A stretch of 64,000 bases of DNA from positions 67,553-131,552 of the forward strand of contig JAGVTU010000024.1 of the NCBI GenBank assembly GCA_019136655.1. The letters are read 5' to 3'. The position numbers and the translations under genes are program-made. Every line of letters begins with the position of its first letter. The first letter of the stretch is position 1. Source of the stretch: Bacteroidota bacterium (GTDB lineage: Bacteria; Bacteroidota; Bacteroidia; AKYH767-A; OLB10). Shown here piece by piece: positions 1 through 64,000 of this stretch. The notes under the pieces were generated by a model. That model ran no database searches, was not told the origin of the DNA, and saw only the letters and a program-made list of their open reading frames with translations.

Positions 1-809
1 TCTTTTGCAATTTTTTGTCCTGTAAGCAGTGAAACTCCTGAGCCTTCCGCCTTATAAGCATAAGGTGAACATACAACAGTTAATTTGATATTTGATTCCT
101 TACACAATAAAAGAAACTCCCTGTAAGCATTAACTTTTAAACTATCCAGTCCTGCCTCTTTCTCCTCTTTTAAAACACCTTTGCCTAAGCTGTCCATTGT
201 TGTTTTCAGAGGCACATAGCCTTTAAAATCTTCTTTTCGCTTTTTATTGAATGTCATATTTCCAACTATAATTGAGAATATAGTGGAGTTATAAGGGTAA
301 ATTTCCGAAAGCAACTTAATTCTTTCATACTTACTTCTTAATTCAATAATAGAACGAATCTCCGGGTGATCCTTATAATAGGGTAACAAAGCTGCCATTC
401 TTTCATAACTGCTTGCCCTTTCTTCCAATTCAATTCTTGTAAAATCTAGGATTATAGCTTCCGGAGTATATCGTTTTAAAATTGATTTGAGGACAGCTAA
501 ATGATAAAATACTGAAGCTCCATTACGACCTACATTATAACATGAACTATTAGAATATTTTTCAAGTGTATCCGGAATGTAATGATGATTTGCTCTGGAT
601 GAACCAAACACCAAAAGCTTTGCTTCCGTTTGTTCCATGGAATATGTTGTAAGATATTGGAAGCCGCTTTTCTGAGTAAAATAGAAATGTCTCAATAAGC
701 TTCCAATGCCATAGTCCAACATAAAAATCAATACTGCGAACAGAAATAGTTTAAACAGGAAATATACTACCGGATATTTTTTTACTCTGCTTAAGGTTCT
801 TGAAAACAT
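1..809 (-). CDS. SGNH-like membrane-anchored protein, partial (C-terminus beyond window)
   Basis: The reading frame starts with ATG at 809 and is open to the left edge, giving about 269 residues of an incomplete protein. It has a basic N-terminus, one membrane segment at about residues 17-38, and then a strand-turn motif VFGSSRANHHY at 67-77. That G-S-S-R signature after a hydrophobic strand resembles the serine block of SGNH/DltD-like proteins that work with MBOAT acyltransferases on surface polymers. It lies 6 bp after the MBOAT gene and is surely co-transcribed. I infer that it helps transfer or hydrolyse an acyl group on an exported glycan. The catalytic Asp-His block is not in the window, so enzyme activity is unproven. 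Confidence 0.75.
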   Translation of the reverse strand, partial: MFSRTLSRVKKYPVVYFLFKLFLFAVLIFMLDYGIGSLLRHFYFTQKSGFQYLTTYSMEQTEAKLLVFGSSRANHHYIPDTLEKYSNSSCYNVGRNGASVFYHLAVLKSILKRYTPEAIILDFTRIELEERASSYERMAALLPYYKDHPEIRSIIELRSKYERIKLLSEIYPYNSTIFSIIVGNMTFNKKRKEDFKGYVPLKTTMDSLGKGVLKEEKEAGLDSLKVNAYREFLLLCKESNIKLTVVCSPYAYKAEGSGVSLLTGQKIAK

Positions 810-815
810 AATTTT

Positions 816-2246
816 TTAAAATTGGAAATAAATAAACTGTCCTCCATCAAATACACCCATAAGCAATAAGATAATTATCAAAGTAGCATAGGACATATAC
901 CTTACTATAACATTCCTGTTATTGAAAAATGAAAACTTGCCTTTATAATACTCCATCTTTAATTCAACTAATAATAACATAACCACACATAAAACAGTAA
1001 ATGAAATAACAGAAATTGAATCATAAAAAACAGGACCGTTGAACTTTGCGATTTCGCTCACAATATGAAATGCTTCTGATACATTATTAGCCCTGAAGAA
1101 TATCCATGCAAAACAGGTAAGCACAAAAGCAGTCAGAATCTGAAACGTTTGATTGAGCCAGGGCACACGGTCAATACCGGAAAGTTTGTTTAGTTTATCT
1201 CTGAATTTTCTTGTGGCAATGGCAAATACAAGATAAAATCCATTCAGTGCTCCCCATATGATAAAAGTCCAGTTCGCGCCATGCCATAGGCCGCTAATCA
1301 GAAAAACAATAAACAAATTAAAATACCATCGGGGTATAGAAACTTTATTACCTCCCAGAGATATGTACAGATAATCTTTAAACCATGTCGAAAGTGAAAT
1401 ATGCCATCTTTTCCAGAATTCAGAAATATTCCTTGAAAAATATGGTCTGTTAAAGTTGGTCATCAACTTAAAACCCATCACCCTGGCAGCTCCGATAGCT
1501 ATATCAGAATACCCTGAAAAATCACAATATATCTGAAAAGCAAAGAAAAACGTAGCAAGAGCAAATGATATTCCATGATGTTGATATGGATTGTTATAAA
1601 CAGAATCAACATATATTGCCAGTCGGTCTGCTATAACAACTTTCTTAAACATTCCCCAAAGCATCAGTTTCAATCCATCAACTACCCTGTCATAATCAAA
1701 ATCAAATTTCTTTCGAAACTGATACAATAAGTTCTGAGGTCGCTCAATAGGTCCTGCAACCAACTGAGGATAAAACATTACGTACAATGAATAAATGCCA
1801 AAATTTCTTTCTGCAGCCTGATGCCCGCGGTAAACTTCTATCGTATAACTCATAGCCTGAAAGGTATGAAATGACAAACCTATAGGAAGCAAAATGGATA
1901 AATATGGAATAGGATTGTCTATTCCAAACTCCTGAAGTAAAAACGTTAAGTTATCATTGATGAAATTGTAATATTTAAAGACTGCCAGCACTCCTATATT
2001 AGCAATCAGGCTAATTATTAAATAGAACTTTCGTTTCCGACCTTCACTCTTCTCTATTAGAATACCGGCAAAATAATCAATAACAATTGTAAAACCCAGT
2101 ATCAAAATATAAACCGGAACAAATGCCATGTAGAAATAGCAACTGCTTACCAGCAATAAAAACCAACGGAGCCTATAAGGTAAAACAAAATACAGAGTAG
2201 TGACAATGACGAAGAAAAATATAAAATGGATAGAGTTAAAAAGCAT
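816..2246 (-). CDS. MBOAT family O-acyltransferase (AlgI-like)
   Basis: A 476-residue polytopic membrane protein that by family should move an acyl (often acetyl) group across the inner membrane for attachment to a surface polysaccharide. Family blocks are clear: PQLVAGPIERP at 160-170, CDFSGYSDIAIG at 241-252, the block from N266 to F289 around ISEFWKRWHISLSTWF, and the catalytic-type His322 in GLWHGANW. Length is normal for the AlgI/DltB-type group. The SGNH-like gene follows 6 bp downstream, matching the usual AlgI plus AlgJ/AlgX-type partner arrangement. No alginate genes are seen nearby, so the substrate is unknown and I give no symbol. Start ATG at 2246. Confidence 0.93.
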   Translation of the reverse strand: MLFNSIHFIFFFVIVTTLYFVLPYRLRWFLLLVSSCYFYMAFVPVYILILGFTIVIDYFAGILIEKSEGRKRKFYLIISLIANIGVLAVFKYYNFINDNLTFLLQEFGIDNPIPYLSILLPIGLSFHTFQAMSYTIEVYRGHQAAERNFGIYSLYVMFYPQLVAGPIERPQNLLYQFRKKFDFDYDRVVDGLKLMLWGMFKKVVIADRLAIYVDSVYNNPYQHHGISFALATFFFAFQIYCDFSGYSDIAIGAARVMGFKLMTNFNRPYFSRNISEFWKRWHISLSTWFKDYLYISLGGNKVSIPRWYFNLFIVFLISGLWHGANWTFIIWGALNGFYLVFAIATRKFRDKLNKLSGIDRVPWLNQTFQILTAFVLTCFAWIFFRANNVSEAFHIVSEIAKFNGPVFYDSISVISFTVLCVVMLLLVELKMEYYKGKFSFFNNRNVIVRYMSYATLIIILLLMGVFDGGQFIYFQF

Positions 2247-2718
2247 AATTTCAAAAAGGAATATTAATACATCATTTTACTACTGTTTTTCAATTAACCA
2301 TCTTGCTATGGCAATAAGATTTTTCAGTGCCTAAAAGTCGTAAAAAGCTTCTAAATCTCACTATCATGCTCTTATTTTTTATTTTATAATATTCCCACCC
2401 TTTTTTTCGCACCTGACGTAAACAAGCCGAAGAACCGTGTTTACTTATCCAATCTTTTTGAACACTACACAAGCCAACTATTTACCTAAATACAATAGAT
2501 GTAAGAAGAAAAAACTTTAATTAATCAAGCTAAAGTATCAGTTCTATATTTTTACATTACAAATACACTATCAAATAATCACCTTATAAAACCCGACAAT
2601 TTTGCCTAATAAATAAGATACAAAATTATATTAGGTGTTGCGTACAAAATTCATAATATTAGAACAAGACATATTTGACTAAAGTAACAGCATCTGTACT
2701 TTGCTTCAATTGGTTTTA
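2247..2718. other. AT-rich intergenic gap with no supported gene
   Basis: This 472-base gap separates the MBOAT gene from TerC, both on the minus strand. A 60-codon frame (2290-2472, minus) opens only with TTG, has no recognisable motif, and I do not call it. A perfect minus-strand TAnnTTTG element is at 2621-2628, which would give the MBOAT gene a leader of about 370 nt. I see no terminator hairpin after TerC and no RNA gene. Confidence 0.4.
2621..2628 (-). promoter_or_regulatory. Candidate -7 promoter element (TAATTTTG) upstream of MBOAT gene
   Basis: Exact match to the Bacteroidota -7 consensus TAnnTTTG on the minus strand. It is the only exact match I found in the gap, but it lies about 375 nt before the MBOAT start, so the link is weak. 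Confidence 0.3.
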
Positions 2719-3693
2719 CTAGCTTTCCTGTTCGTTAATATCAAAACTCACAATTTCTCGTTTCTGCTTTCTTAGTACCGATGCCAACATTCCTACTGAC
2801 AAAGCAAGTACTATAATACCCAATGACAACCAGTCCGGAATATCTACATGATGAGCAATAAGCATCTTTGTACCTACAAAAGCCAAAATTACAATCAAAC
2901 TGTAACTTATATACCTGAATTTATCCAGCATACCTACTATCAGGAAGAACATGGAGCGTAAGCCCATTACAGCCAAAATATTTGAGCTGAAAATGATAAA
3001 CGGATCGGCTGTTATTGCGAAAATAGCAGGGATGCTGTCCAATGCAAAAACAATATCGGTAAGTTCAATTATGATGAGCGCTACAAAAAGCGGTGTGGCA
3101 AATTTTACTCTCCCTTTTTTAACAAAAAATCTATCCTCATACAATGTATTAGAAACCGGATAAACTTTTTTTATCCATTTATATATTTTAGATTTTTTTG
3201 GATTCTTCGGTTTATCATGACTGATCAGCATTTTGATGGCTGTAAAAATGAGAAATGCACCGAATACATAAATTATCCAACTGAACTTATTGATTAATGC
3301 AACACCAAACACAATCATGATGGCTCTGAAAACTATAGCACCCAGAACACCATAAAATAATACTTCATGCTGATACTTTTTTGGAATGGCAAAGGATGAA
3401 AAAATAAGAGCAATCAAAAAAATGTTATCAACGCTTAATGAAAGTTCTATAAGATAACCGGTAACATATTTTATTACTGCATTCGTTGGCGTTAGCTTGG
3501 TAGGGTTCTCAATCCAGTTATTTTGAAAAGCCAGATAAATTACTCCTGAAAACAAAACAGCGATTGTCACCCAAACACCTGTCCAAATGGCAGCCTCTTT
3601 TGTCTTAATAACATGTGGAGAACGGTTGAAAATACCTAAGTCTAAGACTAATGCGACAATGATTAATGCAATAAATGCAATCCAAAGAATCAT
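2719..3693 (-). CDS. TerC family integral membrane protein (Alx-like)
   Basis: A 324-residue protein with about eight or nine membrane segments. It carries the two family signatures: ELSLSVDNIF at 83-92 and ELTDIVFALDSIPAIFAI at 210-227, with acidic residues inside membrane helices that are thought to bind the cation. TerC/Alx/MntP-type proteins have been linked to manganese export and tellurite resistance. The soluble loop at about 156-195 is lysine-rich. It stands alone between gaps, with a perfect -7 promoter element 64 to 71 bases upstream of the ATG at 3693. No manganese riboswitch is evident in the short leader. Family assignment is secure; the transported ion is inferred. Confidence 0.93.
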   Translation of the reverse strand: MILWIAFIALIIVALVLDLGIFNRSPHVIKTKEAAIWTGVWVTIAVLFSGVIYLAFQNNWIENPTKLTPTNAVIKYVTGYLIELSLSVDNIFLIALIFSSFAIPKKYQHEVLFYGVLGAIVFRAIMIVFGVALINKFSWIIYVFGAFLIFTAIKMLISHDKPKNPKKSKIYKWIKKVYPVSNTLYEDRFFVKKGRVKFATPLFVALIIIELTDIVFALDSIPAIFAITADPFIIFSSNILAVMGLRSMFFLIVGMLDKFRYISYSLIVILAFVGTKMLIAHHVDIPDWLSLGIIVLALSVGMLASVLRKQKREIVSFDINEQES

Positions 3694-3756
3694 AATACTA
3701 ATATCTTTCTATTATTTACTTTATCTGGTAATCTCTGCTTTAATATTTAATGAGAA

Positions 3757-3764
3757 CAAACATA
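3757..3764 (-). promoter_or_regulatory. -7 promoter element (TATGTTTG) for terC-like gene
   Basis: Exact TAnnTTTG match on the minus strand. Transcription would begin about 7 bases further on, leaving a leader of roughly 55 nt before the ATG at 3693. Confidence 0.5.
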
Positions 3765-3877
3765 AACCACTATTCAAACGACTGAATTCTTGAGAATAAT
3801 AACATCAAAAATCAATTGACCTAATCCACAAACTTTTCAAAGTCATTTCATAAATCAATGAGAGCTAATTTGTAATC

Positions 3878-4126
3878 TTAAAAATCGAATAAATCATCCA
3901 ACAAACCTTTCTTCCTCTTATGACGATAGTCGTATTCCTTGGAATAGCCTTGTCTTTCGTTGTATGAGTCTGATCTTTTAGATTCAATACTCTGAGAGGA
4001 ACGCTCTATTATTTTATCAAGTTCGCCCCTGTCTAGCCATACACCGCGGCATTCCGGGCAATAGTCTATTTCAATACCGCTGCGCTCCGTCATAGTGAGG
4101 TTTACGTTACAATTTGGACATTTCAT
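3878..4126 (-). CDS. Small zinc-ribbon protein (zf-TFIIB family)
   Basis: An 82-residue protein with a single zinc ribbon. Cys3 and Cys6 (CPNC) pair with Cys23 and Cys26 (CPEC), followed by the family signature GVWLDRGEL. The rest is a charged, Ser/Tyr/Lys-rich tail ending in LLDDLFDF. This is the zf-TFIIB domain group of small bacterial proteins, whose role is not established; nucleic-acid or protein binding is a guess. The frame extends one codon further to a GTG at 4129, but the adjacent ATG at 4126 puts MKCPNC at the N-terminus, as is usual for the family. It stands as a single gene. Confidence 0.85.
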   Translation of the reverse strand: MKCPNCNVNLTMTERSGIEIDYCPECRGVWLDRGELDKIIERSSQSIESKRSDSYNERQGYSKEYDYRHKRKKGLLDDLFDF

Positions 4127-4195
4127 CACTTGTCTTGTTTACTAATTATTTGAACAAAAATCAGCATTTAATGCATACCATTAATGCTTTTGATA

Positions 4196-5452
4196 CTAAA
4201 ATTTATACTGCAAGCGAAGTGTAAACACATTATCAGCCATGTCTTTATCGTAACCGCTTAGCTTATCTGATTGCTCATTCATCACAAAATCATAATAACC
4301 GGTCAGTTTCAGACCGTTTTGCAATTGCCATAACAAACCTGTACCTATGGTATTATATCTGACATCAGCCTTTGTTGTACCTCCTAAACCAATTGCATTC
4401 TTCTTTACATCTATGTTTGGATCATAGAAATCGTATTTAGTTAAAAAAGAAATACTGTTGCTCCCTAATTCCTGGACAAATGTGATATACCCTCCAGTAA
4501 AATTTCTTATATAAGTATCATCATCAGGCAGTGATGTATAGTCAGGGCTTTTAGTTGTACTCTCTCCTCCCGGTTGTGAACCAAAAATATACTCACCATA
4601 AAATTGTGATGCTCCAAATTTTGTTTTAAATGTCAATTGCAAGTCTGCTCCAAAATATCTTCTTAGCGCAAAATCTCCGGCATTTTTAACATTGCTGTTT
4701 AGAACAAATGTACTGTTTTCCATTGTGTAAACATTGGCGTTGCCCTGATAAACACCACCCGAATAATAGGAAAAACCACCTCCCAACTCAAATCTGTCGC
4801 TAAACAGATTGTGGTAAGTAAGATGGGCAGCAAAATCTTTATGATTATCTAACTCTAAATTGGTACTGTTGCCACTGACTACTGCCAACTCCAGGTTAAA
4901 ATTTCTCCATATGGACTTTTCAGGACCTTGTAAACTTAACATGGCACCCATATCACGCTCTTCAGGAAAAAGTGTGGTTATAACTTTTGCTCTTTCAGGA
5001 GATGCCCTTCTTGAAGAGGAATAAGAAACTTCGTACCCAAACGGCAAATTGAATACTCCTGCTTTTAAATTTCCGATTCCCTTCCATGGATCCATTACCG
5101 ACATATAAATGTCTTTAATTCCAAATCCTCTCTCAGTTATATTTACCTGAAACACCCCCGTAACAAGTCCTTTCTCATATTGCAACTTTACTCTTCCTCG
5201 TCTTATGCCTATACGATTGAAGTGCTTGTTGTTGTCAGAATTGGGCCCTCCTACTTTCATGGTTGCATATCTTTCGCCATACTGATATTGTGTTTGTATA
5301 TATCCTGAAAACCGGAGTGGATTATTTTTCTCGCTCTTACCATTGGTAATGATTGAATCCTTTTCTGCTTTTACATCAGTCAACTGCTGCTGACCAAATG
5401 TTGAAGCTGCGCTGAGTACAAAAACCAAAATCGCAAAGAATTTTTCTTTCAT
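4196..5452 (-). CDS. Phosphate-selective porin O/P-like outer-membrane protein
   Basis: A 418-residue exported beta-barrel protein. A signal peptide (MKEKFFAILVFVLSAASTFG, cut before QQQ) starts at ATG 5452; a longer frame reaches 5542 but would overlap the upstream gene and bury the signal. The first strands, FSGYIQTQYQYGE and a later GRVKLQYEKG, are typical of OprO/OprP-like porins, as is the closing YKF aromatic C-terminus. Family members form anion, often phosphate or polyphosphate, channels. It is the last gene of an operon after the DUF808 and MetA-like genes, 13 bp from the latter. The substrate cannot be read from the sequence. Confidence 0.85.
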   Translation of the reverse strand: MKEKFFAILVFVLSAASTFGQQQLTDVKAEKDSIITNGKSEKNNPLRFSGYIQTQYQYGERYATMKVGGPNSDNNKHFNRIGIRRGRVKLQYEKGLVTGVFQVNITERGFGIKDIYMSVMDPWKGIGNLKAGVFNLPFGYEVSYSSSRRASPERAKVITTLFPEERDMGAMLSLQGPEKSIWRNFNLELAVVSGNSTNLELDNHKDFAAHLTYHNLFSDRFELGGGFSYYSGGVYQGNANVYTMENSTFVLNSNVKNAGDFALRRYFGADLQLTFKTKFGASQFYGEYIFGSQPGGESTTKSPDYTSLPDDDTYIRNFTGGYITFVQELGSNSISFLTKYDFYDPNIDVKKNAIGLGGTTKADVRYNTIGTGLLWQLQNGLKLTGYYDFVMNEQSDKLSGYDKDMADNVFTLRLQYKF

Positions 5453-5465
5453 CCTGTGAAATGAT

Positions 5466-6206
5466 TCAGTTAAACAGATAAGATATTCCAAAGGTGCCAA
5501 AATAGCGATTTTCTTTTGCAAATAATGATCGACCTCCTGCAATGTCCACCTGTAACAATGGATGTATTAAATACAAAACACCCACATCAATGTTATGTGC
5601 TGTTTCATCCTTGCTCAATGTTGAAAAATATTCAATAAACGTAGCCCACTTTTCATCAGGCGAATATCCAAGATTAAGACTTAAATCAAAATTCCTGAAC
5701 TCGTCAGAAGTACCAGCATTGTAACTCAAAGTAAATTTTTGTGATAGCTCATTCTCAAAAGCCAGCTTCAATGAAAAAGGCCACTGTTCCGAATGATAAT
5801 CGTAGCTTGCCAACTGACCGAATGATAAATCACCTATGAAAGTAACTGCAGGTAAAATTTTATGCTGACGAATAATTTTTTGTTTAACACTTAATGTCAA
5901 AGGCTGCAATCCTTCCAGAAAATTTTCTTTTCCTGCGTCAGCCAGCAAACGTACTTCAGTAGAATTGGTCAACCCATACCGCAACATCAGATTATTTACA
6001 ATAGTTTTCTCAGCACATGTCAATCCTTCTTCTATCTGAAATTTTCTGAAAGGAACTGTTGCAACGCCATCACTTTGGTCAGGACGATCTGTATTGATGG
6101 TAACTTCCTGTGCTTTTACGAAACAAGGCATCAGCAACAGATAAAAAATGATGAATGATTTACACCATCTGAGAATATCTGTTCTGAGTTTTATTACCAC
6201 GCTCAT
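5466..6206 (-). CDS. Putative outer-membrane transporter, MetA-pathway-like barrel
   Basis: A 246-residue exported protein. The N-terminal hydrophobic segment (about residues 15-32, ending CFVKAQ) looks like a signal peptide, followed by the common Bacteroidota opening INTDRPDQSDGVATVP and alternating amphipathic strands to a C-terminal GTFGISYLFN. This matches the phenol-degradation-pathway MetA-like or transporter barrel family; the function is not known. Its ATG overlaps the stop codon of the DUF808 gene by 4 bp (ATGA), and the porin gene follows 13 bp later, so all three are likely made together. Confidence 0.75.
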   Translation of the reverse strand: MSVVIKLRTDILRWCKSFIIFYLLLMPCFVKAQEVTINTDRPDQSDGVATVPFRKFQIEEGLTCAEKTIVNNLMLRYGLTNSTEVRLLADAGKENFLEGLQPLTLSVKQKIIRQHKILPAVTFIGDLSFGQLASYDYHSEQWPFSLKLAFENELSQKFTLSYNAGTSDEFRNFDLSLNLGYSPDEKWATFIEYFSTLSKDETAHNIDVGVLYLIHPLLQVDIAGGRSLFAKENRYFGTFGISYLFN

Positions 6207-7084
6207 CCACCCTTGATTGCAGAAAATATTTTCTTACCTGAAGCCACTAATGCGAATGTAATCAAACCAACAACAATACCAATGATTATACTTGAAAATA
6301 TTTCAGGTACTTTTTCAAACAAATGGTGCAGATAACTCACATTGTGAAGGAACAACCCTCCTGCTACCATTAACAATGCAATGGTACCAATAACGCTTAG
6401 CATCCTGATAATTACAGGCAATGAATTTACAAGTAAGCGACCAATCGTACCCCCTAAACCTTTTCCTTTACTTTGTTTTATAAGTTTAAAGCCTGCGTCA
6501 TCCATTCTTACAATAAGTGCCACAACTCCATATACACCCACTGTGGCTATAATTGCAACAGCTGATACAGTTGCAATACGTAACCACAAACCCTGATTGA
6601 GAACAGTACTAAGTGCTATGATGACTATTTCAAGTGAGAGTATAAAATCTGTTTTTATAGCGTCTTTGATCTTTTTCTTCTCCTGTTCAACACTCTCTGT
6701 TCCTGAATCTGCAATATTCTCAATGTGCTTGTCGGCCTCATCATGCTTTTTATGAAATAAGTATTCAATAATTTTTTCAACCCCTTCATAAGCAAGATAA
6801 GCACCTCCCACCATCAATATGATGATGATGGCTATTGGCAGATAAACATTGAGTAAAAATACCAGCGGAATGATGATTACTTTATTCAGAAAAGACCCCT
6901 TGGTTATTTCCCATAATACCGGCAATTCTCTTGAAGAAACAAAACCTGTAGATTTTTCAGCGTTAACAGCAAGATCATCACCCAGAATTCCGGCAGTTTT
7001 TTGTGAAGCCACCTTGGTAGCCATTGCCACGTCATCCATCAATGCGCTGATGTCATCTAATAAAGCAAAAAATCCTGAAGCCAT
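6203..7084 (-). CDS. DUF808 family inner-membrane protein (YedI-like)
   Basis: A 293-residue protein beginning MASGFFALLDDISALMDDVA, the hallmark N-terminus of DUF808. It has about six membrane helices, a charged cytosolic loop near residues 105-140 and a C-terminal SGKKIFSAIKGG. The longer frame opens with TTG at 7105, but that codon sits inside a perfect -7 promoter element (7103-7110), so ATG 7084 is the start and the leader is only about 12 nt. The family function is unknown. Heading an operon with two outer-membrane barrels suggests a role in envelope transport, but this is only inference. Confidence 0.88.
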   Translation of the reverse strand: MASGFFALLDDISALMDDVAMATKVASQKTAGILGDDLAVNAEKSTGFVSSRELPVLWEITKGSFLNKVIIIPLVFLLNVYLPIAIIIILMVGGAYLAYEGVEKIIEYLFHKKHDEADKHIENIADSGTESVEQEKKKIKDAIKTDFILSLEIVIIALSTVLNQGLWLRIATVSAVAIIATVGVYGVVALIVRMDDAGFKLIKQSKGKGLGGTIGRLLVNSLPVIIRMLSVIGTIALLMVAGGLFLHNVSYLHHLFEKVPEIFSSIIIGIVVGLITFALVASGKKIFSAIKGG

Positions 7085-7102
7085 AATATTATTATCAGGC
7101 GG

Positions 7103-7110
7103 CAAATTTA
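7103..7110 (-). promoter_or_regulatory. -7 promoter element (TAAATTTG) for DUF808 operon
   Basis: Exact TAnnTTTG on the minus strand, followed by CC. It places transcription start near 7096 and so decides for ATG 7084 over the upstream TTG. Confidence 0.55.
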
Positions 7111-7178
7111 TTCAAAAGAGCTTTGTTACGTTACCAACTTTTCAGATTCCTGATGACGAAAATTTAATTACAAAATAT

Positions 7179-7658
7179 TTACAAAACAATCTGCTTTATA
7201 TACCAATATATCATCATCAGGCACCAAATCAATTTTATTCCGGTACTGAGTAAAAATCCTACAAATGAACTGAGTGCTATTCGCATTGCATCATCAAATT
7301 TTCCTCCGTTTGCAATCCACTCGCCAATGAACGCACCAACGAAAGGCCCAATGATAATTCCAAAAGGTCCCATAAACATACCTATGATTCCTCCGGCTAA
7401 TGCGCCCCTCTCACCATATTGAGTACCACCCTTTTTCTTTACTGCCAATCCAGGTAAGATATAATCGAATACTGTTAAGACCAGAGTGATGATGGCTGTT
7501 ATTATTAAAAAAGTAGTACTGAAATTTACTTGGGTTGTAAAAGAAGCTATAAGCAATCCTACCCATGACAGAGGTGGCCCGGGTAATACAGGCAAAAAAC
7601 TACCTAATAATCCTGCGAGTAACAGAACAGCGGCTAAAATCAATAATGCAATATCCAT
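7179..7658 (-). CDS. DUF456 family membrane protein
   Basis: A 159-residue hydrophobic protein with about five membrane segments. It matches DUF456: the opening hydrophobic stretch ends in GSFLPVLPGPPLSWVGLL (about 23-40), then a glycine-rich pair of helices with GIIGMFMGPFGIIIGPFVG, and FIGEW. Members are widespread in Bacteroidota and have no assigned role. It sits 94 bp upstream of the DUF808 gene on the same strand, but DUF808 has its own promoter element in that gap. Start ATG at 7658. Confidence 0.88.
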   Translation of the reverse strand: MDIALLILAAVLLLAGLLGSFLPVLPGPPLSWVGLLIASFTTQVNFSTTFLIITAIITLVLTVFDYILPGLAVKKKGGTQYGERGALAGGIIGMFMGPFGIIIGPFVGAFIGEWIANGGKFDDAMRIALSSFVGFLLSTGIKLIWCLMMIYWYIKQIVL

Positions 7659-7730
7659 GTACCAACTAAGTTTCTATTTATATAACTTGAGTAAAAGCAA
7701 ACTCTTGAATGAACCACCTTAATATTCAAA

Positions 7731-8540
7731 TTATTTATCTGATTTTTTTATAGCTCTAATAGCGTAAATCATAGGGATTTTATTTCCAAAATGTTCTATT
7801 CTGAACTTACCCGATTCAAACTCTATTGTTTTATTAAAACAGTTGTACGGAGAATAATCATACTCTTCAAAAGTATCTATCTGCATTCCGTTTTTTATCA
7901 GACTGTTCATCACTTCACTCAAACTATGATTCCAGGTTATCGAATCTAAATGTATATCAGCAGAAGTATCTGCATAGGTTCCGTCCTCGGTTTCAACAAT
8001 TGCCTCTGCTTTAAAATAGCTGTAAGCAATATGTTCAAAGTTGTTATCATACATCCAAACAACAGGATGAAACTCTGCAATTATAAACCTTCCGTTGGGT
8101 TTTAAAAAGTGTGCAACAACCTTTGCCCATCTGTCCAAATCAGGCAACCATCCAATGGTGCCATAACTCGTGAAAACAATATCAAATTTTTCATTCAGGT
8201 GGTTTGGCAGGTCGTAAATATCGCAACACACAAACCCGGCATCCGATTGAGTTTCCTTTGCCATTTGTCTTGCACTTTCAATAGCTTTGTCAGATAAATC
8301 TACTCCTGCAACTTTTGCACCAAGTCTGCTCAACGAAATACTGTCCTGCCCGAAATGACATTGCAAATGCAGAATTGATTTTCCATTAATATCGCCCAGC
8401 AATTTAAGTTCAATTTCGTTTAATGAGGATTTGCCTTTCAGAAACCCTTCGACATCATAAAATTCAGATTTCAGATGTATTTCAGTTCTGCTGTTCCACA
8501 GTTGTCGGTTTTTTTCGAGATAGTTTTCTTCTGAACTCAT
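7731..8540 (-). CDS. Class I SAM-dependent methyltransferase
   Basis: A 269-residue Rossmann-fold methyltransferase. Motif I is SILHLQCHFGQDSISLSRLG (residues 55-74), followed by the acidic loop VAGVDLSDKAIE at 78-88 that should bind the ribose of S-adenosylmethionine, then DIVFTSYGTIGWLPDL. The QCHFGQD form of motif I is typical of a group annotated only as methyltransferase. The substrate is unknown and the neighbours, DUF456 and a SerA-like gene on the other strand, give no clue. It appears to be a single-gene unit with a 182-base upstream gap in which I see no exact -7 element. Confidence 0.88.
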   Translation of the reverse strand: MSSEENYLEKNRQLWNSRTEIHLKSEFYDVEGFLKGKSSLNEIELKLLGDINGKSILHLQCHFGQDSISLSRLGAKVAGVDLSDKAIESARQMAKETQSDAGFVCCDIYDLPNHLNEKFDIVFTSYGTIGWLPDLDRWAKVVAHFLKPNGRFIIAEFHPVVWMYDNNFEHIAYSYFKAEAIVETEDGTYADTSADIHLDSITWNHSLSEVMNSLIKNGMQIDTFEEYDYSPYNCFNKTIEFESGKFRIEHFGNKIPMIYAIRAIKKSDK

Positions 8541-8722
8541 TTAAAAAAGATTTGATTCATCAAAGTAAGTTTAAATTATGATACCACTTTCAAATCACCT
8601 ACAAATACTTCTGACAAAAATCATGCATTTTAACAAATGTATAAGACTATCACCTGTTTAAATCGTACCCATATTTTCTAATACTTATTTTTCGTTTCTT
8701 AGCATCTTAAATTTAATTTTTT

Positions 8723-9694
8723 ATGGTAAATATACTTGCAAATGATGGTATTGATGCTGCAGGAAAAAAAATATTTGAAGCAGCAGGTTTTCAGGTTTCC
8801 ACTGATAAAGTAGCACAGGAACAATTGGCCGATGCATTGAAAAATTTTGATGCCATTCTGGTGCGGAGTGCAACCACAGTTCGTCAGAATGTGATTGATG
8901 CCTGTCCCAATCTGAAAGTGATAGGTCGTGCCGGTGTGGGTATGGATAACATTGATGTAAAATATGCACGCGACAAAGGTCTGGCAGTAATAAATACACC
9001 AGCAGCCTCATCACAATCGGTTGCCGAACTGGTGTTTGCTCACCTGTTTACAGGAGTACGAATGCTGTATGATGCCAACCGCAACATGCCATCGTCAGAG
9101 ACAAAAGAAACATTTGACAAACTGAAGAAAAAATATTCTGCCGGTATTGAACTTCGCGGAAAAACTATAGGTATTATAGGTGCAGGACAAATTGGAAAAT
9201 GTGTGGCAGCCATTGCAATGGGACTTGGAATGAACGTGATGTTTCACAGGTTGAACAACGAAGATGTTTCGGTTGACTTAAACCTCCATCCTTCACTCGG
9301 ACAACATAAAATTTCGGTTACATTTAAGTGTGTGTCGTTTACCAAACTGATTACTGAAAGTGATTTTATTACCTTGCACATGCCGTTTGCCAAAGGCAGC
9401 GAACCTGTTATAGCCAAAAAAGAATTTGATTTGATGAAACAGGGAGTAGGCATTGTGAACACAGCCCGTGGCGGAGTGATTTCTGAGAACGACTTAATTG
9501 ATGCATTGAACAGTGGCAAAGTTGCTTTTGCAGGAATTGACGTTTTCGAAGGAGAACCGCTGATAAAGGAATCGCTGCGCAAAAATGAAAAAATTTCTCT
9601 CAGCCCACATATAGGAGGCAGTACCAAAGAAGCTCAGGAACGAATCGGTATTGAACTTGCTCAAAAAGTGGTTGAATATTTCACTAAAAAATAA
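8723..9694 (+). CDS. serA: D-2-hydroxyacid dehydrogenase, 3-phosphoglycerate dehydrogenase-like
   Basis: A 323-residue NAD-dependent dehydrogenase of the SerA family, expected to oxidise 3-phosphoglycerate to 3-phosphohydroxypyruvate in serine synthesis. The nucleotide loop GAGQIG is at 153-158. The catalytic trio is visible: Arg249 in NTARGG, Glu277 in DVFEGEP and His296 in SPHIGGS. The N-terminal VRSATTV and GRAGVGMDNID blocks are SerA-like. It is the short form, with no ACT regulatory domain. About 20 extra residues (roughly 181-202) sit where most relatives pass directly from the NAD-binding strand to the next helix. A DUF1015 gene follows 45 bp later, a common Bacteroidota neighbour; serC is not in the window. 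Confidence 0.85.
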   Translation: MVNILANDGIDAAGKKIFEAAGFQVSTDKVAQEQLADALKNFDAILVRSATTVRQNVIDACPNLKVIGRAGVGMDNIDVKYARDKGLAVINTPAASSQSVAELVFAHLFTGVRMLYDANRNMPSSETKETFDKLKKKYSAGIELRGKTIGIIGAGQIGKCVAAIAMGLGMNVMFHRLNNEDVSVDLNLHPSLGQHKISVTFKCVSFTKLITESDFITLHMPFAKGSEPVIAKKEFDLMKQGVGIVNTARGGVISENDLIDALNSGKVAFAGIDVFEGEPLIKESLRKNEKISLSPHIGGSTKEAQERIGIELAQKVVEYFTKK

Positions 9695-9705
9695 ACTTAA
9701 AAATC

Positions 9706-9713
9706 TAATTTTG
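9706..9713 (+). promoter_or_regulatory. -7 promoter element (TAATTTTG) for DUF1015 gene
   Basis: Exact TAnnTTTG followed by C, in the short gap after the SerA-like gene. It suggests the DUF1015 gene can be transcribed separately. Confidence 0.5.
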
Positions 9714-9739
9714 CACCCCTGAACTGAACAAATAAAATT

Positions 9740-10984
9740 ATGGCTATTTTAAAACCTTTTAAAGGAATACGTCCCAAAAAAGAACTGGTAAAAAGTATTG
9801 CATGCCGCCCGTATGATGTGCTGGATGAGAAAGAAGCCCGCATTGAAACCAAAGGTGATCCCAACTCATTCTATCACGTAATAAAACCGGAGATAGATTT
9901 CCCTGACGATTTTGATCATTATTCACCTGAGATTTATAAAAAAGGAAAAGAGAATTTTGAGCGAATGTTTCGCGAAGGAGTGCTTTTTCAGGATGGAAAA
10001 GACTGTTATTACATTTACGCACAAACCATGGATGGCCGCAAACAGTACGGAATAGTAGGTTGCGCTGCTGTAGATGATTATATCAATGGTGTGATTAAAA
10101 AACATGAGCTTACACGTCCTGATAAAGAAGAAGACCGTAAGAATCACGTTCGCGTTTCAGGGTTAAATTATGAGCCTGTGTTTTTTGCTTATCGTCAGGT
10201 GCATAAACTGGATGAGCTGGTGAGCCATATCACTACAGCTACTCCGGAATATGATTTTGTTTCGGATGATGGCATTGGTCATCAGTTCTGGATTGTGGAT
10301 AATGATAATGACATACGCATCATTACCGAAGAGTTTGCAAAACTTAAAAACACCTATGTGGCTGACGGACATCACCGCACAGCTGCAGCAGCTTTGGTAG
10401 GCAAAGAGCGCAGAGACAACAATAAAAATCATACAGGAAAAGAAGAATATAATTTTTTCCTTGCAGTGCATTTTCCGGATAATCAACTAAAGATTATGGA
10501 CTATAACCGTGTGATAAAAGACTTAAACGGTTTAAGTGCAAATCAACTGATTGATAAATTGAAAGAAAACTTTACGGTTGAAGAAAAAGGTACACAGGAA
10601 TACCGCCCGGCAGCGCTGCACGAATTCAGCATGTATCTTGAGGGAAAATGGTATAAACTCACTGCCAAAGCAGGAACTTATAAAGACAATGACCCGATTG
10701 GTGTGCTTGACGTAACTATTCTTTCTGAAAAAGTGTTGGCTCCATTGTTCAACATTGTGGATTTGCGCAAAGACAAAAGGATTGATTTTGTGGGCGGACT
10801 TCGTGGCCTTGGCGAACTTAAAAGAAGGGTTGACAGTGGTGAAATGAAGGTGGCATTTGCATTATATCCTGTTACGATGAAGCAATTGATGGACATTGCA
10901 GACAATGACCTCATCATGCCTCCCAAGGTTACCTGGTTTGAACCAAAATTGCGCAGCGGCCTTGTACTTCACGCTTTAGATTAA
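9740..10984 (+). CDS. DUF1015 family protein
   Basis: A 414-residue cytosolic protein of the DUF1015 family. It has the usual opening, FKGIRPKKELVKSIACRPYDVL, then KHELTRPDKEEDR at 121-133 and the family signature VADGHHRTAAAA at 207-218. The family is often found next to serA/serC, and is next to a SerA-like gene here, so a link with serine or phosphoserine metabolism has been proposed; the activity is unknown. The His-rich ADGHHR block looks like an active site. It has its own -7 element at 9706-9713. Confidence 0.9.
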   Translation: MAILKPFKGIRPKKELVKSIACRPYDVLDEKEARIETKGDPNSFYHVIKPEIDFPDDFDHYSPEIYKKGKENFERMFREGVLFQDGKDCYYIYAQTMDGRKQYGIVGCAAVDDYINGVIKKHELTRPDKEEDRKNHVRVSGLNYEPVFFAYRQVHKLDELVSHITTATPEYDFVSDDGIGHQFWIVDNDNDIRIITEEFAKLKNTYVADGHHRTAAAALVGKERRDNNKNHTGKEEYNFFLAVHFPDNQLKIMDYNRVIKDLNGLSANQLIDKLKENFTVEEKGTQEYRPAALHEFSMYLEGKWYKLTAKAGTYKDNDPIGVLDVTILSEKVLAPLFNIVDLRKDKRIDFVGGLRGLGELKRRVDSGEMKVAFALYPVTMKQLMDIADNDLIMPPKVTWFEPKLRSGLVLHALD

Positions 10985-11020
10985 ACCACCTTACTTATTC
11001 ATTATTAAACATTTACATAG

Positions 11021-11074
11021 TTCATTAATCAATGGTCAACATTCATTGGTTGATAAACAATGCCCGTTCATTGG
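11021..11074 (+). promoter_or_regulatory. Repeated TTCATT motifs before the TPR-comA promoter (possible operator)
   Basis: TTCATT occurs at 11021, 11042 and 11067; the last two copies are identical over TTCATTGG and are 25 bases apart. In addition AATCAATG (11027-11034) can pair with CATTGGTT (11044-11051) with one G-T pair. All lie just upstream of the -7 element at 11086. This could be a regulator binding site, or chance in AT-rich DNA. Confidence 0.3.
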
Positions 11075-11085
11075 CAAAAAACATT

Positions 11086-11094
11086 TATTTTTGC
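11086..11094 (+). promoter_or_regulatory. -7 promoter element (TATTTTTGC) for TPR-comA operon
   Basis: Exact TAnnTTTG followed by C. It lies downstream of the first possible ATG at 11060 and so supports the later start at 11126. Confidence 0.55.
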
Positions 11095-11125
11095 ACTACG
11101 TTTACGGGAACCAAACAGAGAGCGT

Positions 11126-12544
11126 ATGATGCAAGACGATGAATTTGAAAGCCATGAAGAACCGGAAGAAAGTATTACCAAATCCATACTGCGTTTTGAA
11201 GAAATGCTTCGCAACAAGAAAAGCTATTTCTTTGATGCAGATACACTACTCAGGATAACAGAGTTCTACATTGAGAACTTTGAATTTGAGAAAGCACTTG
11301 ACGTAGTAAAATATGCCGAAAACATCAACCCGGCCATGGAGGTATTTCAGATCAAGGAGGCTTATATTTCCTATCTGATGGGAAATAACGAAGAGGCACT
11401 GGAAATGCTTGAACGCCTTCAGGATATTTACCCTCTTAACGAAGAAATTTACCTGATTAAAGGTGCTATTCTCAATAACCTTCAGCAACACAAAGCTGCT
11501 CTCGAAGTGTTTAAGCACCTGCTTACTTTCACTGAGTTTAAGGAAGAAGCCTATTATCAGATGGCTCAAACCTATAATTACATGCAAGATCTGCATGGAG
11601 CTATACATTACCTGAAAAACTGCTTATTCGAAAACAAGAAAAACACCAGCGCACTGGAAGAACTTTGCGAATGTTTTCTGAATACCAGCAGAACGGAGGA
11701 GGCATTGACGTACTTCCAGACCTTGATAGACAATGACCCATACAACACACTATACTGGTATTACAAAGGACAGGTATATCAATATATCAGTCAGTTTGAA
11801 GAAGCGCTTAACTGTTATAGCTATTGCCACATCACCAATGAATCATTTGTAGATGCCTACATTGAAACAGGCCATTGCCTGATGATGATGGGTGACTATG
11901 AAAAAGCTATTGCTTCTTACAAACAAAGTTTTGAGTTTGGAATTCCGGACACACTTATTTACGAAGACATTGCCAAGTGCTACGACTATCTTGAAAACTA
12001 TGAAGAAGCACGTAACTACTACAAGAAAGCTATAAAAAGTAATCCTGAATTACATTCGGCATGGTATGGTGTTGCCTCTACCCTTGCTGACGAAGAACGC
12101 TGGTATGAATCCATTCACTATGTGAAAAAAGCTATTGAAGTGGATTCAACAGTGAGTGATTACTGGTTTCTGCTGGCAGACTGCGAGCGCGAACTTGGAA
12201 ACATTGACCTTGCTGATGAAGCGTACAGAAAAGTGATGGAGATGGATCCGGATTATGCAGAAATTTGGATTGAATATCCTGAATTTCTTTATGAAAATAA
12301 TCAGTTTGATGCTGCTTTGGAATATGCCAAAATTGGTGTGAAATATTTTCCTTATCAGCCTGAGATAACACTTAAACTTGCATCCTTACATTACCGGGCA
12401 GGCAACCTGAAAGAATCTTACAACATTCTTGAAGAAGCTGTCGGATCATTCAACAACCTCACCTCCATTATACAGGAGCATTATCCTGAATTACTGGATG
12501 ATGTGAACATTCTTAAAATTTTAGAACAAACCGGTAACCAATGA
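11126..12544 (+). CDS. Tetratricopeptide repeat protein
   Basis: A 472-residue soluble protein made almost entirely of TPR helices. It has no signal peptide or membrane segment. Repeats with the W/Y-G-A-F-A-P pattern run from about residue 45 to 440, for example ALEMLERLQDIYPLNEEIYL and EEARNYYKKAIKSNPELHSA. The N-terminus is acidic (MMQDDEFESHEEPEE). The frame extends to ATG 11060, but the -7 element at 11086-11094 is inside that extension, so the Met-Met start at 11126 is preferred. Its last codons overlap the comA-like gene by 4 bp (ATGA), so the two proteins are translationally coupled and probably work together; the TPR protein would serve as a scaffold. This pairing is inference. Confidence 0.88.
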   Translation: MMQDDEFESHEEPEESITKSILRFEEMLRNKKSYFFDADTLLRITEFYIENFEFEKALDVVKYAENINPAMEVFQIKEAYISYLMGNNEEALEMLERLQDIYPLNEEIYLIKGAILNNLQQHKAALEVFKHLLTFTEFKEEAYYQMAQTYNYMQDLHGAIHYLKNCLFENKKNTSALEELCECFLNTSRTEEALTYFQTLIDNDPYNTLYWYYKGQVYQYISQFEEALNCYSYCHITNESFVDAYIETGHCLMMMGDYEKAIASYKQSFEFGIPDTLIYEDIAKCYDYLENYEEARNYYKKAIKSNPELHSAWYGVASTLADEERWYESIHYVKKAIEVDSTVSDYWFLLADCERELGNIDLADEAYRKVMEMDPDYAEIWIEYPEFLYENNQFDAALEYAKIGVKYFPYQPEITLKLASLHYRAGNLKESYNILEEAVGSFNNLTSIIQEHYPELLDDVNILKILEQTGNQ

Positions 12545-13326
12545 ATTTTGAATTGAGCCAGGTTCCTTCCCGTTCCTCTAAACCACGAGATAACGGGCTT
12601 ACAATGGTAATGGACAAAGGAATCAGTGTAAGAGAAACAGAAGATTTTATTTCAGCCTCCGGACCATATGTTGATTTGGTAAAATTAGGATTCGGGAGCA
12701 GCATGATTACTCCTAACCTCGACAAAAAGATAGCAATCTACAAAGAAGCCGGCATACCGGTTTATTTTGGAGGAACTTTGCTGGAAGCATTTCTTATTCG
12801 CAACGAGTTTAAAAACTACCTAAAAGTTTTGACAAAATACAAAATGGAGTATGCAGAAATTTCTGATGGCTCCATTATTTTACCTCACGACAAAAAGTGT
12901 GAGTATATCAAACAACTTGCAAAACAGGTTACTGTCATTTCAGAGGTAGGCTCCAAGGAAGAAGGTATCATCATACGACCAAATGTTTGGATTCAGATGA
13001 TGGAACGCGAACTGGAGGCCGGTGTGTGGAAAGTAATTGCAGAAGCACGCGAAAGCGGAACAGTAGGTATTTACCGACCCAATGGTAAAGCACACGTTGT
13101 GCTCATCAATAAAATCACAGCACGGGTTCCTCATGATAAAATTATTTGGGAAGCTCCTCAGAAATCGCAACAGGTATATTTCATCAAGCAGTTTGGCGCC
13201 AATGTAAATTTAGGAAATATAGCTCCTACAGAAGTGGTGGCCGTAGAATCTTTACGACTCGGTTTGCGCAGTGATACTTTTTTTCAGTATTTGGATAAAA
13301 AATCTATCAATACTTTCAAGGATTAG
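12541..13326 (+). CDS. comA: Phosphosulfolactate synthase (ComA family)
   Basis: A 261-residue TIM-barrel enzyme expected to add sulfite to phosphoenolpyruvate, giving (2R)-phospho-3-sulfolactate. Family blocks seen: KPRDNGLTMVMDKG at 14-27, VDLVKLGFG at 44-52, VYFGGTLLE at 74-82, EISDGS at 106-111 and SEVGSKEEG at 134-142. The enzyme was defined in coenzyme M synthesis of methanogens, but relatives occur in bacteria, including Bacteroidota, where the product may feed sulfolactate, cysteate or sulfonolipid synthesis. ComB and ComC are not in the window. It overlaps the TPR gene by 4 bp. The family call is firm; the physiological product here is inferred. Confidence 0.85.
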   Translation: MNFELSQVPSRSSKPRDNGLTMVMDKGISVRETEDFISASGPYVDLVKLGFGSSMITPNLDKKIAIYKEAGIPVYFGGTLLEAFLIRNEFKNYLKVLTKYKMEYAEISDGSIILPHDKKCEYIKQLAKQVTVISEVGSKEEGIIIRPNVWIQMMERELEAGVWKVIAEARESGTVGIYRPNGKAHVVLINKITARVPHDKIIWEAPQKSQQVYFIKQFGANVNLGNIAPTEVVAVESLRLGLRSDTFFQYLDKKSINTFKD

Positions 13327-13361
13327 TCTGCAGGAATGACTGAGGTTTCATGATTAAAGTG

Positions 13362-13370
13362 TATTTTTGC
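13362..13370 (+). promoter_or_regulatory. -7 promoter element (TATTTTTGC) for glycan cluster
   Basis: Exact TAnnTTTG followed by C, 54 bases before the GTG start of the first glycan gene, in the gap after comA. Confidence 0.5.
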
Positions 13371-13382
13371 GGCCTTTAATAT

Positions 13383-13398
13383 AGCCTGCTTTCAGGCT
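13383..13398 (+). promoter_or_regulatory. Hairpin in leader of glycan cluster
   Basis: AGCCTG (13383-13388) and CAGGCT (13393-13398) form a perfect 6-bp stem with a CTTT loop, followed by GCATTTTTG. It may be the weak terminator of the comA transcript or a leader structure, since it lies after the candidate promoter. The U-run is interrupted. Confidence 0.4.
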
Positions 13399-13423
13399 GC
13401 ATTTTTGTAATATTTGTTATCAC

Positions 13424-14716
13424 GTGTCCGCATTTTCCGAACAGTCTTTACGCAAACTTTTTCTGGTAGTTTTAATTGCCGGCTTTGTCGTAAAAATTTT
13501 TGCAGGATACCAGATTAAAGATTCTTTTACTAAACGTGGTAATTCCAAAACCTACCTCAATGCACTTGCATGCAACATGTATCTGCATCACGAATACAGC
13601 CTTACCACCGGAACTCCATCAGTAGATTACGAACCCCTCTACCCTGCCTTGATGAGTGCAGGTTATGCGCTTAGCGGATTCAACTGGCTTGGCATTACCA
13701 TTATTCAGGCATTGCTGCATCTGCTTACTTCTTTTCTTTTGTTCAAAATTGTGACCTCTTTGTTCAACTCACTTGCAGGTTTTTTTGCAGCGCTGTATCA
13801 TGTCTGTTATCCTTATCTGTTTACGTACTCACTTTCTATTTACGATCATACATTGTTTGTTTTTCTGTTGGTTTTTCTCGTATATCTTATTGTTTCAAAA
13901 CCACTGAACACATCACATCTGATTCTTGCAGGAATTATTACCGGACTTGCTTTTCTTACAAGAGCAACAATACTCACTTTCATTCCTCCTGTTCTGCTGT
14001 TTATTTTTTACATCAGGCGAAAAGAAAAAAATTTCAACCATGCATTCACAGGCGTTGTACTTTATCTGTCAGCTACAGCACTTACGCTTACTCCATGGCT
14101 GATGCGAAACTATTCTTACACCGACAGGTTTCTGATAAGCACACACGGATCATTTGGAATGTGGCAGGGCAATAACGATTACTCAGAAGAATATCTGCGC
14201 AACGACCGCTCACTTGACCAGATTTACAGACTCAATCCTCCTCCTGAAATTTATCGTCAGTATCCGCTGGCTGCGCGTTCTCCTAAAGATGCAGTCATAG
14301 CTGCTGATGCTTATAAAAAAGAATCAGTGCAATGGATAGAAAATCATTTCGTACAGTTTGTGCGGATGAGCTTTCTGAAAGCACAGAAACTATGGTCATG
14401 GAACAGAAATCCCCAAACCGTTAATCTGAAATTCGGAAGCAATGAAGGACGACAGTGGGTTTATTTTGTTTCATATTTTCCTTTGCTGTTATTGGCTCCA
14501 TTTGGATTTGTTATTCTCTATCGCAAAAATAAATCCGTTGCATTGTTGCTTGCAGGCATTCTTCTTTGCTTCACCGGTGCACACATGATTGCCATGGGAT
14601 TTACCCGAGCGCGTATTCCCATTGATTTTATACTGATGATGTGCAGCGGAATTGCACTGGCATTTGTGCTGACAAAATTTTTTCCATCTTTAAAATTATC
14701 ATTGAATGACCGATAA
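13424..14716 (+). CDS. Polytopic membrane glycosyltransferase (GT39/ArnT-like superfamily)
   Basis: A 430-residue protein with about ten membrane segments, the layout of lipid-phosphate-sugar-dependent glycosyltransferases (PMT/ArnT/GT-C fold). The first extracytoplasmic loop contains VDYEPLYPALMSAGY (about residues 66-80), matching the acidic-residue plus Pro-rich loop of the family. It would move a sugar from a polyprenyl carrier to a lipid or protein on the outer face of the inner membrane. The start is GTG at 13424; the next Met is at residue 51, inside conserved sequence. It heads a cluster of overlapping glycan genes: its end overlaps the GT4 gene by 11 bp. Confidence 0.8.
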   Translation: MSAFSEQSLRKLFLVVLIAGFVVKIFAGYQIKDSFTKRGNSKTYLNALACNMYLHHEYSLTTGTPSVDYEPLYPALMSAGYALSGFNWLGITIIQALLHLLTSFLLFKIVTSLFNSLAGFFAALYHVCYPYLFTYSLSIYDHTLFVFLLVFLVYLIVSKPLNTSHLILAGIITGLAFLTRATILTFIPPVLLFIFYIRRKEKNFNHAFTGVVLYLSATALTLTPWLMRNYSYTDRFLISTHGSFGMWQGNNDYSEEYLRNDRSLDQIYRLNPPPEIYRQYPLAARSPKDAVIAADAYKKESVQWIENHFVQFVRMSFLKAQKLWSWNRNPQTVNLKFGSNEGRQWVYFVSYFPLLLLAPFGFVILYRKNKSVALLLAGILLCFTGAHMIAMGFTRARIPIDFILMMCSGIALAFVLTKFFPSLKLSLNDR

Positions 14717-15821
14717 GAAAAAATATACCGTCATATTTCTTGGAAAACTTCCTCCACCCTACATAGGTCCTTCAGTTGCATGCGAGCTTATTCTCAACTC
14801 CAAACTGAAAGACGAATTTAATCTTGTACATCTCGACTTATCCGATAAACGTGATATCAATACGCTTGCTAAATTAGACTTCACCAATTTCTATTTAGCA
14901 TTTAAACAATATGCACAGTTGTTCTGGTATTGCATAAAATACCGCCCTGATTTGGTTTATGTTCCTGCAGGGCAAACTACTGTTGGCTACACCCGCGATG
15001 CAGGATATATTCTGATTGCAAAATTATTCGGACGAAAAGTACTTACACATCTTCGTGGCGGATATTTCCTCAACTGGTACAATGAATCAGGTAAAACGAT
15101 GAAAGCTTTTATTCGTTTTGTACACAGAAAGGTGAATGGACAAATTGTACTTGGAAATAATCTGCGCAAACTTTTCAACTGGATTGTTCCTGAAAAAGAT
15201 ATTTATGTAATTCCCAATGGAGGAAATTTTCCGGTGAATTACAATGAACGTAACCATGAAAAAACGACTGTTCTTTTTCTTGGAAATTATGTGCGCACCA
15301 AGGGTGTGATGGAAGCTTTGTATGCCGCCCCGCTGGTTTATGCACAAAACAAAAATGTGCAGTTTGCTTTTGCAGGCGAATGGCGCGATGCTGATGTAAA
15401 AACCGACTTCGAAAAATTTGTTTCAGAACATCCTGAACTGCCAATCATCAATCACGGACCTGTGAAAGGCGACAGGAAATTTCAGATTCTCAACGATGCC
15501 GACATATTTGTTTTTCCAACTTATTACCGCAACGAAGGTCATCCATGGGTAACGGTAGAAGCTATGGCTGCAGGACTACCTGTAATTTCTACCGATCATG
15601 CTGCCATTCCTGAGAGTGTGCATGATGGCGTGAACGGCTATCTGGTTGAAAAAAGAAATATCAATCAACTCGCTGAAAAAATTATTATCTTGGCGAACGA
15701 CAAAGCACTTCGAAATAAAATGGGTGCCGAGAGCAGAAGAATTTATCTTGAAAATCTTACGGAAGAAAAAATGGTTGAGCGAATGGGCAATGCCTTCCGT
15801 TCTGTAATTGAACAAAAATGA
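14706..15821 (+). CDS. Glycosyltransferase family 4 (GT-B fold)
   Basis: A 371-residue GT4 enzyme without membrane segments. The N-terminus has the open loop LGKLPPPYIGPSVA (12-25). The C-terminal domain holds FLGNYVRTKG (191-200) and the donor-binding E-x7-E pair Glu277 and Glu285 in NEGHPWVTVEAMAAGLPVIS. It should transfer a nucleotide-activated sugar on the cytosolic face. It overlaps the preceding membrane glycosyltransferase by 11 bp and the following epimerase by 4 bp, which supports a single pathway. The sugar and acceptor cannot be read from sequence. Confidence 0.93.
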   Translation: MTDKKKYTVIFLGKLPPPYIGPSVACELILNSKLKDEFNLVHLDLSDKRDINTLAKLDFTNFYLAFKQYAQLFWYCIKYRPDLVYVPAGQTTVGYTRDAGYILIAKLFGRKVLTHLRGGYFLNWYNESGKTMKAFIRFVHRKVNGQIVLGNNLRKLFNWIVPEKDIYVIPNGGNFPVNYNERNHEKTTVLFLGNYVRTKGVMEALYAAPLVYAQNKNVQFAFAGEWRDADVKTDFEKFVSEHPELPIINHGPVKGDRKFQILNDADIFVFPTYYRNEGHPWVTVEAMAAGLPVISTDHAAIPESVHDGVNGYLVEKRNINQLAEKIIILANDKALRNKMGAESRRIYLENLTEEKMVERMGNAFRSVIEQK

Positions 15822-16795
15822 GTACAACCTTAAAAAATATTTTAGTAACAGGAGGAGCGGGTTTTATAGGAAGCCATCTTTGCGATTTGTTGCTTGCAGA
15901 AAAACAATGGAGAGTACATTGTATTGACAGTTTCGATAATTTTTATAACCCTGAAACGAAAAGACAAAATATCAACGCTGCATTGAATAACGAAAATTTC
16001 ATTCTTCATCAGGGTGATATTCGTGATACAGCATTTTTAGAAAAAGTATTTCAGCAGTCATTTGATGTGATTGTACACCTGGCAGCACGTGCAGGAGTAA
16101 GACCCAGCATTGAACAACCTTTGTTGTATGAGGACGTCAACATTAAAGGCACTTTGAACCTGCTTGAAAAAGCCCGCGAAAAAAATATCAGACAGTTTGT
16201 GTTTGCAGGCAGCAGCAGTGTATATGGTGTAAATCCAAATACTCCCTGGAGCGAAGATGACTTTGTGCTGAAACCTATTTCTCCTTATGCTTCAACAAAA
16301 GTTGCAGGAGAACTTACAGGGCATACTTACACACATTTATATGGCATTCGTTTTATATCACTGAGGTTTTTCACAGTGTTTGGTCCACGCCAACGCCCCG
16401 ATTTAGCCATTCATAAGTTTTATAAACTGATGTCGGAAAATAAAAGCATTCCGTTTTATGGCAATGGCGAAACAAGCCGCGATTATACCTATGTGGGAGA
16501 TATTGTAAAAGGTATTCGTGCAGCCATAGACTACGACAAGTCGCCATACGAAATCATCAATTTAGGAAACAGCCGCACCATAACTTTGAACCAGCTTATC
16601 TCTCTTATAGAAAATGTTTCAGGCAATAAAGCAAAGCTTGAAAAACTTCCGGAGCAACCCGGTGATGTACCTCACACCTATGCCAACATCAGCAAAGCAC
16701 AAAGGTTGTTAAATTATAAACCTGAAACTTCTCTTGAAGAAGGATTGAAAGAATTTAAAAAGTGGTTTGATACCGTTCATTCAACGGTTAAATAA
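15818..16795 (+). CDS. NAD-dependent nucleotide-sugar epimerase (UDP-glucuronate 4-epimerase-like)
   Basis: A 325-residue extended short-chain dehydrogenase/reductase. The NAD loop GGAGFIG is at 12-18, the substrate Ser block GSSSVYG at 131-137, and the catalytic Tyr157 and Lys161 are in SPYASTK. AARAGVRPSIEQP at 89-101 and RFFTVFGPRQRPDLAIHKF are characteristic of the UDP-glucuronate 4-epimerase (CapI-type) branch rather than GalE. It probably makes UDP-galacturonate or a related sugar for the glycan built by the neighbouring transferases. Start ATG overlaps the GT4 stop by 4 bp. Confidence 0.9.
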   Translation: MSTTLKNILVTGGAGFIGSHLCDLLLAEKQWRVHCIDSFDNFYNPETKRQNINAALNNENFILHQGDIRDTAFLEKVFQQSFDVIVHLAARAGVRPSIEQPLLYEDVNIKGTLNLLEKAREKNIRQFVFAGSSSVYGVNPNTPWSEDDFVLKPISPYASTKVAGELTGHTYTHLYGIRFISLRFFTVFGPRQRPDLAIHKFYKLMSENKSIPFYGNGETSRDYTYVGDIVKGIRAAIDYDKSPYEIINLGNSRTITLNQLISLIENVSGNKAKLEKLPEQPGDVPHTYANISKAQRLLNYKPETSLEEGLKEFKKWFDTVHSTVK

Positions 16796-16822
16796 CAGAC
16801 TGAATACCGCAATAAAAATATC

Positions 16823-18949
16823 ATGGAGCAACTGACGCAAAATTTAAAAGACGGTAAAATGCAACTTCTCGAAGTGCCGTTTCCGGTATTATCATCAGGA
16901 CAAGTATTGGTGCGTAATCATTACTCACTGATAAGTGCAGGCACAGAGGGTAAAACAGTGAAAGATGCAAGGCTAAGTTATATCGGAAAAGCACGTGCAC
17001 GCAAAGAGGAAGTGAAAAAAGTGATTGATGCTGCAAAAACTTTCGGCATTATGAACACCTATAAAATGGTGATGAATAAACTGGATGCACCTTCTGCATT
17101 AGGTTACAGCACAGCAGGTGAAGTGATTGCAGTGGCTGATGATGTAGTTGACTTCAGAGTGGGCGACATTGTTGCCTGCGGAGGCAACAGTGCAGTACAT
17201 GCAGAAGTAGTTGCCGTTCCTGTAAACCTGTGTGTGAAAGTTGACAAATCGGTTAATCTGCAACATGCATGTTTTACTACGCTCGGCAGTATTGCATTGC
17301 AGGGAATTCGTCAGGCTGATTTGCGCCTTGGCGAAAACTGTGTGGTGATTGGTCTTGGACTGGTTGGACAGCTTACACTTCAGATGTTGCATGCAAGTGG
17401 TGTCAAAACCATTGGTGTTGATATTGACCAGCGCATGGTGGATCTGGCAATTGCTACAGGTACAACACATGCTTACAGCCGCAAACGCGATGATCTGGAG
17501 CATGTCATCAACGAGCTGACTGACGGTTACGGCACTGACGCAGTTATCATCACTGCAGGTACTGATTCAACAGACCCTATTGACCTGGCAGGTGCATTGT
17601 GCAGAAAAAAAGGTAAAGTAATTATTGTAGGTGCTGTGCCCACAGGATTCAAACGTCCTAATTATTTCAAAAAGGAACTCGACCTGAGAATGAGTTGTTC
17701 TTACGGACCGGGGCGTTATGATTCAGAATACGAAGAAGGCGGACTCGATTATCCTTATGGCTATGTTCGCTGGACAGAAAACCGCAACATGCAGGCTTTT
17801 GTTGAAATGCTTGCTACAGGTAAAATATCTCTTGAAAAATTACTCACTCATACATTCAGCTTTAGCGATGCTCCAAAAGCATACGACTTAATCATGAACA
17901 AAACTGAACCTTTTGTTGGCATGGTGCTGAAGTATGACGTTTCAAAAATATTAAAACAAAAAGTAAACATCACTTCACAAAGTTACGTGCAAGGTGATGT
18001 TACGGTTGGTTTGGTAGGTGCAGGATCATTCGGTCAGAACTTTTTGATACCCGCATTAAAAAACACTCCTGCCAAACTGGTAACTGTGGTAACTGCACGT
18101 CCTAACAATGCACGCAACATAGCCGACAAAAATCAGTTTGCAGCAGCATCGGGTGATGCACAGGATATTTTTAACGACAGCAACATCAACACTGTTTTTA
18201 TTGCAACACGTCATGATACGCATGCCCCTTATGTGCTTTCCGGCATCAGCAAGGGAAAGAATATTTTCGTAGAAAAACCATTGTGCCTTACCGAAACAGA
18301 ACTTGATCAAATTGTGGAGGCACACAACAGGCAACCTGCCAGAGTAATGGTTGGCTTCAACAGACGTTTTGCTCCATTGATACAACAAATGAAAAAACAC
18401 TTCACTCCTGGAATGCCTGTATCAGTAAACTATCGCATCAATGCAGGAGTTATTCCTGCCGATCACTGGGTGCACGATTTGAAAACAGGTGGAGGAAGAA
18501 TCATTGGCGAAGCCTGTCACTTTATTGACCTTTGTATGTATATTGCAGGATCACCTATTACATCAGTGAGTGCAACTGCACTGAATGATGCATCCAAACT
18601 GAATGATACCGTCACCATTTCGTTGACATTCGAAAACGGAAGTGTTGCTTCAGTAAATTATTTCAGCAATGGCAACAAACAAGTGAGCAAGGAATATCTC
18701 GAAGTATTCGGGTCGGGAATAGTGGCTCAGTTAGATGATTTCAAAACATTGCATGTGTTTGGAAAAACAGAAAAGAAAATTTCAGGCACTCAGGATAAAG
18801 GTCATCAGGAAGAAATAAAAACTTTTGTTGATTGTATCAAGAATGGAAAGCCTGCCCCTATTCCATTTGAAGAAACAGTAATGTCAACACGTGCTACTTT
18901 CAAAGCATTACAGAGTATTGCCACCAGCGGACAAAGAATAACTCTGTAA
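16823..18949 (+). CDS. Bi-domain oxidoreductase: medium-chain (zinc-type) dehydrogenase fused to Gfo/Idh/MocA domain
   Basis: A 708-residue fusion. Residues 1-370 are a medium-chain alcohol-dehydrogenase-like unit with dinucleotide loop GLGLVG at 177-182. From about 390, a Gfo/Idh/MocA unit begins with GLVGAGSFG (396-404) and carries the family EKP (484-486). The two halves could carry out linked redox steps on one sugar intermediate. Such fusions are known in bacterial exopolysaccharide clusters. It lies 27 bp after the epimerase and 2 bp before the (alpha/alpha)6-like gene. Several of the usual zinc-ligand cysteines of the ADH half are not obvious, so zinc use is unproven. Confidence 0.9.
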   Translation: MEQLTQNLKDGKMQLLEVPFPVLSSGQVLVRNHYSLISAGTEGKTVKDARLSYIGKARARKEEVKKVIDAAKTFGIMNTYKMVMNKLDAPSALGYSTAGEVIAVADDVVDFRVGDIVACGGNSAVHAEVVAVPVNLCVKVDKSVNLQHACFTTLGSIALQGIRQADLRLGENCVVIGLGLVGQLTLQMLHASGVKTIGVDIDQRMVDLAIATGTTHAYSRKRDDLEHVINELTDGYGTDAVIITAGTDSTDPIDLAGALCRKKGKVIIVGAVPTGFKRPNYFKKELDLRMSCSYGPGRYDSEYEEGGLDYPYGYVRWTENRNMQAFVEMLATGKISLEKLLTHTFSFSDAPKAYDLIMNKTEPFVGMVLKYDVSKILKQKVNITSQSYVQGDVTVGLVGAGSFGQNFLIPALKNTPAKLVTVVTARPNNARNIADKNQFAAASGDAQDIFNDSNINTVFIATRHDTHAPYVLSGISKGKNIFVEKPLCLTETELDQIVEAHNRQPARVMVGFNRRFAPLIQQMKKHFTPGMPVSVNYRINAGVIPADHWVHDLKTGGGRIIGEACHFIDLCMYIAGSPITSVSATALNDASKLNDTVTISLTFENGSVASVNYFSNGNKQVSKEYLEVFGSGIVAQLDDFKTLHVFGKTEKKISGTQDKGHQEEIKTFVDCIKNGKPAPIPFEETVMSTRATFKALQSIATSGQRITL

Positions 18950-18951
18950 TT

Positions 18952-20115
18952 ATGAGTGAGCAGCAAATTCTTTCATCATCACTTGAAAGGCTGCAGGCTT
19001 TTATTGAGCGCGAACAGTATAAAGGTTATGATCCTTACGATGCGCTGAAATCTCCATTATTCAGATTGCCGTTTTTCAAAAGCAATAAGCTCATCCGTTT
19101 TGGTGCACAACAATTGGTAAAACGCTCTTCTCTGAATCTGCGCCCGTTTTTATTTGTTCCCAAAGGATTGAATCCCGTCACACTGGGTTTGTGCGTTCAG
19201 GCATACAGTGAATTGTGCGGAGTTTATCCTGACAAAAAAAATGAGTATCTCACAAAAATCAATCAGCTCATTTCAGAATTGAAAAAATTAATCCCACAGG
19301 GATTTAAAGGAGCATGCTGGGGATATGATTTTGACTGGGAAGCACGTTATGCAAAAATTCCTGCCTATCAGCCAACAGTGGTGGCAACAGGTATCATCAC
19401 CAACAGTCTTTACATCGCATGGAAGCTCACAGGTAATGAAGAAGCATTATCACTTTGTAAAAGTGCCGGTGAGTTTGTGTTGAAAGATTTGAACAGAACG
19501 CATGATGCAGATAATAATTTTTGTTTTTCGTATTCACCTTTCGATAAGCAGGTAGTATTTAATGCAAGTATGAAAGGTGCAAGGCTGCTGGCACAACTTT
19601 ATGAAGCTACAGGAAAAGAAGATTATAAAAACATTGCTAGCAGTGCTGTTGCTTTTGTGATGAATCATCAGCGTGAAGATGGTGCATGGATTTATTCTAC
19701 CAGCGATGCAGGCACTTGGGTTGACAATTATCACACCGGCTATGTGCTCGATTGCCTTCACGAATATCAACTGTGCTGCAACGACCCTCAGTGGAACAAA
19801 CAATTGGAAAAAGGTGTTGGCTACTACTTACATAATTTTTTTGAAGATGACGGATTGCCGAAGTTCTATGATAAAAAAGCTTTTCCAGTGGATTGCACAG
19901 CTGCAGGACAATCATTGCTTACGCTGACTCGATTCGGTCACACTGAAAAAGCTTTAGCTGTTGCAGGCTATATGGCAAAAAATATGCAGAATGAAAAAGG
20001 TGGTTTTTATTTCAGAAAATACAAAAATCATACAGAGAAAATTTCATTCATGCGCTGGAGCAATGCATGGATGTTTGCAGGGATGGCTACTCTTCTAAAA
20101 AAGTTTGTTCAGTGA
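18952..20115 (+). CDS. Conserved (alpha/alpha)6-barrel-like protein of glycan cluster
   Basis: A 387-residue soluble protein with no signal peptide. Repeated helical pairs with W/Y-rich ends, such as CWGYDFDWEARY (122-133), DGAWIYSTSDAGTWVDNYHTG (residues 243-263), KKAFPVDCTAAGQSLLTL (308-325) and SFMRWSNAWMFAG (365-377), look like an (alpha/alpha)6 toroid as in some glycosidases, lyases and epimerases. I do not recognise a precise family. The Asp/Trp/Tyr/His clusters are candidate active-site residues. It begins 2 bp after the bi-domain oxidoreductase, so it probably acts on the same sugar or polymer. Its last 21 bases overlap the end of the convergent gene on the other strand. Confidence 0.8.
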   Translation: MSEQQILSSSLERLQAFIEREQYKGYDPYDALKSPLFRLPFFKSNKLIRFGAQQLVKRSSLNLRPFLFVPKGLNPVTLGLCVQAYSELCGVYPDKKNEYLTKINQLISELKKLIPQGFKGACWGYDFDWEARYAKIPAYQPTVVATGIITNSLYIAWKLTGNEEALSLCKSAGEFVLKDLNRTHDADNNFCFSYSPFDKQVVFNASMKGARLLAQLYEATGKEDYKNIASSAVAFVMNHQREDGAWIYSTSDAGTWVDNYHTGYVLDCLHEYQLCCNDPQWNKQLEKGVGYYLHNFFEDDGLPKFYDKKAFPVDCTAAGQSLLTLTRFGHTEKALAVAGYMAKNMQNEKGGFYFRKYKNHTEKISFMRWSNAWMFAGMATLLKKFVQ

Positions 20116-20610
20116 TGAGCCTTGCTTGAAAAAGAAAAACAGCAACAACGGAAGTCCGAGATTAAGATTTATCAGATATAAAATTTCATTAGTGCCTGTA
20201 AGCTTCCAGAAGCGTGCAATATACTGCGTAGGAAACCATTCAGTTACCTGAAACACCGGAACATATCCATCCTGCTCGGTATAACCTACCTTCACTACTT
20301 TGCCTGATAAAACAAAATCATAAGAAAACATTAAAGCACTTTTGGATTTACGGAATGGCGATTCTCCTACTATCAACGCCACATCTTTGTTCAGTTCAGG
20401 GTATAATTGCTTGATGCTGTCAGGAATAACCAACACACCTCTCTTGATTCTTATATCTGCACATTTGGGGTCGCAAAACTGCTGAGTAGCCAAGATGGTA
20501 TTAGGTTCACTGTCGCTTCTGAATGTTTTGGGTTTCTTCAGTGGCAATAACCAATAACCTGTAAAGATTACCCAAATAACCACAATCAGATTCAATCCCC
20601 AATTCCTCAT
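20095..20610 (-). CDS. Unassigned small membrane protein
   Basis: A 171-residue protein with an N-terminal membrane segment (about 5-23, followed by LPLKKPK) and a second hydrophobic segment near the C-terminus (about 143-160, ending FFFFK). The part between should be extracytoplasmic and contains CDPKCADIRIKRGV with two cysteines five residues apart or less. I do not recognise a family. It follows the helix-hairpin-helix gene by 13 bp and is probably the last gene of that operon. Its C-terminal codons overlap the convergent glycan-cluster gene. Confidence 0.65.
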   Translation of the reverse strand: MRNWGLNLIVVIWVIFTGYWLLPLKKPKTFRSDSEPNTILATQQFCDPKCADIRIKRGVLVIPDSIKQLYPELNKDVALIVGESPFRKSKSALMFSYDFVLSGKVVKVGYTEQDGYVPVFQVTEWFPTQYIARFWKLTGTNEILYLINLNLGLPLLLFFFFKQGSSLNKLF

Positions 20611-20623
20611 AATTACAAAAATA

Positions 20624-22699
20624 CTAAAACTGATATCTTACCTGTAATTTTATTTCGCTTCGCTTATTACCATTGATCTCATCCTGTCCTGACCCAAAAG
20701 TTTTTTGATTGGTGTAAACAGTTTGGGCAAACCTTGCCCACACATCTATATTCTTATACACTTTATAACGCAGTGTAACATAATATCTGTATCCTTTGTT
20801 ATAAAATGCCGGAATAGAATATGAATAAAGAATATCATTCTCATAAGTATATATTCGAGAATCATAACTGTCTGTATCAAACAATCCGTAACGCACTGCA
20901 CCCGACAATGGCGAGCTGAGCGGTTTGAACACAATATCCTGATAAACCATCAATCCGTTTTCATCAGCGCTTTCTTCATTGTTCACCTTCACCCACTCTA
21001 CCCTGCTGTGAATGGTTACTGCCTGTGATATTTTATAAGCAATATTCAGCCTGTAATTATCCTGAATGTGATTCACCAGATAGTCAGACACCACAGCTTC
21101 TCCCGTATTCACTTCTTTTTGCTTTCTGCGTACTCGGCCATAAACACTGAACTGCCTTGTTGGTGCCCATGTAAGTTGCCCCAAATACTCATAACCCTTA
21201 GAGGGAGCATCAGCGCCAAAACGCAACCATGGGAAAGTAAAATAATCTACATAGCCCGCCAGTGTCCAGAATCTGTTTGGTCTGAAAACCATACCTGCAT
21301 ATGTTCCTTTTTCATTGCGGGTAGTACTGCTTTCACCAAAACCACTTGCATAAAGATAATTGAATGCACGCGGATAATTTCTGTCAACTACAGAAATAGT
21401 CATTGCAGAACCAAGACTGATAATTGCTCCGTTGACATAGGCAATTGCTCCATTCTCACTTCTTGAAAATTCTCCAAACAAATTGATGTTTCGATACAAC
21501 CAGCTATAATCAATTCCTGCTTTGAAAAATGCATCACCACTGAAATCAAAACGGTTATAAAGTTGTGTAGCTCTGTTCAGGTTTTTATCGTAATTTACAT
21601 TTACTGCTGTGGCACCAATCTGAAAATTTCTCCATCTGTAACCGCCATTCACTCCTACCATTTGCTCACGGATGGTATTCTTATTTTCCAATTCACTTTG
21701 TGTGCGGTGATATCCCGATTCAATAAACGAAGTAAAAATATCTTCCTGCTCCAATGAGTCTTCAGAAAAATCAAGATTGGCATCCAGTTTTTTGTTACTG
21801 TAAAAAACATCTGCATTCCAGTTTCTGCGACCTAACGACACAGCTACACCTCTCTTAAAACTGGTTTCATTGAGTGATGTATATGGTTTAACACCTCTTG
21901 ACAGTTTGCGCACTGCCGCTGCATCAGGAGTTTTGCCATACGAAAGTCCGGTAATCAATGTAAGACCTTGTCCATACAACAAATCGTAATCGCCAATCAC
22001 TGCTGTTCTGATTATGCCTATATCGCGAATGGCAAGATGTGCTGAATAAAAATCAAAACCATTTTTCTGTGAGCCTTTAAAAAATTCTTCTCCCTGATCT
22101 TTTTCTGCAGTAATATTAAAACTCATATTTTGTTTAAAGCGATACTGATACTGCGTATATAATTTCCAGGGGCTTCCGGGATATGCAGGATTTATTTTGT
22201 CGGAAGCAGTTCCATCTCTGAAACCTTTTTGTTTTTCGAGATAACGCTGTCCTCTTACAATAAGTCTGCTGTTGCCATTTGTAATCATCTTTTTCAGCGT
22301 TTCCGTAACATTCAATGAACTGCCCACCGTTACATAAGGAAGAATATCCCTGATATCCTGAATAGAAAAATAATCCACTACCTGCAATTCGTAAAGCGAC
22401 TGAAAATTTCCGGTTTTTTCGCGGTAATCTATAATGGCCTGTGCCTGCATTTCGGTAAAAAGTCCTGTTTGCATCAGCTCATCTCTTGTTGCAGTGTTGA
22501 GGTTGATGGGATTTGCTGAAAGATATTGCAACTGTTCTGTAAGCTCTGTCAAATCTACCGACTCATCCGAATTACTTGCTGCATCTTCAATCTTTTCTTC
22601 AGTGCGGTCATCATTTCCGGGAGGCGTAACAACCTGAGAAAAAACATCAGCAGTGATGCAAAAAAATATCAGGAAGAAAATGACTGCAACCTTTCTCAT
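20624..22699 (-). CDS. Outer-membrane protein with N-terminal helix-hairpin-helix domain
   Basis: A 691-residue exported protein. A signal peptide (1-21, cut after VFS) is followed by an acidic linker and one ComEA-like helix-hairpin-helix unit (about 60-125: NPINLNTATRDELMQTGLF and QAIIDYREKTGNFQSLYEL). The remaining 550 residues are aromatic, alternating strands ending in QVRYQF, as expected of an outer-membrane beta-barrel. This combination is common and uncharacterised in Bacteroidota. HhH units usually bind DNA, but in the periplasm a DNA-uptake role is only a speculation. The PorV-like gene lies 4 bp upstream, so the two are co-expressed. Confidence 0.85.
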   Translation of the reverse strand: MRKVAVIFFLIFFCITADVFSQVVTPPGNDDRTEEKIEDAASNSDESVDLTELTEQLQYLSANPINLNTATRDELMQTGLFTEMQAQAIIDYREKTGNFQSLYELQVVDYFSIQDIRDILPYVTVGSSLNVTETLKKMITNGNSRLIVRGQRYLEKQKGFRDGTASDKINPAYPGSPWKLYTQYQYRFKQNMSFNITAEKDQGEEFFKGSQKNGFDFYSAHLAIRDIGIIRTAVIGDYDLLYGQGLTLITGLSYGKTPDAAAVRKLSRGVKPYTSLNETSFKRGVAVSLGRRNWNADVFYSNKKLDANLDFSEDSLEQEDIFTSFIESGYHRTQSELENKNTIREQMVGVNGGYRWRNFQIGATAVNVNYDKNLNRATQLYNRFDFSGDAFFKAGIDYSWLYRNINLFGEFSRSENGAIAYVNGAIISLGSAMTISVVDRNYPRAFNYLYASGFGESSTTRNEKGTYAGMVFRPNRFWTLAGYVDYFTFPWLRFGADAPSKGYEYLGQLTWAPTRQFSVYGRVRRKQKEVNTGEAVVSDYLVNHIQDNYRLNIAYKISQAVTIHSRVEWVKVNNEESADENGLMVYQDIVFKPLSSPLSGAVRYGLFDTDSYDSRIYTYENDILYSYSIPAFYNKGYRYYVTLRYKVYKNIDVWARFAQTVYTNQKTFGSGQDEINGNKRSEIKLQVRYQF

Positions 22700-22703
22700 A
22701 TTC

Positions 22704-23519
22704 TTAAAATGTATATCGCAATGAACCTGCTGGACTGTATCCTAAAGGCTGCATATATCCCGAAGAAATATCGAAATGAAAATCGCCAAACGCTGCACCA
22801 ATACCAAATGTAAACTGCACCGGCTCGCTGCTTATACCACCGCGTACATACAACGCCTTCACCGGATGATACTCGATACCTGCTTTTACAATTCCTTTGT
22901 TGTTGATGTTTTTAAACACTTCGGCTGCGGCAATTACTTTTTCTGAAACGGCATAACTTACTCCTGCCTTCACCATTATGGGAATGCGTTCATCATCATA
23001 GTCGGCAAGCTTTACATTCACAGGGTTGAAAAAATGGACTCCTGCTTTTAATTTATCGAATGTTGCAAGCACACCGCCTTCAACAGTGAATGACGACCTG
23101 CTGCCATAACCGTCTGCAAGATGCGTGTTCAGATAATCCAGTTGAATACCTGCACTGAACACACGGCTCAGTTGCCTCGAATAACTCAGTCCTACTTTAT
23201 TCTGATTGTATAAACTATAACCATAGCGACTCAAGTTCACACTAAAAACGCCTCTGTTTTCACTCAGTGGAAGTGCAAAAGCAGCATAGAGTGTATTCAT
23301 CTCTTTCACTGCAAAGCGAGTGTTGACGGCAATACCTGCTTCGGATTTGGTGAGGTTAGCCAGAGCAGCCTGATTATTGAATGATGCAAACACATCACTG
23401 AATGTTACAGACACATCGCTCATGGCCTGGCTGCGTGCACCACCATACATCAGCATGTTTTGTGAAAACGTTTCTGAGCAAAGCAGTATAAATGTCAGAG
23501 TAAAGAAAAAGTATCTCAT
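22704..23519 (-). CDS. PorV/FadL-like outer-membrane barrel protein
   Basis: A 271-residue exported protein. A signal peptide (MRYFFFTLTFILLCSETFSQ) starts at ATG 23519; the frame continues to TTG 23540, which I reject as it disrupts the signal peptide start. The mature N-terminus NMLMYGGARSQAMSDVSVTFSDVFASFNNQAAL, quoted here in pieces as YGGARSQAMSD and FASFNNQA, is the hatch-like start seen in PorV/PorQ and FadL relatives. Strands run to a terminal YTF. PorV-type proteins shuttle T9SS cargo, but many paralogues exist with unknown roles, so I stop at the family level. Confidence 0.8.
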   Translation of the reverse strand: MRYFFFTLTFILLCSETFSQNMLMYGGARSQAMSDVSVTFSDVFASFNNQAALANLTKSEAGIAVNTRFAVKEMNTLYAAFALPLSENRGVFSVNLSRYGYSLYNQNKVGLSYSRQLSRVFSAGIQLDYLNTHLADGYGSRSSFTVEGGVLATFDKLKAGVHFFNPVNVKLADYDDERIPIMVKAGVSYAVSEKVIAAAEVFKNINNKGIVKAGIEYHPVKALYVRGGISSEPVQFTFGIGAAFGDFHFDISSGYMQPLGYSPAGSLRYTF

Positions 23520-23591
23520 ATATGTTTGAAGAGAACTCAAACGTAATCAAAAAAATAATTCAAAAGGCTACTTTATAAAATTCTGTTTTGT

Positions 23592-23599
23592 TATATTTG
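23592..23599 (+). promoter_or_regulatory. -7 promoter element (TATATTTG) for T9SS cargo gene
   Basis: Exact TAnnTTTG 14 bases before the ATG at 23613, giving a very short leader. Confidence 0.5.
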
Positions 23600-23612
23600 T
23601 ACAAGTCATTCT

Positions 23613-24428
23613 ATGAAGCGCATAATTACAATATTTCTTTTTGTGCTTACCGGCTTTCAATTAAAGGCCCAAAATTGCGATTTAGTTTGCAATGGTGATT
23701 TTGACAATTCTTTTATAACCAATTCTATGGCATTGATTGATAGTAATGTTTTATCATGTTGGCATACTACAGCTCAGGATGGATTAATGGAAATCTGGCA
23801 TAGTGGTTATAATGGAGTTCCAGCTTATTCAGGAGATCAGTTTCTTGAAATCAATGCAAACTATACGGGAACTGTTTATCAGAACCTAATTCTCAAACCT
23901 GGTTCACACATCAATATCTCATTTGCACACAGAGGCCGGGCTGGAACGGATGTGATGGAAGTTTCTATTGGTGAAACAGGTGGATCAATGACTTCATTAG
24001 GTTTCTTTTCAGACAATGATGTTACATGGGGATTTTACAACATAGGTTATAATGTACCGTCTGTACAAAACACCAACGTCTTTCAATTAAGATTCACGTC
24101 TATTTCTGCTGCAATGAATCTTCCCAGCGTTGGAAATTTTATTGATGCTGTTAATATTTGCTATGAAACTGTAGGAATTAATAATACCGAGCCAAAGGAA
24201 AGTTCCATCTCCTATAGTAGCAACTATCATTTATTGAATGTTGAATTAAACAAACCGGGATTCGGTGAGCTCTTTGTTTACAATTTAGCAGGAGAAAAGA
24301 TGATGCACACTCAGGTCACGAATAATCACTCTCAGTTTTCGTTATCACATTTAACCAAAGGAATGTATGTGGCAGTTTTGTTTATAAACGGACAAACCAT
24401 TCACAAAAAATTTTTGATTGCTGAATAA
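23613..24428 (+). CDS. Secreted protein with T9SS type A sorting domain
   Basis: A 271-residue protein with a signal peptide (1-19, MKRIITIFLFVLTGFQLKA). The central part (about 20-185), opening CDLVCNGDFDN and including YSGDQFLEINANY and AHRGRAGTDVMEVSIG, looks like a jelly-roll carbohydrate- or ligand-binding domain of the DUF642/CBM type. The last 65 residues have the T9SS sorting pattern: LNVELNKPGFGELFVYNLAG, then LTKGMYVAVL and a terminal Lys-rich KKFLIAE. It would be exported by the type IX system whose translocon gene sprA is in this window. The stop codon abuts the convergent gene's stop with no gap. Confidence 0.82.
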   Translation: MKRIITIFLFVLTGFQLKAQNCDLVCNGDFDNSFITNSMALIDSNVLSCWHTTAQDGLMEIWHSGYNGVPAYSGDQFLEINANYTGTVYQNLILKPGSHINISFAHRGRAGTDVMEVSIGETGGSMTSLGFFSDNDVTWGFYNIGYNVPSVQNTNVFQLRFTSISAAMNLPSVGNFIDAVNICYETVGINNTEPKESSISYSSNYHLLNVELNKPGFGELFVYNLAGEKMMHTQVTNNHSQFSLSHLTKGMYVAVLFINGQTIHKKFLIAE

Positions 24429-25154
24429 TTATTTCGTTGCAGAAATAATCACTGAACCCGCTATTTCCCTTGCCACAGGAATCCTTTCAATGATTTTACC
24501 TGTTCCGTTTACCAGTGATATCAAAAAGGAAGGAACGACAGGATGCAGAAAATCATACGGTATGATGATTACATTCTTAAATCCGTTTTCTTCTAAGAGT
24601 TTTTTAAACTTCCATCGCACTATTGCGGTTTCATCAGGTGAGTCGCCCAACCATTTTTTTATAAACGGAATATTTTTTTGAATAAATATTTGTGGGTTAA
24701 TCATATTTGGTTCTGCAAAAACCATTTTTCCACCAGGCTTCAACACACGGTAAATTTGTTTTAGTGACTTTTGAAAATCCAAATGATGCAAGACAGAGCT
24801 ACCGAATACAACCTGAAAGCTGTTATCTTCAAAACTTAAATTCATTGCATCTTCAAGTTTGAATTCAATGCCTGTATATTTCTGTCGTGCCACTTCCAGT
24901 AGTTCAGGCGATAAATCTGTTGCCACAACTTTGGCCTGAGTGAGATTACGGAATTTATTAGAGAACAATCCTGTACCACAACCTATCTCCAGTGCAGTTT
25001 CACCGGGTTTGATGTTTGAAAATTTAGCCAACAATTCCGCACGTCTGTCCGCTCTTACACGTCCTGCGGGACTGTCCCAGTTCCAAACTGCTTCTGCACC
25101 TTCGGCAAGAAGTTTCTTGCCGTGTTCAAGCTCATTATTAATTCTGTTATCCAT
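24429..25154 (-). CDS. Class I SAM-dependent methyltransferase
   Basis: A 241-residue methyltransferase of the UbiE/COQ5-like type. Motif I is TALEIGCGTGLFSNKF (about 54-69), followed by VVATDLSPELLEVARQKY, then the acceptor-site block SFEDNSFQVVFGSSVLHHL and LKPGGKMVFAEPN. The C-terminus is hydrophobic, which suggests a lipid-linked substrate. Its ATG overlaps the stop of the upstream membrane glycosyltransferase by one base (TAATG), so it is coupled to that gene and may modify the same glycan or lipid. Confidence 0.9.
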   Translation of the reverse strand: MDNRINNELEHGKKLLAEGAEAVWNWDSPAGRVRADRRAELLAKFSNIKPGETALEIGCGTGLFSNKFRNLTQAKVVATDLSPELLEVARQKYTGIEFKLEDAMNLSFEDNSFQVVFGSSVLHHLDFQKSLKQIYRVLKPGGKMVFAEPNMINPQIFIQKNIPFIKKWLGDSPDETAIVRWKFKKLLEENGFKNVIIIPYDFLHPVVPSFLISLVNGTGKIIERIPVAREIAGSVIISATK

Positions 25155-26809
25155 TAATATTTTATCTCATATAAATAAGCAGGCTCTGAATTGCCAATTT
25201 GTTTAATCAGCACAAGCTTCTGAGGATATTTTTGTGCAATTGGCATAAAAATACGGTGAAGTGTATTTATCACAAAACCATCATTCTTTTTTGGATTTCT
25301 TCTGAGGCTCGCAATAAGAACATGAGTAACTTTTTCCTTCTTCAAAATTGCCAATGAACTGTCGGGGTCAGAACTTATAACTGTGTAAATCGGATAAAAT
25401 TCTTTACCTCTTCCATAAATAAACGACATAGGTGCTTTGCGCGAAGCCACCAGTGAATTAGGTGGAAGACTGTCTGCACAATACCTGCTTAACTTCAAAA
25501 AGTTTGACCAATCCTCTGTATATCCGTAATAAATATCTCCTGCTATATTTTTCTCAAGCACATGAACATTATTACCTGCCTTACCCATCGTTTTGAACAA
25601 ACCACCGAATGTAAACAGAATGAAAAACAGAGGAAATATAATGTTACGCGCAGCCCGTTGCTTCCCAAAAATATGATAAAGTCCATAAAATATGATAAGA
25701 AGTGTTAACGGCACATACACCAATATCATTCGTGGCTGATCCCAATTTGTCTGGAGCACAAAAAATGTCATCCCCATCATGATGACTACATAGAACAATG
25801 TAAATAACAGTATCCTGTTTTTCTGTTTCAGAACAGCTATCAGAGCTACTATCATCAATACGATGAAAATAAATACCAGACCGTTATTGAAAGTTGTTTT
25901 ATCCTCACTTACCAAACCTAAAATCTGATAATATCTTTTGCCAATATAAATAGAAGTATTGTCGGCAAGTCTTCCTAAGAATCCAAAAAAATCATCAGTG
26001 CCCTTTGAAGCATCGTATGCATCTTTTTGTATGAGTATCTGATATTGATTTGAGAATTGATTTTCACTTCCCCAAATGGATGATTTTAATATTTCAAATG
26101 GCACACGCAATACTGCAAATGATCCCAGTATAAAAAGTAACTTCTTATACTCCTTTATCACAATAAAAAACAACAACACAGCAAGTATTGCACCTATTGA
26201 AATATTCTTTGTAAGCGTAAGTAAGAACAAGATAGTACCAGCCAAAAAATAATTCCTGTCGAATCCTTTATAAACTGTGTTTATTGTTCGGACTATAAAC
26301 AGAAAAAACGTTGCCTGAAGCATACAGAAAAAAGCTTCAGTATAAGTCTGACTCGCATAATACTGAAAGTAACTATTAGTTGCAGTGAATATCAATACAC
26401 CAAATAAAATAGTAAATGGAATTGTTTTTCTGAATGCTAGATAAAGCACAACTATCTGAAGCAGATTGAACAGCACTGAAAAAGATTTTAATAATGGTAC
26501 ATTAATTCCCCAAATGGAAACAGGAATACTCAGCAACATGGGATAGAGAGGGGCCTTTGTGTTGTAATAACTGCCCGCATCTTTTGAGAACTTAAAAGCT
26601 CCTTCAATATAATCTGAATCGTCATTGCCTTCACTCATCTTCACATCAAACATCAAAAACGACAACAACAGTGTTAAAGCTAAAATGACAAAAAGAAAAA
26701 CTCTTTCATGTTGGGAAATATAATCTTCCAACTTCGAAAGCCAGTCTTTGTCATCTTGCTTAGCCGACTTCTTTGGAGGTGTTGCTTTTTTCTTTATCTC
26801 TTTTGCCAT
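25154..26809 (-). CDS. Polytopic membrane glycosyltransferase-like protein
   Basis: A 551-residue protein with a lysine-rich cytosolic N-terminus (1-22), about eleven membrane segments and a soluble C-terminal domain (about 425-551). The first outer loop, SEGNDDSDYIEGAFKFS (about 59-75), with Asp residues followed by NTKAPLYPMLLSIP, matches the acidic active-site loop of GT39/GT83-type enzymes that use polyprenyl-phosphate sugars. It is 7 bp downstream of fsa and overlaps the methyltransferase by one base. Donor and acceptor are unknown. Confidence 0.8.
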   Translation of the reverse strand: MAKEIKKKATPPKKSAKQDDKDWLSKLEDYISQHERVFLFVILALTLLLSFLMFDVKMSEGNDDSDYIEGAFKFSKDAGSYYNTKAPLYPMLLSIPVSIWGINVPLLKSFSVLFNLLQIVVLYLAFRKTIPFTILFGVLIFTATNSYFQYYASQTYTEAFFCMLQATFFLFIVRTINTVYKGFDRNYFLAGTILFLLTLTKNISIGAILAVLLFFIVIKEYKKLLFILGSFAVLRVPFEILKSSIWGSENQFSNQYQILIQKDAYDASKGTDDFFGFLGRLADNTSIYIGKRYYQILGLVSEDKTTFNNGLVFIFIVLMIVALIAVLKQKNRILLFTLFYVVIMMGMTFFVLQTNWDQPRMILVYVPLTLLIIFYGLYHIFGKQRAARNIIFPLFFILFTFGGLFKTMGKAGNNVHVLEKNIAGDIYYGYTEDWSNFLKLSRYCADSLPPNSLVASRKAPMSFIYGRGKEFYPIYTVISSDPDSSLAILKKEKVTHVLIASLRRNPKKNDGFVINTLHRIFMPIAQKYPQKLVLIKQIGNSEPAYLYEIKY

Positions 26810-26816
26810 AAATTAC

Positions 26817-27470
26817 TCACGCAAACTTCTTGGCATCGGCTAAAAATTTTTCCAGGCCAATGTCGGTAAGTGGATGTTTAAGCAAGTCGGTGATGGCACT
26901 TAGCGGGCATGTAGCCACATCGGCACCAAGTTTAGCGCAGTTGATGATGTGCATGGCATGACGTATGCTTGCTGCAAGTATCTGCGTTTTGAAATTGTAG
27001 TTGTCATAAATCTCTCTGATTTCAGCAATCAGTTGCAATCCATCGGTACTCACATCGTCAAGTCTTCCGATAAATGGCGACACATACGTGGCTCCTGCTT
27101 TGGCAGCAAGCAATGCCTGCCCTGGCGAAAATACCAGTGTGCAGTTGGTACGTATTCCTTTAGAAGTGAAATAATGTATAGCTTTCACTCCGTCTTTAAT
27201 CATTGGCACCTTCACTACAATTTGTTTATGCAGTTTGGCAAGTTCTTCACCTTCTGCAACAATACCTTTAAAATCTGTAGCAATAACTTCTGCACTCACA
27301 TCACCTGAAACAATGTTGCAGATATCAATATAATGCTGCATGACGGCATCGCGTCCTTTAATACCTTCTTTGGCCATCAGTGTGGGGTTGGTAGTTACGC
27401 CATCCAGTACACCCAGTTCATTAGCTTCCTTTATCTGTGCAAGGTTTGCTGTATCAATAAAAAATTTCAT
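26817..27470 (-). CDS. fsa: Fructose-6-phosphate aldolase / transaldolase-like protein
   Basis: A 217-residue TIM-barrel of the short transaldolase family (TalC/FSA). It opens MKFFIDTANLAQIKEA and has DGVTTNPTLMAKEG (23-36), the Schiff-base Lys87 in VVKVPM, and NCTLVFSPGQALLAAKAGATYVSPF (given here as TLVFSPGQALLA and YVSPFIGRLDD). Members either cleave fructose 6-phosphate or act as transaldolases in the pentose phosphate pathway; sequence alone does not separate these well. Length is normal. It is in a minus-strand run after adk (28 bp gap). Confidence 0.92.
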   Translation of the reverse strand: MKFFIDTANLAQIKEANELGVLDGVTTNPTLMAKEGIKGRDAVMQHYIDICNIVSGDVSAEVIATDFKGIVAEGEELAKLHKQIVVKVPMIKDGVKAIHYFTSKGIRTNCTLVFSPGQALLAAKAGATYVSPFIGRLDDVSTDGLQLIAEIREIYDNYNFKTQILAASIRHAMHIINCAKLGADVATCPLSAITDLLKHPLTDIGLEKFLADAKKFA

Positions 27471-27498
27471 TTTTTTAAATTAATTCGTTTGTCTGATT

Positions 27499-28077
27499 TT
27501 ATTTCACGCAGTCATCAATACTGCGGCAAAGGTTTCCAAAAATTTCTTCGATGGAACCTATTCCGTTCACTCCTTTAAATTTGTTTTGCGACTTATAATA
27601 TTCGGCAACAACTGCTGTCTTACTGTTATACTCATCAATTCTTTTTTTGATAATATCGGTATTTTGATCATCTGCTCTGCCTGAATCTTTTCCTCTTAAC
27701 AACAATCGTTTGGTAAGTTCTTCCTCGCTCACTTCAAGTGCAAGCATCAGCGTAATTGAGGTATTTCTTTTTGCGAGCAGTGCATCCAGAGCTTCGGCCT
27801 GTGCTTTGGTTCGTGGGAATCCGTCAAAGATAAAACCTTTGGCATCAGGGTTAGCATCCAGTTTTGAATTTATCATTCCTATCACCACTTCATCGGGAAC
27901 AAGTATTCCCTGGTCCATCAGCTTTTTTGCTTCCATACCCAGAGCAGTTTGTGCTGCAATTTCGCTTCGCAGAATATCGCCTGTGCTGAGATGCACCAGC
28001 TGATAATGATGAATAAGTTTTTCGGATTGAGTTCCTTTGCCTGCACCCGGAGGGCCAAATAATACAAGGTTGAGCAT
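27499..28077 (-). CDS. adk: Adenylate kinase
   Basis: A 192-residue adenylate kinase, converting AMP and ATP to two ADP. P-loop GPPGAGKGT at 8-16, AMP-binding STGDILR at 31-37, DGFPRT at 85-90, and the LID arginine block RLLLRGKDSGRADD (124-137). The LID is the short type, without the four-cysteine zinc site. It is complete and typical for the phylum. The gene sits between hpt and fsa on the same strand; a purine salvage/energy pairing with hpt is common in Bacteroidota. Confidence 0.96.
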   Translation of the reverse strand: MLNLVLFGPPGAGKGTQSEKLIHHYQLVHLSTGDILRSEIAAQTALGMEAKKLMDQGILVPDEVVIGMINSKLDANPDAKGFIFDGFPRTKAQAEALDALLAKRNTSITLMLALEVSEEELTKRLLLRGKDSGRADDQNTDIIKKRIDEYNSKTAVVAEYYKSQNKFKGVNGIGSIEEIFGNLCRSIDDCVK

Positions 28078-28162
28078 TCTTTAATATTGTTGATCAGTAA
28101 AAAAATATTTTAAGTTAACGAAAGTAGTGTTTTTAGAGGAGAAAACTCTCATCCCGGCTCTG

Positions 28163-28702
28163 TTAACCCTTTTTAAGCACATAAATATCCTGAAGATTAC
28201 GTCCGTAGCCATCGTAATCGAGTCCGTAGCCAACAACAAATTCAGGATCAATTTCAAAACCACAGTAGTCAACTTTTACAGGTTTCTGCAGTGCCTTTGG
28301 TTTAAACAACAGTGTAACAAGTTTAACCGAAGCAGGCTGATGCTGCGCAATTTCTTTCATCAGAAATGTAAGTGTTTCTCCGGTGTCAACGATATCTTCA
28401 ATAAGAATTATATGCCGTCCTTTCAGGTTACCCGACAACCCTACTACCTGCTTCATGGCGCCTGTGGAAGTGGTGCCACTGTATGATGACACACGAATGA
28501 ATGAAACCTCGCAGGGAGTTTCAATGTTGCGGAACAAATCTGCCATAAACAGAAAAGCTCCGTTGAGCACACCAATAAAAACCGGATTCTTGTCCTTGTA
28601 TTCAGCATTCAGCTGCGATGCAATTTCTTTTACGCGGTTTTCAATCTGCTTCCGCGAAATCATCACCTCAAAATTTTTGTCTAATATGGTAACTTCCTGC
28701 AT
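28163..28702 (-). CDS. hpt: Hypoxanthine phosphoribosyltransferase
   Basis: A 179-residue purine salvage enzyme that makes IMP or GMP from the base and PRPP. The PRPP loop is IILIEDIVDTGET (98-110), the flexible-loop SSYSGTTSTG is at 72-81, and the base-binding end YCGFEIDPEFVVGYGLDYDGYGR is present as FEIDPEFVVGYGLDY. Length is normal. It heads the minus-strand run with adk 85 bp downstream, and is divergent from purK. Confidence 0.95.
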   Translation of the reverse strand: MQEVTILDKNFEVMISRKQIENRVKEIASQLNAEYKDKNPVFIGVLNGAFLFMADLFRNIETPCEVSFIRVSSYSGTTSTGAMKQVVGLSGNLKGRHIILIEDIVDTGETLTFLMKEIAQHQPASVKLVTLLFKPKALQKPVKVDYCGFEIDPEFVVGYGLDYDGYGRNLQDIYVLKKG

Positions 28703-28787
28703 ATGCTTTTTTGGGAGCCGCTAAAGTAGGAGTTTTTTAGTTGTGTGCCTTATTAAATATTAGTGCCGATTATTAAAACACGTAAGC

Positions 28788-28795
28788 TACTTTTG
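28788..28795 (+). promoter_or_regulatory. -7 promoter element (TACTTTTG) for purK
   Basis: Exact TAnnTTTG; the GTG that could open a longer purK frame (28795) begins at its last base, so the ATG at 28816 is the start. Confidence 0.55.
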
Positions 28796-28815
28796 TGTTA
28801 TATTTTCTGAAGTTT

Positions 28816-29949
28816 ATGCATCATCTTAAAACAAATACCATTCTCGGAATATTGGGCGGAGGCCAGCTTGGCAAAATGCTTCTGCAAAAAGCTGCCGATT
28901 TCAATATGAATACACACGTGCTCGACCCTGATGAAAATGCTCCGTGCAGGCATTTGTGTAAAGTGTTTAATCATGGCGATTTCAGAGATTATGATGCGGT
29001 GATGGCTTTTGGAAATGAATGTGATATTCTCACCATTGAAATCGAACACGTAAATATTGACGCATTATATGAATTGGAAAAACTGGGTAAAAAAGTTTTT
29101 CCTCAGCCACACATTATTGCCATGGCGCAGGACAAAGGAAAGCAGAAACAGTTTTACTCCGAACATCAGCTTCCCACTGCTCCTTTTTATACTGTGAATA
29201 ATAAAGATCAAATTAAGAAAGACCGCTTTCCTGTGGTGCAAAAACTTTGCAAAGGCGGATATGATGGCAAAGGTGTGAAAATACTCCGCTCTGAAAATGA
29301 TTTGGCAGATGCATTCAACGAGCCAAGCATTATTGAAAATTGTATTGACATTGACGAAGAAGTTGCAGTGATAACTGCACGTAATGCCAACGGTGAAGTA
29401 AAAACCTTTCCGGTGGTTGATATGCTTTTCAACAAAGAAGCCAATCTGGTTGAGTTGCTCTACAGTCCTTCTGCACTGTCTGCTGTTCAGCAGCAGCGCG
29501 CTGTTGAAATAGCAGAGAATTTAATTAAAGACCTTGGCATGGTAGGATTGCTTGCCGTGGAAATGTTTGTTACCACAAAAGGCGAAATTCTGATCAATGA
29601 AATTGCTCCGCGTCCCCACAACAGTGGTCATCATACCATTGAAGCCAATGCCGTTTCGCAATTCGAACAACATCTGCGAGCTATTTACAATCTGCCTTTA
29701 GCCGATACTACTTCACGCTCGGCTGCAGCCATGATCAACCTTCTTGGTGAAAAAAATTATACTGGTGATGCTATTTATGAGGGACTGGATAAAGCTTTGC
29801 AGTCAGGTCATGTGCATATACATTTATATGGAAAAAAAACCACACGTCCTTATCGCAAAATGGGTCATGCCACTATTACGGCACCTACAGTAGAAGAAGC
29901 GATACACCATGCACGTCAAGTGCAGCAGGTGCTTAAAATTATCAGTTGA
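28816..29949 (+). CDS. purK: 5-(carboxyamino)imidazole ribonucleotide synthase
   Basis: A 377-residue ATP-grasp enzyme that carboxylates AIR to N5-CAIR in purine synthesis. It opens with GILGGGQLGKMLLQKA; then VVQKLCKGGYDGKGV and the metal/ATP block EMFVTTKGEILINEIAPRPHNSGHHT (seen as INEIAPRPHNSGH) follow. Start ATG 28816 rather than GTG 28795, because a perfect -7 element ends there. The partner purE is not in the window. The last 8 bases overlap the convergent anti-sigma-like gene. Confidence 0.95.
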   Translation: MHHLKTNTILGILGGGQLGKMLLQKAADFNMNTHVLDPDENAPCRHLCKVFNHGDFRDYDAVMAFGNECDILTIEIEHVNIDALYELEKLGKKVFPQPHIIAMAQDKGKQKQFYSEHQLPTAPFYTVNNKDQIKKDRFPVVQKLCKGGYDGKGVKILRSENDLADAFNEPSIIENCIDIDEEVAVITARNANGEVKTFPVVDMLFNKEANLVELLYSPSALSAVQQQRAVEIAENLIKDLGMVGLLAVEMFVTTKGEILINEIAPRPHNSGHHTIEANAVSQFEQHLRAIYNLPLADTTSRSAAAMINLLGEKNYTGDAIYEGLDKALQSGHVHIHLYGKKTTRPYRKMGHATITAPTVEEAIHHARQVQQVLKIIS

Positions 29950-30769
29950 AATAAAGTGTACGGTTGCCTAATTCCTGACCGGTTATGGATTTGTACTGTT
30001 GCAATAATTCCTGATGTACTGCTGAGTCGGCTTCATGTCCTTCAATAAACAGAGCCTCGGTGCTGAGTTTAACTGTTGCAAGATTATTTTCAATAAGCCC
30101 TTTCTTTTTCAGAGTAGAAAACAAATACTCCACAAACTTACGGCTTGCTGTATTTTCTTTATCAACACCCATTTTGCTCATGGCACCTTTGGCTTCGGCA
30201 ATCACATCCTCATACTCTGACCATTCACTCTCATTCAACTCATTGTTGTTGAGTGTAACCTTATCTACCTGACCTCCTCTGAAAAACACTTTAAACTGTC
30301 CCTCATCGTTTTGGATGTTCACTGTTTGATTTTCTACAATATAACCACTTGATTTTTTCTCTACATGAGTGATTTTGTTTTTCAGCGGTGCGGGTTCAGC
30401 AGCTTTTTCATTGGCTACAGGTGCAGATGCTTCTTCTGCCGCTGAAGCAGAATTGGCAACATCAGCCTCTGTTGCTGCAGGCTGTTCAGCAGTGGGAGTG
30501 GTTGTTTCATTCACAGGTGTTGTGCTCTCTTGCTGAGGCTGTGGTGTGGTTTCTACAGCATTGTTGTTAAGCACAAGATAGGCTCCTCCTCCCAAAACCA
30601 AAGCAGCAAAAACAGCAAGGATGGCATACTTCCATTGTGCTGATCGCTTTGCCGAAGTTTTGATTCCAGCAGCCTTTATGTTAAACTGTTCGCTGGCTTC
30701 TTCAAAAGTAACCATTGGCTCAGTGTTTCTTGCTGAGTCAAAAAGTTGATCTAACCTGTTATTCTCCAT
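29942..30769 (-). CDS. Membrane anti-sigma-factor-like protein
   Basis: A 275-residue protein with one membrane segment (about 46-67). The cytosolic N-terminus (1-45, MENNRLDQLFDSARNTEP) lacks the zinc-binding His-Cys-Cys motif of ZAS anti-sigma factors. After the membrane comes a Thr/Pro/Ala/Glu-rich linker (about 72-130) and a C-terminal extracytoplasmic domain. It starts 18 bp after an ECF sigma gene, which is the main reason to call it an anti-sigma partner. It matches no anti-sigma family that I can name, so the role is inferred from position and topology. Confidence 0.65.
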   Translation of the reverse strand: MENNRLDQLFDSARNTEPMVTFEEASEQFNIKAAGIKTSAKRSAQWKYAILAVFAALVLGGGAYLVLNNNAVETTPQPQQESTTPVNETTTPTAEQPAATEADVANSASAAEEASAPVANEKAAEPAPLKNKITHVEKKSSGYIVENQTVNIQNDEGQFKVFFRGGQVDKVTLNNNELNESEWSEYEDVIAEAKGAMSKMGVDKENTASRKFVEYLFSTLKKKGLIENNLATVKLSTEALFIEGHEADSAVHQELLQQYKSITGQELGNRTLYFN

Positions 30770-30787
30770 GGTGATAAATTATTGCAA

Positions 30788-31306
30788 TTATACAATTTGT
30801 TCTTCTAATATTTTCTTTAACGCTTCACGTGCCCTCGAAACACGGCTTTTCACTGCAGAGAGGCTGTCGCCCTGTATCTGCTGTATTTCATTTAATGTCA
30901 AACCTGATATTTCAAATAACACGATGGCTTCTTTTTGTTTCAATGGCAACTGATCCAGTGCACGGTACAAATCTTTCACTTCCAGCTTAACTTCTGCTCC
31001 TGCACTGTCATCCATCACCTGCTCACTTTGTTCTGTATCATACACATGGCTCATCCTCTTTTTTCTGTCCTGCATGCGGTAAACCAACCGGCTGGCAACA
31101 GTAAACAGATAACTCAAAAGGGCTTCGTGATGACGGATGGTTTCAAATTTCTGATATGCTATCAGCATCGTCTCACTCACTACATCCTTTACGTCTTCAC
31201 GGTTATAAACCATGGTTTGTACAAACCGTACAAGCCTGTCGTGCAAAGGTTTGTATGCCTCTGTGAAAACTTTCTGTTTTCCTGTTACTTGTTCCGCAGC
31301 AGACAT
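30788..31306 (-). CDS. ECF-type RNA polymerase sigma-70 factor
   Basis: A 172-residue sigma factor with regions 2 and 4 only. Region 2 is around residues 15-85 (DVKDVVSETMLIAYQKFETI), region 4 at about 110-165 (LDQLPLKQKEAIVLFEISGL, then a helix-turn-helix around LNEIQQIQGDSLSAVKSRVSRAR). ECF factors usually answer to an adjacent anti-sigma, here the downstream membrane protein. It is divergent from purC with 110 bp between. I see no clear autoregulated promoter motif. Confidence 0.92.
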   Translation of the reverse strand: MSAAEQVTGKQKVFTEAYKPLHDRLVRFVQTMVYNREDVKDVVSETMLIAYQKFETIRHHEALLSYLFTVASRLVYRMQDRKKRMSHVYDTEQSEQVMDDSAGAEVKLEVKDLYRALDQLPLKQKEAIVLFEISGLTLNEIQQIQGDSLSAVKSRVSRAREALKKILEEQIV

Positions 31307-31416
31307 TCTTTCAGTTATTCAGTAAGAGCAACTTAGGTGCATAAAGTTGCAGATGCTTGTTTTTTATTTTTCGGAAGTAAATTTAAGAATAATTTTACAG
31401 CCTGAAATCTCGTATC

Positions 31417-32373
31417 ATGCAGGCTTTATCAACAACAAATTTCAAATTCAAAGGCCAGACTGCTTTTTACAAAGGCAAGGTCAGAGACGTTTATACCATT
31501 GAAGATAAGTGGCTTGTAATGGTAGTTACCGATCGAGTTTCGGCATTTGATGTGGTATTGCCCAGAGCTATTCCTTACAAAGGCGCTGTGCTCAATCAGA
31601 TTGCCGCTCATTTTATGGAAGCCACATCGCAAATAGTGCCCAACTGGATAGCGGATGTTCCAGACCAACAGGTAACCATTGGTATTCCCTGCCAACCATT
31701 GAAAGTTGAAATGGTGATAAGAGGTTATCTTTCAGGTCATGCCTGGCGCGAATACCGGAGTGGCAAGCGTATGCTGTGCGGAGTAAAACTTCCTGAAGGG
31801 CTGCATGAAAGCGATCCTCTGCCCTCGCCCATAATTACACCAACCACCAAGGCATCGCAGGGGCATGATCAGGATATCAGCAAAGACGAAATCATAAAAC
31901 AAAACATTGTACCGGAAGCCATCTATGAGCAGGTGGAACAATATACACATCAGCTCTATAAAAAAGGTTCTGAAATGGCTGCTGCCCGCGGATTGATTTT
32001 GGTGGATACCAAATATGAATTCGGCCTGCACGATGGAAAGGTGTATCTCATTGATGAAATACACACACCCGACTCATCACGTTATTTTTATGCGGATGGA
32101 TATGAGCAGAGACAACAAAACAAAGAACCCCAGAAACAACTTTCGAAAGAGTTTTTAAGACAATGGCTGATTGAAAATAATTTTCAGGGATTGCCCGGAC
32201 AATCCGTTCCTGTGATGACGGACGAAGTAGTACAGATGGTATCTGAAAGATATATTGAACTTTTTGAGCATATCACAGGGAAACAATTCAACAAAACCGA
32301 ACCGGCAAATATCGAACAACGAATTTTTGAAAATATTAATCGGGCGCTGGAAAAACTTTCATCAAAACAGTAA
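31417..32373 (+). CDS. purC: Phosphoribosylaminoimidazole-succinocarboxamide synthase
   Basis: A 318-residue SAICAR synthase, joining aspartate to CAIR in purine synthesis. Seen: [12 protein letters not shown] near residue 18, [20 protein letters not shown] (about 38-57), the aspartate/ATP region [12 protein letters not shown], and [28 protein letters not shown] (as [13 protein letters not shown]). It is the longer form typical of Bacteroidota and yeast-like enzymes. Together with purK it brackets the sigma/anti-sigma pair. Confidence 0.96.
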
Positions 32374-32572
32374 ACATTGTTTTAAAATAATTCTGTACGA
32401 AATATTTCAGTGTGTTTACACTCTTGTATTCCAGTAAAATTGGAGCACTTTAGCATCTGTTCAAATTATGGAGGAGATGTGACCAATAAACCAAAACTTG
32501 AAGTAACCTTATATTGATCCAAACACTCCATCAACTGACGAGAATCACCTTAAAATATAAAATCAATGATAG

Positions 32573-34408
32573 GTGTTTTTAATACCTTCGCCTCCCACAT
32601 TATATCTCTCCATTACATTGAAAAATTTCACTCCCCATAGTTTTCACATACCTGTATTAGGTTTGAGTTTCAGCGTTGACTCTCCTGCAAAGGTAGCTCG
32701 TTATGGCATTTCTTCTGTTATGTCCATTATGGATGATGGCCTTCTCGAAAATTTACGTGCTTTCTATTGTCATCAGCATAAATTTCCTTTTCATCATATC
32801 ACAAAAAAAGAATACGACTCACGCGCAAAACGCATCACTGCTTATCTCAACACCATTAAACGTATGGTGGATAAGCAGTTTGCCGAATTGCAACAATTGG
32901 ATTTTAAAGAAGGTACCGACCTCTGGAAATATTTTGAAATGCTTCCCGACCATTCACCTTTGAAAATATCCTTTGAATGTATGTGCGCAGAACAAGACGC
33001 TGCTGTAAAAGAGCAGATGCAAAATCAATTGCGCCAACAAATTAAACCGGGAAGTATTGATGTCAATATCATGGCAAAGGTGGATAACCCAACATATAAC
33101 CAAAAAGGAGAGCCCATGCCTGATGAGTTTTCTGATGCACTGAGTGCTTTGCGTGGTTATGCACAAAGTGATTTGGTGTCTTCCATCATTTTTTCTGCAG
33201 GATATAATCCAAGGCTATACAGCTATATCGAACAATTTGAAGACTTCTATCCTGATAAAGATTTTCTGCGTAAAAAAATCATTTTAAAAGTTAGCGATTT
33301 TCGCTCTGCTATGGTGCAGGGAAAAATTCTTGCTAAAAAAGGACTCTGGGTTTCTGATTTCAGAATAGAATCAGGACTCAACTGCGGTGGCCATACTTTT
33401 GCTACTGATGGGATTCTGTTAGGACCTATACTGGAAGAGTTCAGAAAGAACAAAAAAGCCTTGCAGGCCGAGCTTTTTGAAATGTGCAATCAGGGATTGA
33501 AAGCCAAAGGAAGACAGGAATTCACTTCCATGCCTGTACAAAAAGTTACTGCTCAGGGTGGAGTGGGTAATAACGAAGAACATGAGTTTCTGTTGTCGTA
33601 TTTTGAACTGGATAGCGTAGGTTGGGGCAGCCCGTTTCTGTTGGTACCCGAAGCTACCAATGTAGATGATGAAACACTCCAAAAACTGGCAACAGCGGTT
33701 AAAGAAGATTATTATTTAAGTTATGCATCACCATTGGGAGTACCATTTAACAACTTCAGGAAAAGCAGTGGCGAAACACAACGCAAAGAGCGTATTGTCA
33801 AGAATCGCCCCGGAAGCCCTTGCTATAAAAAAATGTTGTCGAGCAATACTGAGTTTACCGAAAAAATAATCTGTACATCATCAAGGCAGTATCAAAATTT
33901 AAAAATTAAACAAATAAAATCTCAACCTATTTCTGAAGAAGAAAAACAACAACTCATAGACAAGATTGAAGAAAAAGATTGCCTGTGCGAAGGACTTACT
34001 ACTTCTGTACTTCTGAAATACAAAATTCCTGTACCTCATAACATCAAAGCTGTAACCATTTGCCCGGGGCCAAATCTGGCATATTTTTCAGGAGTTCATT
34101 CTTTAAAGGAAATGATCAGTCATATTTATGGTCGTGTTCATTTAAATAATAAACTTGAAAGACCCAATATGTTCATTAACGAATTGCAGCTTTATGTTGA
34201 TTATCTGCAGCGGCAGATAACTGAATTTGGTGATTCAATAAGCGAAAAACAGAAAAAGTATGTGGATAAATTCAAGACCAATCTGCAGTCCGGTATTGAT
34301 TATTACAAGAACCTGCTACCACGTTTTGCAAATTTTTCATTCAACTCAATGCAACTGTGCTCACTCGAATTGAAACTGGCACATACAGGAATTTTCGAGG
34401 AAGTTTAG
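32573..34408 (+). CDS. Conserved-looking protein of unknown function with clustered cysteines
   Basis: Up to 611 residues, soluble. The opening HIPVLGLSFSVDSPAKVARY and SVMSIMDDGLLE (about 25-59) looks like the first strands of a TIM barrel of the nitronate-monooxygenase/IMPDH type, and WVSDFRIESGLNCGGHTFAT (259-278) recalls FMN-binding barrels; both are impressions, not assignments. C-terminal cysteines Cys417, Cys434, Cys470, Cys472 and Cys497 (CLCEGL, TICPGPNLAY) could hold a metal or iron-sulfur centre. The frame opens with GTG at 32573; a TTG at 32618 would start nearer the conserved part, and no ATG is available, so the start is uncertain. It stands alone after purC. Function unknown. 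Confidence 0.75.
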   Translation: MFLIPSPPTLYLSITLKNFTPHSFHIPVLGLSFSVDSPAKVARYGISSVMSIMDDGLLENLRAFYCHQHKFPFHHITKKEYDSRAKRITAYLNTIKRMVDKQFAELQQLDFKEGTDLWKYFEMLPDHSPLKISFECMCAEQDAAVKEQMQNQLRQQIKPGSIDVNIMAKVDNPTYNQKGEPMPDEFSDALSALRGYAQSDLVSSIIFSAGYNPRLYSYIEQFEDFYPDKDFLRKKIILKVSDFRSAMVQGKILAKKGLWVSDFRIESGLNCGGHTFATDGILLGPILEEFRKNKKALQAELFEMCNQGLKAKGRQEFTSMPVQKVTAQGGVGNNEEHEFLLSYFELDSVGWGSPFLLVPEATNVDDETLQKLATAVKEDYYLSYASPLGVPFNNFRKSSGETQRKERIVKNRPGSPCYKKMLSSNTEFTEKIICTSSRQYQNLKIKQIKSQPISEEEKQQLIDKIEEKDCLCEGLTTSVLLKYKIPVPHNIKAVTICPGPNLAYFSGVHSLKEMISHIYGRVHLNNKLERPNMFINELQLYVDYLQRQITEFGDSISEKQKKYVDKFKTNLQSGIDYYKNLLPRFANFSFNSMQLCSLELKLAHTGIFEEV

Positions 34409-34562
34409 AGTTGGTAAATGCGATTACACTCTTCATAGACACACGTGTACGGAAGAAATTATCTGAACTTATTGTTCAATTAAAATCTTTTTCATGACAA
34501 CGCATCTGTTTGGCCACAAAAGAGTTTTTTCACTTACTTTGAAACTTCAATTCCAATCTTAA

Positions 34563-35447
34563 ATGAAGTCTTTGCTAAAAAGCATATATCATCATCTTCC
34601 TTTCAAAAAACAATTGTTTTCAGTGATAAGGCCGTTCCATCTGCCTGAAAATATTTATCGTCATTTACATTTTAAAGGAGTCATCCATGTGAAAGTGGAT
34701 GAACATTCATCGTTCAAAACCATGCACTACGGCTATCAGGTAGAGAATGAAATTTTTTGGTCGGGGCTAACAGGCAACTGGGAAAAAGAATCCTTGAAAC
34801 TGTGGATTACCCTGTGCAGACATAGCAAATGTATTCTCGACATTGGCGCCAACACCGGAATATATTCCCTTATTGCAAAATCAATAAGCAGCAACAACAC
34901 CATTGTAGCTATTGAACCGGTGTCTCGTGTTTTTAAAAAACTGAAACACAACATGGAGTTAAATAAGTACAATGTTTTATGCCTTGATGTTGCCGCATCT
35001 GACAAAGATGGAGAAGCTATTATCTATGATACCGATGATGAGCATACTTATTCAGTTACCGTAAACGAAGACAGGAGTTTGCCCGGAGTAGTTACCAAAC
35101 CGGTAACCATCAAAACAGCACGTTTGGATACGCTGATTGAAAAGCACCAAATTCCAAAAGTGGACTTGATGAAAATAGATGTGGAGACACATGAACCGCA
35201 GGTGCTTGAAGGTTATAAAAAATATTTAAAAGAGCATCAGCCCACCATGCTGATAGAAATACTGAATGATGAAGTAGCGCAAAAGGTGGAAAATATACTC
35301 AATGAATGTACATCCGGTTATCTTTATTTCAACATTGACGAACGCGGAGGCATTCGCAAAACAGAACATCTTTCGCGCAGCGACTACTTTAATTTTCTGA
35401 TTTGTAAAAAACCTGTTGCCGACATGCTGAAATTGCCTATGGCTTAA
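34563..35447 (+). CDS. FkbM family methyltransferase
   Basis: A 294-residue SAM-dependent methyltransferase. Motif I CILDIGANTGIYSLIA is at 90-105, the acidic IEP at 117-119, and the FkbM signature DLMKIDVETHEPQVLEGYKK is at about 195-214. FkbM enzymes methylate oxygen atoms on sugars, polyketides or glycans. No glycan genes are adjacent, so the target is unknown. No signal peptide. It ends in LICKKPVADMLKLPMA. Confidence 0.9.
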   Translation: MKSLLKSIYHHLPFKKQLFSVIRPFHLPENIYRHLHFKGVIHVKVDEHSSFKTMHYGYQVENEIFWSGLTGNWEKESLKLWITLCRHSKCILDIGANTGIYSLIAKSISSNNTIVAIEPVSRVFKKLKHNMELNKYNVLCLDVAASDKDGEAIIYDTDDEHTYSVTVNEDRSLPGVVTKPVTIKTARLDTLIEKHQIPKVDLMKIDVETHEPQVLEGYKKYLKEHQPTMLIEILNDEVAQKVENILNECTSGYLYFNIDERGGIRKTEHLSRSDYFNFLICKKPVADMLKLPMA

Positions 35448-35595
35448 AATGTAATTGAATGGAAGTGTTAGACTTCAATTCAGGGCATTTCAACAAAATT
35501 GTATTGGTAACTTTTTTATGAAAAAAATTTTAAATCATTTCATATCACAATATTTTTTTCGTTATTTGAAACTTAAATACTTAATTAAAATCAAA

Positions 35596-36195
35596 ATGAT
35601 AAAACGTCTCACATCACTGCTCATAATTGCAGCGATTGCCGGAACAGCATCGGCACAAAAAATCAAAATTCAGGAAGGAAGCCTGAAAGACCTTAAAGGA
35701 CAAACCAAATTGAATGTGGTTTATGACTACAGCGACATGCGCGTTGGAAAATTTGCTAAAGAAGAAGACTATATTGCTAAGAAAACATCAGAGTATAATG
35801 CAAAAGAGCCGGGCCGTGGTGACGACTGGGCTAAGAAATGGCAAGCTGACCGTCAAAGCCGTTTTGAACCAAATTTTGTTGAACTGTTCAATAAAAAAAC
35901 TGATGTTCAGATAGGCAATTTTGAAGATGCAAAATACACTATGAAGGTGCACACTACATTTACTGAACCGGGATATAACATTTATGTAAGCCGCAAAAAT
36001 GCATCCATCAATTTGGAAATTACAGTTTATGAAACTGCTTCTCCTGACAAACCTGTTTGCAATATTACCGGAATGGGTTTCCCCGGTCGTACTTTCGGAG
36101 GATACGATTATGATACAGGTCTGCGTATTTCAGAAGCATATGCAAAAGCCGGTAAAGACCTGAGTGGTTTCTTTGCCAAAAACATGAAAAAATAA
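35596..36195 (+). CDS. Small secreted protein, unassigned
   Basis: A 199-residue exported protein. The signal peptide MIKRLTSLLIIAAIAGTASA begins at ATG 35596; the open frame extends back to 35455, but that part is a low-complexity, AT-rich extension that would bury the signal. The mature part starts QKIKIQEGSLKDLKGQTKL and contains KYTMKVHTTFTEPGYNIYVS and MGFPGRTFGGYDYDTG. It has no T9SS sorting domain or lipobox, so it is likely periplasmic. I do not recognise a named family, although the overall pattern is common in Bacteroidota. A strong terminator follows. Confidence 0.78.
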   Translation: MIKRLTSLLIIAAIAGTASAQKIKIQEGSLKDLKGQTKLNVVYDYSDMRVGKFAKEEDYIAKKTSEYNAKEPGRGDDWAKKWQADRQSRFEPNFVELFNKKTDVQIGNFEDAKYTMKVHTTFTEPGYNIYVSRKNASINLEITVYETASPDKPVCNITGMGFPGRTFGGYDYDTGLRISEAYAKAGKDLSGFFAKNMKK

Positions 36196-36210
36196 TAGCA
36201 CTGAACACTA

Positions 36211-36245
36211 AAAAAAGCTGCCTCAAAAGGGCAGCTTTTTTTATT
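36211..36245. terminator. Bidirectional rho-independent terminator
   Basis: Stem AGCTGCC (36216-36222) with GGCAGCT (36230-36236), loop TCAAAAG, flanked by A-run on the left and T-run on the right. It can end the secreted-protein gene on the plus strand and the YkgJ-like gene on the minus strand. Confidence 0.85.
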
Positions 36246-36298
36246 TTGATAATACAGGACACCAATTGTACTTCTTTAATTTTTTAAACCCAAACTTA

Positions 36299-36787
36299 TC
36301 AAACTTCCTTTTTAAGTTTTTCAATAACAGCTGCCACAGCAGGACATATCAGCGAATTGCGATAAGTTAAATCCATAATCTGATATATGTTTTTTCGGAT
36401 GGTATGAGGATACTCTCTGCATGCCTGCGGCCTGACTGAATAAACAGAGCAGCGATTATCTTCAAGAAGAAATGGGCATGGCGATTTTTGCAAAACATAA
36501 TGTCCGTCCTCATCAAGATGCAGATATTTTTCAACCAGTTCTCCGGGTTTTATATGTAAATGTTGGGCAATGCGGCCAATATCCACATCGCGAAAAATGG
36601 GGCTGGTTGTTTTGCAGCAGTTGGCACAATCAAGACAACTGTGTTTTTCAAAAAAAGCATTCGTTTCATTCTCAAATTTTCTGTCAAGAGTGGAATCTTT
36701 CTGCTGACCTGCTTTTTTCAGAAATAATTTGTTTTCTTTTCGCTTACTTTGTGCTGTCGCAAGTATTTTCTTCAGTTCATCATTCAT
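36299..36787 (-). CDS. YkgJ family cysteine-cluster protein
   Basis: A 162-residue protein with the YkgJ zinc/iron-chelating domain. Cysteines are Cys51, 54, 57 and 58 (CLDCANCC), then Cys104 (SPCPFL), Cys113 (NRCSVY) and Cys123 (RPQACREYP). The order C-x2-C-x2-C-C, CPFL, C-x-VY, RP-x2-C-x2-YP is the complete family pattern. The family is widespread and its role is not established. The N-terminal 45 residues are lysine-rich. It is a single gene convergent with the secreted-protein gene and divergent from ridA. Confidence 0.92.
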   Translation of the reverse strand: MNDELKKILATAQSKRKENKLFLKKAGQQKDSTLDRKFENETNAFFEKHSCLDCANCCKTTSPIFRDVDIGRIAQHLHIKPGELVEKYLHLDEDGHYVLQKSPCPFLLEDNRCSVYSVRPQACREYPHTIRKNIYQIMDLTYRNSLICPAVAAVIEKLKKEV

Positions 36788-36846
36788 CCCGACACAAAAT
36801 AAAAGAATAAATCTATCTGCATTAAGCAGATTCTATTAAAAATAAT

Positions 36847-37230
36847 ATGAGTAAAAAAATCATCAATTCTACGAAAGCACCCGCTCCTATCGGACCTTAC
36901 AGTCAGGCTGTACAAAGCGGTAATCTTCTGTTTCTATCCGGTCAAATTGCTATTGATCCCTCAACCGGTCAGCTCAAAACTGCAAGCATTGAAGAGCAAG
37001 CTATACAGGTAATGGAAAACCTGAAAGCCGTGTTGGCCGAAGCAGGATTAAACTTCTCACATATTATCAAAACAACCATCTTCCTTACTTCGATGAGCGA
37101 TTTTGATGCTGTGAACAAGGTTTATGGGTCATACTTTACCGACAATTTTCCTGCTCGCGAAACAGTTGCTGTAGCAGGTTTACCCAAAAATGTAAATGTG
37201 GAAATTTCTGTTATTGCCTCGGCAAACTGA
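36847..37230 (+). CDS. ridA: RidA family protein (2-iminobutanoate/2-iminopropanoate deaminase)
   Basis: A 127-residue RidA/YjgF protein. It hydrolyses reactive enamine/imine intermediates released by PLP enzymes. Seen: APAPIGPYSQAVQSGNLLFL near residues 11-30, SGQIAIDP, and the C-terminal signature with the key Arg in FPARETVAVAGLPKNVNVEI. Length and both signatures fit the true RidA branch. It is a single gene with a short gap before mscL. Confidence 0.94.
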   Translation: MSKKIINSTKAPAPIGPYSQAVQSGNLLFLSGQIAIDPSTGQLKTASIEEQAIQVMENLKAVLAEAGLNFSHIIKTTIFLTSMSDFDAVNKVYGSYFTDNFPARETVAVAGLPKNVNVEISVIASAN

Positions 37231-37293
37231 ATTTTTTCTAAATGAATTCAATGCAACATCATATTTAAACTCCCTTATATGGAGATTCTTGTA

Positions 37294-37301
37294 TAGATTT
37301 G
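37294..37301 (+). promoter_or_regulatory. -7 promoter element (TAGATTTG) for mscL
   Basis: Exact TAnnTTTG followed by C. A TTG that would extend the mscL frame lies inside it (37299), so ATG 37341 is the start. Confidence 0.55.
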
Positions 37302-37340
37302 CAGCGAACAAATTTTGTCTATCTATTAAATCAAACTGTT

Positions 37341-37769
37341 ATGGGATTTTTAAAAGAATTTAAAGATTTCGCAATGCGCGGAAATCTTGTTGATTTTGCC
37401 GTAGGTGTAATTATTGGTGCAGCCTTTGGCAAAGTAACCTCCTCATTTGTAGATGGAATTGTGATGCCAATTGTCGGAAAAATTATTGGTGGAACCGATT
37501 TTTCAGAAATGAAATATAAAATTCAGGAAGGAAGCAAAGAAGTGTTGGATGCCTCAGGAAATGTAATAACTAAAGCTACGCCCGAAGTATATATTAAATA
37601 TGGAGAGTTTATCACAGTATGTCTTGATTTTTTAATTGTAGCTTTTGTGATGTTTCTTCTCATCAAAGCAATGAACAATCTCAAAAAAGCAGAACCTGCA
37701 CCACCACCTCCAGGTCCTACAAAAGATCAGGAACTTTTAAGTGAAATCAGAGACTTACTTAAAAAGTAA
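37341..37769 (+). CDS. mscL: Large-conductance mechanosensitive channel
   Basis: A 142-residue MscL channel that opens under membrane tension to release solutes during osmotic downshock. MGFLKEFKDFAMRGNLVDFA and the first membrane helix GVIIGAAFGKVTSSFVDGIV are canonical; the second helix is ITVCLDFLIVAFVMFLLIKA. The C-terminal bundle contains a proline run (PAPPPPG) and ends LLSEIRDLLKK. The start at ATG 37341 is set by the family N-terminus and by the promoter element just upstream. Confidence 0.96.
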   Translation: MGFLKEFKDFAMRGNLVDFAVGVIIGAAFGKVTSSFVDGIVMPIVGKIIGGTDFSEMKYKIQEGSKEVLDASGNVITKATPEVYIKYGEFITVCLDFLIVAFVMFLLIKAMNNLKKAEPAPPPPGPTKDQELLSEIRDLLKK

Positions 37770-37777
37770 ATATTACA

Positions 37778-37808
37778 GGGGGGATTGAAAAACAATCCCT
37801 TCTTTTTT
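37778..37808 (+). terminator. Rho-independent terminator after mscL
   Basis: Stem GGGATTG (37781-37787) with CAATCCC (37793-37799), loop AAAAA, followed by TTCTTTTTT. Confidence 0.8.
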
Positions 37809-37840
37809 AACAGAAATAATCAATTAAATTTATTCAAAAT

Positions 37841-38749
37841 ATGAAACGTTTTTTTACAACGCTTGCTGTTGCAGCAATGGTGTTACCTTCATTCGCACAA
37901 ACTGAAACTCCTGTAGATACTTCATGGAAAAAAGGCGGAATGGGGTCTGTAAATTTTAATCAGGTAGCTTTTAGCAACTGGGCTGCCGGTGGCGAAAATT
38001 CAGTGTCCGGTGCTGCATTCCTAACCTTATTTGCCAATTACGCAAAGAACCGTTTAGCTTGGGACAACCAGTTGGACCTTGCATACGGATTATTAAAATC
38101 AGGTACTGCCAAAGTGGTGAAGAGTGAAGACAAAATTGACCTCAACTCTAAAGTTGGATACAAGGTGTCTGATGTAAGTAAGTTTTATTATACCTTCCTG
38201 TTTAATTTTAAAAGTCAGTTTGCCAACGGCTACGACTATAAAAATGACACTTTGCGCGAGCATCCTATTTCAAGATTTCTTGCTCCTGCTTATTTGTTAT
38301 ATTCAATTGGTGTGGACTATAAACCGAATGATAATTTCAGTTTATACCTTTCTCCACTCACAGGTCGTACAATTATTGTGAACGATGATGATTTATCACA
38401 GGCCGGTGCCTTTGGTGTTGATCCGGGTAAAAAATCACTGACACAACTCGGAGCATACCTGAGAGCAACTTATAAGAAAGATGTGTTTACCAATGTGAAT
38501 TTCCAGACCAAACTTGAATTATTCAGTAACTATCTGAAGAATCCTCAAAACATTGCAGTCAATCATGAAATATTGATTGCTATGAAAATTAACAAGTTTT
38601 TGAGTGCAAATATTGGTACACAAATGATTTATGACGACATAGTGCCGGTGACCGTTATTAAAGAAACCAGTGGTGTAAAAGAAACCAAAACAGGTCCAAG
38701 ACTTCAGTTTAAGGAAGTTTTTGGTATAGGATTATCTTACAAGTTTTAG
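37841..38749 (+). CDS. DUF3078 family outer-membrane protein
   Basis: A 302-residue exported protein with signal peptide MKRFFTTLAVAAMVLPSFAQ. The mature protein starts with W-rich blocks typical of DUF3078: SWKKGGMGSVNFNQVAFSNW and AAGGENSVSGAAF, followed by alternating strands and a terminal LSYKF, which suggest an outer-membrane barrel. The family is common in Bacteroidota and its function is unknown. It is a single gene between two terminators. Confidence 0.9.
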   Translation: MKRFFTTLAVAAMVLPSFAQTETPVDTSWKKGGMGSVNFNQVAFSNWAAGGENSVSGAAFLTLFANYAKNRLAWDNQLDLAYGLLKSGTAKVVKSEDKIDLNSKVGYKVSDVSKFYYTFLFNFKSQFANGYDYKNDTLREHPISRFLAPAYLLYSIGVDYKPNDNFSLYLSPLTGRTIIVNDDDLSQAGAFGVDPGKKSLTQLGAYLRATYKKDVFTNVNFQTKLELFSNYLKNPQNIAVNHEILIAMKINKFLSANIGTQMIYDDIVPVTVIKETSGVKETKTGPRLQFKEVFGIGLSYKF

Positions 38750-38775
38750 GATTAAACACTGAATATCAACACAAT

Positions 38776-38810
38776 AAAAAGCCATTTCCATTGCAGAAGG
38801 GGCTTTTTAG
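38776..38810 (+). terminator. Likely rho-independent terminator after DUF3078 gene
   Basis: AAAAAGCC (38776-38783) pairs with GGCTTTTT (38801-38808); the 17-base middle is only partly paired, so it is weaker than the others. Confidence 0.6.
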
Positions 38811-38860
38811 TTAAAATTAAAAAAGCTTATCTTTCAGTGCATTTCGTATAAAATAAATTG

Positions 38861-38869
38861 TATCTTTGC
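38861..38869 (+). promoter_or_regulatory. -7 promoter element (TATCTTTGC) for rpsO
   Basis: Exact TAnnTTTG followed by C, about 40 bases before the rpsO start, as expected of a strong ribosomal-protein promoter. Confidence 0.65.
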
Positions 38870-38900
38870 ACACTTTATTTTTTAAAAGACAAGAAATACA

Positions 38901-39170
38901 ATGATATTAACATCAGAAAAGAAAAAGGAAATTTTCACAAAATTTGGTGGTAACGAAAAAAATACCGGTAATGCTGAAGCACAGATTGCTATGTTTACTG
39001 ATCGTATCAATCATCTGACCAATCACCTGAAAAGTCAGCCGAAAGATTATTCAACTCAGCAATCGCTAATCAGACTTGTAGGTAAACGCAGAAGTTTGCT
39101 AGACTATTTAAACAAGACTGATATACAACGTTACCGTAAAATAGTAGCTGATTTAGGCTTAAGGAAATAA
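38901..39170 (+). CDS. rpsO: 30S ribosomal protein S15
   Basis: An 89-residue S15 protein, which binds the 16S rRNA three-way junction early in 30S assembly. Canonical blocks are TGNAEAQIAMFTDRINHLTN and LIRLVGKRRSLLDYL, with the ending RYRKIVADLGLRK. Length is exactly that of the family. It has its own promoter and terminator and precedes pnp, the order known from many bacteria. Confidence 0.98.
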   Translation: MILTSEKKKEIFTKFGGNEKNTGNAEAQIAMFTDRINHLTNHLKSQPKDYSTQQSLIRLVGKRRSLLDYLNKTDIQRYRKIVADLGLRK

Positions 39171-39194
39171 TTAAATTGAATAATACAACACATC

Positions 39195-39230
39195 AAAAAG
39201 GCAATGTTAAAAGATTGCCTTTTTGTTTTT
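39195..39230 (+). terminator. Rho-independent terminator between rpsO and pnp
   Basis: AAAAAGGCAAT (39195-39205) pairs with ATTGCCTTTTT (39214-39224), loop GTTAAAAG, then TGTTTTT. It ends 17 bases before the pnp ATG, so pnp is reached by read-through or by a promoter within or before the hairpin. Confidence 0.85.
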
Positions 39231-39247
39231 AAACACGTTTATAGAAG

Positions 39248-41452
39248 ATGAATTTAGGAGTAAAACACACATTTTCTTTGCCTGACGGCAGAGAAATTAC
39301 CATGGAAACAGGAAAATTAGCAAAACAGGCAGATGGCTCAGTGATGATAAGAATGGGCGATTGCATGATTCTGGCAACAGCCTGTGCCAAACAGGATGCT
39401 ATGCCCGGAGTTGACTTTATGCCACTGACTGTAGATTATCAGGAAAAATATGCCTCTGTAGGTCGTTTCCCCGGAGGATTTTTTAAACGCGAAGCACGTC
39501 CTTCTGAATATGAAATTTTAATCAGCCGTTTGATAGACCGTGCACTGCGACCTATGTTTCCTGAAAACTTTCATGCCGACACTCAGGTATTGGTTACCCT
39601 TCACTCAGGAGATAAAAAAGTATTGCCTGATGCACTTGCTGCATTAGCAGCTTCAACTGCACTTACCATTAGCGACATTCCATTTAACGGACCAATTTCA
39701 GAAGTGCGTGTAGCACAGATTGACGGAAAGATGGTCATCAACCCTTACACTGAAGATTTATCACGTGCAACTCTTGATTTGATTGTTGCAGGTTCTTCAG
39801 AAAATATTGTGATGGTAGAGGGTGAAATGAATGAAGTATCAGAAGCTACCATGCTCGAAGCAATTCGCACTGCACATGAGGCCATCAAAGTTCAGTGTCA
39901 GGCACAACTTGACCTGCTGGCTAAAATCGGAGGCAAAACAAAACGCGAATACAATCACGAAGAACACGATGAGGAACTTCGTAAACTCGTAAGAGACGAA
40001 ACATTCAAAAAAGTGTATGAAACTGCATTGCTTGGCAATCCTAATAAAAGCGAACGCCAAAAAGCATTTGAAGCCATACTCGAAGAATTTAATACCCGAT
40101 TTACCGAAGAAGAACTGGAAGAAAAAATTGGTCTCATCAAACATTATTATCACGAAGTGGAGTATGATGCAGTACGAGAAGCATTGCTTGCTGAGAAAAA
40201 ACGACTTGACGGACGTGGCCTTTCCGACATACGACCTATTTGGAGTGAAGTAAATTATATTCCTACTGCCCATGGATCTTCAGTGTTTACACGTGGCGAA
40301 ACACAGTCGCTTACCACAGTAACCTTAGGTGGTAAAATGGAAGAACAGATTATAGACGGTGCCATGATTGAAGGAACAAAAAAGTTTATTCTCCATTACA
40401 ACTTCCCTCCTTTCTCTACAGGTGAAGTTCGCCCTATGAGAGGCACAGGAAGACGCGAAGTAGGACATGGAAATCTTGCATTACGTGCTCTAACAAAAGC
40501 ACTACCTCCTGAAACAGAAAACCCTTATACCATCCGCGTTGTATCTGATATTCTTGAGTCCAATGGTTCAAGTTCTATGGCAACGGTATGTGCAGGAAGT
40601 CTGGCTTTGATGGATGCAGGTATCAAAATGAAATCAACTGTTGCAGGTATTGCAATGGGACTTATCAGCGATGGTAAAGGACGTTATGCTATTCTGAGTG
40701 ACATATTAGGAGATGAAGATCATTTAGGTGATATGGACTTTAAAGTAGCAGGTACTGCCAAAGGAATTACAGCCACTCAAATGGATTTGAAAGTTACCGG
40801 ATTGCCTTATGAAGTAATGGCACAGGCACTGGAACAGGCACGTCAGGGACGCATGCACATCATTGGCGAAATGGAGAAAACAATTTCTCAGGCACGTGCT
40901 GACTACAAACCACACGCTCCACGTATTGTTGAGTTTACCATTGAAGTGGATCAGATTGGTGCTGTGATTGGGCCCGGTGGCAAAATCATTCAGGAAATTC
41001 AACGCGAAAGCGGTGCAACTATCACAATTGAAGAGAAAGACAACAAAGGTTATGTGCAGATTGCTGCCGTTGGAAAAGAAAGTCTTGACAAAGCTCTTGA
41101 ACGGGTAAAAGCAATTGTAGCAGTGCCTGAAGTAGGAACTGTTTACAAAGGCAAAGTAAAAAACATCACCACCTTTGGTGCATTCGTTGAAATATTACCT
41201 GGAAAAGATGGACTTCTGCATATTTCAGAAATCAGTCATGAGCGTTTAGCCAACATGGATGGTGTGTTCAAAGAAGGAGATTTAGTGGAAGTGAAACTGA
41301 TTGGTGTAGAAGAAAAATCAGGTAAACTTAAATTGTCGAGAAAAGTATTGCTGCCTAAACCGGAAAGACCGGCAGGTGAAGGCAACAAACCTCACGAGGG
41401 TAAACATCGTGAACGCAGATTACCGAAAGAAAATCAGAATACTGAATCATAA
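39248..41452 (+). CDS. pnp: Polyribonucleotide nucleotidyltransferase
   Basis: A 734-residue PNPase that degrades RNA 3' to 5' by phosphorolysis. Two RNase PH-like units flank an all-helical middle: the first contains [20 protein letters not shown], the second (from about 320) contains [17 protein letters not shown] and the active-site [22 protein letters not shown] ([15 protein letters not shown]) and S1 ([20 protein letters not shown]) RNA-binding domains follow. The C-terminal tail is basic and disordered. It follows rpsO after a terminator. Its stop codon runs into the A-run of its own terminator. Confidence 0.98.
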
Positions 41453-41483
41453 AAAAAAGCTGCTCTTCGAGCAGCTTTTTTAT
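41451..41483. terminator. Bidirectional rho-independent terminator between pnp and thioredoxin-like gene
   Basis: GCTGCTC (41459-41465) pairs with GAGCAGC (41469-41475) around a tight TTC loop, with A8 on the left and T7 on the right. The left edge overlaps the pnp stop codon. It also serves the minus-strand gene ending at 41495. Confidence 0.9.
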
Positions 41484-41494
41484 TTCAACAACCA

Positions 41495-42055
41495 TTATTT
41501 CTTAAGCAACTCCCCCATCTCCCGCTGTATTTCTGCTCCTTTATTTTCGTTATACCAGTTCTGTATTTCAAGTTTCAGTTTATCGGTTTCCAACCCTTTT
41601 TCCTTTAGTTCCAAATACATTTTCTGACAGGCAACAGGTCTTGGTCCCCATACTGCCAAATCTTTACCTTCACTATTTCTCACAATCAATTTGGGAATAG
41701 ACTTGGTATTATTGGTCAGATAGTCATTAATTCTGAATGGTTCGCTGTCGCGCAACTCATACGAAACTGAGATGTTTTGACTCTGCCTGCTTATCATTTC
41801 AATAAAAGGTACAATATGGGCTGCATCGCCACACCAGGGTTCAGTAATCACTATCCAATGCTGCTTGGCGCTGATGCTTTTCATAACAGCAACCATTTCA
41901 TCAGTGAGTTTTCCGGTTTTAAGCCACCTGTTAAGCCGCGACCAGTTCAGTTTGGTGTATTCGGCATACTCTGCATCGTCATAGGGGGAAGTTCGTTCGG
42001 AGGGGTGTTGGTTTATTATTTTTTCGAAATAATCAAGGTATTCTTTAAAAGTCAT
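41495..42055 (-). CDS. Thioredoxin family protein with single-cysteine WCGDA motif
   Basis: A 186-residue cytosolic protein with a thioredoxin-like fold. The redox site is TEPWCGDAAHIVPFI: one Cys followed by Gly-Asp where thioredoxins have CGPC, so it cannot form the usual disulfide within the motif. The cis-proline block SIPKLIVRNSEGKDLAVWGP is present. This resembles the thioredoxin_9 group common in Bacteroidota; substrates are unknown. The frame reaches ATG 42103, but a perfect -7 element (42080-42087) lies in between, so MTFKEYLDYF at 42055 is the start. Confidence 0.85.
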   Translation of the reverse strand: MTFKEYLDYFEKIINQHPSERTSPYDDAEYAEYTKLNWSRLNRWLKTGKLTDEMVAVMKSISAKQHWIVITEPWCGDAAHIVPFIEMISRQSQNISVSYELRDSEPFRINDYLTNNTKSIPKLIVRNSEGKDLAVWGPRPVACQKMYLELKEKGLETDKLKLEIQNWYNENKGAEIQREMGELLKK

Positions 42056-42079
42056 ATCAATGAAAAATGGTTTATTGCG

Positions 42080-42087
42080 CAAAATTA
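42080..42087 (-). promoter_or_regulatory. -7 promoter element (TAATTTTG) for thioredoxin-like gene
   Basis: Exact TAnnTTTG followed by C on the minus strand, inside the longer open frame; it decides for ATG 42055. Confidence 0.55.
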
Positions 42088-42256
42088 CCGTTAAGATTTT
42101 CATCCACTCACCCGAAAAGTGACAATAACAGCAGAATGATGTTGATATTTACAATTTACGGATATTTCCCATAAGTTTTGGCTGAATGCATGCTCTGAGC
42201 CACTTTAATACAAGAAAAATTATTTAGGAATATGCAGTGAATTTAAATAGTTTTTT

Positions 42257-42265
42257 TACATTTGC
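42257..42265 (+). promoter_or_regulatory. -7 promoter element (TACATTTGC) for tRNA-Glu
   Basis: Exact TAnnTTTG followed by C, 17 bases before the tRNA. rpsT may share this transcript. Confidence 0.6.
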
Positions 42266-42281
42266 AGCCTCAAAAAATTAT

Positions 42282-42353
42282 GGCCCGTTCGTCTAGGGGT
42301 TAGGACATCTCCCTTTCACGGAGGAAACACGAGTTCGATTCTCGTACGGGCTA
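42282..42353 (+). tRNA. tRNA-Glu (anticodon TTC)
   Basis: Complete 72-nt cloverleaf. The acceptor arm pairs GGCCCGT (42282-42288) with ACGGGCT (42346-42352), with discriminator A42353. The anticodon loop is CTTTCAC with anticodon TTC at 42315-42317, and the T-arm contains GTTCGATTC. The 3' CCA is not encoded, so it is added after transcription. rpsT starts 52 bases downstream. Confidence 0.97.
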
Positions 42354-42405
42354 CAAAAAAAGAAACAGGTTAAAAACTGTCATTAAAAAATTAAATCAGA
42401 AAGAT

Positions 42406-42660
42406 ATGGCAAATCACAAGTCAGCCGAAAAACGTATCCGTTCTAACGGAGCTAAGAGAACCAGAAACCGTTATCAGGCCAAAACAACACGTAATGTTCT
42501 GAAAGATATCCGCACTACAAAAGATAAAAAAGAAGCTGAAAAAATGCTTCCTGAAGTAAATGCCTTGCTTGATAAAATGGCAAAGAAGAATATCATTCAC
42601 AAAAACAAAGCTGCCAACCTTAAGTCAAGTGTTGCAAAGCATATAAATACCTTAAAATAA
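42406..42660 (+). CDS. rpsT: 30S ribosomal protein S20
   Basis: An 84-residue basic, helical protein that binds 16S rRNA. It opens MANHKSAEKRIRSNGAKRTR and continues with RNRYQAKTTRNVLKDI and KNIIHKNKAANLKSSVAKHI, the standard S20 pattern. It follows tRNA-Glu closely, with no clear promoter of its own in between, so co-transcription is likely. A terminator follows. Confidence 0.97.
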   Translation: MANHKSAEKRIRSNGAKRTRNRYQAKTTRNVLKDIRTTKDKKEAEKMLPEVNALLDKMAKKNIIHKNKAANLKSSVAKHINTLK

Positions 42661-42679
42661 GTTTTCATTAAATATTATG

Positions 42680-42710
42680 AAAGCCTGCCTGAAAGGGTGG
42701 GCTTTTTTAT
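42680..42710 (+). terminator. Rho-independent terminator after rpsT
   Basis: GCCTGCC (42683-42689) pairs, with two G-T pairs, with GGTGGGC (42696-42702), loop TGAAAG, followed by TTTTTT. Confidence 0.8.
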
Positions 42711-42734
42711 TTAACAACCTACTGCTATTTTTAC

Positions 42735-43433
42735 ATGATGGAAAAAGAACCCGGAAATTCAATAAAATCATGGTCGGAAAGCGACAGACCGAGAGAAAAA
42801 CTCGAAGCAAAAGGCCATGGCTCACTTACCGACAGCGAGTTGCTTGCCATCCTGTTACGCTCCGGCAGCCGCGAAGAATCTGCTGTTGACCTTGCCAAAC
42901 GACTTTTAAAAAATGTAGGCAACGACCTCACATCCTTATCACGTTTATCAGTAAAAGACCTGGCAAAATATAAAGGCATCGGGAAAGTAAAAGCCATAAC
43001 CATAGTGGCTGCACTCGAACTTGGACGAAGACGTGCAAGTGCTCCTGTGCTGGAAAGGAAAAAAATCGGTAGCAGCAAAGATGCTGTGGAGTTGTTTGCC
43101 GGACATCTTTCGGACCTTACTCACGAAGAGTTCTGGATTCTGATGCTCGACCGCTCCAATAATATTATCGAACGCCAGAACATCAGCAAAGGTGGTGTAT
43201 CAGGAACAGTAGTTGATGCACGGCTTATTTTTAAGAGTGCAATTGAGAACCTGGCATCAGGAATAATTTTATGTCATAACCACCCCAGTGGCAACAACAA
43301 ACCCAGTCAGAATGATATTGACCTGACACGCAAATTAAACGATGCAGGCAAACTGGTTGACGTAAAAGTTATTGACCATATCATCATTTCAGGAGGTAAA
43401 TATTTCAGTTTTGCAGACGAAGGTATGTTGTAA
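42735..43433 (+). CDS. radC: RadC/JAB-domain protein
   Basis: A 232-residue protein of the chromosomal RadC type. An N-terminal helix-hairpin-helix (about 70-100, LAKYKGIGKVKAITIVAALE) is followed by a JAB1/MPN metallo-domain with the metal motif His181, His183 and Asp194 (CHNHPSGNNKPSQND). RadC was once linked to DNA repair; the true activity is not known and the fold suggests a metallopeptidase or related hydrolase. Two adjacent Met codons are possible starts (42735, 42738). Confidence 0.95.
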   Translation: MMEKEPGNSIKSWSESDRPREKLEAKGHGSLTDSELLAILLRSGSREESAVDLAKRLLKNVGNDLTSLSRLSVKDLAKYKGIGKVKAITIVAALELGRRRASAPVLERKKIGSSKDAVELFAGHLSDLTHEEFWILMLDRSNNIIERQNISKGGVSGTVVDARLIFKSAIENLASGIILCHNHPSGNNKPSQNDIDLTRKLNDAGKLVDVKVIDHIIISGGKYFSFADEGML

Positions 43434-43482
43434 ATTTATCAACACTGCTTCATACCGGAGAAAAACCATTCTGATTTAATGG

Positions 43483-43490
43483 TATCTTTG
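43483..43490 (+). promoter_or_regulatory. -7 promoter element (TATCTTTG) for carA
   Basis: Exact TAnnTTTG 16 bases before the carA ATG, giving a leader of about ten bases. Confidence 0.55.
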
Positions 43491-43506
43491 TAAAACTTTT
43501 TTTTTA

Positions 43507-44631
43507 ATGAAGTACGCTCATAAATCTCCCGCCATTTTGTTACTGCAGGACGGAACCGTTTTCTATGGTAAGTCGGCAGGGAAAATAGGTACTGCCACCG
43601 GAGAAATTTGTTTCAACACCGGAATGACAGGTTATCAGGAAATTTTTACTGACCCCAGTTACAAATCACAGATAATGGTGATGACAGCAGTACATATTGG
43701 AAACTATGGTGTAAAAAACGCTGAATCTGAATCCTCATCCGTAAAAATTTCAGGACTGGTTTGCCGCAACTTCAGTGAACATTATTCACGAAAGCAAGCC
43801 AATCAAAGTTTACAGGACTATTTTATTGAAAATAACATGGTGGTAATTTCTGATGTTGACACCAGAGCAATTGTTCAGCATATACGCAACAAAGGAGCTA
43901 TGAACGCAATTATTTCTTCAGAAATTTCTGACATCGAATTATTGAAGCAACAGTTGAGTAAGGTTCCTTCTATGGAAGGTCTTGAATTATCAAGCAGTGT
44001 TTCCACCCAACAACCATATACTTTAGGCAATCCGGAAGCTGCATTGCGTGTTGCCGTAGTGGATTTAGGAGTGAAAGAAAATACCCTAAGATGTCTTGCC
44101 GACCGCAACTGTTATGTGAAGGTATTTCCTATTGCAACATCATTTGAAGAAATGGAAAAATTCAAACCGCAGGGTTATCTTATTTCCAATGGTCCTGGCG
44201 ACCCGGCAGTAATGCCTCAAACAGTTACGCTCATAAGCCAAATTCTTAATTCAGACAAAGCGCTGATGGGGATATGCCTCGGACATCAGATGCTTGCCGA
44301 AGCATGTGGAATTAAAACTTTTAAAATGTTTAATGGACACAGAGGTATCAACCATCCGGTAAAAAATCTCAATACCGGCCATGCTGAAGTTACATCGCAA
44401 AATCATGGTTTTGGTGTAGTGCCTGATGATGTTTACAAAAACTCAAAGGTAGAAGTTACACACGTTAATTTAAACGACAACAGTATTGAAGGTATTAAAG
44501 TTAAAGACAAGAGAGCCTTTTCAGTACAATATCATCCTGAGGCTGCTCCTGGCCCCAATGATGCCCGTTATCTGTTTGACGATTTTGTAAAATCAGTTCA
44601 GGAGGTAAAAGAACTGGTTGCTGTTGGGTGA
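43507..44631 (+). CDS. carA: Carbamoyl-phosphate synthase small subunit
   Basis: A 374-residue glutaminase subunit that supplies ammonia to CarB for arginine and pyrimidine synthesis. The N-terminal CPSase domain contains EICFNTGMTGYQEIFTDPSY; the C-terminal class I amidotransferase has nucleophile Cys257 (GICLGHQ) with His343 and Glu345 (QYHPEAAPGP). SNGPGDP forms the oxyanion region. carB is not adjacent: sprA converges from the other side 42 bp away. Complete and typical. Confidence 0.96.
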   Translation: MKYAHKSPAILLLQDGTVFYGKSAGKIGTATGEICFNTGMTGYQEIFTDPSYKSQIMVMTAVHIGNYGVKNAESESSSVKISGLVCRNFSEHYSRKQANQSLQDYFIENNMVVISDVDTRAIVQHIRNKGAMNAIISSEISDIELLKQQLSKVPSMEGLELSSSVSTQQPYTLGNPEAALRVAVVDLGVKENTLRCLADRNCYVKVFPIATSFEEMEKFKPQGYLISNGPGDPAVMPQTVTLISQILNSDKALMGICLGHQMLAEACGIKTFKMFNGHRGINHPVKNLNTGHAEVTSQNHGFGVVPDDVYKNSKVEVTHVNLNDNSIEGIKVKDKRAFSVQYHPEAAPGPNDARYLFDDFVKSVQEVKELVAVG

Positions 44632-44673
44632 CAACCACTCATCACTTCCGGAACAAATTATCTTAAGACTTTT

Positions 44674-47600
44674 CTATTGCGATAAGGTGAGACGGATAGT
44701 AATACCAAATGCAGTGTTGGAATTTGGATACGATGTGGACACCACAGGAGTGTTGATTGTCTTCTCGAAGAACAATCTTACATTCAATCGCTCATTAACT
44801 GTGTAATCCGAAGCCAACTTAATCGAAATAATCGTAAGGCCTGAAGTAGGCTGATTGGTACCCTCTACGAGTTTACGCAGTATGGTTGTGTTCTTTCTGA
44901 TAGAGAAATCAAGAGTTGTGTTCAAGTCGTTTGATGTACGCGACTGTACACTCTTAAACAATCCAAACGGAAACTTAAAGTTAGGCACTCGGTAACCTGC
45001 ACCAAATGTAAGTTCATTTCCTTTTACTTCTGTCACCTGAATTCCTGCTAATGTGAGAGAAATATTTCTGTCGCGTTTGTACTCAATACGTGTTGTAAAA
45101 TTACCACCTGACGAACGGCCACCTCTGTCAATCGCAGATTTGCTTCCTGATGATTTGTCGTTCTTATTCTTCCAGGTAATATCAATACCGATCAACGGAC
45201 TAAACTGTTCGCTCAGGCTCACCTGCCCTATTTGTCGTTTTGGAATGAAGTCATCATTGATGTCGCGCGCATTTCCTCCCGGCACATACGATACATCTGT
45301 TGTGAAACTATTCACATTGTATGTTGAGCGATAACCATGATTCAGGTTGATACTCTGAAACAGATTCTTGACAAAAGGCAGTCGTGATAAACCATCATAA
45401 CGAATTGTCCAGTTAGGCAATGGAATTTGGGGAAACAGGTCAAGTCCCATTTTTGATGGATTCTTCTTAGAGTATGCCGAAAGGAATGAAAGTATCACTA
45501 CTTCCTGCGAGGTACCACTGTATCCGTCACTGTATCCATCAGATCCCACGCCTGCTGAATTACCGTTCTTTTCACCAAGTCGTTGAGAGAATATACGCCT
45601 GTTTTCAGCAAACCGCTCGAAAATACTTGATGAATAATCTTTACGGTCATTCATAAACGAAGTACCCCACATCAGATAACTCATACTAAAATTACCTCCT
45701 TCTGTTCGCGCCAAAGACTCATAGTAGCTTCCATCAGCTCTCGGATTGCGGTACGCTCTGTAATTTTCTGTTGTATTCAGCGAGTAATTTCTGCTGAAAT
45801 TCACATCAATATTAAATCCGTTCAAGGGCTCTAATGTTGCTCTGCCGGTAATATTCTGCGTATAAGTAGCCATGAACTGACTGTTAAACGTAGAGTCTGT
45901 TGTCAGCCACCCGTTCTTTGCTGCTTTCTCACGTATATCCTGATTCTGACTTCCGAGTACAAAGGCAAATCCCGGAGCACTGGTTCCATCTCCCCAGTTT
46001 TGACCTAACCACTCACTCTGCCTGTTGAATCCGGGCATCAGCAATCCATTGGTCTCATTCCAGTTGAAAGAAATATTTTTCAAGCTGAACACAACCTTAG
46101 CTAATGCTTTTATTGCAGGATTTATTTCCTGTTCTTTCTTTTTCTCTGCCGGCTTGACAGGTTTGGTTTTTAAACTGTCTGAAGCAGCATCATTTACTTT
46201 CTTATCCTCCTTCTCTTCTTTCTTTTTTGGTGTCTTGGGAGCAGGTGGTGCAGTAAGTTTTTTATACAACTTCCACTTATTATACAGCGAAACAAAATTG
46301 AAACTGTTATTAACCTGAATTGAATTAGAGTTTTGAATGGTATTGCCAATTGCAGGATTAGTATAATATTTACCGGTATTCTGATTTACAATAAGTGGAG
46401 ATGCAGTCCAGTGATATGTGGTATTATATCGAGTGTTCACGCTAATCCAGTCTGTAATCGGGAATTTGTTCAATGGTAGATTATACGATAATGACATATT
46501 GTGCATGTAATCTGTATTTCTTCCAAGGTTGAAGAAATTTTTACGTACGGAATCTCGTTTTTCCGAAGTATTCAAAGCACCTTCAGGCTCATCAACCTTA
46601 CTTTGGTTATTGGCATTAAATTCAAACTTCAGCGCACGTGTAATATCCCAACTGGTGGCATACTGCCTGTTCATCATAAAGTTTTTGTCATATAATACCG
46701 GTATAGAGTTATCCGATACACCTGAGTTGAGCAAGGCATTAACATCACGTACTTTCAACTCGCCATAATGCCTGTTTACATCCCACCTGAAATTAAAAGT
46801 AGAAGGCATATAATTAAAGTTGAAATCCTTTACCGCACGCAGATATTTCGACTTTGATTTTAGACTCTTAAAAGGAGTAACCGGTTTTGGATTTGCATTA
46901 TAGTTGTATCCGATGGCTCCCAGATAGTCCTTCTGGATTTCGTATTCAGTATTGATATTTCTGCGATACACTTCCGTATATCCATAGGTGAAATTCAAAT
47001 TTTCAATATCATAAAAATGTGACTTCGAAGCGTTCTTTCCTGTCTTGTTCTTTTTAACGTTGGTAAAGTTCAGACTCTTTCTTCGCGTATAATCCTGAGA
47101 AAATTTCTTCCTTGAAATTTTTCTTTGCGAGTCATCAATATTGCTGATTGATCTGTTGAATTCAATATCAGGATCCAACGGATCGTATTGCGGATTGCTG
47201 AATACTTCACCATAGCCAAAATACATTGGCACGGTAAGCCCTGTACTTGTCGGGAAAAATCTGCCTAACTCCAGAGTCGTTGCCACATCATAGTTGGTAA
47301 CATCTTCCTTGCTTCTGTCGCCTACCTTGCTTTCCAGACTGCCAAAACCGTGTGTTGAGTGTCCTCCTGAAATAGATACATTACCAAGGTCAGCCAATTT
47401 TATTTGTGCACGTCCTACTGTTGCCCATCCACCCTTGTCATTAAATTCTGACATCCTGAATTCATTAAACCAAATCTCTGCGCACTTAGGTTGTCCATCA
47501 TCTGTTGGCCGAGGTGGAAAGGTTGGATTCTCACCACTTGGATTCCAGACTCCAAGCATCATCACTTTAACTTCGCTGAGTGTAGGATTTCCTTTTATGA

Positions 47601-50600
47601 AAATAACGTTGTTGCCGTCTAACTTTGAATACTCATCTGTCAAAGGTACCCCTGCATTATTACGCTCTAATTTTGCATCTGTAAGCTTAGTCAGATCAAT
47701 GTCAAAATCATTTTCCTTTGGCCATATCTGCTGAGGGTCGGTTGTATAAAATGGTGTTATCTTTAAAGGAATGCGATAATCGTAATAGTTATCGGTAAAG
47801 TCAGATCCCAATCGTACTACGGCATATAACTCACCATCGTTGGTAGGTGCTGCCGGAGGCAAAAACGACTCGGCATGAATTACCATTTTCACATGCTTGT
47901 AATTACGCATGTCCAGATTACTGTTCTTATAACATACTTTTAAATCGCCATCTGCAAGTGAGCAAACCTTCAGCGATAGTGACTGCTCATTCAACTGACG
48001 CTGGTTGGTTGAGGTAACATCTATCTCTCTTTCAAAATCCGGTGGCAGCACATAGTTAATTGGATCGCGATTGGAGTTTTCTTCCAGTGAAACTGCACCT
48101 AAATCGAATATTGCCGGTGGTGTAGTTATACCTGTCAGGTTATAGTCATACTTCCTCCACTCTCCTCTCAAAAATTCAAAGTTGGCAAGTCGCATTACCA
48201 CAGGGCTAGTAAATCCTTTGGCAAATACACGGATAAACTTCACCGATTTCAAATCTGATATCTGACCAAACTGTTGACGGTTTTGGTCGTTAACCGGAAT
48301 TTTTATGAGATACCAGGTAATTGTTTTTCCTGAACCATCAGGCAAATTAAGTGCAGGCACATTCTCCATCACATCTGCTACATAGTTTTGCCCAACGGTT
48401 AGTTGTGCGGGATCTATTTCAACTTTGTATTGGAAATAGTTTTCATCCACTTCCATACCGTTGATGCGGCTGCAATCTTCTGCATCAGGAGTTTGTGTAC
48501 TCGAAGGCACAAAGGTACCGCTGCCTGCCACAGGCGAATTGTTTTCAGTGCCGTTGAAGTTTTTATAACGCACAAGAATACCATCATTGTTGGTATAGGC
48601 ATCACCACGGAAATAACTGAAGTCGTCTGATGATGGGTCGTTATTCAGCGCATCCTTCACTGCCTGATTGGTAACATTTGCATTGATGAAATCCAGAAAA
48701 TTACTGGAGAAATGATTTTTTTCATCGTCATTACCCAAACCATCCAGTCCCACATCTTGTTGTGTACGTGTTGATTCATCACGGTCAAAAGCATACAATA
48801 CATTTTGTGCTACCGGTGTACGTCCCCATGCATTCTGTCTGTATGCTGCAGGAGTAGCTGTGGTTGGCAATCCATTTTCATAACTTTCAAAACCATCACG
48901 CAACACATCTTCCGACACATCACCCAGATTGAAATAAAGTGTTCCTGTATTGCCAAGACTTGTATCCGGTGCATCTCCGTTAAACGGATTCATCAGCCAG
49001 AACTGAATGTACTGTATGTTCGATTCTTCAAAGTTGCTGGTTTCTACCTTGCGCATGAAACCACCCCAGCGTGTTTGAGGATTTAACAATTTTCCGTTGG
49101 CATCAATACCTGACGAGAAACCAGGACGCGCAGAAGTTTCATAGTTATATGGCCCGCGCTCATCAGGATAAAAAGCAATATCAAATGTATTTACATATGG
49201 AATGATACCGTTGCTATACTGACGTTTTGGGAATAATTCTTTTTCGCTGATTTGCCTTACGTTGTGGTTACTTCTCTCTGCAGCCGACAACGATACCGTG
49301 CTGTTGCTTCTGTAAAATGCAGTAGGGTCCACATTGTACCATGCAATTTTTGCTCTGTTGTATCCATAGCCCAGTGTATCATGTGTGCTGGCTACATAAT
49401 CAAACTCAGGAAATAAAGTGGATTGAAAACGCGGAACTGATGCAATTGACCACTGACCCGCAATGTTCAGTGGAATGGTGCTCTGTGTTCCTTCAAAATT
49501 ATCAATGTATGCATTTCCTTTTTTACCAATTGCCTTACTGTGGCCGGGGATTAAGTAAGCAAACTCTCCGTTGAGAGAAACTGATGACATCTCCTTGGTA
49601 TTGATAAAAGGAATTTTGTCAATCATCTTAGTAATAAAGCGCGACTTGGTTCTATACGTTCCGTCAAAACCCAACATGGTGTTAGAAATTGGCTCGTCAC
49701 CAATGTTCACTTTTCGTGTGATGGGTCTTTCGTTGAGGTGAAGCACAGTTCCACCAATGGCAAAATCTTTACTTATCTTATAATCAAATCGTGAGCCCAT
49801 CAAAGTTTTAGACTGAACAGAAAACAGTGAATTACTCTCCAATGAAACTCTAATCGGTGTTGCTGAATTTAAAACAGAAGTGTTAATGATTTTTACACGA
49901 CCCAGATTATAATCCACCGTGTAGTCCTGGTTTTCTACCAACTCCGTTCCTCCTGCTGTTACTTTAACAGAGCCTTGCGGAATGTTCACAGCATTGAGAG
50001 ATATCTCCGAACCCGATGAACTTTGATACGAACCTTTCAGCTTAAACTTATTCTTTCCCTGTGCAAGAGCCACCGTCTTGGTAGAGTCGTACAACTCTTT
50101 AAACACATACTTGGATGCCGTGGCAGCACTCTGAAACTTCGACTCCAGATAACGACCAAACGGCTCCACCGAGGGCAGTATAATTCTTCCTGTCTGACTG
50201 TTCACGGTTATGCCTTCAACATAATCAAAAATACCATCGCCATAAGGAGTGGCATCACCTGAAGTGTTCAGGTTGTCGGCATTTAATACACGGATAAGAC
50301 TTTTGTTTGCAATGTTTGGTTCGTTGGGTTCGGCAAGCTGACGCACATAACTTCCTGCTGAATTGTCAAAATACAAAACATCCAGTCTGAATTTATCTTT
50401 TGAAATCTGAAATGCGTTCAGGTTATACACGTTTTTCATCATCAACTTCCATGAGGGAAGTGCTGTGTTGAAATTTCGTCCTCGAACAAGTTTTACAATC
50501 AGCGGCTTCGATGGGTCAATACCTGAAGTGGTAAGCTCTCCTACTCTGTAAACCTTTCCATTCATGGTGTATTCAAATGCTACTGCCAGTGCCTGATCGT

Positions 50601-52011
50601 TGCGCAGTTCTGAGTTGAGCGAAATAAATCCAAGCCTTTCGTTAAAGGTATATTCATTGCTGCTGAGTTTCTTTGCATTGGTAATTAACTCATAATCCTG
50701 CTGTGGCGAAAAATTATAAATGGATGCCAATGGGTCGAGTATGGCAGATGCATTCTGAAAATCGCGGATACCGCTGTAGGTGGTAGTAAGTTTCTGATAG
50801 AGGTTGTTCGAGAGTTCGTCTGACGGATATACCGATGTGCCCTGTCCCACAAAATTACTTGCATAGGCATTGTACTCTCCCAAATCCTGCATGGCCACGA
50901 GGTTCCGCGTCTGATCCTGCGAATTGAAATTCACCTGTGTTATCCACACTTCAATTTTGTTGATGGTGATGGGCGAAAGTATGGTGGGCAACTGACTTAC
51001 TGCCTGGTCGTAATGCTCGCGAAAATATTGTGAGATGAAAAAGTGGCGATTGGCTTCGTACTGATCACCCGGAATATCGAAGTTGGTAATTTGTCCTCCG
51101 CCCGGTGGCACATCAATGGTACTTGCCTGGCCTTTTTGCTGAGAGAAAATAGAAGTTACTCCCAATCGTCCAAACTGCAGTTGTGTTTTTATACCAAACA
51201 AACTTTGGCTTCCTTTTATCAGCGTTCCTGTGAGCGGAAGGGTAACGTTTCCTGCTTCTATTTTGCGGATAATTTCATCTTCATTGCCGGTATATTCCAG
51301 TTTCATCTGATTTTCGAAATCGAAACTTGCTTCGGTGTTGTAGTTCACACTCAGCTTCATCTTCTCACCGATGTTGCCAATCACGTTCATCTGAATTTTT
51401 TCGTTGAAATCAAATGAAGTGAGCCTGCGTTGCTTTTCAGGAATCTGTGGATTATCCGTACGGTTAATGTTCACACCAAAGGTCAGCTCTGCCGAACCCT
51501 GCGGACGAATGTCAATGGTATTGCCTCCGAATATGCGGTCGAAAGCTTCGCCAGCTACATAAATTTTTGGGATGAGAGGTTTGCGGGCAATCACATCTTC
51601 GCCACCGGCACGCTCTTTCCAGTACTGGCTGGTAGTTTTCTTAAACTGATCTTCTTTAAACTCTTCAAAAGTCATGTAGGAAGGATTGCGGAAAAACTCA
51701 TTTCCTACTTTTTCGTTGATGTCGTATTCTCTTGTTTCGGGATTATACTCTACAGAAGTGTTGATATTGGACGGTGTGGTTCCATACAGCGGACTATGCG
51801 GATATGGATTGGAATAAGGGTCGGTAAACCTGTCGTCAAAAGGATAAGGCAACGGAGTCACCGGACTGTCGGGAGGCATAGGTATGTTTATGGCTCCCTG
51901 TGGGTCGTTGAAATCTGAAACTGAAGCAGGACTGCTGCCACCATTCACATATAACAATGGAAAGGCAAACAAACCCAATGCTGAATATCTTAAAAACTTT
52001 AATCCTGGCAA
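44674..52011 (-). CDS. sprA: Cell-surface protein SprA, T9SS translocon / gliding motility
   Basis: A 2445-residue giant outer-membrane protein. SprA forms the beta-barrel pore through which type IX cargo leaves the cell, and it is required for gliding in flavobacteria. Features: an N-terminal hydrophobic signal (SALGLFAFPLLYVNG, about 10-24), a Pro-rich stretch (45-75), long alternating strands, and a C-terminal end AFGITIRLTLSQ. A Lys/Pro-rich charged insert lies at about 1915-1962. The start is unusual: no ATG is in frame near the signal, and TTG at 52011 is the best candidate. It converges with carA and runs away from ruvA. The two T9SS cargo genes in the window would depend on it. Confidence 0.95.
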   Translation of the reverse strand: MPGLKFLRYSALGLFAFPLLYVNGGSSPASVSDFNDPQGAINIPMPPDSPVTPLPYPFDDRFTDPYSNPYPHSPLYGTTPSNINTSVEYNPETREYDINEKVGNEFFRNPSYMTFEEFKEDQFKKTTSQYWKERAGGEDVIARKPLIPKIYVAGEAFDRIFGGNTIDIRPQGSAELTFGVNINRTDNPQIPEKQRRLTSFDFNEKIQMNVIGNIGEKMKLSVNYNTEASFDFENQMKLEYTGNEDEIIRKIEAGNVTLPLTGTLIKGSQSLFGIKTQLQFGRLGVTSIFSQQKGQASTIDVPPGGGQITNFDIPGDQYEANRHFFISQYFREHYDQAVSQLPTILSPITINKIEVWITQVNFNSQDQTRNLVAMQDLGEYNAYASNFVGQGTSVYPSDELSNNLYQKLTTTYSGIRDFQNASAILDPLASIYNFSPQQDYELITNAKKLSSNEYTFNERLGFISLNSELRNDQALAVAFEYTMNGKVYRVGELTTSGIDPSKPLIVKLVRGRNFNTALPSWKLMMKNVYNLNAFQISKDKFRLDVLYFDNSAGSYVRQLAEPNEPNIANKSLIRVLNADNLNTSGDATPYGDGIFDYVEGITVNSQTGRIILPSVEPFGRYLESKFQSAATASKYVFKELYDSTKTVALAQGKNKFKLKGSYQSSSGSEISLNAVNIPQGSVKVTAGGTELVENQDYTVDYNLGRVKIINTSVLNSATPIRVSLESNSLFSVQSKTLMGSRFDYKISKDFAIGGTVLHLNERPITRKVNIGDEPISNTMLGFDGTYRTKSRFITKMIDKIPFINTKEMSSVSLNGEFAYLIPGHSKAIGKKGNAYIDNFEGTQSTIPLNIAGQWSIASVPRFQSTLFPEFDYVASTHDTLGYGYNRAKIAWYNVDPTAFYRSNSTVSLSAAERSNHNVRQISEKELFPKRQYSNGIIPYVNTFDIAFYPDERGPYNYETSARPGFSSGIDANGKLLNPQTRWGGFMRKVETSNFEESNIQYIQFWLMNPFNGDAPDTSLGNTGTLYFNLGDVSEDVLRDGFESYENGLPTTATPAAYRQNAWGRTPVAQNVLYAFDRDESTRTQQDVGLDGLGNDDEKNHFSSNFLDFINANVTNQAVKDALNNDPSSDDFSYFRGDAYTNNDGILVRYKNFNGTENNSPVAGSGTFVPSSTQTPDAEDCSRINGMEVDENYFQYKVEIDPAQLTVGQNYVADVMENVPALNLPDGSGKTITWYLIKIPVNDQNRQQFGQISDLKSVKFIRVFAKGFTSPVVMRLANFEFLRGEWRKYDYNLTGITTPPAIFDLGAVSLEENSNRDPINYVLPPDFEREIDVTSTNQRQLNEQSLSLKVCSLADGDLKVCYKNSNLDMRNYKHVKMVIHAESFLPPAAPTNDGELYAVVRLGSDFTDNYYDYRIPLKITPFYTTDPQQIWPKENDFDIDLTKLTDAKLERNNAGVPLTDEYSKLDGNNVIFIKGNPTLSEVKVMMLGVWNPSGENPTFPPRPTDDGQPKCAEIWFNEFRMSEFNDKGGWATVGRAQIKLADLGNVSISGGHSTHGFGSLESKVGDRSKEDVTNYDVATTLELGRFFPTSTGLTVPMYFGYGEVFSNPQYDPLDPDIEFNRSISNIDDSQRKISRKKFSQDYTRRKSLNFTNVKKNKTGKNASKSHFYDIENLNFTYGYTEVYRRNINTEYEIQKDYLGAIGYNYNANPKPVTPFKSLKSKSKYLRAVKDFNFNYMPSTFNFRWDVNRHYGELKVRDVNALLNSGVSDNSIPVLYDKNFMMNRQYATSWDITRALKFEFNANNQSKVDEPEGALNTSEKRDSVRKNFFNLGRNTDYMHNMSLSYNLPLNKFPITDWISVNTRYNTTYHWTASPLIVNQNTGKYYTNPAIGNTIQNSNSIQVNNSFNFVSLYNKWKLYKKLTAPPAPKTPKKKEEKEDKKVNDAASDSLKTKPVKPAEKKKEQEINPAIKALAKVVFSLKNISFNWNETNGLLMPGFNRQSEWLGQNWGDGTSAPGFAFVLGSQNQDIREKAAKNGWLTTDSTFNSQFMATYTQNITGRATLEPLNGFNIDVNFSRNYSLNTTENYRAYRNPRADGSYYESLARTEGGNFSMSYLMWGTSFMNDRKDYSSSIFERFAENRRIFSQRLGEKNGNSAGVGSDGYSDGYSGTSQEVVILSFLSAYSKKNPSKMGLDLFPQIPLPNWTIRYDGLSRLPFVKNLFQSINLNHGYRSTYNVNSFTTDVSYVPGGNARDINDDFIPKRQIGQVSLSEQFSPLIGIDITWKNKNDKSSGSKSAIDRGGRSSGGNFTTRIEYKRDRNISLTLAGIQVTEVKGNELTFGAGYRVPNFKFPFGLFKSVQSRTSNDLNTTLDFSIRKNTTILRKLVEGTNQPTSGLTIISIKLASDYTVNERLNVRLFFEKTINTPVVSTSYPNSNTAFGITIRLTLSQ

Positions 52012-52158
52012 AATGATTCTCTTTTTAGGGAATTGTATCTCAAAAAATTTTCCGGCTAAAAATATAACTTTTAGTTAAACCAACCGTGGCCTTGGCAAGG
52101 TAGTTACAGACAATTTTTTGAGCATTCCTTTTGTTAAAAAAACAACGGTTTAAATGAG

Positions 52159-52743
52159 TTATAAATTTTTTAAAGCTGCTTTTATCAGTTCTTCCACGGT
52201 GAAAGTGTGACTGCTTTGATGAATTATTTTATGAAGTTCCTTCTCGGCAGCGTTGCGGTTGAAGCCCAATGCAAGCAATGCACTTAACGCCTCATCTTTG
52301 GCTGTATTGTATGATGAAGGAATTATTGCAGATGAAATTTCTGACTTTCCGAGTTTGTCTTTCAGGTCAATCACAATGCGCTGGGCTGTTTTGTCGCCAA
52401 TACCTTTAATGCGTTTGATGGCCGCCACCTGTCCTGTTGTTATTGACTGATGTAACTCCACAGCGGTCATAGACGACAGCATCATGCGTGCCGTACCCGG
52501 CCCCACACCCGATACAGAAATAAGATGCCTGAAGAGGGTACGCTCTTCTTCATCAGCAAACCCATAGAGCACGTGTGCATCTTCTTTAATGGCTAAGTGC
52601 GTAAACACTTTGGCGCGGGTTTCGTCCTTGAGGCGCGTGTAGGTTTGCAACGAAATGTTGAGCTGATAACCCACTCCACCAGCCTCCACCACAATGTAGG
52701 TTGCCGATTTAAAAGTTATGTTTCCTGAAATGTAATCGTACAT
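52159..52743 (-). CDS. ruvA: Holliday junction branch-migration protein RuvA
   Basis: A 194-residue protein that grips four-way DNA junctions and loads RuvB helicase. The N-terminal OB fold (YISGNITFKSATYIVVEAGG, VGYQLNIS), paired helix-hairpin-helix units (LISVSGVGPGTARMMLS and AIKRIKGIGDKTAQRIVIDL) and a C-terminal RuvB-binding domain (DEALSALLALGFNRNAAEKE) are all present. It lies 147 bp upstream of sprA on the same strand, with a perfect -7 element before it. Confidence 0.97.
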   Translation of the reverse strand: MYDYISGNITFKSATYIVVEAGGVGYQLNISLQTYTRLKDETRAKVFTHLAIKEDAHVLYGFADEEERTLFRHLISVSGVGPGTARMMLSSMTAVELHQSITTGQVAAIKRIKGIGDKTAQRIVIDLKDKLGKSEISSAIIPSSYNTAKDEALSALLALGFNRNAAEKELHKIIHQSSHTFTVEELIKAALKNL

Positions 52744-52763
52744 GAATATCCAAACTAGATGCG

Positions 52764-52771
52764 CAAAAATA
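52764..52771 (-). promoter_or_regulatory. -7 promoter element (TATTTTTG) for ruvA
   Basis: Exact TAnnTTTG followed by C on the minus strand, about 20 bases before the ruvA ATG. Confidence 0.55.
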
Positions 52772-53037
52772 GTGAATGAAAGCAGAGGAAAATATTATAC
52801 TGATTTAATCACGAAAGCCCTGCTGAGCTATTGCACATAACTCTCTGCCATAAATGGTGGAGTTATTCTTTTGGGGAGATGTTGCATTTCCTCCGCGCAC
52901 CCGTAGCCCTAAAGGGTGCAGACGCACATCAAATACGTTGTGTGTAGTCATCACTTCAAGGGTAGGGGGTGAGTATAGCAGTGTGTCTGTAACATATAAG
53001 TTAGGCTTTAAACTTTTGAATACGAAAATCAATCACC

Positions 53038-53193
53038 GGCCTTATAAAAACATCCGCCCGGAAAATACAAAGCGATTCGTAGCGGAAGCATGTGTAAGCA
53101 ATCCCGAGCAACGTTTCGTAGCATTACGAAACGTTGCGACATTCGATTGCGCAGAAGAATCGGTTTGAATTTTTAGGATGTTTTTATACAGCC
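53038..53193. repeat. Nested imperfect palindrome of about 156 bp
   Basis: Three nested inverted repeats share one centre. Outer arms: 53038-53055 and 53176-53193, 16 of 18 positions matching, including a perfect TATAAAAACATCC block. Middle arms: AAAATACAAAGCGATTC on the left (starting about 53062) and its near-complement at about 53156-53172 match at about 15 of 17. Inner arms: GCAACGTTTCGTA (53108-53120) and TACGAAACGTTGC (53125-53137), perfect over 13 bp around a GCAT loop. It could fold into one long hairpin. It resembles a miniature inverted-repeat or REP-type element; copy number cannot be judged here. Confidence 0.75.
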
Positions 53194-53230
53194 TTGAACT
53201 TTTGGTTCTTTTGGTTCAAGCCAAAAGAAC
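53193..53230. repeat. Two overlapping, mutually exclusive hairpins
   Basis: CTTGAAC (53193-53199) pairs with GTTCAAG (53214-53220). Alternatively GTTCTTTTGG (53205-53214) pairs perfectly with CCAAAAGAAC (53221-53230) around TTCAAG. The two share bases and cannot form together. They abut the outer arm of the large palindrome. Confidence 0.65.
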
Positions 53231-53342
53231 ATATAATTATATCGCCACCAAAAAGTCCTTCTGAATTGTGGGATTGTGTCAATACAATATACAACTCTGC
53301 AAAACGCAATCTCTTCTTGAGTCGCAACTATAAATTCAACAA

Positions 53343-55601
53343 TTATTGTTTGCGGCTTTGCGCATCAATAACTGCAATAGTCACCATGTTCACAATATCG
53401 CGCACGCTGCTGCCAAGCTGCAACACATGCACCGGTTTTTTCATACCAAGCAACACAGGCCCTATAGCCTCAGCAGCCTCCATTGACTGCATCAGCTTAT
53501 AAGCAATGTTTCCTGCATCAAGGTTAGGAAATATAAGTGTGTTCACACCACCGTCAATCAACTCGCAAAACGGATAATTGTCGTGCAGCAGTTGCATGTT
53601 CAGAGCAAAATTTGCCTGCATCTCGCCATCCACCACCATTCCGGGAAATTTCTCGTGAAGTATTTCCACTGCCTTGCGCACCTTTATTGCCGATGGATCG
53701 TTTGACGTTCCGAAATTAGAAAACGAAAGCAGCGATATACGTGGTTTAATGTTGAACTGCTGAACTGCTTTGGCAGTAAGCAAAGTTATCTCCACCAAAT
53801 CTTCGGCAGTAGGATTTACGTTGATGGTAGTATCTGCAAAAAACAACGGGCCTTTTTTGGTAATCATAATATACATACCTGCCACACGTGTACCATGCTC
53901 CTGCACACCAATAATGCGCAGCGCAGGCCTTATGGTGTCGGCATAGTTGCGCGTAAGTCCTGAGATGAGTGCATCGGCCTGTCCTGTTTCAATCATCATA
54001 GCACCATAGTAGTTGCGCTCACGCATCACCTTCTTCGACTCGTAAACAGAAAAACCTCTGCGTTTGGCTTTTTCAAAAAACAACTGACTGAAAGTATTCA
54101 GATGATCATGATCAACACGCGGATCAATAATTGGTATTCCATCAATATTGAGATGGCTCTCCTCTACTATCTGTGCAATGCGCTCTTTGTTGCCAAGCAA
54201 AATAGGTTTGGCAATACCTTCTTCTTTTACCTGTTGTGCAGCTTTCAGAATTTTATAATTATCAGCTTCGGCAAACACCACACGTTGCGGATTTTGCTTT
54301 GCACGCGTCACAATAGCGCGAATAAGTTTATTGTCGAGGTTAAGACGTTTTTTCAAATCCTCAACATATCGCTCCCAGTTGGTAATTTTTACCTGCGCCA
54401 CTCCCGACTCCATGGCTGCACGTGCCACAGCAGGAGCTACGGTATATATCAGTCTTGGGTCAAGTGGTTTAGGAATAATATACTCCGGACCAAACTGAAG
54501 GTTCTTGGTATTGTAAGCAAGGTTCACCATTTCGGGAACAGGCTGCCGTGCCAACTGCGCAATGGCGTGCACCGCTGCCAGTTTCATCTCCTCATTAATT
54601 TGTGTAGCTCTTACATCCAGCGCTCCTCTGAAAATAAAAGGAAAGCCAATGACGTTGTTCACCTGATTCGGAAAATCACTTCTTCCTGTAGCCATTATCA
54701 CATCTTCTCTTGCATTTTTGGCATCGGTATAAGTTATTTCAGGATCGGGGTTGGCCATAGCAAACACCACAGGGTTGGCCGCCATAGACTTGAGCATAGC
54801 ACCACTCAGTATATTGCCCTTGCTCAATCCAATAAACACATCTGCATCTTTAATCGCTTCTTCAAGCGTACTTATCTTTCGTGTGGTCGCAAATATTTTT
54901 TTATTGGTGTCGAGATTTTCGCGATCGGCAGTTATCACTCCTGAACTGTCTAACATCACAATATTTTTTTTGTCAGCTCCCAGCGAAACAAACAATTTGG
55001 TACACGATATAGCCGAAGCTCCCGCACCGTTGACAACAATTTTTACCTTATCAATTTTTTTGCCCACCAGTTCAAGTGCATTTATCAGTGCTGCACCGCT
55101 GATGATGGCAGTGCCATGCTGGTCGTCATGCATCACAGGAATTTTAAGTTCTTCCTTGAGGCGCTTTTCAATTTCAAAACATTCAGGAGCTTTAATGTCT
55201 TCGAGGTTGATGCCACCGAATGTTGGCGAAATCGCTTTAACCGTTTTTACAAAATCATCTACATTGGTCTGATTTATTTCAATGTCGAATACATCAATGT
55301 CTGCAAAAATTTTAAACAACAATCCTTTTCCTTCCATCACAGGTTTGGAAGCTTCGGGGCCAATGTTGCCTAATCCGAGCACAGCAGTTCCGTTAGAAAT
55401 TACGGCAACCAGATTTCCTTTGGTGGTATATTTATAAACATTGTCAATATCCTTCTCTATCTCGAGGCAAGGTTCAGCCACACCGGGCGAGTATGCCAAT
55501 GACAAATCGCGTTGCGAGCTGTAGGGCTTGCAGGGTATAACTTCAATTTTGCCGGGTCTGCCTGATGAATGGTAATCGAGCGCTTCTTGTTTAACTCCCA
55601 T
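53343..55601 (-). CDS. maeB: NADP-dependent malic enzyme with C-terminal phosphotransacetylase-like domain
   Basis: A 752-residue MaeB-type enzyme that oxidatively decarboxylates malate to pyruvate. The malic-enzyme half (1 to about 425) has [11 protein letters not shown] (35-45), [20 protein letters not shown] (157-176) and the NAD(P) loop [10 protein letters not shown] (191-200). The C-terminal half (about 430-752) is a phosphotransacetylase-like domain with [16 protein letters not shown] and later TIRPALRI; in this fusion it is usually regulatory, responding to acetyl-CoA, rather than catalytic. It is complete and stands alone, downstream of the palindromic gap's far side. Confidence 0.95.
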
Positions 55602-55792
55602 AGTCTTAAAAAATTGAGCCAGCTAAATTACTAATTTATCATGTCGCACAAGTGACGATGACGAACATCACTCAGCTAAAGAATTACTGTAATATGACTT
55701 TGTGTTTTCATTAACTCTATCCGCTAAACATTTATTTTATCCATCATAACAATCTTATTAAGGTTCAGCAAACAGGTTGGATGAAAAACCAT

Positions 55793-55826
55793 TCAAAAAA
55801 ATCGCCCGCATAAGCAGGCGATTATT
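55793..55826 (-). terminator. Rho-independent terminator after T9SS cargo gene
   Basis: On the minus strand AATCGCC pairs with GGCGATT (plus positions 55817-55823 and 55800-55806), with extra TGC/GCG pairing around a TTAT loop, followed by a run of T. Confidence 0.85.
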
Positions 55827-55843
55827 ATTTTAAGAAAAAGAAT

Positions 55844-56941
55844 TTACCTGACGACAATATTTTTCACCACTTTACCTTCGTCAGAAGAAAGTGTGAGTGA
55901 ATAGATGCCTGCAGCCCACTTTTGCACAGGAATTTGTTTGAGATGATGTCCTGCATTCATTCTGATGTTATCCTGATAAACTACAGCACCCAATGCATCA
56001 GTAACCATCAGATTCAACTCCTGTGATTTGATGCTGTTTATTTCAACGTTGATATAATCTGTAGCAGGGTTAGGCATTATCTGCACCGAAGTGTTTGACG
56101 ATAACTGAGCAATGCCCACATTGTTGCGCACTGAGTCGCGATATGCTATGTCAGTTACCACTTCAAGTCCTGTCATATCCATAGTTGTGATTTGCAGCAA
56201 TGGTATCAGTTGATTTTGTCCGAACCATTTGTATTCTGTAACCACAGGGCGGTCCATACCATAACCAAAACCAAGCGTGTCGGCATAGAGCGAATCATGT
56301 GCAGCCAACACCGTGCGAATACGCAAAGCACTGAAAGTGCCATAAGGTGTGATGAGTGTACCCCAGCCATCAACATGGTTCACGCGTTTTTGAGTAAAGC
56401 CATAGTAGCCCAGATTAGGAATGGAAATATCCCATGCTGCATTGCAGGAATCAGCATTGTTATAATCAACAGGAAAAGTGTAAAGAATATCTTTACTTGA
56501 ATAAGCAATAGGGGTTTGCAATCCGCTTATGGTAATGCCCAATCCCTGCTGACGGTAATCGGATGAGCTTTTGTAATAAAAGCTGTAAGGATCACTCAGC
56601 GTAATCGGCAGGTTTGGAATAGTTGGAATATCACCTCCTGAAACTGCAATGTTGGAGCGGTTGCTGTTGAAACCAACATTTGCATAATACAATGAATAAG
56701 TACCACCTGTGCTGCCAATACTCAAGAAGGATGCTGTGTCCTGACTTGTGGGAACGAGCGAGCTGTAATCCCAAGTTTGGTTGGCACCGGTAGTGGTAAT
56801 GTCAACAGGTGTATTCACATCGGCATGGCTGACCACAATGTCGTCACCGGCACCTGCAAAATCATTTTGTGTAAGAGTAATTTGCGCCTCACTGCCTGCA
56901 AAGGCAAAGCATAACGCTGCAATCATGTAAAGATGTTTCAT
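55844..56941 (-). CDS. Secreted protein with T9SS type A sorting domain
   Basis: A 365-residue exported protein. The signal peptide MKHLYMIAALCFAFAGSEAQ starts at ATG 56941; the longer frame to 56986 begins upstream of a perfect -7 element and overlaps the neighbouring gene. The body (about 20-280) is rich in beta strands and has no domain I can name. The C-terminal 75 residues form the T9SS sorting domain: VQIMPNPATDYINVEI, LMVTDALGAVVYQ, WAAGIYSLTL and the basic end KVVKNIVVR. It would be secreted through SprA and attached to or released from the surface. A terminator follows. Confidence 0.88.
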   Translation of the reverse strand: MKHLYMIAALCFAFAGSEAQITLTQNDFAGAGDDIVVSHADVNTPVDITTTGANQTWDYSSLVPTSQDTASFLSIGSTGGTYSLYYANVGFNSNRSNIAVSGGDIPTIPNLPITLSDPYSFYYKSSSDYRQQGLGITISGLQTPIAYSSKDILYTFPVDYNNADSCNAAWDISIPNLGYYGFTQKRVNHVDGWGTLITPYGTFSALRIRTVLAAHDSLYADTLGFGYGMDRPVVTEYKWFGQNQLIPLLQITTMDMTGLEVVTDIAYRDSVRNNVGIAQLSSNTSVQIMPNPATDYINVEINSIKSQELNLMVTDALGAVVYQDNIRMNAGHHLKQIPVQKWAAGIYSLTLSSDEGKVVKNIVVR

Positions 56942-56967
56942 TATGTGTTTTGTTTTTTTTAGCGTGT

Positions 56968-56975
56968 CAAAAATA
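56968..56975 (-). promoter_or_regulatory. -7 promoter element (TATTTTTG) for T9SS cargo gene
   Basis: Exact TAnnTTTG on the minus strand, 27 bases before the chosen ATG at 56941 and downstream of the alternative start at 56986. Confidence 0.55.
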
Positions 56976-56982
56976 AATTTTA

Positions 56983-58146
56983 TCATCCATGTTCAATCCA
57001 TGATTTATAATAATCAGGAATATTAATTCTCAAAGCTTCTTCAGTAAGCCACAGAGGCTTGAATGTGTCAACCATCACGGCAAGTTCTTTGGTTTCTTTT
57101 GCTCCAAGTGATTTTTCTACCAGTCCCGGATGCGGCCCATGAGGAATACCTCCCGGGTGCAAAGTAATCTGACCCCTGCTCACATTTTTGCGACTCATAA
57201 AATTTCCATCCACATAGTAGAGCACTTCATCAGAATCAATATTTGAATGGTTGTAAGGAACTGGAATAGATAAAGGATGATAATCGTACATGCGTGGCAC
57301 AAACGAACACACTACAAAGTTATGTCCTTCGAAAGTCTGATGTATGGGTGGCGGCAGGTGAATGCGTCCGGTGATGGGTTCAAAATCGTGAATAGAAAAA
57401 ATATAAGGATAACAGAAACCGTCCCAGCCAATGGCATCAAAAGGATGTGTGGCATAGATAAAAGGATAAACAATGTTTTCCTTTTTAATCATCACCGTAA
57501 ATTCTCCGCTTTCATCATGCGTTTGCAGGTTTTGAGGTTTGCGGAAATCGCGCTCGCAGTAAGGGCTGTGTTCTTCAAACTGGCCAAACTCATTGCGGTA
57601 GCGCTTAGGTGTTTGAATAGCGCTGAAAGAGTCAACTACCAGCAAACGGTTTTCAGAAGTGTTGAAATGCAACTGAAAAATAGTGCCTCTCGGAATAACA
57701 ATATAATCGCCATAACCAAAATCCATGCTGCCATAGATGGAATGAAATGTTCCGCTTCCTTCGTGAACAAAAATCAATTCATCGGCATCGGCATTTTTCA
57801 AAAAATAATCGGTAGTGGATTTGCGTGGTGCAGCCAGCGAAATATGCAAATCGTTATTTACGAGAACAGGTTTTTTACTTTTGATATAATCATCTTCAGG
57901 TTCTACTTTAAATCCCTGAAAACTCTGATGCAACAAAGAGCGCTTCATTGCTATTTTAGGTTCGCGTGAAAAAGGTTCACCGGCACTCTTAATCATTGTA
58001 GGCGGATGACAATGATAAATCAATGAATAAACATTACTGAAACCATGCGTTGAAAACAACTCTTCGGCATAAAGGCTGCCATCGGGTTTACGCATTTGGG
58101 TATGACGTTTGTGAGGTATTTTTCCGAGCGAATGATAATGTGACAT
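56983..58146 (-). CDS. hmgA: Homogentisate 1,2-dioxygenase
   Basis: A 387-residue cupin-fold enzyme that opens the ring of homogentisate in tyrosine/phenylalanine breakdown. The C-terminal iron-binding region is recognisable: DEVLYYVDGNFMSR, then LHPGGIPHGPHPGLVEKSLG with the conserved His pair. ADELIFVHEGSGTFHSIYGS and IGWDGFCYPYIFSIHDFEPI are also family blocks. It is the shorter bacterial form. The start is ATG 58146; the TTG at 58167 lies inside a -7 element. Other pathway genes (hppD, fahA) are not in the window. Confidence 0.9.
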   Translation of the reverse strand: MSHYHSLGKIPHKRHTQMRKPDGSLYAEELFSTHGFSNVYSLIYHCHPPTMIKSAGEPFSREPKIAMKRSLLHQSFQGFKVEPEDDYIKSKKPVLVNNDLHISLAAPRKSTTDYFLKNADADELIFVHEGSGTFHSIYGSMDFGYGDYIVIPRGTIFQLHFNTSENRLLVVDSFSAIQTPKRYRNEFGQFEEHSPYCERDFRKPQNLQTHDESGEFTVMIKKENIVYPFIYATHPFDAIGWDGFCYPYIFSIHDFEPITGRIHLPPPIHQTFEGHNFVVCSFVPRMYDYHPLSIPVPYNHSNIDSDEVLYYVDGNFMSRKNVSRGQITLHPGGIPHGPHPGLVEKSLGAKETKELAVMVDTFKPLWLTEEALRINIPDYYKSWIEHG

Positions 58147-58164
58147 AGCAAAACAATTAAAGCA

Positions 58165-58172
58165 CAAATTTA
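58165..58172 (-). promoter_or_regulatory. -7 promoter element (TAAATTTG) for hmgA
   Basis: Exact TAnnTTTG on the minus strand, covering the alternative TTG start and leaving a leader of about 12-15 nt. Confidence 0.55.
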
Positions 58173-58229
58173 ACTTTATTTTTCTGACAGTGAAAGGGCA
58201 CTTAATATAATGTATGCAGGCATCAAAGG

Positions 58230-58260
58230 TTTGCTAATTTGATTCAATTCACTATTTTTG
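58230..58260 (+). promoter_or_regulatory. Two-part promoter (TTTG, 19-base spacer, TATTTTTG) for pspC-like gene
   Basis: TTTG at 58230-58233 and TATTTTTG at 58253-58260 fit both halves (-33 and -7) and the spacing of the Bacteroidota housekeeping promoter. It is the best complete promoter in the window. Confidence 0.7.
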
Positions 58261-58290
58261 AGCGCTGAGACATAAAACCATAGAATCAAT

Positions 58291-58473
58291 ATGAGCAATT
58301 CTAAACGATTGGTCAAAGGCGAGAAAAAAATTTTTGGAGTATGCAGCGGACTCGCCAATTATTTTGACACTGACCCTACCCTCATCCGCGTAATTTTTCT
58401 GATTGCCTTACTTGGCTTCGGAACCGGCCTGTTGCTATATATAGTATTAGCGATTATTATGCCTGATAATTAA
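58291..58473 (+). CDS. PspC domain protein
   Basis: A 60-residue protein consisting of one PspC domain: SKRLVKGEKKIFGVCSGLAN, YFDTDPTLIRVIFL and one membrane segment (about 34-55) ending in IIMPDN. PspC proteins in enterobacteria sense envelope stress and bind PspA; small stand-alone forms in Bacteroidota are uncharacterised. It is divergent from hmgA and has a full two-part promoter. Confidence 0.9.
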   Translation: MSNSKRLVKGEKKIFGVCSGLANYFDTDPTLIRVIFLIALLGFGTGLLLYIVLAIIMPDN

Positions 58474-58654
58474 GTTAAATAAGCGATATTTGCTTTTATA
58501 TAATACTTAAACCAAACAATATTACGTTTTAAAAAATAATACAGAAGGTGGCAATTCATGAGTTTTTATTATACTTGCCCACCATTTTTTATGGAAAACA
58601 CAATAAATTAAAATCAAATAACTACTAAATTTAAAACTTAAATTTTAAACGAAC

Positions 58655-59458
58655 ATGAGTTCATCAGGTAAATCAGGAGGAGGCTTTAAGTCCATCTTTG
58701 CAGCAATAGTTATTCCTGTTGCTTTATTAATTGCAAGCGGTATTTACGTATTTATTTTAGGTAATCCGGCAAACTTTTTAGAAAACAATCCTGCAAACAA
58801 CCCAAGCAACTATTTGGGAACAATTCACAAAGGAGGTATCATTGTACCAATCCTGTTGAGTTTGCTTATTATTGTTATTACATTTTCAATCGAACGCTTT
58901 ATTACCATCAGCAGTTCTAAAGGATCGGGTTCTGTAGAAGGGTTTATCTCAAGACTTCGCAGTAACTTAGCTAAGGGCGATATTAATGCTGCCAATGCTG
59001 AATGTGAGAAACAAAAAGGTTCAATTGCTAATGTTGTAAAAGCCGGCTTAAAAGCATACCGTCAGATGGAAAGCGATAGTTCTTTGGATAAAGAGCGTAA
59101 AATTGCTGCTATTCAGAAAGAACTCGAAGAAGCAACTACACTGGAGTTGCCAATGTTATCAAAAAACCTGATGATTATATCAACCATTGCATCTATTGCA
59201 ACTTTGATGGGTCTGCTCGGAACCGTAATTGGAATGATCAGGGCTTTTCATGCATTAGCACAGGCAGGTGCCCCTGACGCAGTGGCATTGTCAACCGGTA
59301 TTTCAGAAGCGCTTATCAATACCGCTCTGGGAATCGGCACTTCAGCAATTGCAATTGTAATGTATAATTATTTTACTAATAAAATTGATTCATTGACTTA
59401 CGGAATTGATGAAGCAGGTTACAGTATCGTTCAAACGTTTACTGCAAACACTAAATAA
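58655..59458 (+). CDS. exbB: MotA/TolQ/ExbB proton-channel protein
   Basis: A 267-residue inner-membrane protein of the ExbB family. Membrane segments lie at about 14-34, 66-86, 165-195 and 205-235. The conserved block IASIATLMGLLGTVIGMIRA (about 175-194) and the later LINTALGIGTSAIAI line the proton path. With ExbD it converts the proton gradient into energy for TonB. It is the first gene of the Ton operon; the exbD gene follows 33 bp later. A near-match to the -7 element (TATACTTG) is at 58570-58577. Confidence 0.93.
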   Translation: MSSSGKSGGGFKSIFAAIVIPVALLIASGIYVFILGNPANFLENNPANNPSNYLGTIHKGGIIVPILLSLLIIVITFSIERFITISSSKGSGSVEGFISRLRSNLAKGDINAANAECEKQKGSIANVVKAGLKAYRQMESDSSLDKERKIAAIQKELEEATTLELPMLSKNLMIISTIASIATLMGLLGTVIGMIRAFHALAQAGAPDAVALSTGISEALINTALGIGTSAIAIVMYNYFTNKIDSLTYGIDEAGYSIVQTFTANTK

Positions 59459-59491
59459 TTCATAAGGTAAAGAATTAAAAAGCATTCTCAG

Positions 59492-60139
59492 ATGCCAAAA
59501 ATTAAAGTTCCAAAGAAGAGTCCTTCATTAGACATGACACCGATGGTGGATCTGGCCTTTTTGCTGGTAACATTCTTTATGTTGACCACCAAATTCAGAC
59601 CGGAAGAGCCCGTAGTTGTGGATATGCCTTCATCTGTATCGTCAAAAATTTTACCTGAAAATACATTGACGATAACGGTAGATTCAGCAGGAAGGACATT
59701 TTTTAATATAGACGGACAAAGTGTAAGAAGAAATCTGCTTACACGCATAGGAGAAAAATACAAAATTGAGTTTACAGAAGATGAGCTCAAAAAATTCTCT
59801 GTGATGACAACCATAGGAATGCCGGCAGAAAAACTAAAGGCTTACCTGAGTGCGCCCGACTCCGAACGTAAGAAGATGGATAAGGCTACAGGAGGTATTC
59901 CTATTGATACTCTCAACAATCAACTTGCCGACTGGATAGTTTACGGTTGGACTGCTGCCATCACTGACGAGGCTTATGCCAAGAAAAAAGAATCAGGGAA
60001 TGAGTTGCGTTTTGCCATTAAAGGTGATGGCGGAGTTGATTACACGTACATTAAACGGATTATTGAAATATTTCAACAAAATAAAGTCAACCGTTTTAAT
60101 CTGATTACAAATTTACAGGCAACTCCAACAACAGAATAA
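59492..60139 (+). CDS. exbD: ExbD/TolR biopolymer transport protein (first copy)
   Basis: A 215-residue protein with the ExbD signature SLDMTPMVDLAFLLVTFFML near residues 11-30, in which the Asp in the membrane helix is the proton carrier. The rest is a periplasmic domain, longer than in enterobacterial ExbD, ending NKVNRFNLITNLQATPTTE. It lies between exbB and a second exbD. Two different ExbD-like subunits next to one ExbB is usual in Bacteroidota. Confidence 0.93.
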   Translation: MPKIKVPKKSPSLDMTPMVDLAFLLVTFFMLTTKFRPEEPVVVDMPSSVSSKILPENTLTITVDSAGRTFFNIDGQSVRRNLLTRIGEKYKIEFTEDELKKFSVMTTIGMPAEKLKAYLSAPDSERKKMDKATGGIPIDTLNNQLADWIVYGWTAAITDEAYAKKKESGNELRFAIKGDGGVDYTYIKRIIEIFQQNKVNRFNLITNLQATPTTE

Positions 60140-60151
60140 AACAACAAGGAA

Positions 60152-60760
60152 ATGGCTGAAGTAAATACAGACCAGGGTGGCAGTGCCAAAGGCGGAAAAC
60201 ATGGAAAAGTCCGTGCCAAGAAAGCCTCTACCCATATAGATATGACACCGATGGTGGACTTGGCATTTTTGCTGCTCACCTTTTTTATGCTTACTACTAC
60301 ATTCAGTAAGCCAAAAACAATTGAGATCAACATGCCGGTGAAAGACGGAGAGCCTACCAAGGTAAACAATGCGGTAACAATTCTTTTGAGCGATAAAGAC
60401 AGAGTGTTTTGGTATTTCGGAGAATTTAAGCCCGGAGAAACACAACTGAATAAGACTGATTTCTCTGACAATGGCGTCCGTAAAGTATTATTAGACAAGA
60501 ATGCAGTAGCTCATGCAGAAGTGATGAAGTTGGAAGAGCAGTTGGCTAAAAGACAAATTGCTGATTCTACTTTTAAGCGACTCTCAGTTGAAGCCAAGTC
60601 ACAAAAAAGCGCTCTGATGGTGCTGATTAAAACTGATGACAAGGCTAAATATAGAAATGTGATTGATATACTTGATGAATTGAGTATTGCCAGTGTAGGC
60701 AAATATGCTATCGTTGATATCATGAAAGATGAATATGATTTAATTCAAAACGCGAATTAA
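60152..60760 (+). CDS. exbD: ExbD/TolR biopolymer transport protein (second copy)
   Basis: A 202-residue ExbD protein. A basic N-terminus (SAKGGKHGKVRAKKAS) precedes HIDMTPMVDLAFLLLTFFML with the membrane Asp. The periplasmic part contains DGEPTKVNNAVTILLSDKDR and ends SIASVGKYAIVDIMKDEYDL. It is diverged from the first copy, so the two may form a mixed dimer; this is inference. It begins 12 bp after the first exbD and ends 1 bp before tonB. Confidence 0.93.
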   Translation: MAEVNTDQGGSAKGGKHGKVRAKKASTHIDMTPMVDLAFLLLTFFMLTTTFSKPKTIEINMPVKDGEPTKVNNAVTILLSDKDRVFWYFGEFKPGETQLNKTDFSDNGVRKVLLDKNAVAHAEVMKLEEQLAKRQIADSTFKRLSVEAKSQKSALMVLIKTDDKAKYRNVIDILDELSIASVGKYAIVDIMKDEYDLIQNAN

Positions 60761-60761
60761 A

Positions 60762-61568
60762 ATGGCAAATGATTTTTTAACAGGCTGGGACGATCCGACT
60801 TACGATGCTCGTAATGAGATTGTGTTTGACGGGCGCAATAAAGAATATGGCGCCTATTTGCTAAGAAAATTATATAATACACGTGTAAACTTAGCTTTCA
60901 TTATTGCCGCAGTGGGAATCGCCCTTTTGGTAAGCCTTCCATTGATTATGGAACTCTTGGGTGATAGTAATACAGAAGCAGTTCATCAGCAGGAAGTGGA
61001 AGTAACTCTTACCGAACCACCACCTGTTGACCCTGCAGAACCTCCTCCACCCCCTCCACCTCCTCCACCTCCTGTGGTGCAAACTATTAAGTTTACACCT
61101 CCTGTAGTTGTTGATAAACCGGTAGAGGAAGAACAACCACCCCCACAGGAAAAATTATCAGAAACCAATGTGGGTGTTACAACTCAGGAAGGTGATCCCA
61201 ATGCAACAGAGTTACCTCCTGAACCTGTAGTGGCTGATCCCAACGAAGGCAAAGTGTTTACCATCGTAGAAGAAATGCCTCAGTTCCCCGGTGGTGGCGA
61301 AGCTGCATTGATAAAATATTTGCAAAGCAACATCAAGTATCCGGCAATGGCACGTGAGAATGGTATTGAAGGTATCGTGTATGTAACTTTTGTGGTTGAC
61401 AAAGACGGTAAGGTGAAGGATGCAAAAATATTGCGTGGCAAAGGAGCAGGACTGGATGAAGAGGCATTGCGTGTGGTTCGCTCTATGCCCGACTGGAAAC
61501 CCGGAAAACAAAATGGCCGTTCAGTAGCGGTTCAATATAACCTTCCGGTAAATTTCAAACTGCAATAA
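60762..61568 (+). CDS. tonB: Energy transducer TonB
   Basis: A 268-residue TonB. The cytosolic N-terminus contains NEIVFDGRNKEYGAYLLRKL, typical of Bacteroidota TonB, then one membrane segment (about 44-66), a periplasmic proline-rich span including a run of more than ten prolines (about 92-107), and the C-terminal TonB box-binding domain from about 175 (FPGGGEAALIKYLQSNIKYP, GIEGIVYVTFVVDKDGKV). It carries energy from ExbB/ExbD to outer-membrane receptors. No SusC-like receptor is in the window. Confidence 0.96.
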   Translation: MANDFLTGWDDPTYDARNEIVFDGRNKEYGAYLLRKLYNTRVNLAFIIAAVGIALLVSLPLIMELLGDSNTEAVHQQEVEVTLTEPPPVDPAEPPPPPPPPPPPVVQTIKFTPPVVVDKPVEEEQPPPQEKLSETNVGVTTQEGDPNATELPPEPVVADPNEGKVFTIVEEMPQFPGGGEAALIKYLQSNIKYPAMARENGIEGIVYVTFVVDKDGKVKDAKILRGKGAGLDEEALRVVRSMPDWKPGKQNGRSVAVQYNLPVNFKLQ

Positions 61569-61573
61569 AAACC

Positions 61574-61593
61574 TGCTCATTAGCTGATGAGCA
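61574..61593 (+). promoter_or_regulatory. Hairpin containing the start codon of the next gene
   Basis: TGCTCAT (61574-61580) and ATGAGCA (61587-61593) are a perfect 7-bp inverted repeat around TAGCTG. The right arm is the ATG and second codon of the 65-aa gene. There is no T-run, so it is not a terminator. It could hide the start until ribosomes finishing tonB open it. Confidence 0.5.
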
Positions 61594-61784
61594 AACTATA
61601 TTTCTATTTTAATGTGCTCATGATTGCCATCTATGCTATCATGAGCATTTTTTTGATATTTGCAAAGCAAATCGAATTGCTTCCTCAGCCTCAACAAAAA
61701 TGGCTGGGAGGTGTTTTATTCATATATGCAGTATTCAGAGCAGTAGTTTTATACAGAAAGAAAAATATTAAAAGTGAGGAATAA
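61587..61784 (+). CDS. Small two-helix membrane protein of Ton operon, unassigned
   Basis: A 65-residue protein with two membrane segments (about 5-26 and 40-57) joined by a short loop LPQPQQKWLG, and a basic tail RKKNIKSEE. No family is recognised. It lies 18 bp after tonB and overlaps the PstS-like gene by 11 bp, so it is a fixed part of the operon. Its start codon lies in the right arm of a hairpin. It may be an accessory subunit of the Ton motor; that is a guess from location. Confidence 0.75.
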   Translation: MSKLYFYFNVLMIAIYAIMSIFLIFAKQIELLPQPQQKWLGGVLFIYAVFRAVVLYRKKNIKSEE

Positions 61785-62733
61785 CATCTTTCATAAAGTT
61801 TATATCAAACCATTTGCATGGGCATTCATCATTGCTATGAGCATGAGTTGTGGCGATGCCCTCAAACCCGATCTGAGTGACACACCTACTTCGGGAAATC
61901 TGAATGTGAGTGCTGATGAAAGTTTTGCTCCGCTGATGACTGCCGAGGCAGAAACTTTTATGGCTCTGTATAAGAATGCAAAAATCAATATGCATTATAA
62001 AACAGAAACCGAAGCCATCAATGATCTTATGAATGACTCGGTGAAAGTGATTATCTCCGGCAAAGACATTACACCTGAACAGGAAGCGTTTTTCAAAGAG
62101 AAAAAAGCACGGGCGCGTTCTGTAAAAGTGGCAATTGATGCGCTGGCTCTCATCACGGGACGAGATAATCCTGATTCACTGATTACGATGACACAGCTCA
62201 AAGAAATTTTTCACGGAAACATCACCAACTGGAATCAGATATCATCAAGTAATAAGAATGGCGACATTGCAGTTGTATTTGATCGCTCAGGGTCAAGCAA
62301 TGTGCGTTATCTGAAAGAAAAATTTCTTCCTGCAGGTCAATTCCCTGCCAATTGTTTTGCACTCAATTCCAACAAGGAAGTAATGGAATATGTAAAAAAC
62401 AAACCCAATGCCATTGGAATAATCGGAGTGGGATGGATAAGCGACAGCAACGACACTACAGCAATGAGTTTCTTAAATGATATCAGAGTAATGTTGGTAA
62501 AAAACGAAGAGTCGTCAGAATATACAGATTACTACAAACCTTTTCAGGCATACATTGCATTGAAACAGTATCCGCTTACGCGAGATGTATTTTTGATTAA
62601 CCGCGAGTCGAGAAACGGACTTGGCACCGGCTTTGCATCTTTTGTAGCAGGTGATCAGGGGCAGCGACTGGTAAGGTTAAAAGGATTGTTGCCTGCAACG
62701 ATGCCCGTAAGAATAGTTAAAACCGGAAATTGA
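61774..62733 (+). CDS. PstS-like phosphate-binding lipoprotein
   Basis: A 319-residue periplasmic binding protein. A lipoprotein signal ends at Cys26 (AMSMSCGDA). The mature part fits the phosphate-binding (PstS-like) family: NLNVSADESFAPLMTAEAET, VIISGKDITPEQ, DALALITGRDNPDSLITM, TQLKEIFHGNITNWNQI and a phosphate-loop-like VVFDRSGSSNVRYL. The start is GTG at 61774, overlapping the 65-aa gene by 11 bp. No pstCAB genes follow, so it is probably not part of an ABC importer here; a role with the Ton operon is inferred. Confidence 0.85.
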   Translation: MRNNIFHKVYIKPFAWAFIIAMSMSCGDALKPDLSDTPTSGNLNVSADESFAPLMTAEAETFMALYKNAKINMHYKTETEAINDLMNDSVKVIISGKDITPEQEAFFKEKKARARSVKVAIDALALITGRDNPDSLITMTQLKEIFHGNITNWNQISSSNKNGDIAVVFDRSGSSNVRYLKEKFLPAGQFPANCFALNSNKEVMEYVKNKPNAIGIIGVGWISDSNDTTAMSFLNDIRVMLVKNEESSEYTDYYKPFQAYIALKQYPLTRDVFLINRESRNGLGTGFASFVAGDQGQRLVRLKGLLPATMPVRIVKTGN

Positions 62734-62760
62734 AATTTTTAAATAGTGAAATTAAAAGAG

Positions 62761-64000
62761 ATGAAAAAAAAGTTGTTTTTATTTGGTGCAATGGGATTAG
62801 CATTGTCTGTAAATGGACAAACACTCAAAGATGCACTTACGCTTACCGACAATGAACAATATGAGTTTGCACAGGATGCTTACAAAAGTTTGTTGCAGAA
62901 AGAACCTAATAACGGTACTTATTGGTTTTATCTGGGAGAAAATTACTGGAAAAGCGATAAGCAAGACTCTGCACGTTATGCTTATGAAAAAGGTTTGCAG
63001 GTGGAGCCCTCCAACCCTATTAACTATGTAGGAACAGGAAAAGTAAAATTAGAGAAAGGGCTTAATGCTGATGCAAGAAAAGATTTTGATAAAGCACTTA
63101 CCATGTCAGGACCTAAAACATCTCTTACTCAAAGTAAGGTTGCCGAAAGTTTTATTCATACCAAGAATAAAGATTTAGGTTATGCCATTAAACTGCTGAA
63201 TAATGCCATTGCAGTTGATAAGAAAAATCCTGAACTCTATATTGATTTGGGTGATGCTTATGCTGAACAAAATAATGGTTCACTTGCTGCAGAGAATTAC
63301 AACAAAGCTTTGGATTTAGACAAAGCATCAGTTAAAGCTATTGTGAGAAAAGGACAACTTTATAAACGTTCGACAAACTATGAGGGTGCTGCTGCCGAAT
63401 TTAATTCGGCAATAAAAATGAATCCTGATTATGCACCCGCCTATCGCGAACTTGCTGAAGCTGATTTTAAAATGCGTAAACTGGAAGATGCTAAAGCTGC
63501 CTACAAAAAATATCTGGAGCTGAGTAAGAACAACACTACTGCCAGAATGCGCTATGCCTCCTTCCTGTTTATGAGTGGCGACTATGCCGATGCACAAACT
63601 GAAATTGATATGATTTCGAAGCTTGATTCTTCGAATATTGGCATGCTTCGTTTATCAGCATATACAGCATACGAAACCAACGACCTTCCAAAAGCAAAAA
63701 TGCTTATTGATAAAGTATTTAATAACACCATAGAGAGTCAGCGCACAACTATGGATTATGAATACAATGGCAAAATTTTATTGAAAGAAGGCAATGATTC
63801 ATTAGCTGCTGAGAATTTTGAAAAGTCATATCAACTGGATACTGCACGTGCTGATGTGCTTTCAGATCTTGGTGGTATGTATATGAAACTGAAAAAATTT
63901 CCGGAAGCAGTAAGTGCATATGAACGAAGAGTAGATAATGGCAGAGGATTAAAATCAACAGACTATTTCAATCTTGCACGCGCGTATTACTTCAACAAAG
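62761..64000 (+). CDS. Exported TPR protein, partial (C-terminus beyond window)
   Basis: The frame opens with ATG 62761 and is still open at the right edge (413 residues seen). It has a signal peptide (MKKKLFLFGAMGLALSVNGQ) and then TPR units for its whole length, such as NGTYWFYLGENYWKSDKQD, AENYNKALDLDKASVKAIV and AAEFNSAIKMNPDYAPAYR. It follows the PstS-like gene by 27 bp and ends the visible Ton operon. Periplasmic TPR proteins act as scaffolds; the exact partner is unknown. Confidence 0.9.
   Translation, partial: MKKKLFLFGAMGLALSVNGQTLKDALTLTDNEQYEFAQDAYKSLLQKEPNNGTYWFYLGENYWKSDKQDSARYAYEKGLQVEPSNPINYVGTGKVKLEKGLNADARKDFDKALTMSGPKTSLTQSKVAESFIHTKNKDLGYAIKLLNNAIAVDKKNPELYIDLGDAYAEQNNGSLAAENYNKALDLDKASVKAIVRKGQLYKRSTNYEGAAAEFNSAIKMNPDYAPAYRELAEADFKMRKLEDAKAAYKKYLELSKNNTTARMRYASFLFMSGDYADAQTEIDMISKLDSSNIGMLRLSAYTAYETNDLPKAKMLIDKVFNNTIESQRTTMDYEYNGKILLKEGNDSLAAENFEKSYQLDTARADVLSDLGGMYMKLKKFPEAVSAYERRVDNGRGLKSTDYFNLARAYYFNK

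Follow-up and report, generated by a model that had tools for sequence, protein, structure and literature searches.

The described systems closest to the element analysed here are REP/REPIN repeats, which are 20-65 nt hairpins with a GTAG-type foot, miniature inverted-repeat elements (MITEs) such as those of Porphyromonas, integron attC sites, and pseudoknots of the SAM-II or telomerase type. A T/U-tract running parallel to the A-tract of a stem is the geometry of U.A-U triple pseudoknots, and GNA triloops are unusually stable in DNA. For the Bacteroidetes, PMC6006769 reports uncharacterised 'atypical secondary structures' on the flanks of TnpA_Y1 genes of subclass 2.6, with further copies elsewhere in the genome.

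The palindrome studied here lies between ruvA and the malic enzyme gene in the window, a stretch of 64,000 nucleotides of Bacteroidota DNA, and is one copy of a Bacteroidota-wide, gene-less, dispersed hairpin-pseudoknot family. The original prediction described it as three nested inverted repeats forming a hairpin of about 156 bp that was implausible by chance and carried no gene of its own. All three repeats were located where predicted, with outer arms of 18 nt (53038-53055 and 53176-53193) forming 16 pairs, middle arms forming 15 of 17 pairs, and inner arms pairing perfectly around a GCAT loop. The outer arms consist of a 3-bp helix (P0, GGC/GCC) and the 13-bp helix P1, separated by a 2x2 internal loop (CT/CA), while an extra 6-bp helix (P3) is situated between the middle and inner arms. 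The RNA fold of the region reached -77.6 kcal/mol, whereas shuffled sequences averaged -44.3 (z -8.1; 0 of 200 shuffles), with z-scores of -9.6 for the DNA fold and -6.1 for the opposite strand. A chance palindrome was ruled out by this fold z-score together with the closure of the hairpin at the pseudoknot boundary, and no gene was seen inside the unit. The hairpin itself is present as predicted, but the feature continues past 53193 into a pseudoknot (to 53230) and an A-rich tail, the palindrome forming just the 5' portion of a longer unit that runs from 53038 to about 53240 on the + strand (Table 1). The long hairpin stops exactly where the H-type pseudoknot (53193-53230) begins, the sequence directly 3' of P0' being TTGAACTTTTGGTTCTTTTGGTTCAAGCCAAAAGAAC (53194-53230). 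Within this pseudoknot, the T-tract of loop L1 and the A-tract of stem S2 may possibly form a U.A-U triple helix.

Table 1. Coordinates of the element and its surroundings in the window.
Feature	Position	Strand	Basis or remark
ruvA	52159-52743	-	left neighbour of the element
Left flank AACTTTTRRATACGAAAATCAA	53008-53037	+	common to the C24 and G001 copies; G003 has a remnant at its orthologous ruvA locus
Whole element (hairpin, pseudoknot, A-rich tail)	53038-53240	+	copy comparison; boundaries of dispersed G047 copies; base composition of 140 copies
P0, 5' strand GGC	53038-53040	+	pairs with 53191-53193; covariation among copies
Internal loop CT, 2 nt, recurrent	53041-53042	+	opposite CA at 53189-53190
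P1, 5' strand	53043-53055	+	pairs with 53176-53188
P2 (middle arm), 5' strand	53062-53078	+	pairs with 53157-53173, 15/17
P3, 5' strand GCAATC	53098-53103	+	pairs with 53145-53150; fold
Apical perfect palindrome, 13 bp	53108-53137	+	arms 53108-53120 and 53125-53137; loop GCAT at 53121-53124, ATGA in the C24 copy
P3, 3' strand	53145-53150	+	fold
P2, 3' strand	53157-53173	+	sequence, fold
P1, 3' strand	53176-53188	+	sequence, fold
P0, 3' strand GCC	53191-53193	+	hairpin closure across copies
Pseudoknot S1, 5' strand CTTGAA	53193-53198	+	pairs with 53215-53220; covariation, 23 sequences
Pseudoknot loop L1 CTTTTG	53199-53204	+	conserved T-tract, parallel to the S2 A-tract
Pseudoknot S2, 5' strand GTTCTTTTGG	53205-53214	+	pairs with 53221-53230; covariation
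S1, 3' strand TTCAAG	53215-53220	+	covariation
S2, 3' strand CCAAAAGAAC	53221-53230	+	covariation
A-rich tail, 3' boundary	53231-53240	+	base composition; boundaries of G047 copies
Malic enzyme gene	53343-55601	-	right neighbour of the element

The same gap holds further short palindromes, CTCTGCCATAAATGGTGGAG, CACCCGTAGCCCTAAAGGGTG, and TCCTTCTGAATTGTGGGA (window 52841-52921 and 53231-53300), which have relatives elsewhere in the genome, so that several repeat families crowd this intergenic space.

When the genome of origin was searched, a second copy was found on another contig (C24:99563-99781) with 95% identity over 219 nt. Inside the unit, the two copies differ only at the apical loop and by two double changes in the pseudoknot; the apical tetraloop reads ATGA in C24 and GCAT in the window, a change that comes near to inverting the palindromic tip. 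Six divergent relatives ('type B') in the same genome retain this layout, but in them P0 is the other way round (GCC/GGC). A pseudoknot model (R1) matched 55 of 120 related genomes, at 0-50 copies each, and under strict filters 100 of 395 Bacteroidota genomes had matches; the share of searched genomes with matches was a quarter under strict and almost half under looser criteria. A pattern scan of GTDB genomes returned at least 80 named loci among the matches listed, and all 80 belonged to Bacteroidota or sister lineages, being assigned to Bacteroidota, Balneolaceae, or Neomarinimicrobiota. The window element had no match in annotated phage records, and the few Parabacteroides records labelled as plasmids that carry matches appear to be chromosomal. 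A single copy lacking conserved pairing in relatives, named in the original prediction as evidence against both a mobile repeat and a functional RNA, is not what was found, because genome copies exist and strong compensatory change occurs among relatives; the broader expectation of a dispersed repeat and/or a structured RNA is borne out. Matches were also observed next to genes for an HU-like DNA-binding protein, smalltalk, and an amidase in capsule loci of Parabacteroides distasonis TSDC17.2-1.1 (pseudoknot-like matches, L356-L358), and two other arrays (L341, L342) likewise lie within polysaccharide loci.

The fold is maintained across families. The 16 base pairs of the pseudoknot were 98.9% paired in 23 sequences drawn from several families, and both stems showed double changes. 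The covariation score of 0.242 compares with 0.063 in shuffled alignments (none of 500 reached it) and with a maximum of 0.062 in slid controls. The hairpin closes within three bases of the pseudoknot in 99 of 140 distinct copies, compared with 41 of 140 after shuffling and 28 of 135 on the downstream side. Across these 140 copies, P0 occurs as GGC/GCC (30), GAC/GTC (26), GCC/GGC (11), GAA/TTC (7), and GTC/GAC (4). A subset of 30 copies, picked for P0 formation and a 5' loop reading CT, was aligned at the hairpin base, where 90% of the cells pair compared with 58.6% in shuffles, none of 500 shuffles reaches the score, and double changes number 105 against 31.6 expected. In these values the P0 covariation is biased, since the rows were picked for P0 forming, while P1 was not itself a criterion for picking them, yet a fold that closes P0 favours P1. 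Unpaired positions are conserved as well: the motif GTTAAnAAA opposite TTTWAG was present in 57 of 140 copies and the apical motif TGTYYGA..CRAGTTT in 53 of 140, each against 0.4 expected. Many short apices carry GC-GNA-GC triloops, and G-U pairs make up 8.3% of long-range pairs compared with 14.7% in shuffles; together, these two features lean weakly towards maintenance as DNA or on both strands. Covariation in a palindrome can also stem from templated quasi-palindrome mutation, a caution that applies to the few differences between the window and C24 copies, but such mutation does not account for the conservation of the unpaired motifs and the pseudoknot geometry throughout the phylum.

The ends of the unit were delimited in 12 dispersed copies of one genome (G047), in which identity was 0.73-0.77 inside the unit but 0.38 to the left of it. 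The copies become similar from the first base of the hairpin, in P0, and cease to be so in the A-rich tail, about 10 nt beyond the pseudoknot. Among the 140 copies across families, 93% had C or T immediately left of P0, and over the 9 nt that follow the unit's pseudoknot on the right A made up 39-61%, mostly about half, giving a 5' boundary of Y|GNC-CT and a unit of about 130-200 nt. No terminal inverted repeats were seen in the 12 G047 copies, the ends coinciding with P0 and the pseudoknot, and no clear target-site duplication or repeated flank was found by eye. The element is consequently not a classical MITE, one of the identities originally proposed, since both the inverted repeats and the clear duplications are missing in these copies. 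A connection with MITEs exists in another form: one genome (G115, L254-L281) carries about 50 copies of a MITE of about 520 bp, each with two outward-facing hairpin-pseudoknot modules, which account for most of its roughly 100 covariance-model matches. This MITE, which is unrelated to the element, has terminal inverted repeats (ends AACTGA[GC]TATCCGC) and target-site duplications of about 6 bp, and the spread in this genome is credited to the carrier because the module rides inside it as cargo.

Three unlinked, non-orthologous sites in the host genus harbour the type A element, namely the ruvA gap and C24 in the genome of origin (G000) and C40 in a relative (G001). The region of G001 syntenic with C24 is an empty site, and the ruvA locus lacks the element in both G001 and a further relative (G003). 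In G003, a 22-nt remnant persists at this locus, which makes it likely that the element was lost there and not gained elsewhere in the comparison, and among the loci compared no integration event with both flanks clean was caught. The flanking sequence AACTTTTRRATACGAAAATCAA was considered as an independent repeat and rejected, as its only occurrences were next to the element and, in G003, at the ruvA locus. Some Chryseobacterium copies sit at shared loci and were inherited vertically, and many multicopy cases are tandem duplications of the element plus spacer (L142, L345, L347). These three arrays (L142:2684-3653 for the first) have units of about 300-470 bp in a single orientation.

We regard a non-autonomous mobile element, spread in trans via its folded single strand, as the best explanation, with a probability of about 0.58. 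The unit, ordered as Y|G-N-C, a 2-nt loop, P1, helices with recurrent loop motifs, P0', the pseudoknot, and an A-rich tail of about 9 nt, would be recognised by a putative enzyme as a folded single strand, either transient ssDNA or a transcript, and would be inserted into intergenic gaps without terminal inverted repeats or a clear target-site duplication. We infer recognition of the fold and copying in trans because the ends are coextensive with the fold and the unit has no gene; the intermediate could be DNA or RNA. A mobilising enzyme was not found in the search, and neither was a gene-bearing version between the same ends in the fetched loci, where a distant 5' partner was sought up to 4.5 kb away; two long-partner candidates (1.5 and 1.7 kb) proved to be adjacent pairs of copies. 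GC skew revealed no replication-strand bias (62 of 109, p 0.18).

A close and serious rival, though an unlikely one in our assessment, is a structured RNA (a small RNA or an untranslated-region element) whose 3' triple-helix pseudoknot protects an end or binds a protein, and whose copies multiply passively by duplication and hitchhiking. Such an RNA would fit the covarying pseudoknot with its parallel L1 and S2 tracts, the conserved loop motifs, and the situation in IMG/VR, where 14 stretches with the element pattern were found and the element was co-directional with the genes in four of five phage-like contigs of clear gene direction. However, the copies on chromosomes are chiefly intergenic and have no fixed orientation to their neighbours, both strands being equally represented ((-,-) 25 and (+,+) 23 of 80 copies). 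No recurrent neighbour family emerged when 823 ORFs from loci around copies were clustered, which gave housekeeping families only, and no conserved upstream promoter region appeared in the base composition of 140 copies. Moreover, the GNA triloops at many short apices are a signature of DNA hairpins. In four IMG/VR contigs (L328, L330, L335, L338), pseudoknot-pattern copies occupy gaps of phage-like structural gene clusters, parallel to the genes. Orientation also bears on a family of transcription terminators, in which a GC-containing hairpin is followed by TTGATTTTTTGG. A T-rich tract does follow the hairpin, each copy in the L125 array follows a stop codon, and convergent gaps are favoured over divergent ones (24 against 8 of 80 copies), but a gene lies upstream on the same strand in just 47 of the 80, a count that speaks against membership among intrinsic terminators. 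In the window, the element runs antisense to both flanking genes, the conserved loops and the pseudoknot would be superfluous for termination, and a consensus scan gave no terminator call for the element, which makes this reading very improbable.

Equally improbable is a REP/REPIN-type repeat moved by a Y1 transposase (RAYT), which the original prediction had put forward and which might correspond to the subclass 2.6 structures of PMC6006769. Both are dispersed palindromes, the published structures are also reported to have copies elsewhere in the genome, and Y1 genes are present in 94 of the 120 relatives. Nevertheless, membership fails because there is no GT[AG]G-type foot, no Y1 linkage, and no correlation of counts (Spearman rho 0.13, p 0.16). 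In genomes that carry the element, no copy lies within about 1.5 kb of 19 out of 20 Y1 genes, and the remaining gene has elements at a distance of about 2.5-3 kb. Nine genomes have the element but no Y1 gene, and the element is absent from eight of ten genomes with at least seven Y1 genes. The linkage test thus speaks against identity with the structures of PMC6006769, which were compared by their description. The original prediction had also suggested looking for a transposase gene with matching ends; the host's one Y1 gene (L068, G000:C9:141890-142234) sits inside a type I restriction-modification operon with other repeats. This gene adjoins a different palindromic repeat, GGACTCCAGAGGAGTCC. 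We give the least credence of all to an attC-like site, in which the folded single strand would serve a gene-cassette system for recombination. Same-orientation arrays do occur in many genomes, and in Parabacteroides sp. (L125:1039-7369, CALUZR010000002.1) six near-identical copies of a minimal 78-nt form, all in one orientation, separate three blocks of toxin-antitoxin type, each led by a nucleotidyltransferase gene, as well as an AAA/PD-(D/E)XK gene and an unassigned gene that by eye looks SIR2-like. Most of these copies lie shortly after the stop codon of a block, a TAnnTTTG promoter-like motif follows several of them, and the array is suggestive of cassettes. As a general rule, though, the cassette array was rejected, given that other arrays are tandem duplications of element and spacer and most have genes in mixed orientation, and no integrase was found among the ORFs of the 8-20 kb stretches read.

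Returning to the mobile-element reading, we tentatively propose, at a strength well below that of the reading itself, that the family may represent an undescribed class of selfish nucleic acid of about 200 nt, gene-less, with a fold (hairpin plus triple-helix pseudoknot) as its only heritable feature, which a putative enzyme would copy in trans by structure rather than by sequence, and which in Parabacteroides might also delimit exchangeable toxin-antitoxin or defence blocks. The family was found neither in Rfam nor in the literature searched, and it is matched in a quarter to almost half of the Bacteroidota genomes searched. No Rfam family reached the gathering threshold for the window region, five loci of the same genome, or 13 loci from relatives, and literature searches by sequence strings and keywords, whose coverage excluded most subscription journals, returned nothing on the element. 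The unit is a defined target of 200 nt whose ends are exact and for which a covariance model and naturally occurring compensatory variants are at hand, so that the questions of RNA or ssDNA and of the enzyme that moves it are directly testable in cultivable Chryseobacterium, Flavobacterium, or Parabacteroides.

Compared with described systems, the element resembles SAM-II and telomerase-type pseudoknots in a U-rich loop that would cross the groove of an A-U rich stem, but it has a different overall fold, no Rfam match, and no position upstream of a fixed gene. Like integron attC sites, it is folded, its paired sequence varies freely, and it occasionally forms cassette-like arrays; it nonetheless differs in that most copies lie outside cassettes and no integrase was found in the stretches read. 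With MITEs it shares a non-autonomous, dispersed, and intergenic character, whereas its ends are the ends of the fold and no terminal inverted repeats are used as such. In contrast to REP/REPIN repeats, it has neither the short hairpin nor the foot, but a unit of about 200 nt in which a 3-bp closing helix and a 2x2 loop are followed by a number of helices and, at the 3' side, by a pseudoknot; like them, it is dispersed, gene-less, palindromic, extragenic, and multicopy, shows no clear target-site duplication, and is proposed to be recognised as folded ssDNA.
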